From Pyramidobacter sp. C12-8 (GTDB taxonomy: Bacteria > Synergistota > Synergistia > Synergistales > Dethiosulfovibrionaceae), in assembly GCF_002007215.1 (NCBI RefSeq), contig NZ_MUHX01000026.1:1-39078 (forward strand): a stretch of 39,078 nt of DNA, written 5' to 3'. The notes beneath the pieces are model-generated. The model was not told the origin of the DNA, ran no database searches, and saw only the letters and a list, made by a program, of their open reading frames with translations. Both the position numbers and the translations under genes were made by a program. Shown in pieces: positions 1 through 39,078 of the stretch (positions within the stretch are counted from its first letter, which is position 1; each line of letters opens with the position of its first letter).

Positions 1-484
1 AGGGAAAAAGAAATAACATGAAGGTGGATAAAAAATGTCGTGAAGGCCGTACCTATCGCCGGTAAATAACGGCTCCTTTTTAATTTCTTGATTGCATTAA
101 CTCTGAACTGAAAATTTTGCTTTCAGTTGAGGATCACTTTTGTATGCACTTTTTTCGGACAATTTCCTCGTAACAGCTTTTCATCCCCTTGAATTTGTTC
201 CGTTAGCGCAATCTTGATCGTTATTATGTGTTCGTAATGACTGCTTGCTGCTTTTGTCCTGTCAAAGTAAATGCAACCCCGTCGCATTTACTTTGACGAG
301 GTTGCATTTACTCTGAAAATTTACCTCGCCGATTTTCAGCAGTGAAAATAATAAGAATCCGATGTAAAATGTTCAGTGCATGTGACACGGGGAAACTCTG
401 CGCCGTACTCCGGGAAATCCTTTGCGTATGATTTTTTGCGGTTTGCCTGTTCATCTTCATCAAATTTGAAATGAGGGATCGTCG
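1..484. other. Non-coding region upstream of ychF, rich in short repeats
   Basis: No convincing gene is seen on either strand. The stretch is more AT-rich than the genes that follow. It holds four copies of a 16-bp element (listed separately) and two further small hairpins: AACTGAAA/TTTCAGTT (106-113 with 121-128) and CTGAAAAT/ATTTTCAG (313-320 with 332-339). A weak stem at 46-73 (GCCGT/ACGGC) followed by a T-run at 77-81 could be the terminator of a gene lying left of the window. No strong promoter for ychF could be picked out. Confidence 0.6.
92..317. repeat. Four copies of a 16-bp element, three direct and one inverted
   Basis: Copies lie at 92-107 (TTGCATTAACTCTGAA), 282-297 (TCGCATTTACTTTGAC) and 302-317 (TTGCATTTACTCTGAA) on the plus strand, and inverted at 261-276 (complement TTGCATTTACTTTGAC). 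The inverted copy forms a perfect 14-bp stem with 284-297 (9-nt loop) and, alternatively, a 12-bp stem with 300-311, so two hairpins compete. The pair 92-107 and 261-276 also brackets a 185-bp segment like terminal inverted repeats. No target-site duplication was found. It could be a MITE-like remnant or a cluster of regulator sites. Confidence 0.7.
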
Positions 485-1576
485 TTGAAATTAGGTATTG
501 TAGGTCTGCCGAACGTGGGCAAGAGCACTCTTTTCAATGCCATCACAGCCGCCGGGGCGGACGCGTCGAACTATCCTTTCTGCACGATCGAACCCAACGT
601 CGGCGTGGTGGAAGTACCCGATCCGCGTCTCAAAGTCCTTTCCGATATGTTCCACTCGGTGAAAATCACCCCCGCCGTCGTCGAATTTTACGACATTGCC
701 GGTCTTGTGCGCGGCGCCAGCAAGGGAGAAGGGCTGGGGAACAAATTTCTCGCCAATATCCGCGAGGCCAGCGCCATCGTCCAGGTGGTGCGCTGCTTCG
801 AGAACCCCAACATCGTCCACGTGGACGGCTCCGTGAATCCGGCCCGCGACATCGAGACCATTGAACTGGAGCTGATCCTTTCCGACCTGGAAATGGTGGA
901 ACGGAACCTCGCCAAACTGGAGAAACTGGCGAAAGCCGACAAAAAGCTGGCACCCAACCTCGAACTGCTGCGTCGGGCGAAGGAAACGCTCGAAGCCGGC
1001 AAACTGGTGCGCACCCTTGCGTTGAACGATGAAGAAAAGCAGTATCTTCGCGGTCTGAATCTCCTTTCCGACAAGCCGATGCTCTATGTGGCCAATATCG
1101 CCGAGGATGAAATCGGCGTGGCGGCGTTGAACGAGTACGCTCAGGTGGTCCGCGACCATGCGAAGGCCGAAGGGGCGGAGTTCGTGACGATATGCGCTCA
1201 GATCGAAGCGGAGATCGCCGAGCTTGCCGATGCTGAAAAGGCGGAGTATCTCGAAGCTCTCGGGCTGAAGGAAGCCGGGCTGGACCGTCTGATTTCCGCG
1301 GGATACCGTCTGCTGGGGCTGATCTCGTTCTTGACGGCGGGAGAAAAGGAATCGCGCGCTTGGCCGATTCGCAGAGGAACTTTGGCTCCGCAGGCGGCGG
1401 GCACGATTCACAGCGATTTCGAGCGCGGTTTTATCCGCGCCCAGATCGTCGGCTATGACGATCTGATCGCCTGCGGCTCGATCGCCGAGGCGAAAGCCAA
1501 GGGGCTGCTCCGTCTTGAAGGGAAAGAGTATGTCATGCAGGATGGCGACGTGGTGGAATTCCGTTTCAACGTTTAA
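485..1576 (+). CDS. ychF: YchF, ribosome-associated ATPase of the Obg family
   Basis: 363 residues, the usual family length. It begins with the P-loop GLPNVGKST (residues 7-15), followed by the G3 motif DIAGL (70-74). The base-recognition motif is NIAE (204-207), the NxxE form that gives YchF its preference for ATP over GTP. A helical, probably coiled-coil stretch spans about 126-185, and a TGS domain occupies about 277-361. The start is TTG with GAGGG at 473-477, seven bases upstream; no ATG fits the conserved N-terminus. YchF binds ribosomes and has been linked to stress and redox responses. It is followed 35 bases later by an unrecognised gene. Confidence 0.96.
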   Translation: MKLGIVGLPNVGKSTLFNAITAAGADASNYPFCTIEPNVGVVEVPDPRLKVLSDMFHSVKITPAVVEFYDIAGLVRGASKGEGLGNKFLANIREASAIVQVVRCFENPNIVHVDGSVNPARDIETIELELILSDLEMVERNLAKLEKLAKADKKLAPNLELLRRAKETLEAGKLVRTLALNDEEKQYLRGLNLLSDKPMLYVANIAEDEIGVAALNEYAQVVRDHAKAEGAEFVTICAQIEAEIAELADAEKAEYLEALGLKEAGLDRLISAGYRLLGLISFLTAGEKESRAWPIRRGTLAPQAAGTIHSDFERGFIRAQIVGYDDLIACGSIAEAKAKGLLRLEGKEYVMQDGDVVEFRFNV

Positions 1577-1611
1577 ACACGCATAAATTTCATGAAAGGT
1601 ATGTGGTAAAA

Positions 1612-2046
1612 ATGGCGATGCAGATCAGTCTCGATGAAGTGCTGTCCATGCTTCTTTCGCGCGTGGACGCCATGGCGGTGGCCAACGAAAACATGAAGAG
1701 CAAGTTCAACATCCTGGCGCGCGCTCTTTATAAAAAGGGGCTTTTGACGGACGATGACCTTGTCCAGTCGGTGAAAGACGAGCACAAACTGCTCCTCGAC
1801 CTTGGCGCCATCAAAGAGATGCCTGACGATGCAGCGCTCAAATCGATCGCGGACAACATGATCGTCTGGATCAAGAACGATGCCGAGGCCATTCGGAAGA
1901 ACATGAAGGATTACGAGGCGAAGGTGAAGGCGATGATCGAGGAAGAGGAAAAGAAACCTCGTCTCGACGTGGCTTCTGCCGCCGATTTGCAGCGGCTCGA
2001 ACGCATGAGCGGCAAAAAGTCGGGCAGCGGACTTATTATTCCTTAA
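1612..2046 (+). CDS. Hypothetical helical protein, unrecognised
   Basis: I do not recognise this 144-residue protein. It is almost wholly predicted helix, with a charged, possibly coiled-coil segment around residues 90-118 rich in Lys and Glu, and a small Gly/Ser-rich tail ending in hydrophobic residues. There is no signal peptide, membrane segment or cysteine. The ATG at 1612 is preferred over an in-frame GTG at 1603, because AAGG at 1596-1599 is too close to the latter. It lies between ychF and the sugar-nucleotide dehydratase and shares their strand, so it may be co-transcribed. It is probably cytoplasmic; no function is inferred. Confidence 0.7.
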   Translation: MAMQISLDEVLSMLLSRVDAMAVANENMKSKFNILARALYKKGLLTDDDLVQSVKDEHKLLLDLGAIKEMPDDAALKSIADNMIVWIKNDAEAIRKNMKDYEAKVKAMIEEEEKKPRLDVASAADLQRLERMSGKKSGSGLIIP

Positions 2047-2117
2047 GGACGATGGGGCCGAGAACCGGATTTTGAAGAAAAACCGTTAAGAGGAGCCGGC
2101 TCAGGAGGGGAACGGAA

Positions 2118-3983
2118 GTGGAGAATTTTGGCCTTCAGATCGTCGGGGCGTGGCGCAGCCTGGGTGCCCGGAACGGCTGCGTGGCCCTGGTCGATGCGCT
2201 TCTGCTGAGCCTGGCGGTGTACGTGAGTTACGCCTTGAGATTCTCGATCTTTTTGGAACATGCGGCGGCTTATGGGATCTTCGAGGCGGGGCCGCTTTAC
2301 GTTGCGGCCGTCATGTTTTCGTTTTATGCCGGCGGAGTCTATCGGGTCTACTGGCTGCAGACGAGCATCGAAGAACTTCTGATCCTGCTGAAAGCCTATC
2401 TGCCGGCCTGCGCCGTGCTGATCGGGCTGTATGTTGGGACCGACGTCCCGTTCGTGGTGCCGCGGAGCGTTATGGGAATGCTGTTCCTCTGCGGTTTTGC
2501 CTTCCTGACGCTGTCGCGCCTCTCATGGCGGCTGACCTTGCAGGAACACAACGGGAATCCGCGGAGGAGAACGCTGATCGTCGGCGCCGGGGAGGCGGGC
2601 GTGCTTTTGGCTCGCGACCTGAAACGACATGATTCTGACTTCAACGTCGTCGGCTTTCTCGATGACGATCCGGCCAAATTGAAAAAGACGATCGCCGGCA
2701 TTCCCGTCCTTGGGACGCTCCGCGAGCTGATCGGCATTGTCGGGGCCGAGCGGATCAGCGACGTTTGGGTGGCGCTGCCTTCCGCTCCGGCTTGCAGAGT
2801 CCGCGATCTCCTGAACGGACTTCTGTCCCTGAAGAGTTCCGTGCGTATTCTGCCTTCGCTGCAGGAACTTGCGGACGGCACGGTCTCTCTGAACAAATTG
2901 CGCAAGGTCCGCCTCGAGGATCTGCTGCCCCGGGAGCCCGTCAGCCTCGATGCCGAACAGATCGGTCAGCTTCTCCACGGGCGGACGGTCTTGATTTCCG
3001 GTGCGGGAGGCTCGATCGGCAGCGAAATCGTCCGCCAGATTCTGCCTTACGCGCCCGCGGCGCTGGTTTTGCTCGGCCACGGCGAGTTCTCGATTTACAC
3101 GCTGCTGGAGGAATTGCGGGAAAGGGCGTGCCAGACCGAACTTGTGCCGGTGATTGCCGACGTCGCTGATGAAAGGGCGATGGAAGAAGTTTTTTCTCGG
3201 TGGCGTCCGGACATCGTTTTTCACGCGGCGGCCCACAAACATGTGCCGCTGATGGAATGCAACGCCCGCGAGGCGATCCGTACCAACGCGCTCGGCACGT
3301 GGATTCTCGGCAGAATGGCCGGCAGATACGAGACGAAACGTTTTGTGATGATTTCCACGGACAAGGCGGTCAACCCGAGCAGCGTCATGGGGGCCAGCAA
3401 GCGGATCGCCGAGATGGCCTTGATGGAACTGCAGAAGGATTATCCGCAGACGGCTTACATGGCGGTACGCTTCGGCAACGTTCTCGGCAGCCGCGGCAGC
3501 GTTGTTCCCAAGTTCGAGCGCCAGATCGCGGCGGGCGGCCCCGTAACGGTGACTCATCCGCGGATGGTCCGCTATTTCATGCTGATCCCGGAGGCAGCCG
3601 GGCTGGTTCTGCAGACGGCGGCCATCGGTTCGCCTGGGCGGATTTACGTCCTGGACATGGGAAAACCCGTCAATATCGCCGAAGTCGCCCGGACGCTGAT
3701 TCGTCTGAACGGTTACGAGCCGGACCGCGATGTCAGGATCGCGTATACCGGCATTCGTCCGGGCGAGAAGCTCTTTGAAGAACTTTTTTACGATGAGAAA
3801 CACGTGGAAGCGACCTCGCACTCGAAAATTTTCTGCGCGAAAATCTCTGAAGAAGGACGCGCCGAGATCACAGGGATGCTTGGCAAAATCGAAACGCTTC
3901 TCGGGGAGCCTGAGATCGCGTCGTCTCTTGCGAAGATCGTCCCGGAATATAGAGGTTCGGGCGAAGCGGCTGGGGAAAAATGA
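2118..3983 (+). CDS. Membrane-anchored NDP-sugar 4,6-dehydratase (CapD/WbpM/FlaA1 family)
   Basis: 621 residues with the two-part layout of the long WbpM/CapD class. Four hydrophobic segments lie within residues 20-135. A first Rossmann-like domain has GAGEAG at 156-161. The catalytic NAD-binding domain has GAGGSIG at 295-301 and STDKAVNPSSVMGASK at 413-428. Met424 stands where short-chain dehydratases carry Tyr, and Lys428 follows. This SMK rather than SYK triad is typical of WbpM-like enzymes that turn UDP-GlcNAc into a 4-keto-6-deoxy sugar for surface glycans. GTG start with AGGAGGGG at 2103-2110, seven bases upstream. The stop overlaps the next gene by four bases. Substrate is inferred from the family. 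Confidence 0.9.
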   Translation: MENFGLQIVGAWRSLGARNGCVALVDALLLSLAVYVSYALRFSIFLEHAAAYGIFEAGPLYVAAVMFSFYAGGVYRVYWLQTSIEELLILLKAYLPACAVLIGLYVGTDVPFVVPRSVMGMLFLCGFAFLTLSRLSWRLTLQEHNGNPRRRTLIVGAGEAGVLLARDLKRHDSDFNVVGFLDDDPAKLKKTIAGIPVLGTLRELIGIVGAERISDVWVALPSAPACRVRDLLNGLLSLKSSVRILPSLQELADGTVSLNKLRKVRLEDLLPREPVSLDAEQIGQLLHGRTVLISGAGGSIGSEIVRQILPYAPAALVLLGHGEFSIYTLLEELRERACQTELVPVIADVADERAMEEVFSRWRPDIVFHAAAHKHVPLMECNAREAIRTNALGTWILGRMAGRYETKRFVMISTDKAVNPSSVMGASKRIAEMALMELQKDYPQTAYMAVRFGNVLGSRGSVVPKFERQIAAGGPVTVTHPRMVRYFMLIPEAAGLVLQTAAIGSPGRIYVLDMGKPVNIAEVARTLIRLNGYEPDRDVRIAYTGIRPGEKLFEELFYDEKHVEATSHSKIFCAKISEEGRAEITGMLGKIETLLGEPEIASSLAKIVPEYRGSGEAAGEK

Positions 3984-4462
3984 CGCGGGGACGGCGGCGG
4001 AAAGCTTTTTCTCTCGCGGAAGTCTTGATCGGCATGGCGATCGTCCTCACGCTTTCGGCGGGACTTTTCAATACGCTGCGCACCGAATCCGTCCAGGACC
4101 TGGCCAGGAGGGACATGGACGATCTGATGCAGTGGCTCGATTCGGCCATAGCCCGGGCTGACCGCTGGCGATGCAGTTTTTATCTGAGCGTTTACATGCC
4201 CTCGGATTTGTCCGCGCCGCATTTCATGACGCTGCGCTGGCTCGGCAGACATTCGGGCAGCGCGGCAGGAGAGAAGTTCAGCGCGAACGTGCAGGTGCGC
4301 TGGCGTCTGAATGTGGATCGTCGGAATTTCACGTATCGCTGGCAGACGCATACGATCACGCCGGCATTTACCGTCACGGCCTGCGAAGCGGGCGGCAAAA
4401 ACACCGGCGAGTCTTTGAAGCTGTCCCTGCGCGGTTTGCTCACGCGGACAAGCTCTCGGTAA
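3980..4462 (+). CDS. Pseudopilin-like protein with type IV prepilin leader
   Basis: 160 residues opening with a short basic leader (RRRK) and FSLAEVLIG plus a hydrophobic helix, the class III signal recognised by prepilin peptidase. Glu at +5 of the mature form is present. The residue before the cut is Ala rather than the usual Gly, which is known to slow processing in well-studied pilins. The rest is not similar to a known pilin that I can name and lacks an obvious cysteine pair. The start overlaps the dehydratase stop (ATGA), so the two are translationally coupled. No other pilus gene is in the window. It may be a minor pilin or secretion pseudopilin. Confidence 0.75.
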   Translation: MTRGRRRKAFSLAEVLIGMAIVLTLSAGLFNTLRTESVQDLARRDMDDLMQWLDSAIARADRWRCSFYLSVYMPSDLSAPHFMTLRWLGRHSGSAAGEKFSANVQVRWRLNVDRRNFTYRWQTHTITPAFTVTACEAGGKNTGESLKLSLRGLLTRTSSR

Positions 4463-4506
4463 GATGTTTACTTTTGAAGAAGAACTTTCTGTCTGGAGGT
4501 AATGGT

Positions 4507-5079
4507 ATGGTGATCAGGGAATGGTGGGAGAATTTGATCGCTCCCGCCGTGAGACTTTGGGAAAAGATGATTCCCGCGGCGTGGCTTCGCGAAACGTTGG
4601 AGACCGTGATCTGGGCGGTCGTCCTGGCCCTGCTTCTGAAGACGTTCGTCATCCAGGCTTTTTGGATCCCCAGCGGTTCGATGCTTCCCACGCTCCTTGA
4701 GGGAGATCGCGTTCTGGTCTGCAAATTCGAATATCTGCTCCGTTCTCCGCGCCGCGGGGACATCTTTGTCTTCAAGTATCCCAAAGATCCCGGCGTCGAT
4801 TACGTGAAGCGCCTGATCGCCCTGCCCGGCGATAAATTCGAGGTACGGAACGGCGTCGTCTGGATCAACGACCGGAAAGTCGACGAACCCTACGTGACGT
4901 TCCGCGACACGTACAATCATGCGCCGGTCGTCGTGCCCGAAAAGTCGTACATCGCGCTCGGCGACAACCGTCCGAACTCGGCCGACAGCCGTTATTGGGG
5001 CTACGTGCCCGAACAGAATATCCGCGGTCCCGTGATCCTGCGCTACTGGCCGCTGAGCAGGATCGGGCTGGTAAAATAA
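4507..5079 (+). CDS. lepB: Signal peptidase I
   Basis: 190 residues. One membrane helix (about 31-52) is followed by the catalytic box PSGSMLPTL with Ser58, and YVKRLIALPGD with general base Lys101. A C-terminal GDNRPNSADSRYWG motif completes the S26 family signature. The catalytic part faces the periplasm, where it removes Sec and Tat leaders such as that of DctP further along. GGAGGT at 4495-4500 lies six bases before the ATG at 4507; longer in-frame extensions run into the pseudopilin gene and lack a ribosome site. The short form with one anchor resembles Gram-positive Sip proteins more than E. coli LepB. Its stop overlaps rbgA by one base. Confidence 0.95.
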   Translation: MVIREWWENLIAPAVRLWEKMIPAAWLRETLETVIWAVVLALLLKTFVIQAFWIPSGSMLPTLLEGDRVLVCKFEYLLRSPRRGDIFVFKYPKDPGVDYVKRLIALPGDKFEVRNGVVWINDRKVDEPYVTFRDTYNHAPVVVPEKSYIALGDNRPNSADSRYWGYVPEQNIRGPVILRYWPLSRIGLVK

Positions 5080-5945
5080 TGGCGGGCAGGACGGCGTGGT
5101 TCCCCGGCCACATGGCCAAGGGCACCCGGCAGCTGGAAGAACTTCTCGACAAGCTCGACGTGATCGTCGAGGTCCGCGACGCGCGCGCCCCCGAGCTGAC
5201 CGCGTCGCCGCTGACGAAAAAATTTGCGCGGCGCCGGCCCGTCTGGATCGTCATGACCAAACGGGATCTGGCGGACAAGGACATCACGGCGCAATGGCTC
5301 GGTCATTATAAAAATAACAGGCGCGAGGCGTGGGCGTTCGATCTGCTGTCACGGCAGATCGCGCCTTTGAAGCAGGCCTTCACGCGCTGCAAGCCCAAAT
5401 ATCGCGAGCTGCGGGTCGCGGTCGTGGGGATCCCCAACGTGGGCAAATCGGCGCTGCTGAATTTGCTGATCGGCAAAAAATCCGCGCCGGTCGGCGGCAT
5501 CCCCGGCATCACCCGCGGCGTTTCCTGGTACCGCGGCGGCGATTTTCTGGTCGTCGATTCGCCCGGCATCCTCGATCCGCGCTCGGGCGCGGCCGTCCAA
5601 AGGGCCCTGGCCTGGCTCGGCTGTTCCAAGGCGGACGTGATCGGCGGCTACGACACGGTCGCCTGCTCTTTGATCGATTATCTGCAGCGGCAGGGGCTCT
5701 GGCATTTTATCGAAGAGAAGTGGGGCGTCCCCGCCGACCCGGAAGACACGGCGGCCGTTCTCGAAGCCGTCGGACGCCGATTGGGCTGTCTCGTCAGCGG
5801 CGGGATGGTCGATTATACGCTCGCCGGCCGGCGTTTTCTCGAATCGTTCTCCACGGGGAAGCTGGGCAATCTTTCGCTGGAGAGTCCGACGATGCCGGCG
5901 GCCGAAAGACTTCAGGCGCCGGAAGATGGGGATGAAGACGAGTGA
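5079..5945 (+). CDS. rbgA: Ribosome biogenesis GTPase RbgA (YlqF)
   Basis: 288 residues with circularly permuted GTPase motifs: G4 TKRD (60-63) comes before G1 GIPNVGKSAL (117-126), then Thr145 in GITRG as G2, and DSPG (160-163) as G3. The N-terminal WFPGHM is the YlqF family signature. RbgA acts late in assembly of the 50S subunit. The start at 5079 overlaps the lepB stop by one base; the conserved WFPGHM begins at residue 7, so longer starts are unlikely. It is followed by rnhB in a GTGA overlap, the same ylqF-rnhB pair as in Bacillus. Confidence 0.95.
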   Translation: MAGRTAWFPGHMAKGTRQLEELLDKLDVIVEVRDARAPELTASPLTKKFARRRPVWIVMTKRDLADKDITAQWLGHYKNNRREAWAFDLLSRQIAPLKQAFTRCKPKYRELRVAVVGIPNVGKSALLNLLIGKKSAPVGGIPGITRGVSWYRGGDFLVVDSPGILDPRSGAAVQRALAWLGCSKADVIGGYDTVACSLIDYLQRQGLWHFIEEKWGVPADPEDTAAVLEAVGRRLGCLVSGGMVDYTLAGRRFLESFSTGKLGNLSLESPTMPAAERLQAPEDGDEDE

Positions 5946-6502
5946 TTCTGGCAGGGGTCGACGAAGCGGGGCGAGGCCCTCTGGCCGGTCCCGTCGTGGC
6001 GGCGGCGGTCGTGCTGACGGAAGCGCAGCGGGAAGAACTGGTCGGTCTGGGGCTCCGCGACTCGAAAAAAATGACGCCGCCGCGGCGCGAAAAAGTACTG
6101 GCGCGCATGCTCGAACTGAACGTCGTCTGGCGCGCCGCGTCGGCGCCGGCCGAACGGATCGACCGGCTGAACATCCTGCGGGCGACTTTGTGGGCGATGC
6201 GCCGTGCGGTCGAAAGGCTCCCGCTTGACGTCGACGGCGTGATCGTCGACGGCAACCAGGAGATCCCCGGCCTGAACGTCTATCAGCAGGCGGTCGTCGG
6301 CGGCGACGATATCTATCCGCAGATTTCCGCGGCTTCCGTCGTCGCCAAAGTGCTTCGTGACCGCGTGATGACGGTCTACGACGGTATCTATCCCGATTAT
6401 GGCTTTGCCCGGCACAAAGGTTACGGGACCGAGGCGCATCGCCGCGCGATTGCCGAACTGGGGCCAACGCCGATTCATAGAAGAAGTTTTTCCTGGAGGT
6501 AA
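5942..6502 (+). CDS. rnhB: Ribonuclease HII
   Basis: 186 residues, slightly short but complete. The catalytic acidic residues are visible: Asp7-Glu8 in GVDEAGRGPLAGP, Asp103 in VDGNQ, and Asp140 in ASVVAKVLRD. Asp40 in RDSKK and the C-terminal HKGYGT motif are also family hallmarks. It removes RNA from RNA-DNA hybrids and misincorporated ribonucleotides. The GTG start is embedded in the rbgA stop (GTGA), so expression is coupled. The last codons contain a GGAGGT sequence that could also help ribosomes re-initiate on yraN about 45 bases on. Confidence 0.95.
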   Translation: MILAGVDEAGRGPLAGPVVAAAVVLTEAQREELVGLGLRDSKKMTPPRREKVLARMLELNVVWRAASAPAERIDRLNILRATLWAMRRAVERLPLDVDGVIVDGNQEIPGLNVYQQAVVGGDDIYPQISAASVVAKVLRDRVMTVYDGIYPDYGFARHKGYGTEAHRRAIAELGPTPIHRRSFSWR

Positions 6503-6542
6503 CCTTCCTGCGAATCCCCATTTCTTTACAAGAGGCGCTGTC

Positions 6543-7037
6543 ATGAGACAACTCACGTTGAATCTTAAAGAGCGGATCGGCCGGCTGCTGAAGCCTGCGC
6601 GGCCTGCGAAAGATACCGAGAGCGGTATCCTGACGCAGGCCGAGCGGGCTTTTTTTCTGGCGAAGCAGCGCGCGGCCGTCGGCCGGTGGGCTGAGGAACT
6701 GGCCGCCGCTTTTTTGCAAGCGCGAGGGCTGAAGATTTTGGAACGCAACGTCAGAGAACGCTTCTCCGAGCTGGATCTGATCGCTCTGGAAGGGAACGTG
6801 CTCGTCTTTGTGGAGGTGCGCTGCCGGCGCAAAAATCCCGTCATGTCGGCGCAGGATTCGATCGGACCGCTGAAATGGAAACGCCTGGTCCGCGGCGCCG
6901 AGCTCTATACGCTGCGGCGTCGGTGGCGCGGCGAATGGCGGATGGATCTGGTCAGCGTCGACGTGGATCATGAACGCTGGCATTTGCGGTGGCTCAGATA
7001 TCTGGAAATGGAAGGAGCGGATGACCGTGGCTGCTGA
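6543..7037 (+). CDS. yraN: YraN/UPF0102 family nuclease-like protein
   Basis: 164 residues. Residues 48-103 show the UPF0102 core: a GRWAEELAAAFL helix, ERNVRERFSELDLIA and VFVEVR, resembling the E, ExD and ExK residues of restriction-endonuclease-like folds. The usual GEIDLI and VEVK are changed to SELDLI and VEVR, a conservative drift. About 40 extra residues precede the core. GAGG at 6531-6534 sits eight bases before the ATG. The family sits next to rnhB and comM/dprA in many bacteria, as here, and its function is still unsettled; a DNA-processing role is inferred from fold and company. It overlaps comM by 17 bases. Confidence 0.85.
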   Translation: MRQLTLNLKERIGRLLKPARPAKDTESGILTQAERAFFLAKQRAAVGRWAEELAAAFLQARGLKILERNVRERFSELDLIALEGNVLVFVEVRCRRKNPVMSAQDSIGPLKWKRLVRGAELYTLRRRWRGEWRMDLVSVDVDHERWHLRWLRYLEMEGADDRGC

Positions 7038-8532
7038 AATACAAGGCATCACGCTGCGCGGCATCGAAGCGTTGCCGGTGGAAGTGGAATCGGAGATCAC
7101 GTCGGGGATGTTCTCCTTTTCGGTCGTGGGGCTGCCCGACGCGGCGGTGCGCGAATCGCGCGAACGCGTGCGCGCGGCGCTACGCGAGCTGGATATCTCC
7201 ATTTACGGCCGCATCGCCGTCAATCTCGCTCCGGCCGATCTGCCCAAGGAGGGGAGTCTGCTCGATCTGCCGATCGCGGTGGCTCTGGCCTGCGAGAAGG
7301 AATATTGTTCTCCGCCCGGCGCGGCGATTTATATGGGCGAACTGGCGCTGGACGGACGGGTGCGTCCCGTCCGGGGCGCGGTCCCTGCGGCGATGCTGGC
7401 GCGTTCGCTGGCCCTGCCGCTTTTCTGTCCCGAAGGCAACGCCGCGGAAGTGGCGCTGGTCGACGGCGTTGAGGCGTACAGCGTGCCGACGCTGAAAGAT
7501 CTTTTGCTCTTTCTGCGTCACGAGAAAGAGTTGAGCCGAGTCGTCAAGAACATGCCGCCTTCGGAGTTGAACGCCGTCGAACCGGATTTCGCGGACGTGA
7601 AGGGACAGATGATCGCGAGAAGAGCTCTCGAAATCGCGGCGGCCGGCCATCACAACATTTTGCTTGTCGGCTCTCCGGGCAGCGGCAAGACGCTGATGGC
7701 GCGCGCCTTGCAGGGCATTTTGCCGCCGCTGTCCGACGACGAGTTTCTCGAAACTCTGCTGATCCGGAGCGCCGTCGGTCTGTCGGCCCCCGTCGACCGA
7801 CGCCGTCCTTTCCGACAAGTTCATCATACCGCGAGCACCGTCTCCATCTGCGGCGGCGGCAGCGATATCCGCCCCGGCGAAGTGAGCCTTGCGCACCGCG
7901 GCGTGCTGTTCCTCGACGAATTCACGGAGTTTCGCCGGGATCTGATCGAGGCGTTGCGTCAGCCGCTGGAGGACGGTTTCATCACGGTGAACCGGGCGGC
8001 GGGCAGCGTCACGTACCCGAGCCGGGTCTTGCTCGTGCTGGCGGCCAATCCGTGCGCCTGCGGCTGGCGCGGCGATCCGCTCGAGCAGTGCCGCTGCAGC
8101 AGTCAGGAACTGGAGCGCTATAAAAGAAAATTCTCCGGTCCGATGCTGGACCGAGTGGATCTCTACGTCTCGGTGCCGCGTTTGACGCCGCAAGAACTGC
8201 TCGAACTGGGAGGAACTCCCAGGGAAAGCAGCGCGGAAATCCGCGCCCGAGTCCTAAGAGCCCGAAAGCGGCAATGGGAGCGCAAAGAACGCGTCGGCGC
8301 GGAGTGCAACGCGGAATTGTCCGAGAAGATGCTGCGGTGCGAAATAGGCTTGAGCGCCGAGGCGCGAAGATACCTGACCGCGATGGCCGAACGCCTGCGG
8401 CTTTCCGGCCGGGGCTTGAGCCGCGTCCTGCGCGTCGCCCGCACGATCGCCGACCTCGCGGGGGAGCGAAACGTGGATGACCGCGCGGTCGCCGAAGCGC
8501 TGGCCTACAGAGATTCGGGAGTGCTGGAATGA
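7021..8532 (+). CDS. comM: ComM/YifB-type AAA+ ATPase (Mg-chelatase-like)
   Basis: 503 residues, matching the family. An N-terminal ChlI-like domain (1-180) with GLPDAAVRESRERVRAAL is followed by Walker A GSPGSGKT (217-224), Walker B VLFLDEF (295-301), and a C-terminal helical domain ending in a GRGLSRVLRVARTIADL segment. ComM is a hexameric helicase that promotes branch migration during recombination of incoming DNA, which fits its position directly before dprA. The start is ambiguous: AAGGAG at 7012-7017 is three bases from ATG 7021 but nine from GTG 7027. The stop overlaps dprA (ATGA). Confidence 0.93.
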   Translation: MTVAAEIQGITLRGIEALPVEVESEITSGMFSFSVVGLPDAAVRESRERVRAALRELDISIYGRIAVNLAPADLPKEGSLLDLPIAVALACEKEYCSPPGAAIYMGELALDGRVRPVRGAVPAAMLARSLALPLFCPEGNAAEVALVDGVEAYSVPTLKDLLLFLRHEKELSRVVKNMPPSELNAVEPDFADVKGQMIARRALEIAAAGHHNILLVGSPGSGKTLMARALQGILPPLSDDEFLETLLIRSAVGLSAPVDRRRPFRQVHHTASTVSICGGGSDIRPGEVSLAHRGVLFLDEFTEFRRDLIEALRQPLEDGFITVNRAAGSVTYPSRVLLVLAANPCACGWRGDPLEQCRCSSQELERYKRKFSGPMLDRVDLYVSVPRLTPQELLELGGTPRESSAEIRARVLRARKRQWERKERVGAECNAELSEKMLRCEIGLSAEARRYLTAMAERLRLSGRGLSRVLRVARTIADLAGERNVDDRAVAEALAYRDSGVLE

Positions 8533-9596
8533 ACGAACTGGAATTGTGCGTCTGGCTGAACGGGTGCGAAGGACTTTCGGCAAACGCGCTCCAGCACGTG
8601 GATCTCTCCGACGGACCGGAAAGAATCGTTGAAAAGCTGCGCCACGGCGAAATCGTTTCTCAGCGCGGCGCCGAGAAATTGAAAAAATTGGCTCGGGAAA
8701 ACTGGCACAAAAAGGAGATCGAGCGCGCGGAAAACGCTGGTATTTTTTTAATTTCATGGTACAGTAATGAGAGATACCCGTTTCGTTTGCGCGACATCGC
8801 CGAACCGCCGCTGGTGCTTTACGCAAAAGGGAATTTGCCGGATTTCGAGTCGGCGTATTCAGTCGTAGGAACGCGTCGCTGCACCCCTTACGGGTTCAAA
8901 GTCGCCGCCCTGATCGGCAGCGCGCTGTCGCGCGCGGGAATGACCGTCGTCAGCGGCGGGGCGCGCGGCATCGACGGCGCCGCTCACGGCGGCGCGCTGG
9001 AAAACGACGGGACGACCGTGGCCGTTTTGGGCACGGGCGTGGATGTCGTCTGGCCGCCGGAACACGACGAGCTTTTCGACAATATCCTGCGCCGCGGCGC
9101 GCTGCTCAGCGAATACCCTCTGGGCACTGTGGGGCGCGCCTGGCGTTTTCCCCGCCGCAACCGCATCATCGCGGGGCTGTCGAAAGCGTTGATCGTTGTG
9201 GAATCGCCGCTCAAAGGCGGCGCGATGATCACGGCGCGGCTGGCCATGGAAATGGGGCGCGACGTGTGGGCGGTGCCGGGGCGGATCGACGAACGGGTCT
9301 GCGAGGGCAGCAATCGCTTGATCCTCGACGGCGCTTCGCCGTTGGTCAATGTGGCGGATTTCGTCGATCATGTCAGCCATTTCGGGCAGCTCGATCTGTT
9401 TGCTCCACTGGAACTCGGCGACGATGAACGGCGGGTTCTGGACTGTCTTGCCGATCAGGGGGACCTGACGCTGGATCAGATCTCAAAGAGAACCGGTATT
9501 GCCGCGGTAGAATTGATGCGCTTGATTTCGGGACTTCAGGTTCAGTCGCTTATTTATACTTCAGGGGGCGGACGCTGGAGAGCGGTTCCACATTAG
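8529..9596 (+). CDS. dprA: DprA/Smf DNA-processing protein
   Basis: 355 residues. A helical N-terminal domain (about 1-70) leads to the Rossmann-like DprA core with VVGTR (112-116), SGGARGID (142-149), the PRRNRIIAGLS motif, and KGGAMITARLAMEMGR. A C-terminal winged-helix domain (about 300-355) ends the protein. DprA loads RecA onto single-stranded DNA entering the cell and protects it. With comM directly upstream in a four-base overlap this forms a transformation/recombination pair, although no uptake genes lie in the window. In Bacillus, smf is followed by topA; here two PEP-synthase genes and a short gene intervene. Confidence 0.95.
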   Translation: MNELELCVWLNGCEGLSANALQHVDLSDGPERIVEKLRHGEIVSQRGAEKLKKLARENWHKKEIERAENAGIFLISWYSNERYPFRLRDIAEPPLVLYAKGNLPDFESAYSVVGTRRCTPYGFKVAALIGSALSRAGMTVVSGGARGIDGAAHGGALENDGTTVAVLGTGVDVVWPPEHDELFDNILRRGALLSEYPLGTVGRAWRFPRRNRIIAGLSKALIVVESPLKGGAMITARLAMEMGRDVWAVPGRIDERVCEGSNRLILDGASPLVNVADFVDHVSHFGQLDLFAPLELGDDERRVLDCLADQGDLTLDQISKRTGIAAVELMRLISGLQVQSLIYTSGGGRWRAVPH

Positions 9597-9614
9597 AAAG
9601 CCGAGGGAAGACCG

Positions 9615-10496
9615 ATGAGTACGGACAGTTACGAACTTTTCTCTTCTGAAGCCGAACAAAACGGTGTGAAGCTGGAGATCTTCATCGTTTCCGATTTTAC
9701 GGGCGAAACCGCCGAAAGCGTGACGCGCGCCGCGCTGCGCCAGTTCGATGAGGCGCGGCACGTCGTGGCGCTGCATCGTTTCCGCACGGTTGATACGATC
9801 GACAAGCTGATCAACATCTGCTGGCAGGCGAAGGAAAACAAGGCGATCATCGTCTGCACTCTGGTGGCGCAGTCGGTGCGCGAGGCCCTGATGCGTTACG
9901 CGGGGGAGATGGGCCTGAAGGTCATCGACCTGATCGGTCCGACGCTGGATACGATCTCGGCACGGCTGGGAATTCCTCCCAAGGGGACGCCGGGGTCGCA
10001 GCACAAGCTTGACGAAGCCTATTTCCGCCGCGTCAAGGCCCTCGAGTTTTCGAGCACCTGCGACGACGGCGCCAACCCCAACCTCCTGCCGGAGGCCGAA
10101 CTGGTCATCGTGGGCGTTTCGCGGACCTGCAAGACGCCTCTGTCGATGTATTTGGCCAACAAAGGCATCCGCACCGCCAATGTCCCGCTCGTCCCGGAAC
10201 TGGCGCCGCCGGATGAGCTTTTCACTCTGCCGCACGGCCGCATCATCGGCCTGATCATCCAGCCCGAAGCGCTGCGCAAGATTCGCCGGGAACGGCTGCA
10301 AATCATCGGTCTCGATCCCGATAAAGCTTTTTACGCCCAAGAAGGACGCGTCAAAGCCGAGCTCGATTACGCGCGCCGTATTATGGAGCGCCTGCAGATC
10401 AAAGCGATCGACGTGACGGGCCGCGCCTTGGAGGAGACGGCTCAGGTCGTTCTGGACTATCTTCGTGAGCAGGGGTGCCCCGCTCTGCTGGGGTGA
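9615..10496 (+). CDS. ppsR: PEP synthase regulatory protein (bifunctional kinase/pyrophosphorylase, DUF299)
   Basis: 293 residues, a typical length. It carries the unusual P-loop GVSRTCKTP (167-175) of the family, preceded by a conserved N-terminal FIVSDFTGETAESV segment. Members switch PEP synthase or PPDK off by ADP-dependent phosphorylation of a threonine next to the catalytic histidine, and on again by phosphate-dependent removal. The partner ppsA follows 69 bases downstream, so the target is almost certainly PpsA rather than PPDK. A GAGGGA Shine-Dalgarno precedes the ATG. The target threonine in PpsA is plausibly Thr410 in GGRTCHA, two residues before His412. Confidence 0.92.
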   Translation: MSTDSYELFSSEAEQNGVKLEIFIVSDFTGETAESVTRAALRQFDEARHVVALHRFRTVDTIDKLINICWQAKENKAIIVCTLVAQSVREALMRYAGEMGLKVIDLIGPTLDTISARLGIPPKGTPGSQHKLDEAYFRRVKALEFSSTCDDGANPNLLPEAELVIVGVSRTCKTPLSMYLANKGIRTANVPLVPELAPPDELFTLPHGRIIGLIIQPEALRKIRRERLQIIGLDPDKAFYAQEGRVKAELDYARRIMERLQIKAIDVTGRALEETAQVVLDYLREQGCPALLG

Positions 10497-10565
10497 TGGG
10501 CTCTCATCAGGCGGGATACACCCGGTTTCAAGCAATAAATATCTTAATTTTTGGAGGCTGCGCCG

Positions 10566-12944
10566 ATGGAAAACTACAATGCAATTAAGTGGTTTGAAGA
10601 GATACGCAAAGATGATATTCCTGTTGTGGGCGGCAAGGGGGCTAACCTGGGCGAGCTGACCTCGACCGGCGCTCCCGTTCCTCCCGGATTCTGCGTGATT
10701 GCCGAAACCTATGCGCGTTTTATCAAGGAGAACGGCCTGAACGCGCAGATCTCGGACCTTCTCAAGGACCTGGATTTTGAAGATACGGCGGCGCTCCAGC
10801 AGAGGACGGAAACGATCCGGGCTCTGATCCAGAAAGCGCCGATTCCCGCTTCCATCGAAAAGCAGATCGTCGAAGCCTACGAAAAACTGGCGGATAAGGT
10901 GGGGCTGAAAGATCCCGACGTCGCCGTCAGAAGCTCCGCCACCGCGGAAGACCTGCCCGACGCCTCGTTCGCCGGGCAGCAGGACACCTACCTCCACGTG
11001 ATCGGGGCCCCGTCGGTCGTGGATCATGTGAGGCAATGCTGGGCTTCGCTCTGGACGGCTCGCGCGACGTATTACCGCCAGAAGCAGAATTACGATCATT
11101 TCAGCGTTTCGCTGTGCGCCGTCGTGCAGAAGATGGTGGCCAGCGAAAAATCCGGCGTGATGTTCACCGCCAACCCCATCACGAACGAGCGCGGCCAGCT
11201 GATGATCAACGCCAGCTGGGGGCTGGGCGAAGCGGTCGTGTCGGGGGCGGTCTCGCCCGACGAGTTCATTCTCGACAAGGAGACGCTTACCGAGCTGGAC
11301 GTCACCATCGCCGACAAAAAGATCATGATCGTCGACAAGGAAAAGGCCGGCGGCACCGCCACCGTGAACGTCGCCGATTATCTGGGACCGGCCGCGGTCA
11401 GCTCCCGCTGCATGAGCGTCGAAGAAGTCCGACGCTTGGCCGAGGCCGGCAAGGCCATCGAGGCGCATTACGGCGTTCCCATGGACATCGAATGGGGACA
11501 GGACAGGGACACGAAAAAACTCTACATCCTTCAGGCTCGTCCGGTCACGACCCTGAAAGCGGAACCCGCCAAAAAGGAGAACACGATCATGGATCAGAAA
11601 ACTCTAACGGTGCTTGTGCGCGGACTGGCGGCCTCGCCCGGAATCGCCCACGGGCGTGTGGTGCGCATCGATTCGCTTCAGGAGATCGCCCGCGTCAAGG
11701 ACGGCGACGTGCTGGTGACGGGCATGACCAATCCCGACATGGTCCCGGCCATGAAAAAAGCCTGCGCGGTCGTCACCGACGAGGGCGGACGCACCTGTCA
11801 CGCGGCCATCGTTTCCCGCGAACTGGGGATCCCCTGCATCGTCGGCAGCAAAAACGGCACCGAAGTCCTGACGGAAGGCATGGAGATCACCGTCGACGCC
11901 ACCCGCGGCGTCGTCTACCGCGGCAATGTCAACCTCTCTTCGGATCAGGACATTCATTCGCCCGTCGCCGAGGGCGCGGCCGCGAAACAGTCGGCGGCAG
12001 TCCTTGCGGAGGCCGCTCCGATCACGGGCACGAAGATCTACATGAACCTGGGCGACGCTTCGATCATCGGCAAATACAGCCGCCTGCCGTTCGACGGCAT
12101 CGGCCTGATGCGCACCGAGTTCATCTTCTCGCATATCGGCGTGCATCCCATGTATTTGCTGCGCACGGGGCGCGGCGAAGTGCTGATCAACGACATGAGC
12201 GAGGCCATCACGACCGTGGCGCAGGCCATTTATCCCCGGCCTCTGGTCGTGCGCATGAGCGACTTCCGCACCAACGAGTTCCGCGGGCTCGAGGGCGGCG
12301 AAGTGGAACCGGAAGAGAACAACCCCATGATCGGCTGGCGCGGCGTCTCCCGTTATATCTCGCCGGCCTACGAAGAAGGGTTCCGCCTCGAGTGCAAGGC
12401 CATCAAGAAAGTTCGCGACGAGTTCGGCCTGATCAACGTCTGGGTCATGCTTCCCTTTGTGCGCACGACGTGGGAAGTGGCCCGCGTGAAGGAGATCATG
12501 GCTTCCGAAGGTTTGATCCAGAATAAATCCTTCAAGATCTGGATCATGGCCGAAGTGCCGGCGGTCGTCTTCCAGGCGGAAGAGTTCGCCCGGCTGGTCG
12601 ACGGTTTCAGCATCGGCAGCAACGACCTGACTCAGCTGGTCATGGGCGTCGACCGCGATTCCGGCATCCTCAACAACATGGGCTACTTCGACGAACGCGA
12701 TCCTTCCGTGAAAAATGCGATCAAGACGCTGATCCATGCGGCGCACAAACAGGGAATCACGTGCTCGATCTGCGGTCAGGGGCCGTCGCTCTATCCCGAC
12801 TTCGCCGAGTTCCTGGTGCGCGAAGGCATCGACAGCATGAGCGTGAATCCCGACACGGTCGCCTACACGCGGCGGCTCGTCGCGGGCGTGGAGCAGAGAA
12901 TGATCCTGGGCGGCATGAGAAAACTGATGGGACAGGAGCTTTAG
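10566..12944 (+). CDS. ppsA: Phosphoenolpyruvate synthase (pyruvate, water dikinase)
   Basis: 792 residues, the same length as the E. coli enzyme. An N-terminal ATP-grasp domain (about 1-340) has VRSSATAEDLPDASFAGQQ. The swivelling phosphohistidine domain has GGRTCHAAIVSRELG with catalytic His412. A C-terminal PEP/pyruvate barrel has SIGSNDLTQLVMGVDRD and a cysteine in CSICGQGPS. It makes PEP from pyruvate, ATP and water, the gluconeogenic entry for a cell living on amino or organic acids. GGAGG at 10553-10557 lies eight bases before the ATG. A terminator follows the stop within 20 bases, so ppsR-ppsA probably ends a transcript. Confidence 0.97.
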   Translation: MENYNAIKWFEEIRKDDIPVVGGKGANLGELTSTGAPVPPGFCVIAETYARFIKENGLNAQISDLLKDLDFEDTAALQQRTETIRALIQKAPIPASIEKQIVEAYEKLADKVGLKDPDVAVRSSATAEDLPDASFAGQQDTYLHVIGAPSVVDHVRQCWASLWTARATYYRQKQNYDHFSVSLCAVVQKMVASEKSGVMFTANPITNERGQLMINASWGLGEAVVSGAVSPDEFILDKETLTELDVTIADKKIMIVDKEKAGGTATVNVADYLGPAAVSSRCMSVEEVRRLAEAGKAIEAHYGVPMDIEWGQDRDTKKLYILQARPVTTLKAEPAKKENTIMDQKTLTVLVRGLAASPGIAHGRVVRIDSLQEIARVKDGDVLVTGMTNPDMVPAMKKACAVVTDEGGRTCHAAIVSRELGIPCIVGSKNGTEVLTEGMEITVDATRGVVYRGNVNLSSDQDIHSPVAEGAAAKQSAAVLAEAAPITGTKIYMNLGDASIIGKYSRLPFDGIGLMRTEFIFSHIGVHPMYLLRTGRGEVLINDMSEAITTVAQAIYPRPLVVRMSDFRTNEFRGLEGGEVEPEENNPMIGWRGVSRYISPAYEEGFRLECKAIKKVRDEFGLINVWVMLPFVRTTWEVARVKEIMASEGLIQNKSFKIWIMAEVPAVVFQAEEFARLVDGFSIGSNDLTQLVMGVDRDSGILNNMGYFDERDPSVKNAIKTLIHAAHKQGITCSICGQGPSLYPDFAEFLVREGIDSMSVNPDTVAYTRRLVAGVEQRMILGGMRKLMGQEL

Positions 12945-12960
12945 CTTTTCACGACAAACG

Positions 12961-12996
12961 AAAAGGAGCCGGAGGTTTTTGCCTTCGGCTCCTTTT
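12961..12996 (+). terminator. Rho-independent terminator after ppsA
   Basis: Inverted repeat AAAGGAGCCG... / ...CGGCTCCTTT with one internal mismatch, a short T-rich loop and a T-run at 2993-2996 of the 12-kb line (12993-12996). It lies 16 bases after the ppsA stop and just before a strong promoter. Confidence 0.85.
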
Positions 12997-13002
12997 ACAA
13001 AT

Positions 13003-13030
13003 TTGACAATTGGAAATTGGACGCTAAAAT
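13003..13030 (+). promoter_or_regulatory. Sigma-70-type promoter for the smg-like/topA unit
   Basis: TTGACA at 13003-13008 and TAAAAT at 13025-13030, spaced 16 bases, directly after the ppsA terminator. This is among the best promoter matches in the window and would start a transcript covering the Smg-like gene, topA and trmFO. Confidence 0.75.
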
Positions 13031-13091
13031 GTCCGACAGTCATCAAGCGTTTTTTCGGATTTTTAAGATCGAGGAGAAAGGATGTGCCTGC

Positions 13092-13361
13092 ATGATACGA
13101 GTTTTGAGTCCCGCAGAACAGTCCTGCCTGACTGTGGACGCGCAGGCTTTGATCTATCGATATCGAACCCAGAAGTGGCTTACGCAGAAGCAGTTCGAGG
13201 ATCTGATCACCGAAGTTGTCGCGATCTCCAGGATGCGCGGTTTGCCCGGCGATGCCGAATTGGTTGCCGCCGTGCTCCGCAGTATGGGCGAGGCCGATAC
13301 TGCGGCAGGGTTTTGGGAAGTATCGCTTCAAAAACAGGAATCAGACCATCTCTTCAGTTGA
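13092..13361 (+). CDS. Short Smg/DUF494-like protein (C-terminal half only)
   Basis: 89 residues. Recalled by eye, it lines up with the C-terminal half of E. coli Smg: the R-[VI]-x-x-P-x-E start, a conserved Leu, then a helical stretch with an E-x-x-I-x-x-V pattern. The first half of DUF494 is absent, and there is no room upstream for it in this frame without crossing the promoter. Context agrees: smg often lies between dprA and topA, and here the gene directly precedes topA. The ATG at 13092 is chosen because the AAAGGA site at 13078-13082 is nine bases upstream; an ATG at 13083 opens a different frame that overlaps topA. Function unknown; DUF494 proteins are poorly understood. Confidence 0.6.
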   Translation: MIRVLSPAEQSCLTVDAQALIYRYRTQKWLTQKQFEDLITEVVAISRMRGLPGDAELVAAVLRSMGEADTAAGFWEVSLQKQESDHLFS

Positions 13362-13385
13362 AAACATCATTGGAAGGAGAGCATC

Positions 13386-15686
13386 ATGGCTCCGACAGCA
13401 AAAACTCGAAAGACGGCCGCGAAAACGGTCTCGAAAAGAAAAACGGGCGCCGCGGCGACGAAAAGCGCGGTGGCTTCCGGAAAGAAGACGACGGCCGGCG
13501 CTTCTGCAAGCTCCGCATCAGCAAGGAAAAAAACGACGAAGCCCGCCGGAAAAACGTCGGGAGAAGCGAAGAAGGCCGTGCCGCCCCGGAGCGGCAAGAC
13601 GTTAGTGGTCGTCGAGTCGCCGACGAAAGCGAAGACGCTGACGAAGATTTTAGGCTCCGGCTACGTCGTCAAAGCCAGCGTCGGCCATATCGTCGACCTG
13701 CCCAAGAGCCGCCTGGCGATCGACATCGAAAACGGTTTCAAACCGGAATACATTCTCGTGAAGGGCAAGGCTCCCGTAAAAAAAGAGCTGCAGACCGCGG
13801 CGGCCGCGGCCAAGAAAGTTCTTCTCGCCGCCGACCCCGACCGCGAAGGAGAGGCGATCGCCTGGCACGTCGCCGGGCTGCTCGGCGTCGATCCCGCCGA
13901 CGACTGCCGGGTGCGCTTTCACGAGATCACGGCCGAGGCCGTTAGAAGCGCCGTGAAGGAACCGACTCCCATCGACATGGACCGCGTCGACGCGCAGCAG
14001 GCGCGGCGCGTGCTTGACCGCCTGGTGGGCTACACGCTGAGCCCGCTTCTTTGGAAGAAGATCCGCCGCGGACTTTCGGCCGGGCGGGTGCAGTCGGTCG
14101 CTCTGGCGATCCTCTGCGAGCGCGAGCAGGAAATCGAAAATTTCGTGCCTCAGGATTACTGGAATGTCTTCGTCGACGCGACAGCCGACGACGGACGCGC
14201 CTACAGGCTGCGCGTCGAAAGGGAGAGCGGGCGCAGCCTGCTTTCCGACGGCAAAACTCTGGCGATCGACACGCCCGCCAAAGTCCGCGATATCGAAAAG
14301 ACGCTGAAGGAGAAACCTTTGGTCGTCGCGAGTTTCACGGCGAAGAAAAACGCGCGGAAACAGCCGGCCCCGTTCAAAACCAGCACGATGCAGCAGATCG
14401 CCGCAAGCCGGCTGGGATTTTCCCCGCGGCGCACCATGGGGATCGCCCAGAGTCTCTTCGAAGGCGTCGCCATCCCCGGACACGGCACGGTCGGCCTGAT
14501 CACCTACATGAGGACCGACAGCCTGCGCATGGCGCCGGAAGCGCTGAACCAGGCGCGAAAAGCGATCGAAGGGCGCTGGGGCAAAAAATATCTTCCGGCG
14601 AAAGCCGTCGTTTATCAGGCTGGCGCCAACGCCCAGGACGCCCACGAAGCCATACGCCCCACGGACTTCACCCTGACGCCCGAATCGCTCAGAGAATCTC
14701 TGACGGCGGAACAGTACCGGCTCTACGACCTGATCTGGCGGCGCAGCGTCGCCTCGCAGATGGCGCCCGCCGTCGTCGACTCCGCGACGCTTGACTGCGA
14801 GTGCGGGAAATACGGACTGCGCGCCCAGGGCGCCGCCGTCAGTTTCGACGGCTGGGGCGCCGTTTGGGATCTTGACGTCAAGGATGCCATGATACAGAAG
14901 GCGCAGGAAGGCGAGCTGCTGAATATCCAGAACGTCGATTCCAAAAAGGAGCAGACCAAGCCGCCGGCGCGCTTTACCGAGTCGACGCTGATCAAGACCC
15001 TTGAAGACGACGGGATCGGCCGCCCCTCCACCTACGCGACCATCGTCGAGACGCTTTACGACCGTTCCTACGTCGCGCGCGAGGAAGGCCGCAAGTTGAA
15101 GCCGAGCGAACTGGGACGGTCGGTGAACAAATTTCTGCTCGGGCATTTCGACGGAAAATCGACGTCGCCGATCGTCGATGTCGGTTTTACCTCTTCCATG
15201 GAAAGTTCCCTCGATCAGGTCGAGTCGGGAAAGAAAAACTGGGTGGAGCTGATCGGGCAGTTTTGGGAACCCTTCACTCACGCCATCGCCGAAGCCGAAA
15301 AAGCGCCGGCGGTCCCGCCTCCGCCGCCCGAGCTGACGGGCGAGACCTGTCCGCAGTGCGGCAGGCCGCTCGTGAAAAAGCAGGGGCGCTTCGGCGAATT
15401 CATCGGCTGTTCGGGATTCCCCGAATGCCATTACATCAAGCCGGTCCAGAAGGAAATCGGCGTTCCCTGCCCGAAGTGCGGAGCCGAGCACGGCGGGCAA
15501 GTCGTGCAGCGCAAAAGCAAAAAAGGGCGTACGTTCTACGGCTGCTCCCGCTATCCCGACTGCGATTACGTTTCCTGGAACAAGCCGGCGGCGGAAAAAT
15601 GCCCGCTCTGCGGCGGCCAGATGGAATATGTCGGCCGTTCGCGGACGCCCGTCTGTACGCAGTGCGGCCGCAAGGGAGAAGCCTAA
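13386..15686 (+). CDS. topA: DNA topoisomerase I
   Basis: 766 residues. The Toprim domain starts near residue 71 with KTLVVVESPTKAK (catalytic Glu77) and has the acidic DPDREGEAIAW motif. The active-site tyrosine is Tyr374 in GLITYMRTDS. Three C-terminal zinc-ribbon modules follow, of the pattern CPxCG...C...C. It relaxes negative supercoils through a 5'-phosphotyrosine link. Unusually, the first 69 residues form a Lys/Ala/Thr/Ser-rich, histone-H1-like tail not found in E. coli TopA, probably an unstructured DNA-binding extension. The start is secure: AAGGAG lies seven bases before the ATG. trmFO begins on the base after the stop. Confidence 0.96.
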   Translation: MAPTAKTRKTAAKTVSKRKTGAAATKSAVASGKKTTAGASASSASARKKTTKPAGKTSGEAKKAVPPRSGKTLVVVESPTKAKTLTKILGSGYVVKASVGHIVDLPKSRLAIDIENGFKPEYILVKGKAPVKKELQTAAAAAKKVLLAADPDREGEAIAWHVAGLLGVDPADDCRVRFHEITAEAVRSAVKEPTPIDMDRVDAQQARRVLDRLVGYTLSPLLWKKIRRGLSAGRVQSVALAILCEREQEIENFVPQDYWNVFVDATADDGRAYRLRVERESGRSLLSDGKTLAIDTPAKVRDIEKTLKEKPLVVASFTAKKNARKQPAPFKTSTMQQIAASRLGFSPRRTMGIAQSLFEGVAIPGHGTVGLITYMRTDSLRMAPEALNQARKAIEGRWGKKYLPAKAVVYQAGANAQDAHEAIRPTDFTLTPESLRESLTAEQYRLYDLIWRRSVASQMAPAVVDSATLDCECGKYGLRAQGAAVSFDGWGAVWDLDVKDAMIQKAQEGELLNIQNVDSKKEQTKPPARFTESTLIKTLEDDGIGRPSTYATIVETLYDRSYVAREEGRKLKPSELGRSVNKFLLGHFDGKSTSPIVDVGFTSSMESSLDQVESGKKNWVELIGQFWEPFTHAIAEAEKAPAVPPPPPELTGETCPQCGRPLVKKQGRFGEFIGCSGFPECHYIKPVQKEIGVPCPKCGAEHGGQVVQRKSKKGRTFYGCSRYPDCDYVSWNKPAAEKCPLCGGQMEYVGRSRTPVCTQCGRKGEA

Positions 15687-17024
15687 ATGCAGCCCGTCGT
15701 CATCGCCGGCGGCGGTCTGGCCGGTTCCGAAGCGGCCTGGCAGCTTGTGCGGCGGGGAATTCCCGTGCACATGTTCGAGATGCGGCCGGTCGTCTCGAGC
15801 CCGGCTCACCGTACCGACAAGCTGGGCGAACTGGTGTGCAGCAATTCGCTGGGCTCCGACCGCGGCGACTCCGCGGCGGGACTTCTCAAGGAAGAGCTCC
15901 GCTCCCTCGACAGCCTGATCATGAAAGCGGCCGAGGCGCATTCGGTACCTGCGGGCAAAGCGCTGGCCGTGGACCGCGAACGGTTCTCGCAGTTTGTCAC
16001 CGACGCGCTGCTGGGAAATCCTCTTTTTACGCTGACCCGCCGCGAAGTGACCGAAATTCCCGAAGGCCCCTGCATTATCGCCAGCGGGCCCTTGACGTCC
16101 CCGGCGCTGGCGTCGAAGCTTCAGGCGCTGTTCGGGCAGGATTATCTCTATTTTTACGACGCCGTCGCCCCGGTGATCGAGCTGGAATCGGTCGACATGT
16201 CCGTGGCGTACCGCAAAGACCGCTATGCCGACGACGAGGGCGGCGATTACATCAACTGCCCGATGGACGAACGGCAGTATCAGACGTTTTACGAGGCCCT
16301 GATCGCGGCCGAAAGGGCCCCGCTGCACGATTTCGAAGGAAAGGCGGAATACTTCGAAGGCTGCATGCCGGTCGAAGTCATCGCCTCGCGCGGGCGCGAC
16401 ACGCTTCGTTTCGGCCCGCTGCGCCCCGTCGGGCTGAACGATCCCCGCACGGGGAAGCGCCCCTACGCCGTCGTGCAGATCCGGCAGGACAACGCCGAAG
16501 CCACGCTTTACAACCTTGTCGGTTTTCAGACTAATTTGCGCTGGGGAGAGCAGCAAAGAGTTTTTCGCCTGATCCCCGGGCTCGAACATGCCGAGTTCGT
16601 GCGAATGGGCGTCATGCACCGCAATATCTACGTCGACGCGCCGCGCTGCCTCGACGGCTGCCTGCGGCCTCGGGGAATGGATTCCCTTTTTCTGGCGGGA
16701 CAGATGACCGGCGTGGAAGGCTACGTGGAAAGCACGGCGATGGGAGCCGTCGCCGCGCTGGGCGTTTTCGCCTGCCTGAACGGGCTGCCTCAGCTTCGCT
16801 GGCCGGCGGAAAGCGCCATCGGCGCGCTGCTTTTCAGATTGCAGGACGCCACCAATCCCCGTTTCGCTCCGACGAACGCGAATATGGGGATTTTTCCGCC
16901 TCTGGACGAAAAAATCAAAAGCCGTCGCGAACGCCATGAGAAAATTTTAAGCCGCGGACGCCTGAGATTCTTACAATTTAAGGCAAATAACGCATTGTTC
17001 TTTTCTGAACCAGGCAAAGAGTGA
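15687..17024 (+). CDS. trmFO: TrmFO, folate-dependent tRNA m5U54 methyltransferase
   Basis: 445 residues. N-terminal FAD-binding motif VVIAGGGLAGSEAAWQL, then the TrmFO-specific KLGELVCSNSLGSD region with the conserved cysteine, and a C-terminal GYVESTAMG segment. The enzyme uses methylenetetrahydrofolate and FADH2 to methylate U54 in the T-loop of tRNAs. It follows topA without a gap, the topA-gid order of Bacillus, and is the last gene before a 176-base gap that carries a new promoter. TrmFO instead of the SAM-dependent TrmA is typical of Firmicutes and many anaerobes. Confidence 0.96.
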   Translation: MQPVVIAGGGLAGSEAAWQLVRRGIPVHMFEMRPVVSSPAHRTDKLGELVCSNSLGSDRGDSAAGLLKEELRSLDSLIMKAAEAHSVPAGKALAVDRERFSQFVTDALLGNPLFTLTRREVTEIPEGPCIIASGPLTSPALASKLQALFGQDYLYFYDAVAPVIELESVDMSVAYRKDRYADDEGGDYINCPMDERQYQTFYEALIAAERAPLHDFEGKAEYFEGCMPVEVIASRGRDTLRFGPLRPVGLNDPRTGKRPYAVVQIRQDNAEATLYNLVGFQTNLRWGEQQRVFRLIPGLEHAEFVRMGVMHRNIYVDAPRCLDGCLRPRGMDSLFLAGQMTGVEGYVESTAMGAVAALGVFACLNGLPQLRWPAESAIGALLFRLQDATNPRFAPTNANMGIFPPLDEKIKSRRERHEKILSRGRLRFLQFKANNALFFSEPGKE

Positions 17025-17140
17025 CTTCTTGAGTGAAAAAGAAGATTGGAAATAATTTTATTTGTGTGAAATGTACTATTGTCGAAGATTTTTGGACAGA
17101 ACAAAGATTTCCCAAAATTAGTGATTTTTATGTGAATTCA

Positions 17141-17149
17141 TGTTATGAT
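17141..17149 (+). promoter_or_regulatory. Extended -10 promoter upstream of xerC
   Basis: TGTTATGAT, an extended -10 (TG-N-TATGAT), lies about 50 bases before xerC in an AT-rich gap. No good -35 is visible, as is common for extended -10 promoters. A second AT-rich block (TATAAAAT, 17178-17185) is nearer the gene but has no -35 at a suitable distance. Confidence 0.4.
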
Positions 17150-17200
17150 TTGACCGGCAGCGATATGAAACGGTTCGTATAAAATAGAGGAGGAACGCCA

Positions 17201-18088
17201 ATGTCTGAGGTTTCAATGAACAGCCAGCTGGATTCTTTCCTTGAATATCTGCGGAACAACAAGGCCAGTTCCGAAAACACCGTGACGAATTACGCGGTCG
17301 ATCTCGCGCAGTTTGCCGACTTTGTCGAAAACCAGAGGATCGCCCCTCACGAAATTACGACGCCGTTGATCCGCGCGTTCCTGCGCTCGCTTGCCGGTTT
17401 TGGGTATGCCAATTCCTCGATCGCGCGAAAACTTTCCGCCGTAAAGGCGTTTGAACTCTATCTTCTTGAGAAGAGACTGATCGCGGCCGATCCCGCGGCG
17501 TCGATCCGCAGCCCCCGCCTTCCCGAACGGCTGCCACGAGCCCTGTCGCGCGAGGGGATCGAGCGGCTGATCGAGGAGGCGTGGAAAATAAAGCCTTCTT
17601 TGCGCAACGGCACGATCCTCGAAGTGATGTACGGCTGCGGCGTCCGCGTGGCGGAACTCGTCTCTCTGCGCTGGGAGGACGTCGATCTGGACGAGCGCTG
17701 GCTCAAAGTCAGAGGCAAGGGCGACAAGGAACGTCTCATCCCGTTCGGCCGCTATGCCAAAGAAGCGCTGATAAAATGGAAAGCCGTGTGCCCGCAGGAA
17801 TCGGGATTTCTTTTTCCGGGAAAGGCGGGCGCCGGCATCACGGTGAGGACGGTGCACCGGCTCGTGGTGCAGGCCGCGCGCAACGCGGGGCTTGAAAACG
17901 TCACGCCGCATTCAGTGCGCCACAGCTTCGCCACGCATATGCTGGAAGGCGGGGCTTCGCTGAACGTCCTGCAGGAACTGCTGGGGCACGAAAGCCTGCT
18001 GACGACGCAGCGCTATCTGAAGATCACGCCCGGTCATCTGAGAGACAGCTACATGGCGGCTCATCCCAGATCGGGCGAGGAGGAATGA
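17201..18088 (+). CDS. xerC: Tyrosine recombinase XerC/CodV
   Basis: 295 residues with the full catalytic set: Arg149 in GCGVRVAELVSLRW, Lys173 in VRGKGDKER, His237 and Arg240 in HSVRHSFATHML, His263 in LLGHESLLTTQ, and the nucleophile Tyr272. The N-terminal SAM-like core-binding domain spans about 8-95. It resolves chromosome dimers at dif with a XerD partner that is not in the window. GAGGAGG lies about seven bases before the ATG. It heads the xerC-hslV-hslU-codY set, the same order as codV-clpQ-clpY-codY of Bacillus. The stop and the next ribosome site overlap. Confidence 0.95.
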   Translation: MSEVSMNSQLDSFLEYLRNNKASSENTVTNYAVDLAQFADFVENQRIAPHEITTPLIRAFLRSLAGFGYANSSIARKLSAVKAFELYLLEKRLIAADPAASIRSPRLPERLPRALSREGIERLIEEAWKIKPSLRNGTILEVMYGCGVRVAELVSLRWEDVDLDERWLKVRGKGDKERLIPFGRYAKEALIKWKAVCPQESGFLFPGKAGAGITVRTVHRLVVQAARNAGLENVTPHSVRHSFATHMLEGGASLNVLQELLGHESLLTTQRYLKITPGHLRDSYMAAHPRSGEEE

Positions 18089-18090
18089 AA

Positions 18091-18633
18091 ATGTCTCGGG
18101 ACATGACGATTCATGGTACGACGATCGTCTGCGTGCGCAAGGACGGGCAGGTCGCCATGGGCGGCGACGGACAGATGACCCTGGGCAGCCAGATCATCAA
18201 AGCGGGAACGAAAAAAGTCCGCAAGCTCTACGACGGCAACGTTCTTGTCGGATTCGCCGGCGCCACGGCCGACGCGATGACGCTGATGGAACTCTTTGAG
18301 AAAAAATTGCAGGAATACAGCGGAAACCTGATGAGGGCATCCGTTGAGCTGGCCAAAATGTGGCGCACCGACCGCATGCTGCAGAAGCTGGAGGCCATGC
18401 TGCTCGTGGCCGATCGGGAACATACGATCCTGCTCTCCGGCGCCGGGGACGTGATCGAACCGGAAAACGACGTCGCTTCCATCGGTTCCGGTTCGGGATT
18501 CGCCTTGGCGGCGGCCCGGGCCTATCTGGACGTTTCGTCCCTTACGGCGGAGGAAACCGTGAAGCGTTCCCTGCTGATCGCTTCCGAAATCTGTATTTAT
18601 ACCGACAACATCCTCACGGTGGAGGTCCTGTGA
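18091..18633 (+). CDS. hslV: HslV (ClpQ) protease subunit
   Basis: 180 residues from the ATG at 18091, chosen because GAGGAGGA (18077-18084) is six bases upstream; an ATG at 18085 is too close, and one at 18103 would give a shorter leader. Mature HslV probably starts at Thr10 after Gly9 (HGTTIVCV), so a nine-residue propeptide is removed, as in Thermotoga-like forms; the E. coli protein begins directly at this Thr. The GGDGQMTLG loop and GSGSGFALAAARAY segment match the family. The N-terminal Thr, rather than the Ser of Bacillus ClpQ, is the nucleophile. It forms a two-ring dodecamer capped by HslU, encoded next. Confidence 0.95.
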   Translation: MSRDMTIHGTTIVCVRKDGQVAMGGDGQMTLGSQIIKAGTKKVRKLYDGNVLVGFAGATADAMTLMELFEKKLQEYSGNLMRASVELAKMWRTDRMLQKLEAMLLVADREHTILLSGAGDVIEPENDVASIGSGSGFALAAARAYLDVSSLTAEETVKRSLLIASEICIYTDNILTVEVL

Positions 18634-20048
18634 TGCTTCTGACGGAAGAGATGAAAAATCTGGTGCCAGCGGCCATCGTGCAGTATCTCGACCGCTATAT
18701 CGTCGGACAGGAAAAGGCGAAACGCGCCGTGGCCGTCGCTCTGAGGAATCGCCTCAGGCGCCGCAGGCTGCCCGAAGATCTGGCACAGGAAATCGCGCCG
18801 AAAAACATTTTGATGGTCGGCCCCACCGGCGTCGGCAAGACGGAAATCGCCCGGCGCCTTGCCGATCTCGTCAACGCCCCGTTCGTGAAAGTCGAAGCGA
18901 CGAAATTCACCGAAGTCGGCTATGTGGGGCGTGACGTCGAATCGATGGTCCGCGACCTCGTGGAAAACTCCATGCAGATGGTCAAGAAACGGATGATCGC
19001 CGGCGTCCAGTCCGTAGCGTTCGAACACGCGCAGGAGCGGCTGGTGGATTATCTTCTCCCGGTCAGAAAAGCTTCCTCTTCCGCGGGGATCCCCACCTTC
19101 CTGAATTATCTCAAGAAAGAACAGGCGGAACCGCCGGAAGGTTCGGCGCCGGAAGAGAGCCCGGCGGTGCGTCAGAGCACTCGCGAACGCATGCTGAACA
19201 TGCTGAAGAGCGGCAAACTGGACGAACGCGAAGTGGAGATCGACGTGCAGGAAAGTTCCACTCCCATCACTTCTTTTGGCAACGGCGAAATGGGCGGCAT
19301 CGGCATCAATATCTCCGAGATGTTGGGCGGCATGATACCCAAAAAGAGCAAAAAACGCCGCATGAAAGTGAAAGACGCGCTTCGCGTCCTGCAGGCCGAG
19401 GAAGCGGAGAAACTCATCGACATCGAAGCCGCCACGCAGGAGGCTTTGGATAAAGCGCAGCAGGAAGGGATCATTTTCATCGACGAGATCGACAAGATCG
19501 TCTCCCGGGGGCGCGGCGGCGGTCCGGACGTCAGCCGCGAAGGCGTGCAGAGGGATCTGCTCCCTATCGTCGAAGGCTGCTCCGTCACTACGAAATACGG
19601 CCAGGTGAAAACGGATCACATCTTCTTTATCGCCGCCGGCGCCTTTCACGACGCCAAGCCCTCCGACCTCGTCCCCGAGCTTCAGGGACGGCTGCCCATC
19701 CGCGTCGAACTGACGGCGCTTGGCAAGGAAGAGCTGCGGCGCATTCTGGTCGAGCCGCAACACAGCCTGATCCATCAGTCGGTCGCCCTGATCGAGACCG
19801 AAGGACTCACACTGCGATTTACCGACGAAGCCGTGGAAGAGATCGCGGCGATGGCCGAACGGATGAATCTGGAGATGGAGAACATCGGAGCGCGCCGGCT
19901 GCACACCATTCTGGAGCAGCTCCTGGAGGAAATCAGCTTTTCCGCGCCGGAGCGGGCAGGCGAAGCGGTTGAGATCGACAAATCTTTCGTTGTGAAGAAG
20001 CTTGAACCACTTGTTGGCAATAAGGATCTGCGGCGGTATCTTCTTTGA
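18633..20048 (+). CDS. hslU: HslU (ClpY) ATPase subunit
   Basis: 471 residues. Walker A GPTGVGKT (63-70), Walker B IIFIDEID (280-287), and the sensor 2 region GARRLHTILEQLLEEI near the C-terminus. The long I domain lies between the Walker motifs. The protein ends in RRYLL, the tail that inserts into HslV. The pore-loop region follows KFTEVGYVGRDVESM. The start overlaps the hslV stop by one base (TGATG), with GGTGGAGG upstream, so the two subunits are coupled. It unfolds substrates and feeds them to HslV. Confidence 0.96.
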   Translation: MLLTEEMKNLVPAAIVQYLDRYIVGQEKAKRAVAVALRNRLRRRRLPEDLAQEIAPKNILMVGPTGVGKTEIARRLADLVNAPFVKVEATKFTEVGYVGRDVESMVRDLVENSMQMVKKRMIAGVQSVAFEHAQERLVDYLLPVRKASSSAGIPTFLNYLKKEQAEPPEGSAPEESPAVRQSTRERMLNMLKSGKLDEREVEIDVQESSTPITSFGNGEMGGIGINISEMLGGMIPKKSKKRRMKVKDALRVLQAEEAEKLIDIEAATQEALDKAQQEGIIFIDEIDKIVSRGRGGGPDVSREGVQRDLLPIVEGCSVTTKYGQVKTDHIFFIAAGAFHDAKPSDLVPELQGRLPIRVELTALGKEELRRILVEPQHSLIHQSVALIETEGLTLRFTDEAVEEIAAMAERMNLEMENIGARRLHTILEQLLEEISFSAPERAGEAVEIDKSFVVKKLEPLVGNKDLRRYLL

Positions 20049-20078
20049 TTTTCATGGCTGAAAGGAGACGGAATTCTT

Positions 20079-20969
20079 ATGAAACGCTCATATGCAAAAG
20101 AAAAGTTGCCCGAAGGTTTAAACGGCGCTGTCGACAGTGTCGAGATGCATGAACTGCTTGAGAAAACGCGTCAGGTCGGGAGAGCGATGCAAGGCCGTCG
20201 CGAAGGGACGCGCCCCGATTACAACAAGCTGGCGCGCCTGCTCTGCGAATTCTCGACCGCGAACGTCTACGTTTTGAGCAGAGAAGGGCAGATCCTGGGA
20301 TACGCATGGGTGAATGAATACCACAGCGAAGCCATCGCGTCCTTCATCGAACAGGGTTATATGCCTGAAAGTTTTGTGGAAAGGCTGTCGCAGCAGAGAG
20401 AGACCGTCCTGAGCAAAGCTGACGGAGCTCTTTTCGACGATCAGGCAGAGAATGTGACTGATAAGACGGCTCTCTATGTGCCGATCTATGGAGCCTCGGA
20501 GCGGCTGGGAACGCTTGTACTGGCCCGTTTCGCGAGTAACTTCTCAACCCAGGACCTCGTTCTGGCCGAATATCTGGCGACGCTGGTCGGCATTGAGATC
20601 CTGCATGACCGCTCCCGGCAGATCGAGGAGCTTGCCCGAGAGCGTCTTGTTGTGAATATGGCCATGAAAGCCCTTTCATATTCTGAAATCGACGCGATCA
20701 ACCATATCATCACGCGGCTCAAGGAGCTCTCGGCCGAAAAGAACGCCGGTTTCAGAAAAGAGAACAACGAATGCGAGGGAGTCGTCATCGCCAGCAAGAT
20801 CGCCGACCACGTCGGGGTGACCCGCAGCGTGATCGTCAACGCGCTGCGCAAGCTCGAGAGCGCCGGGATCATCGAAAGCCGCAGTTTGGGCATGAAAGGC
20901 ACTTTCATCAAAGTGCTGAGTCCTTTGTTCGTGGAGGAGCTGGCTTCCAAATTTAAGCGCGCGGAATAA
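20079..20969 (+). CDS. codY: CodY-family GTP/nutrient-sensing transcriptional regulator
   Basis: 296 residues, about 37 longer than Bacillus CodY, mainly a 24-residue N-terminal extension and a longer linker. The GAF effector domain is about 25-180. The C-terminal winged helix is near-identical to the Gram-positive form: ASKIADHVGVTRSVIVNALR (238-257) then LESAGIIESRSLGMKGTFIKVL. In an ungapped alignment by eye, the isoleucine-binding Arg61 and Phe71 of Bacillus fall on Ala85 and Met95, so the ligand may differ. AAAGGAG precedes the ATG. It follows hslU by 30 bases as in Bacillus. It likely represses amino-acid and central metabolism genes when nutrients are plentiful. Confidence 0.92.
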   Translation: MKRSYAKEKLPEGLNGAVDSVEMHELLEKTRQVGRAMQGRREGTRPDYNKLARLLCEFSTANVYVLSREGQILGYAWVNEYHSEAIASFIEQGYMPESFVERLSQQRETVLSKADGALFDDQAENVTDKTALYVPIYGASERLGTLVLARFASNFSTQDLVLAEYLATLVGIEILHDRSRQIEELARERLVVNMAMKALSYSEIDAINHIITRLKELSAEKNAGFRKENNECEGVVIASKIADHVGVTRSVIVNALRKLESAGIIESRSLGMKGTFIKVLSPLFVEELASKFKRAE

Positions 20970-21084
20970 CCGTCGGCGCCTGGAGCATGCTGTTCATTCC
21001 GAAGTTCTAAAAATTTGACACTGGCAAGCTCCCTTAACTTGAGATAAAATGGGCGTAATTCTACGACACTTCTGGAGGTATTTC

Positions 21085-21711
21085 ATGAGTATGAGACGCC
21101 CTTTGTTGTGGAGAGGTCTGCTGCTGTTCCTGTTCGCCTCTCAATCATGCTGTCAAGCAAGGGCGGCTGTCGAGCCTGCAGGCCAGGTCAGACAGTCTGT
21201 GGATCCCGTACATTCTGGGAAACGCGTGCAGAAGGCGAAAACTGATGCGGCTTCTTATATTTTCCGTTACTACAACAGCTCTCTAAGCATGGACAAAGCG
21301 AACGAGTACGCTCGTTATGTCATGGAAGCGTCGAGCCGCTTCTCGGTGGATCCGGCGTTGATTACTGCTATAATTGTCAAGGAATCGCGCGTCAAAGTCA
21401 ACGCGCGTTCCAAGTACGCGGTCGGCTTGATGCAGGTATATTGGAAGCTGCACCGCAACACGATCATGGCTCAATTTCCCCATATCCGTACAGAAAAGAT
21501 ATTGATGGAGCCTCGCAATAACATAATGGTTGGTACATGGATCTTTTCCAGGTACATGGCACACTGCAAGGGGAACGTTACAAAGGCGCTGAGGAGGTAT
21601 CTGGGGTCTCAGGCTAATCGTTATGTGGCATTGGTCACGAAATATCGAGGGCACTACACTGAGAGGGTCCTGTTGAATCTGCAGCACGCTTCGAAACGGG
21701 CGGTTTCTTAG
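21085..21711 (+). CDS. Secreted lytic transglycosylase (SLT, goose-lysozyme-like fold)
   Basis: 208 residues from the ATG at 21085, with TGGAGGT at 21073-21079; an upstream ATG at 21049 lacks a ribosome site. A signal peptide (basic start, hydrophobic 9-18) ends near QARA at 27. Cysteines at 22-23 do not form a standard lipobox. The SLT domain has catalytic Glu100 in IIVKESRVKVNARSKYAVGL, followed by MQVYW. It would cleave peptidoglycan in the periplasm with formation of anhydro-muramic ends. The family is used for cell-wall turnover and for opening the wall for secretion or pili. It is not clearly tied to its neighbours. Confidence 0.85.
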   Translation: MSMRRPLLWRGLLLFLFASQSCCQARAAVEPAGQVRQSVDPVHSGKRVQKAKTDAASYIFRYYNSSLSMDKANEYARYVMEASSRFSVDPALITAIIVKESRVKVNARSKYAVGLMQVYWKLHRNTIMAQFPHIRTEKILMEPRNNIMVGTWIFSRYMAHCKGNVTKALRRYLGSQANRYVALVTKYRGHYTERVLLNLQHASKRAVS

Positions 21712-21774
21712 TGAATAATTATTGCGATGAAAAATGAATATCAATAAAATTTTTATGGAGGCGGAGAAATCATC

Positions 21775-22080
21775 ATGAGCAAATTAGTTAATGACGTATA
21801 TCTTTCCGGCGTGGTCCACTTTCTGAAGGGCGAAAGCTACGGCGAGAGCCGTTTGGGAAAATATTTCGAGTTTTCCCTCAAGCGTCAGTACAGCGATACG
21901 GACGGGTGTGACCGCGTCGATTATCTCCGGATGAGAGTCTTTGATCCCGCGATTCAGGAGTGGATCGTCAAACAGGAAGAAGGCGCGCCCGTGTGGATTG
22001 CCGGCGAACTTCGTTCGTCCCTTGGCAGCGGCCGGATCTACGTGATGGTTTCCAAGATTCAGGCATTGAATCAGCTTTAA
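21775..22080 (+). CDS. Small OB-fold, SSB-like protein
   Basis: 101 residues. The pattern resembles single-stranded DNA-binding protein: an opening YLSGVVHFLKG strand, GKYFEFSLKRQ, DYLRMRVFD, PVWIAGELRSS and RIYVMVSKIQAL, i.e. five strands spaced as in an OB fold. It lacks the acidic C-terminal tail of standard SSB, so it is unlikely to be the main replicative SSB. It may be a PriB-like or accessory protein. A GGAGGCGGAG ribosome site precedes the ATG. It shares a strand with the S1-domain gene 40 bases downstream. Fold assignment is by eye only. Confidence 0.5.
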   Translation: MSKLVNDVYLSGVVHFLKGESYGESRLGKYFEFSLKRQYSDTDGCDRVDYLRMRVFDPAIQEWIVKQEEGAPVWIAGELRSSLGSGRIYVMVSKIQALNQL

Positions 22081-22119
22081 AATTTAACACAATAAATTCG
22101 AGAAAGGGAAGTTCACACT

Positions 22120-22554
22120 ATGCCCGATTTGGCACCAGGTGATGTGGTAACGGGAGTCGTCGAACAGATCATGCCCTATGGGGCTTTTGTTCGTCTTCAA
22201 AGCGGCCAGAAGGCAATGATCCACATCTCGCAGCTTTCCCACAAGTTTATCAAAAGCGTCGATGCCGTTCTGCAGCCGCAGCAGGAGATTAAGGCGAAAG
22301 TTATCAAGATAGACGAGAGAGGCCGCATTGATCTGTCTTTGAAAGCTCTTGAAGAGCCTCCGGCGGTCCCGGTTCAACGAATGCCCCGGCATATGCCGGC
22401 CGCAGGTTCGAATGACGAAGCGGTCGGTTCGGATGATTTCGAAAAAAAATTGTCCACTTTCCTGAAAAGCAGCGAGGAAAAAATTTCTTCGCTGATGAAT
22501 GCCAAAAGCGGCAAGGGGGGACGCCCGCCGCGCCGAAAAGGCGCCCGTCCCTAA
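22120..22554 (+). CDS. S1 RNA-binding domain protein (YugI/GSP13-like)
   Basis: 144 residues. Residues 5-75 form one S1 domain: GDVVTGVVEQIMPYGAFVRL, then MIHISQLSHKFIKSV, KAKVIKID and RIDLSLKAL. A low-complexity linker and a basic tail (GKGGRPPRRKGARP) follow, suited to RNA contact. Bacillus general stress protein 13 has the same plan and associates with ribosomes. AAAGGGAAG lies upstream of the ATG. A perfect intrinsic terminator begins 20 bases after the stop. Confidence 0.85.
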   Translation: MPDLAPGDVVTGVVEQIMPYGAFVRLQSGQKAMIHISQLSHKFIKSVDAVLQPQQEIKAKVIKIDERGRIDLSLKALEEPPAVPVQRMPRHMPAAGSNDEAVGSDDFEKKLSTFLKSSEEKISSLMNAKSGKGGRPPRRKGARP

Positions 22555-22574
22555 ATGCGTATGAGGAAATTACG

Positions 22575-22606
22575 GCGAGAGGTTCCTGCGAACCTCTCGC
22601 TTTTTT
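22575..22606 (+). terminator. Strong intrinsic terminator after the S1-domain gene
   Basis: Perfect 10-bp stem GCGAGAGGTT / AACCTCTCGC (22575-22584 with 22591-22600), six-base loop, and six T residues at 22601-22606. Confidence 0.95.
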
Positions 22607-22671
22607 CAGCGCGCGACGAGATTGTTACGGCGGCTCAGATGGACGGGCGCAATTTTCAAAAGGGGCTTGTC

Positions 22672-23139
22672 ATGTCTGTGGCGGTTCGCTGTAAATGGGG
22701 GATGCCCCAGGTTCTGAAATGTCGCCCCTTTTACAGAGGGCACCCCTTTCCGACGCTCTTCTGGCTGACATGCCCCCATTTGGCGTACCAATGCGGACGT
22801 CTCGAGTCCGGCGGAGGGGTCAGAGCTCTGGAAGATTTTCTCTGCGAGGATGAAAAGGCATATCGTCTCTACAATTTCCGCTATGCATGGGCGCGGATCT
22901 CTTCCTTGAGCCGCTGCGAACGATTTTTCCTGCGCCGATACTCTCCGAAGATCTGGAACGCCATGCTTAAAACCGGCATTGGCGGTATCCGCCGGACTGA
23001 AAGTCTGACCGTGAAATGTCTGCATCTCCAGGCGGCAACGATGCTCGCTTTGCCGGGACATCCTGCCGAAGCGTGGTTTGCAGAAAGATTTAAAGAGTTC
23101 TGTTGTAAAAAGGCTCACTGTAAAAAATATTTAGACTGA
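22672..23139 (+). CDS. DUF501 family protein
   Basis: 155 residues from the ATG at 22672. The open frame continues upstream to 22555, but that part contains a perfect terminator, and AAAAGGGG at 22658-22665 is six bases before 22672. The start also coincides with the DUF501 core: CKWGMPQVLKCRPF, then HPFPTLFWLTCPHL and RLESGGGVRALEDFL. The cysteines in CKWG and TCPHL are typical of the family, as is a Cys-rich end (CCKKAHCKK). The function of DUF501 is unknown; the conserved Cys/His might bind metal. The three tRNA genes lie just downstream with their own promoter. Confidence 0.8.
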   Translation: MSVAVRCKWGMPQVLKCRPFYRGHPFPTLFWLTCPHLAYQCGRLESGGGVRALEDFLCEDEKAYRLYNFRYAWARISSLSRCERFFLRRYSPKIWNAMLKTGIGGIRRTESLTVKCLHLQAATMLALPGHPAEAWFAERFKEFCCKKAHCKKYLD

Positions 23140-23160
23140 AAAATACCTGATAGAATAAGC

Positions 23161-23189
23161 TTGACGAATCCTCGCCCAAGCGATAGAAT
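23161..23189 (+). promoter_or_regulatory. Promoter of the tRNA cluster
   Basis: TTGACG (23161-23166) and TAGAAT (23184-23189) with a 17-base spacer, 13 bases before the first tRNA. A second TAGAAT lies at 23151-23156 without a clear -35. Confidence 0.75.
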
Positions 23190-23202
23190 ATTCCTCGTTC
23201 GC

Positions 23203-23278
23203 GGGTCGTTAGCTCAGTTGGCAGAGCAACGGACTTTTAATCCGTGGGTCGAGGGTTCGACCCCCTCACGACCCACCA
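23203..23278 (+). tRNA. tRNA-Lys (anticodon TTT)
   Basis: 76 bases with encoded CCA. Acceptor GGGTCGT/ACGACCC, anticodon loop CTTTTAA with TTT at 23236-23238, T-loop TTCGACC. All arms pair. Confidence 0.97.
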
Positions 23279-23285
23279 TGGATGC

Positions 23286-23361
23286 GGTCCCATAGTCTAG
23301 TGGCCTAGGACATCGCCCTTTCAAGGCGAGCACCTGAGTTCGAATCTCAGTGGGACCGCCA
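23286..23361 (+). tRNA. tRNA-Glu (anticodon TTC)
   Basis: 76 bases with encoded CCA. Acceptor GGTCCCA/TGGGACC, discriminator G, anticodon loop CTTTCAA with TTC at 23320-23322, T-loop TTCGAAT. It lies seven bases after tRNA-Lys. Confidence 0.97.
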
Positions 23362-23369
23362 TTTTTTTC

Positions 23370-23445
23370 GCCGGTGTAGCTCAGTTGGTAGAGCAGCGCA
23401 CTCGTAATGCGCAGGTCTCCAGTCCGAATCTGGACACCGGCTCCA
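23370..23445 (+). tRNA. tRNA-Thr (anticodon CGT) with an unusual T-loop
   Basis: 76 bases with encoded CCA. Acceptor GCCGGTG/CACCGGC, discriminator T, anticodon loop CTCGTAA with CGT at 23403-23405. The T-stem TCCAG/CTGGA is perfect but the loop reads TCCGAAT, so position 55, nearly always U (pseudouridine), is C. It is the last tRNA of the cluster and the one nearest the integrase, hence a candidate attachment site. Confidence 0.95.
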
Positions 23446-23481
23446 TCTGATTACTTCCGCGTGTTTCCGAATGCGTTTTCT

Positions 23482-23506
23482 AGCCCGCCGCGAGGCGGGC
23501 TTTTTT
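23482..23506 (+). terminator. Intrinsic terminator after the tRNA cluster
   Basis: Perfect 8-bp stem AGCCCGCC/GGCGGGCT (23482-23489 with 23494-23501), GCGA tetraloop and a run of T at 23501-23506. Confidence 0.92.
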
Positions 23507-23528
23507 GCGTCTTCGTTCCGATTTTGTC

Positions 23529-23537
23529 TGATATAAT
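23529..23537 (+). promoter_or_regulatory. Extended -10 promoter of the integrase gene
   Basis: TGATATAAT, a perfect TG-N-TATAAT element, about 130 bases before the integrase start. No clear -35. The leader between them holds three copies of GACCGTAC. Confidence 0.65.
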
Positions 23538-23569
23538 GTCCAATACAGATTGATGAGAAACCGGACGTA

Positions 23570-23644
23570 TGACCGTACCCGAAAATGAAGATTGCCCTGA
23601 GCGCGGTTTTTTGACCGTACCCACGCATTTTTACGAGTACGGTC
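23570..23644. repeat. Direct and inverted GACCGTAC repeats before the integrase
   Basis: TGACCGTACCC occurs at 23570-23580 and again at 23612-23622, exactly 42 bases apart. The inverse GTACGGTC lies at 23637-23644 and can pair with the second copy. The set ends just before the integrase ribosome site. Such repeats would suit integrase arm-type sites or an autoregulatory operator. Confidence 0.7.
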
Positions 23645-23666
23645 GAGAAGGGGAGCGGGCTGAAAA

Positions 23667-24901
23667 ATGCTGACGAACACTGCAATCGAGGGCGCAAAGA
23701 AAAAAGACAGGGCTTACATGATTCTTGACGGCGACGGGCTTTACCTCAAAATCTTGCCGACGGGAAGAAAAACATGGGTGCTGCGGTACTGGATCAACGG
23801 TCAGGAGATGAAAAAAACTCTAGGCGTCTACCCGATCATGACGGCTGCGAACGCCCGGAGAACTCGCGACGAGATCAAGACGAAGATCAAAGCGGGCGTG
23901 CCGCTGGAAGAGCCTAAATCCACGACGTTCGGCGAGATTGCCGAGCGCTGGTACAAGACGATGATGGAACCTAAAAAGGCTGAATCTTACCTGCACACGA
24001 TCCGGCTGCGAATGAAATATCTTGCGGCGTTGTGGACAAGACCCATAGATGAAATTTCGCGCAAAGAATGCTTTGACGTGTTGTCGTTGATCTCCGCGAG
24101 CGGGCGCAAATCAACCGCCAAACGCACGGGGCAGATTGTCGGACAAATCTTCGATTATGCTACGGCGGCAGGCGAAGCGACGATTAACGTTGCCGCCGGC
24201 CTCAACCGTTCGCTCCCGTCGGAAAAGGTCAGGCATTTTGACGCCGTGACGAAAATCGCCGACATGCGTAAATTGCTTAATGCGCTGGACTACGTTGACG
24301 ACTTCATCTTCCGTTCCGGCTTGCAGATTCTTGCTTATTGTTTTGTCCGCCGCAGTGAGTTGTTGCGGGCCGAATGGTCGGAGATCGATTTTGACAGAGC
24401 GGAATGGATTATCCCCGCGGCACATATCAAAGGCCGTCGCGATCACCTTGTGCCGCTTTCGAAGCAGGCGCTTGAGATTTTCCGGCGATTGAAAAGATTT
24501 CGCCCAAAGTGGGGAAAATTACGGGGAGCGCCAACCTCATCTTGCCTGCGTCGCGAGGCGCGAATACTGGCAGTCGCGTGGGCAACTCCACGTTACTCAA
24601 AGAGCTTAAGAGCTTGTACAAAAAACTCGATCCAGACGATCTACCGTCAGAGCCTATGACGCTTCACGGATTCCGGACGATGGCATCGACGTTTCTGAAT
24701 GAATCCGGGTGGGCGAAGGACGTCATCGAATGTGAGCTTGCTCACTTGGAGGAAAACGAATCGCGCGAGGCGTACAATCGCGCGATGTACGCTCCGGAAC
24801 GGCGACTCATGATGCAATGGTATGCGGACGCCCTGGACGCCGTGAAAGCGGGGCAGGACATAACGCCCGTTCCTGAAAACATCAAGAATATGCACCGATA
24901 A
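23667..24901 (+). pseudogene. P4-type tyrosine integrase broken by a one-base frameshift
   Basis: Two frames together give a P4/CP4-57-like integrase of about 411 residues. The first frame (from 23667) has the N-terminal arm-binding domain (DGDGLYLKI, TWVLRYWINGQ, TLGVYPIMTAANAR), the core domain, and catalytic Arg in FVRRSELLRAEW. After about 24495 the match continues in the next frame to 24901: LHGFRTMASTFLNE (His, Arg), CELAHLEEN and REAYNRAMY. Adding one A to the run AAAA at 24492-24495 restores a continuous protein (...FRRLKKISPKVGK...). The first frame otherwise ends at 24659. It lies 221 bases after tRNA-Thr, reading away from it, the usual layout of a tRNA-integrated island. Sequencing error in the A-run cannot be excluded. 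Confidence 0.85.
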
Positions 24902-24910
24902 ATTCAGGTC

Positions 24911-24947
24911 TTTACACCTGTACTCTTTTGTAGTACAATGAACTACA
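24911..24947 (+). promoter_or_regulatory. Promoter with overlapping palindromic operators for the toxin-antitoxin pair
   Basis: TTTACA (24911-24916) and TACAAT (24934-24939), 17 bases apart. Two inverted repeats overlap the -10: TGTACT/AGTACA (24919-24924 with 24932-24937) and TGTAGT/ACTACA (24929-24934 with 24942-24947). This is the arrangement expected for autorepression by a ribbon-helix-helix antitoxin. Confidence 0.75.
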
Positions 24948-24965
24948 GAAAGGAGAGGTGAGGAC

Positions 24966-25187
24966 ATGGCATTTTCCATCAGACTGACCGAAGAAGAGCG
25001 GAACCTTGCCGACAGCTACGCAAAACTGCATTCTATGTCCATGGGCGAGGCTTTTAAAAAAGCTTTGTTCGAGCGCATCGAGGACGAATACGACATCGCC
25101 ATCGCCAACGAAGCTTACGATGAATACCTCAAAAGCGGCAAAAAGAGCCGTCCGATCGGCGAACTCTGGAAAGACGTCGATCTATGA
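24966..25187 (+). CDS. RelB/DinJ-like antitoxin
   Basis: 73 residues. The N-terminus (AFSIRLTEEERNLADSYAKLH) fits a ribbon-helix-helix: one strand that reads the operator, followed by two helices (SMGEAFKKALFERIEDE). The acidic C-terminal part (EYLKSGKKSRPIGELWKD) is the likely toxin-wrapping segment. AAAGGAGAGG precedes the ATG. It overlaps the toxin gene by four bases (ATGA), so the antitoxin is translated first. It probably represses its own promoter at the palindromes upstream. Family assignment rests on size, pattern and partner. Confidence 0.85.
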   Translation: MAFSIRLTEEERNLADSYAKLHSMSMGEAFKKALFERIEDEYDIAIANEAYDEYLKSGKKSRPIGELWKDVDL

Positions 25188-25453
25188 GTTACGACGTCCA
25201 GACGACCCAGCGATTCGACCGGGAATTTAAAAAGCTCGACAGATACACGCAGCTGATGATCAAATCGTGGATCAACAAAAACCTTGTTGAGTGCGCAGAC
25301 CCGCGAATCCATGGAAAGCCGCTTGTTGCCAACCGTAAGGGGCAGTGGCGTTACAGAATCGGAGATTACCGCCTGATTTGCCTCATCGACGACCAAGAGT
25401 TGATCATTTTGGCCTTGAGCGTTGGACATCGGCGGGAAGCGTACAGGAATTAG
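25184..25453 (+). CDS. RelE/ParE-superfamily toxin
   Basis: 89 residues. Opening YDVQTTQRFDREFKKLD, then two helices, HGKPL, WRYRIGDYRLICLIDDQELIILALSVGHRREAY: the Y-R-hydrophobic pattern and C-terminal HRREAYRN are typical of RelE-type mRNA interferases. Conserved basic residues (Arg/Lys in WRYRIGDYR and Arg in HRRE) are intact and the length is normal, so it looks functional. It would cut mRNA in the ribosome when not neutralised by the antitoxin. A strong terminator ends the pair 8 bases after the stop. It lies next to the degraded integrase, a common place for stabilising modules. Confidence 0.88.
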   Translation: MSYDVQTTQRFDREFKKLDRYTQLMIKSWINKNLVECADPRIHGKPLVANRKGQWRYRIGDYRLICLIDDQELIILALSVGHRREAYRN

Positions 25454-25460
25454 ATACGAC

Positions 25461-25510
25461 AAAACAGCCCCGGCTGCTGCGGATCGATCATCCGCTGCCG
25501 GGGCTGTTTT
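25461..25510. terminator. Bidirectional terminator after the toxin gene
   Basis: A 14-bp perfect stem AAAACAGCCCCGGC / GCCGGGGCTGTTTT (25461-25474 with 25497-25510) with a second inner stem (GCGGA/TCCGC). The A- and T-runs at its ends allow function in both directions, serving the toxin gene and the minus-strand cluster. Confidence 0.92.
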
Positions 25511-25553
25511 CATGAAAATTGATGGAACAAGCACGATGCGCTGCACGAACAAT

Positions 25554-25796
25554 CTAGCGCCGGGAGGCGGGAAGCGGCTGCTGCTCGGCGGCTGATTCCG
25601 ATCGGGGGACAGGTATCGTTTCATCCTGCAGTCTGGCGCCGCACACGATAAATAAGATCCCTGAAATCAAGAACATCAACGCTCTTCCGGTTCTAAGGCC
25701 TCTGCTCCGGAAATGACGGAACACGAGCGCGCCAAGGGCAAAAACGATATTGGCCGTACCCAAGCAAAAGCAGAAAACGGGCAAATATCTCTCCAT
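25554..25796 (-). CDS. Small two-helix membrane protein, unrecognised
   Basis: 80 residues starting at the ATG (plus 25796-25794), nine bases after GAGGA; a GTG three codons earlier abuts that site and is less likely. Two hydrophobic helices (about residues 5-26 and 40-58) flank a basic loop RHFRSRGLRTGR, predicting a hairpin with the loop in the cytoplasm. The hydrophilic tail is Pro/Glu/Ala-rich. I do not recognise it. It lies 108 bases after dctM on the same strand, behind a terminator-like hairpin, so it may be expressed by read-through or by its own promoter. No clear promoter is seen. Confidence 0.6.
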   Translation of the reverse strand: MERYLPVFCFCLGTANIVFALGALVFRHFRSRGLRTGRALMFLISGILFIVCGARLQDETIPVPRSESAAEQQPLPASRR

Positions 25797-25851
25797 GAAG
25801 TTCACTCCTCAAATTCATCGAGCCGTCATGCGGCTGGAAGTGCGCAGGAGG

Positions 25852-25895
25852 AAAAGAGAGGCCGCCCCAAAAGTCGACCGGAGCAGCCTCTCTCT
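25852..25895 (-). terminator. Terminator after dctM (minus strand)
   Basis: Stem AGAGAGGCCGC / GCAGCCTCTCT with one mismatch, reading on the minus strand into TTTT (plus A-run 25852-25855). It begins 10 bases after the dctM stop. Confidence 0.75.
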
Positions 25896-25904
25896 CTGAT
25901 CCCA

Positions 25905-27182
25905 TCACATCAGGGAGGGCAACCAGAGGCTCAGCTGAGGAACCATGCCGGCAATGATCAGAAGGACGATGATAATCGCGGCAAACGGAATGACTCCTTT
26001 GATGACCTCCTGCATTTTTACGTTGGGGAATAATCCGTTGATAACGTACAGGTTCATGCCGACCGGAGGCGAGATCAGCGCCATGGTCATGTTGATGGTG
26101 ACCAGCACGCCGTACCAGATGGTGTTGACGCCGAGCGCGTGGAGAATCGGCGTTACCAGCGGCATGGTCAGCAGCACGACGGAAACCGTTTCAAGCAGCG
26201 CGCCGAGGACGAACATCAGCAGGTTCATGATGATGATGAACGTTGCGGCGGAGAGCTTGTTGTCGACCACGAAAGCGGTAAGAGCCTGAGGAATCCTCAA
26301 ATAGGTCATAACGCGCCCGAACAGAAGGGCGCCGCAGATGATGATGGCGATCATGCAGCTTGAAGGAACCGCCTTCATACAGATCTTGGGGATGTCGGCA
26401 AATTTAACGGTGCGATAGACGAACAGCGTGATGAAAAGGCTGTATACCAGACCGACGGCAGCAGCTTCCGTGGGCGTGAAGATGCCGGTATAAATGCCGC
26501 CGATGATCAGCAGGGGCAGAAAAATGCCGGGCAGGTTCTTGATGGTGATGGACATGCGTTCTTTCCAGGGCGCTTTGGGTTCCGAGGTGTAGCCGCCATG
26601 CTTGCTTTTATACACGACATAAACGATGAACAGCGTAGCGAGAAGCAGCCCGGGAACGACTCCCGCCATGAACAGTTTGCCCGTGGAATCCTCAGTGACG
26701 GTAGCGTAAATGATCATGGGGATGCTCGGGGGGATCAGGATGCCTAACGTTCCGCCGGCGGCCAGCAACCCCAGCGTAAGCGTTTTGTCATAGCCGTGCT
26801 TGATCAGGGCAGGATAGGCGACCATGCCGATCGTGGCGGCCGTCGCCGCTCCGGAACCGGTGATGGCGGCGAAAAAGGCGCAGGCGAGGATCGTGCCGAT
26901 GCCCAGGCCTCCCGGCAGATGGCGGACCCAGGTGTTCATGACTTCGAACAGGTCGTCTCCCACCTTGCCGTCTAACAGTATCTGACTCATCAGGATGAAG
27001 ATCGGGATAGACAGCGTGTTGAAACTCTCCAGCGACGACCACATGGTGGTGCCGATGATCTTGATGGGCAAGTGGAAAACCTGGATCAGGATCAGCGACG
27101 TCATGCCCAGGGAGAAGGCCACCGGCAGCCCCAACGCGAGGATAAAAAGCAGGATGGCGACGACGAGAAGAAAGTTGGTCAT
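25905..27182 (-). CDS. dctM: TRAP transporter large permease subunit
   Basis: 425 residues, about 12 hydrophobic segments, the standard DctM length. Family features include NTLSIPIFILMSQILL, the ITGSGAATAATIGMVAYP region, GGTLGILIPPSIPMIIYA, and FTPTEAAAVGLVYSL. It is the sodium-coupled membrane pore that accepts substrate from the DctP protein. GGGAGGA precedes the ATG. The gene is 14 bases after dctQ, so the two are co-translated. The cargo cannot be read from the permease; the neighbours suggest a carboxylate that is then bound to CoA. Confidence 0.96.
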   Translation of the reverse strand: MTNFLLVVAILLFILALGLPVAFSLGMTSLILIQVFHLPIKIIGTTMWSSLESFNTLSIPIFILMSQILLDGKVGDDLFEVMNTWVRHLPGGLGIGTILACAFFAAITGSGAATAATIGMVAYPALIKHGYDKTLTLGLLAAGGTLGILIPPSIPMIIYATVTEDSTGKLFMAGVVPGLLLATLFIVYVVYKSKHGGYTSEPKAPWKERMSITIKNLPGIFLPLLIIGGIYTGIFTPTEAAAVGLVYSLFITLFVYRTVKFADIPKICMKAVPSSCMIAIIICGALLFGRVMTYLRIPQALTAFVVDNKLSAATFIIIMNLLMFVLGALLETVSVVLLTMPLVTPILHALGVNTIWYGVLVTINMTMALISPPVGMNLYVINGLFPNVKMQEVIKGVIPFAAIIIVLLIIAGMVPQLSLWLPSLM

Positions 27183-27196
27183 ACGAGCATCCTCCC

Positions 27197-27706
27197 TTAC
27201 TCGCTGAGGCCTTCGCCCGCGCGAAGAGCCGCGATACGGTCAAGCAGGTTGATGAAGAACTGCAGAGCAAGAAGTCCAAAACCCAGCAGCAGGGGAAGCT
27301 GGATCCACCACACCGGAATGTGCAGGAGATTGTCGGTCAGTTTGTTCAGCCTGATGCTGGAAGCGATCATGAGCCAGGCTTGCCAGGAGACAACGACGCA
27401 AAAGACGATGCCCATAATGCTGGTGACGACATCAAGATAAAGCTGGATTCTTTTCGGGAACTTATCGAATATCAAATCGATGCGGACATGTTTTCCCAGC
27501 ATCAGCGTATAAGCCGCGCCAACCAGCATGGTCCACATGAACAGGTAAATGGCGGTGTTCATGACCCAGATCGTCGGGGCCTTGAAGATGCCGCGCATCA
27601 CGACTTCGTACGCGAGGATCAGGCTCATCGCGAGAATCCCGAGCCCGCTGAGATAGCCGCAGAAGGTGTTGCCGGCCTTGACAAGAGCGCGAAGTTTGTT
27701 GAGCAT
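27197..27706 (-). CDS. dctQ: TRAP transporter small permease subunit
   Basis: 169 residues with four hydrophobic segments (about 16-36, 50-68, 85-107, 130-155). The second carries the WTMLVGAAYTLMLGKHVRIDLI motif typical of DctQ. It forms a membrane complex with DctM. GAGGAGG lies upstream of the ATG. It is separated from dctP by 90 bases that contain a perfect 11-bp hairpin, often used to keep the binding protein more abundant than the permease. Confidence 0.95.
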   Translation of the reverse strand: MLNKLRALVKAGNTFCGYLSGLGILAMSLILAYEVVMRGIFKAPTIWVMNTAIYLFMWTMLVGAAYTLMLGKHVRIDLIFDKFPKRIQLYLDVVTSIMGIVFCVVVSWQAWLMIASSIRLNKLTDNLLHIPVWWIQLPLLLGFGLLALQFFINLLDRIAALRAGEGLSE

Positions 27707-27734
27707 ATGGGAGAGACCTCCTCTTGTGAGCTGA

Positions 27735-27766
27735 ACGGAGCCCCGGCGACGCCGTCGGGGCTCCGT
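27735..27766 (-). promoter_or_regulatory. Intercistronic stem-loop between dctP and dctQ
   Basis: Perfect 11-bp stem ACGGAGCCCCG/CGGGGCTCCGT with a 10-base loop and no T-run on the minus strand. It more likely protects the upstream dctP mRNA or lowers dctQM expression than fully stops transcription. Confidence 0.7.
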
Positions 27767-27796
27767 ATCGCATGGTCTGTTATCGGAAAGCTTCTT

Positions 27797-28777
27797 TTAG
27801 TCGAAGACTTTGTGAGCCAGATCAACGAGTTTTTGTCCCGTCTCTCCGGCGCGCGCAACGTAGGTGTCCCAAACGCTCTTGGTGGCCGCAACCATTTGGG
27901 CGCGTTCTTCGGCGGTCAGCGCGTTGACTTCAAGTCCCGCATCGCGGACGGTTTTTTCGGCGGCGCCTTCGGATTCCGCCACCGCGCCGCGGAGCCATTT
28001 CTCGGCGACTTTGCCGGCTTCGAGGATAGCTTTCTGGCTGTCGGCGTCAAGGCCGTTCCACCAGTCGAGATTGGCCTGAACGGAGAACTGGGCCGTGCTG
28101 TAATTGGCGATGGTCAGATATTTGCAGACCTCGTAAATCTTGCGGGACACCGCGGCAGGCATGCCGGTGGTCGCGCCTTTCACGGTGCCGTTCTGAATGG
28201 CCATATACATTTCCGCCGAGCTGATCAGAGTGGGGGCCGCGCCGAGAGCCTTCAAGGTAATGGAGTCGCCGGCGCTGTAGGAGCGCATCGTCAGTCCCTC
28301 AAAATCCTTGGGGCTGTGCAGAGGATGCTCGTTGTTCCACATCTGAATGAAACCGTAGTCGACCCAGAAAAGGTTTTTCACGCCCTTCTTGTTGAACTCG
28401 GCGTCAAGAATATCCGCCGCGCCGGCATTCAAAAACTTTTCCGGCGAGGACAAGTCGACGAACAGGAAAGGCAGGTCGAACACGTCGGCAGCGGGCACCA
28501 TGCCGCCCCATTTGTAGGTGCCGACGAGGCCGACTTCGACAAGGCCGTCCTGGACCGCTTCGAGAATCTGGCTGTCATTGTACAGGGAACCGGAGTCCGC
28601 GACATTGACCTTCAGTTGGCCGCCGCTCAGCTCGACGACTTTGTCGGCGAAAACATGAATGGCCTTGGAAATATGGTGAGAAGGAGGAAATTGATTGGAA
28701 ACAGTGAACTCCGCGCCAAAAGCGACGGAGCAGGACAGAACCGCAACCGCAGCAAAAGCCATTACTTTCTTGAACAT
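27797..28777 (-). CDS. dctP: TRAP transporter substrate-binding protein (DctP family)
   Basis: 326 residues with a Sec signal peptide (basic FKK, hydrophobic core, probable cut after AFG at residue 21). The mature part begins with FTVSNQFPPSHHISKAIHVFADKV, and the ligand-contact region has GLTMRSYSAGDS, where the Arg usually salt-bridges a carboxylate. The WNNEHPLHSPKDFEGL and FSVQANLDWWNGL segments fit DctP. It works in the periplasm, supporting a diderm envelope. AGAGGGG lies upstream of the ATG. Ligand is unknown; a carboxylic acid is expected. Confidence 0.95.
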   Translation of the reverse strand: MFKKVMAFAAVAVLSCSVAFGAEFTVSNQFPPSHHISKAIHVFADKVVELSGGQLKVNVADSGSLYNDSQILEAVQDGLVEVGLVGTYKWGGMVPAADVFDLPFLFVDLSSPEKFLNAGAADILDAEFNKKGVKNLFWVDYGFIQMWNNEHPLHSPKDFEGLTMRSYSAGDSITLKALGAAPTLISSAEMYMAIQNGTVKGATTGMPAAVSRKIYEVCKYLTIANYSTAQFSVQANLDWWNGLDADSQKAILEAGKVAEKWLRGAVAESEGAAEKTVRDAGLEVNALTAEERAQMVAATKSVWDTYVARAGETGQKLVDLAHKVFD

Positions 28778-28823
28778 CTACGACACCCCTCTGGAGAAAT
28801 TTTTTGGAACTGGTCTCTGAGAA

Positions 28824-28860
28824 TTTCAGGAGAAATGCGGAAATGGGATTCCGCCTGAAA
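28824..28860 (-). promoter_or_regulatory. Stem-loop between the lyase gene and dctP
   Basis: Nested inverted repeats TTTCAGG/CCTGAAA (28824-28830 with 28854-28860) and GCGGAA/TTCCGC inside. There is no T-run in the minus-strand direction, so this may be an mRNA processing or attenuation element. Confidence 0.5.
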
Positions 28861-28871
28861 CCGTGAAAAAG

Positions 28872-29807
28872 TCACTGATTCTGCACGGGCATCTCCGGTT
28901 TGGGCTTGCCAAAGGAGCTCGCGCACAGACTTCCCATCGTCCTCAAACCGTACGCTTTCAGAGCGCGGGCAACCGTCACAACCCTGAGAGGGTCAAGCCC
29001 GGTGTCGACGCCCATGCTTTGCATCAGGTAGACCAAATCTTCCGTTGCAGCGTTGCCGGCCGCGCCGGGGGCAAAAGGACAGCCGCCGAGGCCGCCGACG
29101 GCCGAATCGAACCTGTTGAATCCCTCGTCAAGGGCGCATTTCACGTTCATGTCGGCAAAACCGTACGTGTTGTGGATGTGCAGATAGGTGGGGATCCCCT
29201 CGAGCGCCGGTTTGACGACCTGAAGCGTTTCGGTGAAGTCTTTGGGCGTACAGGTGCCGATCGTTTCGGCAAGGGTGATGCAGTCGACTCCCTTGGCGCG
29301 CACTTTGCCGATCAACTCGGCCACCCGGCGGGGATCGATGCGTCCCTCGAAGGGACACATGAAGGACGTGGCCATGGAAACGCAGATCTTCGCTTTGCCC
29401 CTGACAAGCGCGATAATGTCGTCCATGCCGGAGAGCGACTGCTCTACGGTGCGGCGGATGTTGGCCATATTATGGCTTTCGCTGACGGAAAACACCACGT
29501 TGACGACGTCAGCCCCGGCGACTAACGCGTTCTCCGCTCCCTTGACGTTGGGGACCAAGGCGGTGAACTCGACGTCGGGGTACTCTTTCTTGACGGCCGG
29601 CAGCACCTGGGCGGCGTCAGACAGTTGAGGAATCGCTTTCGGGCTGACGAAAGACGTGATTTCCATCTCCTTGATGCCAGTCGAAAGCATTTGGCCGATG
29701 AACTCGACCTTCTTTTCCGTGGGAATGAAATCGCAGATCCCCTGAAATCCGTCACGTGGGCAGACCTCGCGAATAACAGCGTTCTTGGGCAGACTGTCAA
29801 AATGCAT
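28872..29807 (-). CDS. HMG-CoA lyase-like enzyme (DRE-TIM metallolyase)
   Basis: 311 residues. It has the metallolyase opening REVCPRDGFQ (Arg18-Asp19), the metal-binding pair His210 and His212 in HIHNTYG (human enzyme: HCHDTYG), and the catalytic GLGGCPFAPGAAGNAATED with Cys243 and Asn252. This loop is the HMG-CoA lyase signature and separates it from isopropylmalate or citramalate synthases. It would cleave a 3-hydroxy-3-methyl-acyl-CoA, for example HMG-CoA to acetoacetate and acetyl-CoA. GGAGGAGG sits before the ATG. It lies 53 bases after the CoA-transferase gene, so the substrate is probably activated by that enzyme. The exact acyl group is open. Confidence 0.85.
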   Translation of the reverse strand: MHFDSLPKNAVIREVCPRDGFQGICDFIPTEKKVEFIGQMLSTGIKEMEITSFVSPKAIPQLSDAAQVLPAVKKEYPDVEFTALVPNVKGAENALVAGADVVNVVFSVSESHNMANIRRTVEQSLSGMDDIIALVRGKAKICVSMATSFMCPFEGRIDPRRVAELIGKVRAKGVDCITLAETIGTCTPKDFTETLQVVKPALEGIPTYLHIHNTYGFADMNVKCALDEGFNRFDSAVGGLGGCPFAPGAAGNAATEDLVYLMQSMGVDTGLDPLRVVTVARALKAYGLRTMGSLCASSFGKPKPEMPVQNQ

Positions 29808-29860
29808 TCGTTAACCTCCTCCTAAAAGTCAATACGGATCGAAAGAGCTGATCGGACGTT

Positions 29861-31057
29861 TTAAATGACGCCTTTTTCGGAAAGCTCCCGAAGCCGCTCG
29901 CCGGACAGGCCGAAAATGCCCCCGTAAACTTCTGCGTTGTCGGCGCCGGGAATAACCGGCGCATGACGCGTGATCTCCACCGGCGTCCCCATAAGTTTGA
30001 CAGGGTTGCCGTTGACCTGCATGGGACCGATGACGGGGTGGGGCAGATCCACAAGCATCTCGCGGGCTTTGACCAGATGTTCGTCGGTCGTGACGTCGTG
30101 AAGGTCGAAGATCGGAGCAGCCGGAACGCCGACCCCCAGGATCTTGTCGACAAGTTCGTCAGCGTTGTAATTCTTGGTCCAGTCATTGATGATCTCGCCG
30201 AGCGCGATCCGGTTTTCGGGCTTATTGCGCTCAAGCAGGGTGGCGAAGCGGCTGTCCTCGAGAAGATCCTTTCTGCCCATCAGATCGAGCAGTTTCTCGA
30301 ACAGCCCCTGGTTGCCGCAGCCGATAATAAATTCCTTGTCCTTGGCTTTGAAGGAGTCGTAAGGATAAGTCGCCGCATATTCATTGCCCATTCTCTCGGG
30401 AATCTCGTGGTTGACGAGATATCTTTGAATCCCCGTCTCCAGGCTGGAGACGACCGAGTCGACGAGCGCCACGTCGACTCGCTGTCCCTTGCCGGTGATA
30501 CTGCGGGCATTCAGAGCGGCCAGAAGGCCGATGGTAAGGTTCATGCCGCCCAACACGTCTCCCATCGCGCTGCCGGAGCGGCAGGGTTTGCCGCCGCGTG
30601 GACCGGTGATGCTCATCAGACCGCCCATCGCTTGGGCAATGATGTCGTACCCTGGGCGTTCGCTGTAAGGACCGTAGCAGCCGAAACCGGAAACGGCGCC
30701 GTAAATGATTCTGGGGTTCACTTCTTTCAAGACGTCGTAACCGAGGCCGAGCTTATCCATGACGCCGGGACGGTAATTCTCGACGACCATGTCAGCCGTC
30801 TTGACCATTTCAAGAAAAAGCTGTTTCCCCTCTGGAGCCTTCATGTTAAGAGAAACGCCCTTTTTGTTGCGGTTCACGTTGGCGTAGTACATGCTGCTTT
30901 TATTCTTGTAAGGACCGAAATTGCGGGTGTCGTCGCCTTTGCCGGGGATCTCGATCTTGATGACTTCGGCCCCCATGTCCGCGAGCATCATCGTGCAATA
31001 TGGCCCCGCCAAAACCCGAGTGAGATCGAGAACGCGAATGTTGCTTAGAGCTCCCAT
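29861..31057 (-). CDS. Family III CoA-transferase (CaiB/BaiF/Frc-like)
   Basis: 398 residues. The opening IRVLDLTRVLAGPYCTMMLADMGAEVIKIE and the NRNKKGVSLNMK and NYRPGVMDKLGLGYD segments are hallmarks of the family. The catalytic aspartate is Asp167 in GSAMGDVLGG, the equivalent of Asp169 in formyl-CoA transferase. It moves CoA from a donor such as succinyl-CoA or acetyl-CoA to a carboxylate through an aspartyl-CoA anhydride. First gene of the minus-strand cluster, facing a 584-base gap. With the TRAP transporter and the lyase it suggests import, activation and cleavage of one carboxylate. The substrate is not predictable from sequence. Confidence 0.9.
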   Translation of the reverse strand: MGALSNIRVLDLTRVLAGPYCTMMLADMGAEVIKIEIPGKGDDTRNFGPYKNKSSMYYANVNRNKKGVSLNMKAPEGKQLFLEMVKTADMVVENYRPGVMDKLGLGYDVLKEVNPRIIYGAVSGFGCYGPYSERPGYDIIAQAMGGLMSITGPRGGKPCRSGSAMGDVLGGMNLTIGLLAALNARSITGKGQRVDVALVDSVVSSLETGIQRYLVNHEIPERMGNEYAATYPYDSFKAKDKEFIIGCGNQGLFEKLLDLMGRKDLLEDSRFATLLERNKPENRIALGEIINDWTKNYNADELVDKILGVGVPAAPIFDLHDVTTDEHLVKAREMLVDLPHPVIGPMQVNGNPVKLMGTPVEITRHAPVIPGADNAEVYGGIFGLSGERLRELSEKGVI

Positions 31058-31136
31058 GTGAATATGCCCCTTTCGAATGAGTCGGAAACGCCGGACTTTA
31101 GTGTAATTGCTCCATTTTATTGCTTTTCGTTTGAAT

Positions 31137-31151
31137 AATTTTATGAGAAAT
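31137..31151. promoter_or_regulatory. CodY-box-like sequence
   Basis: AATTTTATGAGAAAT matches the Gram-positive CodY consensus (AATTTTCWGAAAATT) at 12 of 15 positions. It lies 80 bases before the CoA-transferase start. codY is encoded in this window with a near-identical DNA-reading helix. A match of this quality can occur by chance in AT-rich DNA. Confidence 0.4.
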
Positions 31152-31546
31152 CCCTCAAAAAATTTTCTTGCGCGATGTGAAGTTTAGTACATTCGAGATA
31201 AATAATCAAGTGTCATTGCGTGCACCTACATTGTACAAAATACTTCAGTGAACCTGGAAAACGTGCCCTTGGCGAACTGGAGAGAGGTAAATTTTATAAA
31301 ATCATAGTTATGGTCGAAATGGATTCGAGTTTATTTCAACGGAAACAGTTGCCTTTTGACACGACGAACGCGAGGACGTCAAATGATTTCACTTTTTGAG
31401 CAGGCGGCATGATCGTCGGGAAATTTGCCCGGACTCCCTCGCGATGGCAGTCAGGTCGCAAATATGAACTGGCGAGGAACGATATTTTTTGATCAATTAT
31501 AAATATTTAGTTTTTCATTTTATGCATTGGTTTCAGAAAAAAAGTG

Positions 31547-31552
31547 TATAAT
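31547..31552 (+). promoter_or_regulatory. Probable -10 element of nifJ
   Basis: Perfect TATAAT about 90 bases before the nifJ start. TTGGTT at 31527 is too close (14 bases) to be an ideal -35, so an activator may be needed. Confidence 0.5.
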
Positions 31553-31641
31553 TTGAGTGTATGGGATCCTTGGAAATAAAACCAAAAACAGATGCGGCAA
31601 AGGGCAGATCAGGGAACCGTACCAAAAAGGGGGAGACTGAA

Positions 31642-34600
31642 ATGGCAAAACAGATCATGACGATTGACGGCAACGAAGCGGCAGCGCACGTGTCTTACGC
31701 CTTCACCGAGGTGGCGACGATCTATCCGATCACGCCTTCTTCACCGATGGCGGAGCATGTGGACGAATGGTCGGCGCGCGGTCGGCAGAACTTGTTCGGT
31801 CAGCGTGTCCATTTGATGGAGATGCAGGCCGAGTTCGGCGCGGCGGCCGCCATGCACGGAGCATTGGAGTCGGGCGCGCTTGCCACGTCCTATACGGCGT
31901 CGCAGGGATTGATGCTGATGATTCCGCCAATGTACCGCATTGCCGGCCAGTTGATGCCGGGCGTGCTGCATGTCAGCGCGAGGACGGTCGGAACTCACGC
32001 ATTTTCGATTTTCGGCGATCATTCCGACGTCATGGCCGTACGGCAGACAGGTTTTGCCATGCTGTCTTCGGGCAGCGTGCAGGAAGTGGCCGACCTGGCG
32101 GCTGTGCCGCATCTCGCGGCGATTGCCGGCAGCGTGCCTTTCGTGCATTTTTTCGACGGCTTCCGCACTTCTCATGAAATCCAGAAAATCGAGATGCTGT
32201 CATACGACGATTTTGGCGAGATGCTGGATAAAGAAGCGCTGCTGGCGTTCCGCAAGAGATCTCTCAACAGCGACCGGCCGGTACAGCGCAGCACCGTGCA
32301 GAATCCCGACGTGCTTTTCCAGGCGCGGGAAGCCTGCAATCGTTACTATCTGCGCATGCCTTACATTGTGCAGTCTTATATGGACCGCATCCACGCTCTG
32401 ACCGGCCGCAGTTACCACCTTTTCGACTATTATGGCGACCCCAACGCGGAGCGGGTCGTTATCGCGATGGGCTCAGTGTCGGGATGTCTTCAGGAAGTTG
32501 TCGACGAGCTGCGCTCACGTGGCCAGAAAGTGGGTTTTCTGCAAGTCCATCTTTATCGACCGTTTTCTGCGGAACATTTCCTTACCGCTCTGCCGGAAAG
32601 CGTGCGCTGCGTGACCGTGCTCGATCGTACCAAAGAGGCCGGCGCGCCGGGCGAGCCTCTGTACGAAGACGTCTGCTCGACGTTCTCCAATGTTTCCACG
32701 GCGCCGATGGTCATCGCCGGGCGCTATGGCCTGTCTTCCAAAGATGTCACTCCGGCGCAGATGATCGCCGCGTTTGACAATATGGATTCGATCCAGCCCA
32801 AGAACCATTTCACGATCGGCATCAAGGACGACGTGACCTATCATTCGCTGGAGCTCGGGCCCAATATCGTCACCGAGAGCGAAGGCACCGTGGCCTGCAA
32901 GTTTTGGGGACTTGGTTCCGATGGTACCGTGGGAGCCAACAAGAACTCCATCAAGATTATTGGAGACAACACCGACCAATACGTTCAGGCTTATTTTGAA
33001 TACGACACGAAGAAATCCGGCAGCGTGACGAGATCGCATCTTCGCTTCGGACGGCTGCCGATCCGTTCCACCTATCTGGTCACGCAGGCCGATTTCGTTG
33101 CCTGTCACGTGCAAGCCTACATCGGCAAGTACAACGTCTCAGGCGAGCTGAAAGACGGCGGCACCTTCTTGCTGAACTGCGCCTGGAAACCGGAAGATCT
33201 GGAGCGGCATCTTCCCGCTTCCGTCAAACGGGATCTGGCTCGTAAACATATCAATTTTTACATCATCGACGCTACCCGCATCGCTATGGAAATCGGCATG
33301 GGGAACCGCACAAACTCCGTGCTGCAGTCGGCGTTTTTCAAGCTGTCGGGCATTCTGCCTTTCGAAGACGTCGTGAAGTACATGAAGGAAGCGATCAAGA
33401 ATACTTACGGCGCGAAGGGCGACAAGGTCCTTCGCATGAACTACGAGGCTGTCGACCGCGGCGGCGCCAGCGTGATCCGCATCGAAGTTCCCGCTGAATG
33501 GGCCAACGCCGAGGATAAGGCGGCGGATGAACGCGTTGATCCTTTGCTTCCCGACTATATTCGCAAAGTGCTGATCCCCGTCAACAGCCTGAAAGGCGAC
33601 GACATTCCCGTCAGCGTTTTTGTTGACGCGGCCGACGGCACGGTGCCGCTGGGGACCTCCAAGTATGAAAAGCGCGGCACGGCAGTGATGGTTCCGGAGT
33701 GGAATCCGGAAAGGTGCATTCAATGCAACATGTGTTCTTTTGTTTGTCCGCATGCGGCCATCAGACCCTTCCTGTTGAACGAATCAGAGGCGTTGAACGC
33801 GCCGGACGGCTTTGAAACGGTTGATGCCCGCGGTCTGAAAAACGCTCAAGGCCTGAAGTTCCGCATCCAGCTCAGCGCTCTTGACTGCGTCGGCTGCGGC
33901 AGCTGCGTCGAAGTCTGCCCGGTCAAGGAGAAAGCGCTCGTGATGAAGTTGCTCGAGACCCAGCTGCCTCAGCAGAAAAACTGGGATTATGCGCTGACCC
34001 TCTCGCCGAAAGTGAATCCGATGGATAAATTCACCGTCAAAGGCAGCCAGTTCGAACAGCCTCTGCTTGAATTTTCGGGGGCGTGTGCGGGCTGCGGCGA
34101 GACCCCCTACATGAAAGCCATGACGCAGCTTTTCGGCGACCGCATGTACATCGCCAATGCCACAGGCTGCACTCAGGCCTGGGGCGCGGCCTGTCCCTGT
34201 GTGCCTTATACGAAGAACAATCGCGGCCATGGACCGGCGTTCTCCAACTCGTTGTTCGAAAATAACGCCGAATTCAGCCTTGGCATGTGCCTGGCCGTCC
34301 AGCAGCAGCGCGAGCGCCTGCTGATGACGGCCGAGAAGCTGCTCAACGGTAAGACCCGCGATCCCGAACTGATCCGGGCGCTGCAGGAATGGAAAGACCA
34401 TTACCATGAGGGCGAAGGCAGCAGGGCGTACAGCGATGCGGTGGAAACGGCCGCCAAAGTCGCGTGCGCCCGCGGCGAGGACAGTCTGGAACTGCGCGAC
34501 CTGCTGAACAACACCGAACATCTTGTCAAAAAGTCCATGTGGATGTACGGAGGCGACGGCTGGGCCTATGATATCGGCTTTGGCGGCCTCGACCATGTGC

Positions 34601-35199
34601 TCGCGAATGGCCCTGACGTAAACGTTCTGGTCGTGGATACGGAAGTCTACTCCAATACGGGAGGCCAGTCTTCAAAAGCTACCCCGGTGGCGGCTGTCGC
34701 ACAGTTTGCCAGCTCCGGCAAGAAGACCGGCAAAAAGGATCTGGGGCTGATGGCTATGAGTTATGGCAATGTCTACGTCGCTCAAGTCGCCATGGGCGCC
34801 GATCCCGCTCATTTCATCAAAGTCCTGAAAGAGGCGGAGTCATATGACGGACCGTCGCTGATCATCGCCTATGCGCCCTGCATTAACCACGGCATCGTCA
34901 AGGGAATGGGCTATGCGATGCCCGAGAGCAAGTTGGCCGTGCAATCCGGCTATTGGCACCTGTATCGGTACGATCCGCGCCGCGCCGCGAAGGGGGAGAA
35001 TCCTTTCGTTTTGGATTCCAAGAAGCCCACGATTCCGCTGCGCGATTTCCTCATGGGCGAAGTTCGCTATGCGGCGCTTGGCCGAACGTTCCCCGAGGAA
35101 GCCGCTCGCCTTCTGGCAATGGCGGAAGTCCAGGCGGACGCGAAGTACCGGCGTTATGCGGCGATGGCCGAGTCAGGAAAGATTTCCGTTACCGCCTGA
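31642..35199 (+). CDS. nifJ: Pyruvate:ferredoxin oxidoreductase, single-chain form
   Basis: 1185 residues, normal for the fused enzyme. The N-terminal domain has VATIYPITPSSPMAEHVD. Two 4Fe-4S sites follow: Cys692, 695, 698, 702 and Cys749, 752, 755, 759. A further cluster uses CAGCGE and later cysteines, and the thiamine diphosphate domain has GDGWAYDIGFGGLDH and NTGGQSSKATP. It oxidises pyruvate to acetyl-CoA with reduction of ferredoxin, the main energy step in such anaerobes. ATG 31642 has AGGGGGAG six bases upstream; an in-frame ATG at 31561 is unlikely. A terminator lies about 130 bases downstream. Confidence 0.97.
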   Translation: MAKQIMTIDGNEAAAHVSYAFTEVATIYPITPSSPMAEHVDEWSARGRQNLFGQRVHLMEMQAEFGAAAAMHGALESGALATSYTASQGLMLMIPPMYRIAGQLMPGVLHVSARTVGTHAFSIFGDHSDVMAVRQTGFAMLSSGSVQEVADLAAVPHLAAIAGSVPFVHFFDGFRTSHEIQKIEMLSYDDFGEMLDKEALLAFRKRSLNSDRPVQRSTVQNPDVLFQAREACNRYYLRMPYIVQSYMDRIHALTGRSYHLFDYYGDPNAERVVIAMGSVSGCLQEVVDELRSRGQKVGFLQVHLYRPFSAEHFLTALPESVRCVTVLDRTKEAGAPGEPLYEDVCSTFSNVSTAPMVIAGRYGLSSKDVTPAQMIAAFDNMDSIQPKNHFTIGIKDDVTYHSLELGPNIVTESEGTVACKFWGLGSDGTVGANKNSIKIIGDNTDQYVQAYFEYDTKKSGSVTRSHLRFGRLPIRSTYLVTQADFVACHVQAYIGKYNVSGELKDGGTFLLNCAWKPEDLERHLPASVKRDLARKHINFYIIDATRIAMEIGMGNRTNSVLQSAFFKLSGILPFEDVVKYMKEAIKNTYGAKGDKVLRMNYEAVDRGGASVIRIEVPAEWANAEDKAADERVDPLLPDYIRKVLIPVNSLKGDDIPVSVFVDAADGTVPLGTSKYEKRGTAVMVPEWNPERCIQCNMCSFVCPHAAIRPFLLNESEALNAPDGFETVDARGLKNAQGLKFRIQLSALDCVGCGSCVEVCPVKEKALVMKLLETQLPQQKNWDYALTLSPKVNPMDKFTVKGSQFEQPLLEFSGACAGCGETPYMKAMTQLFGDRMYIANATGCTQAWGAACPCVPYTKNNRGHGPAFSNSLFENNAEFSLGMCLAVQQQRERLLMTAEKLLNGKTRDPELIRALQEWKDHYHEGEGSRAYSDAVETAAKVACARGEDSLELRDLLNNTEHLVKKSMWMYGGDGWAYDIGFGGLDHVLANGPDVNVLVVDTEVYSNTGGQSSKATPVAAVAQFASSGKKTGKKDLGLMAMSYGNVYVAQVAMGADPAHFIKVLKEAESYDGPSLIIAYAPCINHGIVKGMGYAMPESKLAVQSGYWHLYRYDPRRAAKGENPFVLDSKKPTIPLRDFLMGEVRYAALGRTFPEEAARLLAMAEVQADAKYRRYAAMAESGKISVTA

Positions 35200-35330
35200 G
35201 CTCAAGAGATACAGTCGCCGCTTCGGCGTTGCGCGGGAAGATTACCGATCCTCGGGAAGTGCTCGAGTAACCACGGCGCTCCTCCGCAGGGCGGCGAAAA
35301 TCAGCCGAAAACACGTTGCGATAGATCGGT

Positions 35331-35366
35331 GGACCTCCCTTGCCACGCGGGGAAGGTCCGCTTTTT
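35331..35366 (+). terminator. Terminator downstream of nifJ
   Basis: Stem GGACCT/AGGTCC (35331-35336 with 35354-35359), extended inside by CCC/GGGG, followed by five T residues at 35362-35366. It is 132 bases after the stop. Confidence 0.8.
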
Positions 35367-35693
35367 GTTGATGGAGGGATGGCTTTAAACGTACTATTGG
35401 CTTTTCATTCCGATTTTAGCGTCATTGGGAATCGGGCTCGAGGAAAAAACTCGTTGTTCCTTTTGTCTTTTGCGCGGGGCATATCCTTCTCTTGAGGGCG
35501 AAAAAATAAATTCTACTATTGAGAATTGTTAAAAAATAAATTGTCGACACCCTACGAGATGCGATGATAACGGAAAGTTCACTCGGTAAAATCTTAAAAT
35601 AAATTATTATCGGCAAATTGCCGGGGCTGGAATTATTAAAATAATAAGGTAGAATGAAGATAGAAAAGATACGGAGGGGCGTCAGGATGGAAG
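35367..35693. other. AT-rich non-coding region with repeats before the NTPase/VOR genes
   Basis: No gene is supported here. Apart from the repeat at 35501-35542 it holds a palindrome CGGCAA-A-TTGCCG (35611-35623) and ATTATTAAAATAAT near 35632-35645. A TAGAAT (35650-35655) may serve as a -10, but no matching -35 was found. Confidence 0.55.
35501..35542. repeat. Direct repeat flanking an inverted repeat
   Basis: AAAAAATAAATT occurs at 35501-35512 and 35531-35542, 30 bases apart (about three helical turns). Between and overlapping them is AATTCT-N7-AGAATT (35509-35527). This looks like a regulator-binding or bent-DNA site. Confidence 0.6.
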
Positions 35694-35858
35694 ATGAGGG
35701 TTTGCGTCATGTTTCGCAAAACCGATCGACACGCAAGACAAAGGTATGTAACGTATCTTCACGTGCTTTATGCCGCTGGTCTTACGATAGTTTTTATTAT
35801 CTCGCATCGTTCCTCGTTGAAAATGATGACCGCGCCCATGGCCGAGCAAACAGCATGA
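35694..35858 (+). CDS. Possible small membrane protein, 54 residues
   Basis: Starts MRVCVMFRKTDRHARQR and then has one hydrophobic helix (VLYAAGLTIVFIIS, about residues 24-37), a basic-inside pattern expected of a single-span membrane protein. An AGG at 35684-35686 is seven bases upstream, but the stronger GGAGGGG at 35673-35679 is better spaced for an ATG at 35687 in another frame, whose product (about 77 residues, overlapping the next gene) looks less like a protein. No homologue is recognised. It would be transcribed with the NTPase gene 51 bases downstream. Confidence 0.35.
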   Translation: MRVCVMFRKTDRHARQRYVTYLHVLYAAGLTIVFIISHRSSLKMMTAPMAEQTA

Positions 35859-35909
35859 CATACGTTACGGAGGAAATTTTTCTTTGCAAAAACACAGGGG
35901 AGGATAAAA

Positions 35910-36743
35910 ATGCCTGTTGACATGCGGCTTTTCAAGGATCTGATCCAGCGTTACGAGTGGCCGAAAGCGATAGCGGTCACGGGCGCTCTGGGATCCGGAA
36001 AAACTGAATGGGTCCTCAATCTCGCTCTGGGCTTGAAGACGACTGAGGAAAAAGTAACGATTGCCGACGCTGACATCATCAATCCATACTTCTGCATCCG
36101 ACAGGTCGTCACTGCGCTGGAGAAGAAGGGGTTTACGGTCTTGACCGCGCCGGGGCAGGCGAAATGGGCAGATATGCCGGTCGTCAGCGCGGAGGTCGAC
36201 TGGGCTTTGTCGTCTCCCGGCAAGCTGATGATCGACATCGGCGGGGACGCCGAGGGGGCGCTGGCGCTGAAGCAGTTTCAGAAGCGCATCATTCAGGCGG
36301 GGTACCTGCTTGTGCTCGTCGTGAACGCTTTCCGTCCTCAGACGTGCACCGTGGAGAAGATTGAATTGATGTGCCGCCGCATGGAGGAAATCTGCGGACT
36401 GAAGGTCGGCGCTTTGATCAGCAATTCGCATTTGATGAACGAAACGACGGTGGAAACGGTAACGGAAGGATATCAGCTTGTTCAAAACGCCGCGCGGCGC
36501 ATGGGACTGCCCCTGCTGTATGTGGGAACGTCGCCGGAGCTCTACGACGACACTGTGAGAGCGTTGGCCGGGGAACGTGTCCCTGTCTGGCCTGTTTCCA
36601 GATATATGCTTCTTCCCTGGGAACCCGGTGCGATCTGGGCGACCGGCATTCCTGCACGGCATCATGCCGGCCGTATCTTCCGGGAAAAAGGACAGTCTCC
36701 CTTTCAGAATTTAGGGAGGGGAATTCCGCCGGAAAATTTCTGA
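35910..36743 (+). CDS. Uncharacterised SIMIBI-class P-loop NTPase next to the VOR genes
   Basis: 277 residues. P-loop GALGSGKT at 25-32, then ADADIINPYFCIRQ (52-65) as the switch I-like region, and MIDIGGDAEGA as the Walker B/switch II equivalent. This plan belongs to the CobQ/CobB/MinD/ParA nucleotide-binding group. No membrane helix or DNA-binding domain is seen. Cysteines are few and do not form a cluster motif. GGGGAGGA precedes the ATG. Genes of this type recur before 2-oxoacid:ferredoxin oxidoreductase operons in anaerobes, as I recall, which suggests a helper in cofactor or Fe-S assembly, but no function is established. Confidence 0.8.
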   Translation: MPVDMRLFKDLIQRYEWPKAIAVTGALGSGKTEWVLNLALGLKTTEEKVTIADADIINPYFCIRQVVTALEKKGFTVLTAPGQAKWADMPVVSAEVDWALSSPGKLMIDIGGDAEGALALKQFQKRIIQAGYLLVLVVNAFRPQTCTVEKIELMCRRMEEICGLKVGALISNSHLMNETTVETVTEGYQLVQNAARRMGLPLLYVGTSPELYDDTVRALAGERVPVWPVSRYMLLPWEPGAIWATGIPARHHAGRIFREKGQSPFQNLGRGIPPENF

Positions 36744-36981
36744 CACCGAATTTCGATTAAAAGTCATCGTTGAAAATGCCGCGCCTTCGCGCGCCCGTGC
36801 CGAAAAAAACATGCGCCGCGCGATTTTGCGCAGTTTTCGACGCGCTTCGACGCGAAGCGGGGCTTTGAGGGCGGCGCCATAAAAAGGCGAAAGACGCTCG
36901 CCTTTGTGGCGAAAACTAAGCATGACGCGGTTCGCGAACGATTTTTTCAGGGCAGCAATGATTTTAAAGGGGGTTGTATAA
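36744..36981. other. GC-rich gap with several hairpins between the NTPase and VOR genes
   Basis: Contains at least four inverted repeats: TGCGC/GCGCA (36812-36832, followed by GTTTT), CGCTTCG/CGAAGCG (36843-36859), AAAGGCGA/TCGCCTTT (36883-36905) and GTTCGCGAAC (36930-36939) followed by ATTTTTT. None has a classical long stem plus T-run, but together they may attenuate or process the transcript. No gene seen. Confidence 0.55.
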
Positions 36982-37197
36982 ATGGCAAAGGGGAGAATCA
37001 CGGTAGCAGAGGAGTACTGCAAGAGCTGCGGGCTATGCGTTGACGCATGTCCGAAGAAAGTCCTCCGCATCTCGGATCACCTGAACGTCAAGGGGTACCG
37101 TCCTGTGGAGCAGTACAAAGAAGGTTGCATCGGTTGCGCGTTGTGCGCTATGACATGTCCTGACGCGGTCATTGAAGTTTTCCGCGAGAACGCATAA
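36982..37197 (+). CDS. 2-oxoacid:ferredoxin oxidoreductase delta subunit (2x4Fe-4S ferredoxin)
   Basis: 71 residues with two CxxCxxCxxxC sets: Cys13, 16, 19, 23 and Cys49, 52, 55, 59, each followed by Pro, as in bacterial 8Fe-8S ferredoxins. This is the electron-transfer subunit that passes electrons from the thiamine site to free ferredoxin. AAGGGGG lies about eight bases before the ATG. The alpha subunit gene follows 16 bases later. In the VorDBAC/KorDABC type the ferredoxin comes first, as here. Confidence 0.93.
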   Translation: MAKGRITVAEEYCKSCGLCVDACPKKVLRISDHLNVKGYRPVEQYKEGCIGCALCAMTCPDAVIEVFRENA

Positions 37198-37213
37198 CTA
37201 AGGGGGTTTTATC

Positions 37214-38266
37214 ATGGCGAAAGTTCTTATGAAGGGCGCCGAAGCCCTTGCACAGGCCGCGATCAGCGGGGGATGCCGGTACTTCTTCGGTTATCCCATT
37301 ACGCCTCAGAACGAAGTTCCCGAATATATGGCGGCACACCTTCCCGAAGTGGGCGGCGTTTATGTTCAGGGTGAGAGCGAAGTCGCCTCGATCAACATGG
37401 TGCTTGGGGCGGCATCCACGGGAGCGCAGATCATGACCTCGTCATCCAGCCCCGGGATTTCGCTGATGTCCGAGGGACTGAGCTACATTGCCGCCAATGA
37501 ATATCCCTGCGTCGTCATGAACGTGGTGCGCGGCGGTCCGGGGCTGGGCGGCATTCTGCCCTCGCAGTGCGACTACAGTCAGGCCACCCGCGGCGGCGGC
37601 AACGGCGATTATCATCTGTTCGTGCTGGCGCCGAGCAACCTCCAGGAGGCGGTCGATCTGATCCAGCGTTCCTGGGATTATGCATTCAAGTATATGAATC
37701 CTGTCATGATCCTGGCGGACGGTTTCATGGGACAGATGATGGAACCGGTAGAGATCAAGGAACGCACCGCAGAACGCGGCGACTGGCAGAAATGGGCCGT
37801 GGGCTGTTTCAGAGAGCGCGGAAACAAGCGCACCTTGTTCCACAGCCTGTATCTCGCCGCGGGGCCTCTTGAAGAGCACAACAAAGATCTGCAGAAAAAA
37901 TACGAGTTGATGAAGCAGGATGCGATGGCCGAGGATTACATGGTCGATGATGCCGAGGTGATCATCACGGCTTTCGGGACCACGGCGCGCATCGCCAAAA
38001 CGGCGATCATGCACCTCCGTGCCGAGGGCAAAAAAGTGGGACTGATCCGCCCGATCACGGTCTATCCCTTCCCGGCGGACCACTTCAAAAATTTGCCGGC
38101 CACGGTGAGGCACATTCTCGATGTGGAAATGAACTGTGGACAGATGATCGACGACGTGAAACTTGCCACGGAATGCCGCTATCCGGTGACGTTTTACGGC
38201 CGTTGCGGCGGTTTCGCTCCTTCCGTTGAAGAAGTGGAAGACGCGTGCAGAAAGCTTTTTGCCTAG
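37214..38266 (+). CDS. vorB: 2-oxoacid:ferredoxin oxidoreductase alpha subunit (VorB-like)
   Basis: 350 residues, closer to the short VorB form than to the roughly 375-residue KorA. The N-terminal pyrimidine-binding domain has YFFGYPITPQNEVPEYMA and GESEVASINMVLGAA, then SSSSPGISLMSEGLSY; the C-terminal part has ITAFGTTARI and GLIRPITVYPFP. It pairs with the beta subunit encoded next. The likely substrate is 2-oxoisovalerate and related branched-chain 2-oxoacids, fitting amino-acid fermentation, but 2-oxoglutarate cannot be excluded. AGGGGG lies upstream of the ATG. Confidence 0.88.
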   Translation: MAKVLMKGAEALAQAAISGGCRYFFGYPITPQNEVPEYMAAHLPEVGGVYVQGESEVASINMVLGAASTGAQIMTSSSSPGISLMSEGLSYIAANEYPCVVMNVVRGGPGLGGILPSQCDYSQATRGGGNGDYHLFVLAPSNLQEAVDLIQRSWDYAFKYMNPVMILADGFMGQMMEPVEIKERTAERGDWQKWAVGCFRERGNKRTLFHSLYLAAGPLEEHNKDLQKKYELMKQDAMAEDYMVDDAEVIITAFGTTARIAKTAIMHLRAEGKKVGLIRPITVYPFPADHFKNLPATVRHILDVEMNCGQMIDDVKLATECRYPVTFYGRCGGFAPSVEEVEDACRKLFA

Positions 38267-38278
38267 GGGGGAAACAGA

Positions 38279-39022
38279 ATGTCTGAAGTCAAAGTCTACT
38301 CGAGACCTGAAACATGGATGAAAGGCGTTCATACTCACTATTGTCCCGGCTGCGGCCATGGCATCGCTCACCGCATGATCTGCGAAGCCATTGACGAGCT
38401 TGGCATCCAGGGCGATGCGATCAGCATGTCGCCCGTCGGCTGCGCGGCGATGATGTACGACTACATAAACATTGACTTCATCGAAGCGGCTCATGGCCGG
38501 GCGCCGGCGACGGCGACCGGCATCAAGAGAGTTCTGCCCGATAAGGTCGTTTTTACCTATCAGGGCGACGGAGACCTTGCCTCCATCGGTATGGCAGAAA
38601 TCATCCACGCCGCCAACCGCGGCGAGAAGATCTGCGTCTTCTTTATCAACAACGCCATTTACGGTATGACGGGCGGCCAGATGGCCCCCACGACTTTGAT
38701 CGGGCAGAAGGCCACCACGTGTCCTCAGGGGCGCGACGCCGAGCTGACCGGATATCCCATCCGTATGTGCGAATTGTTGACGTCTCTGGAGACGCCTGCG
38801 TATATCGAGCGGGTTTCTTTGGCGAAACCCTACATCGCCAAAGCCAAGAAAGCGATTAAAAAAGCCTTCCAGAACCAGATCGACAGGAAAGGCTTCAGCT
38901 TCGTGGAGATTCTCTCGACGTGTCCTACGAACTGGGGGCTTTCGCCTCTTGACGCCTTCGACTGGCAGATGAAGAACATGATCCCCTATTATCCCCTTGG
39001 CGTGTTCAAGGACTTTGAATAG
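38279..39022 (+). CDS. 2-oxoacid:ferredoxin oxidoreductase beta subunit (thiamine diphosphate-binding)
   Basis: 247 residues. CPGCGHGIAHRM (22-33) is the usual opening and SPVGCAAMMYDY follows. The thiamine diphosphate motif is GDGD (96-99) with Asn124-Asn125 in FFINNAIYGMTGGQMAPT about 26 residues later. It completes the active site with VorB. The start is 12 bases after the vorB stop, within the same operon, with GGGG-rich DNA before the ATG. It is complete: the stop lies at 39020-39022, 56 bases before the window edge, where the gamma subunit gene would begin. Confidence 0.92.
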   Translation: MSEVKVYSRPETWMKGVHTHYCPGCGHGIAHRMICEAIDELGIQGDAISMSPVGCAAMMYDYINIDFIEAAHGRAPATATGIKRVLPDKVVFTYQGDGDLASIGMAEIIHAANRGEKICVFFINNAIYGMTGGQMAPTTLIGQKATTCPQGRDAELTGYPIRMCELLTSLETPAYIERVSLAKPYIAKAKKAIKKAFQNQIDRKGFSFVEILSTCPTNWGLSPLDAFDWQMKNMIPYYPLGVFKDFE

Positions 39023-39078
39023 GAGGAGACCAGCTATTAAAAGTCAAGTAGGAAATTCGAGCTCATGCCCGAAGTATT
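39021..39078 (+). other. Start of the next gene (gamma subunit expected), cut by the window edge
   Basis: AGGAGGAG at 39021-39028 marks a strong ribosome site, but no ATG, GTG or TTG lies at the right distance. ATT at 39036 would be correctly spaced, and the frame stays open to the edge. An ATG at 39065 is possible, with a weaker AGGA 11 bases upstream. Too short to identify. Confidence 0.35.

Follow-up and report, generated by a model that had tools for sequence, protein, structure and literature searches.

A five-gene TRAP transporter, CoA-transferase and lyase operon of Pyramidobacter, probably for the use of a C5 methylmalate

We analyzed a window of 39,078 nucleotides from Pyramidobacter sp. 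C12-8 in which five genes on the minus strand encode a family III CoA-transferase (CaiB), an HMGL-like lyase and the three parts of a TRAP transporter. Judging from the sequence and its context, these genes would work together in scavenging a C5 methylmalate, with (R)-citramalate (2-methylmalate) as the likeliest substrate, a reading to which we assign a probability of about 0.55. TRAP transporters work by receptor capture followed by import driven by the membrane subunits; here DctP would capture the dianion and DctQM would drive its import. The transferase would then shift CoA from an internal acyl-CoA to the acid through an aspartyl intermediate on Asp167, as is the mechanism of family III CoA-transferases, and the lyase, with Mg2+ on D19, H210, H212 and N252 and with C243 and R18 taking part, would cleave the thioester to acetyl-CoA and pyruvate, the latter of which a neighboring pyruvate:ferredoxin oxidoreductase (PFOR) could consume.

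Operon layout and neighborhood

All five genes are open and complete and occupy positions 25905-31057 of the window. The features are as follows.

29861..31057, minus strand: family III (CaiB/BaiF) CoA-transferase, 398 aa (PF02515, 411 bits)
28872..29807, minus strand: HMGL-like TIM-barrel lyase, 311 aa (PF00682, 140 bits; NF004283)
27797..28777, minus strand: DctP, TRAP solute-binding protein, 326 aa (PF03480)
27197..27706, minus strand: DctQ, TRAP small membrane subunit, 169 aa (PF04290)
25905..27182, minus strand: DctM, TRAP large membrane subunit, 425 aa (PF06808; TIGR00786, 387 bits, cut-off 268)
25852..25896, minus strand: hairpin of 19 pairs, 3' arm T-rich at its end (fold -34 kcal/mol, z -4.5)
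31058..31560, no strand: gap between CaiB and the divergent PFOR (blastn, open reading frames, tblastn)
31561..35199, plus strand: PFOR (TIGR02176, 1810 bits, cut-off 911)

The gaps between genes in the order CaiB-HMGL-DctP-DctQ-DctM are 53, 94, 90 and 14 bp, which confirms the tight spacing on one strand described in an earlier note on this DNA. The hairpin, which begins no more than 10 bases past the DctM stop, is likely the transcription terminator of the five-gene unit; it was absent from the output of a simple terminator scan, and a promoter scan returned 5 candidates where 3.1 were expected. Since PFOR, the next gene upstream, is divergent, the five genes make up a separate directon, and PFOR was left out of the unit as defined. 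In genomes G001, G002 and G003, too, a PFOR lies close to the cassette.

Between PFOR and CaiB, two sister genomes (G003 and G001) carry a gene for an AraC regulator and one for a lyase of the PEP-mutase/isocitrate-lyase family. By open reading frames and tblastn, our window has neither, and the blastn alignment to G003 breaks at 31105/31460. According to tblastn, 9 of the 16 genomes compared below have the PEP-mutase-family lyase in their cluster; it is absent from our window, which may have lost it or never had it. The petal death protein 1zlp and, in third place, the dimethylmalate lyase 3fa3 are among its best solved relatives, and an enzyme resembling 2-alkylmalate/dimethylmalate lyases in this way could cleave the acid in its free form, or a homologue of it. 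This alkylmalate-lyase-like protein has matches in 476 plasmid records. An integrase beside tRNA-Thr was considered as the carrier of the cassette and rejected, since in G003 and G001 the cassette is present and the integrase is not.

Recurrence of the gene set and the transporter

Within the same order, 16 of 61 genomes searched, our own included, hold a close lyase, defined as a match at E <= 1e-80. CaiB adjoins this lyase in all 16 (two cut by a contig end), and the same TRAP family accompanies the pair in 13, with three arrangements (CaiB-HMGL-DctPQM, DctPQM-CaiB-HMGL and divergent) and one DctM family whose members in other genera are 65-67% identical. By a rough estimate, the 19 DctM-family matches over the 2.67 Mb of our own genome would place a DctM no more than 5 kb away from about 8% of randomly chosen genes; the association of CaiB, lyase and TRAP genes exceeds chance. 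Recurrence of the five-gene set, raised in the earlier note, is thus real within the order.

A wider sample, the best 80 of 592 in a genome scan, comprised 80 named lyase homologues, 56 with CaiB within 5 kb and 24 without. A TRAP DctM was found within 5 kb in only 8 of the 56 CaiB-linked loci; because these context counts were made by tblastn with one query each and a reach of 5 kb, they miss more distant families. The possibility that lyase and transferase elsewhere occur apart from the transporter accordingly divides by scope, with linkage among the relatives and separation in most of the wider sample, and TRAP is one of several exchangeable transporters for the enzyme pair.

The three TRAP proteins score above the cut-offs of PF03480, PF04290 and PF06808, with the narrower DctP model TIGR00787 slightly below its own (170.8, cut-off 175.05). 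The carboxylate-binding Arg165 of DctP is invariant in 10 of 10 sequences, and the binding-site signature of a DctP sub-family, T204-G205/R212, goes with the enzyme pair in 17 receptors, from Synergistota, Marinomonas and Campylobacteraceae. Where our DctP has Thr204, five PDB receptors and 16 of the 18 other DctP-like proteins in the sampled loci have Asn, a residue that contacts the ligand carboxylates in receptors of the C4-dicarboxylate type, IctP of Pseudomonas aeruginosa being outside these alignments, and the solved receptors nearest to DctP are remote in sequence. As a binding-site Asn appears to have given way to Thr, something other than a plain dicarboxylate may be the ligand.

These data also bear on the view that the transporter and the enzyme pair are unrelated neighbors on the same strand. 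The low DctM count in the wider sample would suit it, as would five CaiB-linked loci whose DctP-like gene lacks the Thr-Gly signature (L078, L088, L089, L101 and, on the opposite strand, L151). We consider it very improbable, given that 13 genomes keep both parts through three arrangements with a single DctM family and that the signature recurs with the pair as far away as Marinomonas and Campylobacteraceae. Taken together, recurrence and signature support the proposal that import, CoA transfer and carbon-carbon cleavage belong to one unit.

The lyase and its substrate

The metal ligands of the lyase (D19, H210, H212 and N252) correspond to the Mg ligands Asp42, His233, His235 and Asn275 of HMG-CoA lyase, and its R18, E49 and C243 match the critical Arg41, Glu72 and Cys266. 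Tyr167 is also among the critical residues of HMG-CoA lyase according to a passage of PMC6941031, and at this position the Pyramidobacter enzyme has Ser144. The corresponding R-x-Y motif, present in four HMG-CoA lyases (human, B. subtilis, P. aeruginosa and Brucella), occurs in 0 of the 56 CaiB-linked homologues versus 11 of the 24 without CaiB (Fisher p 2e-7, shared ancestry ignored; the residue table drops L050, which has in-frame stops, and omits places below 100 bits). Because 13 of the 80 homologues, 6 of them near a contig end, showed neither the motif nor CaiB, the loss of the Tyr motif is not exclusive to CaiB-linked loci. A second candidate marker of the CaiB-linked branch, S-x-S-E-x-H-N, was rejected since it is also present in Bacillus-type homologues that have the Tyr motif.

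The AlphaFold model of the lyase (pLDDT 93.6) is matched about equally by 6nds (Z 43.0, 38% identity) and 1ydo (Z 42.4), and by sequence the closest solved relative is 6nds (E 4e-67; next 1e-55), the title of which gives an HMG-CoA lyase with CoA and 3-methylmalate. An Acinetobacter protein that agrees with the printed part of 6nds at 277 of 279 positions lacks Tyr167 as judged by eye, and its gene directly follows a CoA-transferase gene.

The earlier note had placed 3-hydroxy-3-methylglutarate (meglutol) first among candidate substrates; it would be imported, converted to HMG-CoA and cleaved to acetyl-CoA and acetoacetate, the latter consumed by thiolase. The complete set of metal ligands and Arg/Glu/Cys residues agrees with this route, as do a score of 283.8 bits for NF004283, an HMG-CoA lyase subfamily model (cut-off 246), and the presence of the succinate-hydroxymethylglutarate CoA-transferase 9br6 among the best structure matches of CaiB (E 5.5e-77). 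A missing acetoacetate sink, tried as an argument against HMG, failed, as the genome has a thiolase through which the acetoacetate could be used. Free HMG acid has been detected in Acinetobacter baylyi, with a suggested involvement of the putative HMG-CoA lyase ACIAD2820, according to a passage of PMC4213383. However, Tyr167 is missing both here and in 56/56 CaiB-linked homologues, the closest solved relative is titled with methylmalate rather than HMG, and the hydratase, PrpF-family and alkylmalate-lyase-like genes of relatives do not fit HMG. Meglutol thus loses its first place and becomes an improbable substrate, and two other suggestions of the earlier note, a methylated hydroxydicarboxylate and, from its list of acids to assay, citramalate, fit better, with context and nearest structure both pointing to C5 methylmalates.

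That the title of 6nds names 3-methylmalate, not 2-methylmalate, counts against citramalate. A unit for 3-methylmalate (e.g., D-erythro-3-methylmalate), with propionyl-CoA and glyoxylate as products, would accord with this title and with the CaiB linkage of the near-identical gene, and hydratases of the aconitase type are able to make either methylmalate isomer. On the other hand, the substrates of HMGL enzymes are tertiary methyl carbinols, a feature that 2-methylmalate shows and 3-methylmalate lacks, and the crystal ligand may be adventitious; we therefore regard 3-methylmalate as an unlikely substrate.

The CoA-transferase and genes linked in relatives

Asp167 of CaiB, which we take to be the catalytic residue, is conserved in 77 of 77 aligned CaiB sequences. 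The protein falls below every NCBIfam equivalog cut-off listed, the best being succinyl-CoA:mesaconate (323/700). In a tree that excluded sequences with stops, those outside 331-469 aa and those more than 5 kb from a lyase, it lies within a clade of 33 (support 0.984) that includes hydratase-linked copies from Testudinibacter, Anaerospora, Lachnoclostridium, Peptococcaceae and two Synergistota. The remaining hydratase-linked copies fall outside this clade, and inside it hydratase-linked and TRAP-linked copies do not overlap. We propose that CaiB transfers CoA from a donor to a methylmalate.

Of the 80 loci, 13 have an aconitase-type hydratase gene no more than 5 kb away, 12 of these together with CaiB (three of the 12 being weak matches, at 27-29%: L105, L143 and L149), and no hydratase is linked to the operon in our window. 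A PrpF-family isomerase is also present in 3 of the 12 loci (Testudinibacter, Lachnoclostridium and Anaerospora), and linkage of hydratase and PrpF is the logic of a conversion of citraconate to (R)-citramalate. The small subunit of the Testudinibacter hydratase scores 174 with the LeuD/DmdB model, above the cut-off of 109, and LeuCD-like sets are found in Cupriavidus, Limnohabitans and Alkalibacillus. This Testudinibacter match with its linked isomerase, and the PEP-mutase-family lyase in the clusters of the order, would also suit 2,3-dimethylmalate or another 2-alkylmalate cleaved to propionyl-CoA and pyruvate, a CoA-conserving alternative to the dimethylmalate lyase of nicotinate fermentation. 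We find this doubtful, as a partial look at the neighbors scanned showed no other nicotinate gene and the LeuCD-like sets suit citraconate equally.

A C5 methylmalate fits the absence of Tyr167, the ligand in the 6nds title, the hydratase/PrpF linkage, the CaiB clade, the PEP-mutase-family lyase, the Chloroflexales pairs described below and the PFOR neighbor. Weighing against citramalate, besides the isomer named for 6nds, are the NF004283 score, an identity of only 36% to the putative Chloroflexus lyase, the homologues that lack both Tyr motif and CaiB, the thiolase of the genome, the near tie of 6nds with 1ydo, the Thr in DctP where other receptors have Asn, the lack of a linked hydratase here and, in the CaiB clade, the separation of hydratase-linked from TRAP-linked copies.

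A possible wider route

More tentatively, the CaiB/lyase clade may form the core of a pathway for C5 branched dicarboxylates that would be anaerobic, widespread and so far undescribed. In it, itaconate would be isomerized to citraconate by the PrpF-family enzyme, hydrated to (R)-citramalate by the aconitase-type hydratase, given CoA by transfer and cleaved by the HMGL-type enzyme to acetyl-CoA and pyruvate. Such a route would hydrate before CoA activation, the reverse of the Ict-Ich-Ccl order, and would pass through the opposite citramalate enantiomer, and versions with a linked TRAP transporter, like the one in our window, would import the middle intermediate as such. The clade has members in Testudinibacter, a Lachnoclostridium MAG, Clostridioides difficile CD160 and Escherichia albertii, with isomerase and hydratase not in every locus; a megablast of E. 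coli genomes did not find the E. albertii cluster. These organisms are host-associated, and itaconate is a host defense metabolite.

Automatic annotation commonly gives homologues of this lyase the name HMG-CoA lyase: it matches 421 plasmid records, and of 10 listed, 8 are so named and two are unannotated at that place. Should citramalate-type acids be the substrates of the CaiB-linked branch that lacks Tyr167, many such names would be mistaken, and a single residue together with a neighboring gene would help to separate citramalate-type from HMG-CoA lyases. Synergistota would then also have a defined carbon source, and what becomes of citramalate, citraconate and itaconate in anaerobes can be put to the test.

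Comparison with known systems

Searches of the open-access literature returned no paper on the exact five-gene set, so that the earlier note's remark on the lack of a characterized operon of this kind holds there; both halves nevertheless have precedents, in Chloroflexus and in Pseudomonas. The HMG-CoA lyases 2cw6, 1ydo, 2ftp and 1ydn share the fold (Z 39-42) and the metal site of the Pyramidobacter enzyme, but carry Arg165-x-Tyr167 and CPY, and homologues with the motif are CaiB-adjacent in 0 of 11 cases. The A. baumannii protein 6nds is closest by sequence, lacks Tyr167 and has a 99%-identical gene linked to CaiB, whereas the annotation beside that gene gives a YfaV transporter and a gltC regulator, and no TRAP gene in the Acinetobacter stretch examined.

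The Chloroflexus route is part of CO2 fixation, and its transferase and lyase presumably belong to family III and to the HMGL family, respectively. Passages of PMC8307300 and PMC9804861 name these enzymes as D-citramalate CoA-transferase and R-citramalyl-CoA lyase. CaiB adjoins an HMGL-like lyase without Tyr167 in 3 of 3 Chloroflexales-like genomes checked, but the putative R-citramalyl-CoA lyase and transferase of Chloroflexus are 36% and 37% identical to the Pyramidobacter proteins, the lyase differs at conserved places (Asp for Glu14, the APRAVGN loop), and Chloroflexus is absent from the 48 printed sequences of the nested clades around the Pyramidobacter protein.

In P. aeruginosa, Ict and Ccl are of other protein families, and the system includes a CoA-ester hydratase. 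The likeness lies in the linkage of a TRAP transporter to a CoA-transferase and a lyase for a C5 dicarboxylate: passages of PMC12599236 describe IctPQM as linked to a CoA-transferase and citramalyl-CoA lyase and essential for growth on itaconate, and a passage of PMC13307414 gives the ict-ich-ccl enzyme steps on itaconate. IctP is a receptor of the C4-dicarboxylate type, whereas the DctP of our operon has Thr-Gly at 204-205.

Gene Organization of the Unit

The unit and the features next to it lie in an assembly of 2.67 Mb (order Synergistales), at the following window positions:

23667-24901: tyrosine integrase in two overlapping frames, adjoining tRNA-Lys/Glu/Thr
24966-25453: toxin-antitoxin-like pair, a DUF6290 protein with a ParE-type toxin
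25905-31057, minus strand: CaiB (family III CoA-transferase), HMG-CoA-lyase-like enzyme (HMGL), DctP, DctQ, DctM

As the earlier note had described, the five genes share one strand and close spacing; all are complete and stand in that order, with gaps of 53, 94, 90, and 14 bp, and Pfam placed each far over cut-off (family III CoA-transferase, HMGL-like, DctP, DctQ, and DctM). A hairpin of 19 bp begins fewer than 10 bases past the DctM stop, and a divergent gene for pyruvate:ferredoxin oxidoreductase (PFOR) lies upstream. The integrase is missing at the same place in the sister genomes G003 and G001, and is therefore a decaying insertion rather than the carrier of the cassette. The toxin-antitoxin-like pair aligns in G003 and is mostly missing in G001.

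Recurrence of the Enzyme Pair and Its Transporters

Searching 61 genomes with the lyase (E <= 1e-80) gave matches in 16, the window's own included. The CoA-transferase adjoins the lyase in all 16 (truncated at the contig end in G004 and G057). The five-gene set proposed in the earlier note recurred to a large extent, with TRAP genes accompanying the pair in 13 of the 16 and no TRAP nearby in G019, G021, and G060. The order CaiB-HMGL-DctPQM is found in the window's genus and G057, DctPQM-CaiB-HMGL in G005, G007, G008, G009, G010, and G011, and a divergent arrangement in G050; the full set is also present in L070, a named Synergistales MAG. That linkage is kept despite rearranged gene order argues for a joint function of transporter and enzyme pair.

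A pattern scan of a species-genome collection (84,980 species) gave 592 confirmed lyase homologues, the best 80 of which were examined for neighbors within 5 kb, 20 of these loci being near a contig end. A CoA-transferase was present at 56 of these 80, as against DctM at 8, with a TctC-like receptor at 7 and a MatC-like carrier at 5; any of the four queried transporter types occurred at 25 of the 56 CaiB-linked loci. Transferase and lyase are thus the stable core and the transporter is exchangeable, so that the link to TRAP holds among near relatives and much less in the wider sample.

Other clusters were also seen. The window's genus has a second CaiB-HMGL-MatC cluster (L050 9458-10378, L049 6502-7389); it is open in G003, and in G001 its lyase gene has two in-frame stops. 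In a second Synergistota cluster (L053, L055, L059, L061-L064), a different TRAP transporter accompanies a remote HMGL-like protein (33-36%), and no CaiB match was obtained; the two loci scanned, L053 and L059, have shikimate-dehydrogenase-like genes nearby, L053 together with a sugar-isomerase-like barrel and an FAD enzyme, and L059 with a GFO/IDH oxidoreductase. Among loci examined from outside the window's genus, Clostridioides difficile CD160 (L107) has the CaiB most similar to that of the window (67%); a lyase, an enoyl-CoA hydratase, an acyl-CoA dehydrogenase, and a MatC-like carrier lie near it. Escherichia albertii (L084 4819-11239) carries CaiB-HMGL-hydrolase-MFS and a PrpR-like regulator; its CaiB-HMGL stretch had no megablast match in 20,395 E. 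coli records.

All 10 DctP receptors compared have Arg165, which stands where TRAP receptors carry their conserved ligand-binding Arg. Thr-Gly at 204-205 and Arg212 occur in 17 of 17 receptors beside the enzyme pair (Synergistota, Marinomonas, and Campylobacteraceae); Thr-Gly is found in none of 18 other DctP-like proteins of the loci examined, 15 of which have Glu203-Asn204. Five of these 18 lie near a CaiB-HMGL pair (L078, L088, L089, L101, and L151), so the signature is not tied to every such pair. Judged by sequence, the Thr-Gly receptors of the three groups suggest a common ligand, unlike plain C4-dicarboxylates.

Active Site and Structure of the Lyase

According to a review, Arg41, Glu72, Tyr167, and Cys266 are the most critical residues of HMG-CoA lyase and Asp42, Asn275, His233, and His235 its metal ligands (PMC6941031). 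The window lyase keeps all of these except Tyr167, which is replaced by Ser144. The R-x-Y motif was present in 4 of 4 HMG-CoA lyases aligned and, among the best 80 of 592 homologues, in 11, none near CaiB (0 of 56 CaiB-linked; Fisher p 2e-7, ancestry uncorrected); 13 had neither CaiB nor R-x-Y, and 6 of these 13 are close to a contig end. Because of this replacement and distribution, the window enzyme is unlikely to be an HMG-CoA lyase, and 3-hydroxy-3-methylglutarate, the first candidate of the earlier note, becomes an improbable substrate despite the other residues retained.

An AlphaFold model (29 sequences, mean pLDDT 93.6) matched 6nds best (Z 43.0, 38% identity), in a tie with 1ydo (42.4), and further HMG-CoA lyases at Z 39-42; by sequence 6nds was clearly ahead (E 4e-67 vs 1e-55 for the next). 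The title of this entry names an HMG-CoA lyase, coenzyme A, and 3-methylmalate. In an Acinetobacter record, a protein that agrees with 6nds at 277 of the 279 positions printed is encoded directly after a CoA-transferase gene; hence the nearest structure is of the CaiB-linked kind, titled with a C5 methylmalate. 3-Methylmalate itself, named in that title, seems improbable as the main substrate. The 328 kb record L210 (CAKLQH020000001.1), labeled Acinetobacter phage, contains metabolic genes of chromosomal type in the part inspected and is probably mislabeled bacterial sequence.

Neighboring Enzymes and Candidate Substrate

In G003 and G001 the space between PFOR and CaiB holds an AraC-type regulator and a lyase (290 aa) belonging to the PEP-mutase/isocitrate-lyase family. 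Nine of the 16 genomes, as well as L070, have a lyase of this family in the cluster; it is missing from 7, in two of which the locus ends on a short contig. Among solved structures the petal death protein 1zlp, a 2-alkylmalate lyase, comes closest (E 1e-68), followed by phosphorylmutase-named 4iqd and 2,3-dimethylmalate lyase 3fa3; neither copy tested reached the NCBIfam equivalog cut-offs. The window's version of the unit runs without this enzyme, as the genome's top homologue is 41% identical and located elsewhere.

Aconitase-type hydratases of the LeuC/LeuD kind form (2R)-alkylmalates from citraconate or dimethylmaleate. Such a hydratase lay within 5 kb of 13 of the best 80 of 592 homologues, 12 with CaiB, 3 of these 12 being weak matches (27-29%). 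Testudinibacter has the order CaiB, HMGL, LeuC-like, LeuD/DmdB-like, PrpF family (under every equivalog cut-off), MatC-like, PrpR-like; the same four types of enzyme are found in Anaerospora and Lachnoclostridium, and on a Cupriavidus plasmid CaiB and HMGL occur with LeuC, LeuD, and a tricarboxylate receptor. The window CaiB falls in a clade of 33 (support 0.984). Of the copies linked to a hydratase, those from Testudinibacter, Anaerospora, Lachnoclostridium, Peptococcaceae, and two Synergistota belong to this clade, and the others, Cupriavidus among them, fall outside. TRAP and hydratase occurred together within 5 kb of no CaiB copy of this clade. In G001, a remnant-like hydratase match directly after PFOR (L205 5753-6190, 36% to residues 277-420) hints at a hydratase formerly located close to the cassette.

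We favor, at a probability of about 0.55, a unit for methylmalates that acts mainly on (R)-citramalate and yields acetyl-CoA and pyruvate. 2,3-Dimethylmalate, to which the relative 3fa3 and the LeuD/DmdB-like hydratase would point, is an unlikely substrate; it, 3-methylmalate, and 3-hydroxy-3-methylglutarate are reckoned separately from the figure given.

Comparison with Known Systems

The single parts of the unit are known kinds. The expectation that no characterized operon has exactly this set held for the open-access literature searched, in which the combination was not found. Chloroflexus has a D-citramalate CoA-transferase and an R-citramalyl-CoA lyase (PMC8307300, PMC9804861). This lyase and transferase presumably belong to the HMGL family and to class III, respectively. 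All three Chloroflexales-like genomes in which both were sought (an assignment resting in part on a 3-hydroxypropionate-cycle marker) likewise have CaiB next to an HMGL-like lyase without the Tyr. For itaconate, P. aeruginosa employs a TRAP system, IctPQM, located beside ict-ich-ccl (PMC12599236).
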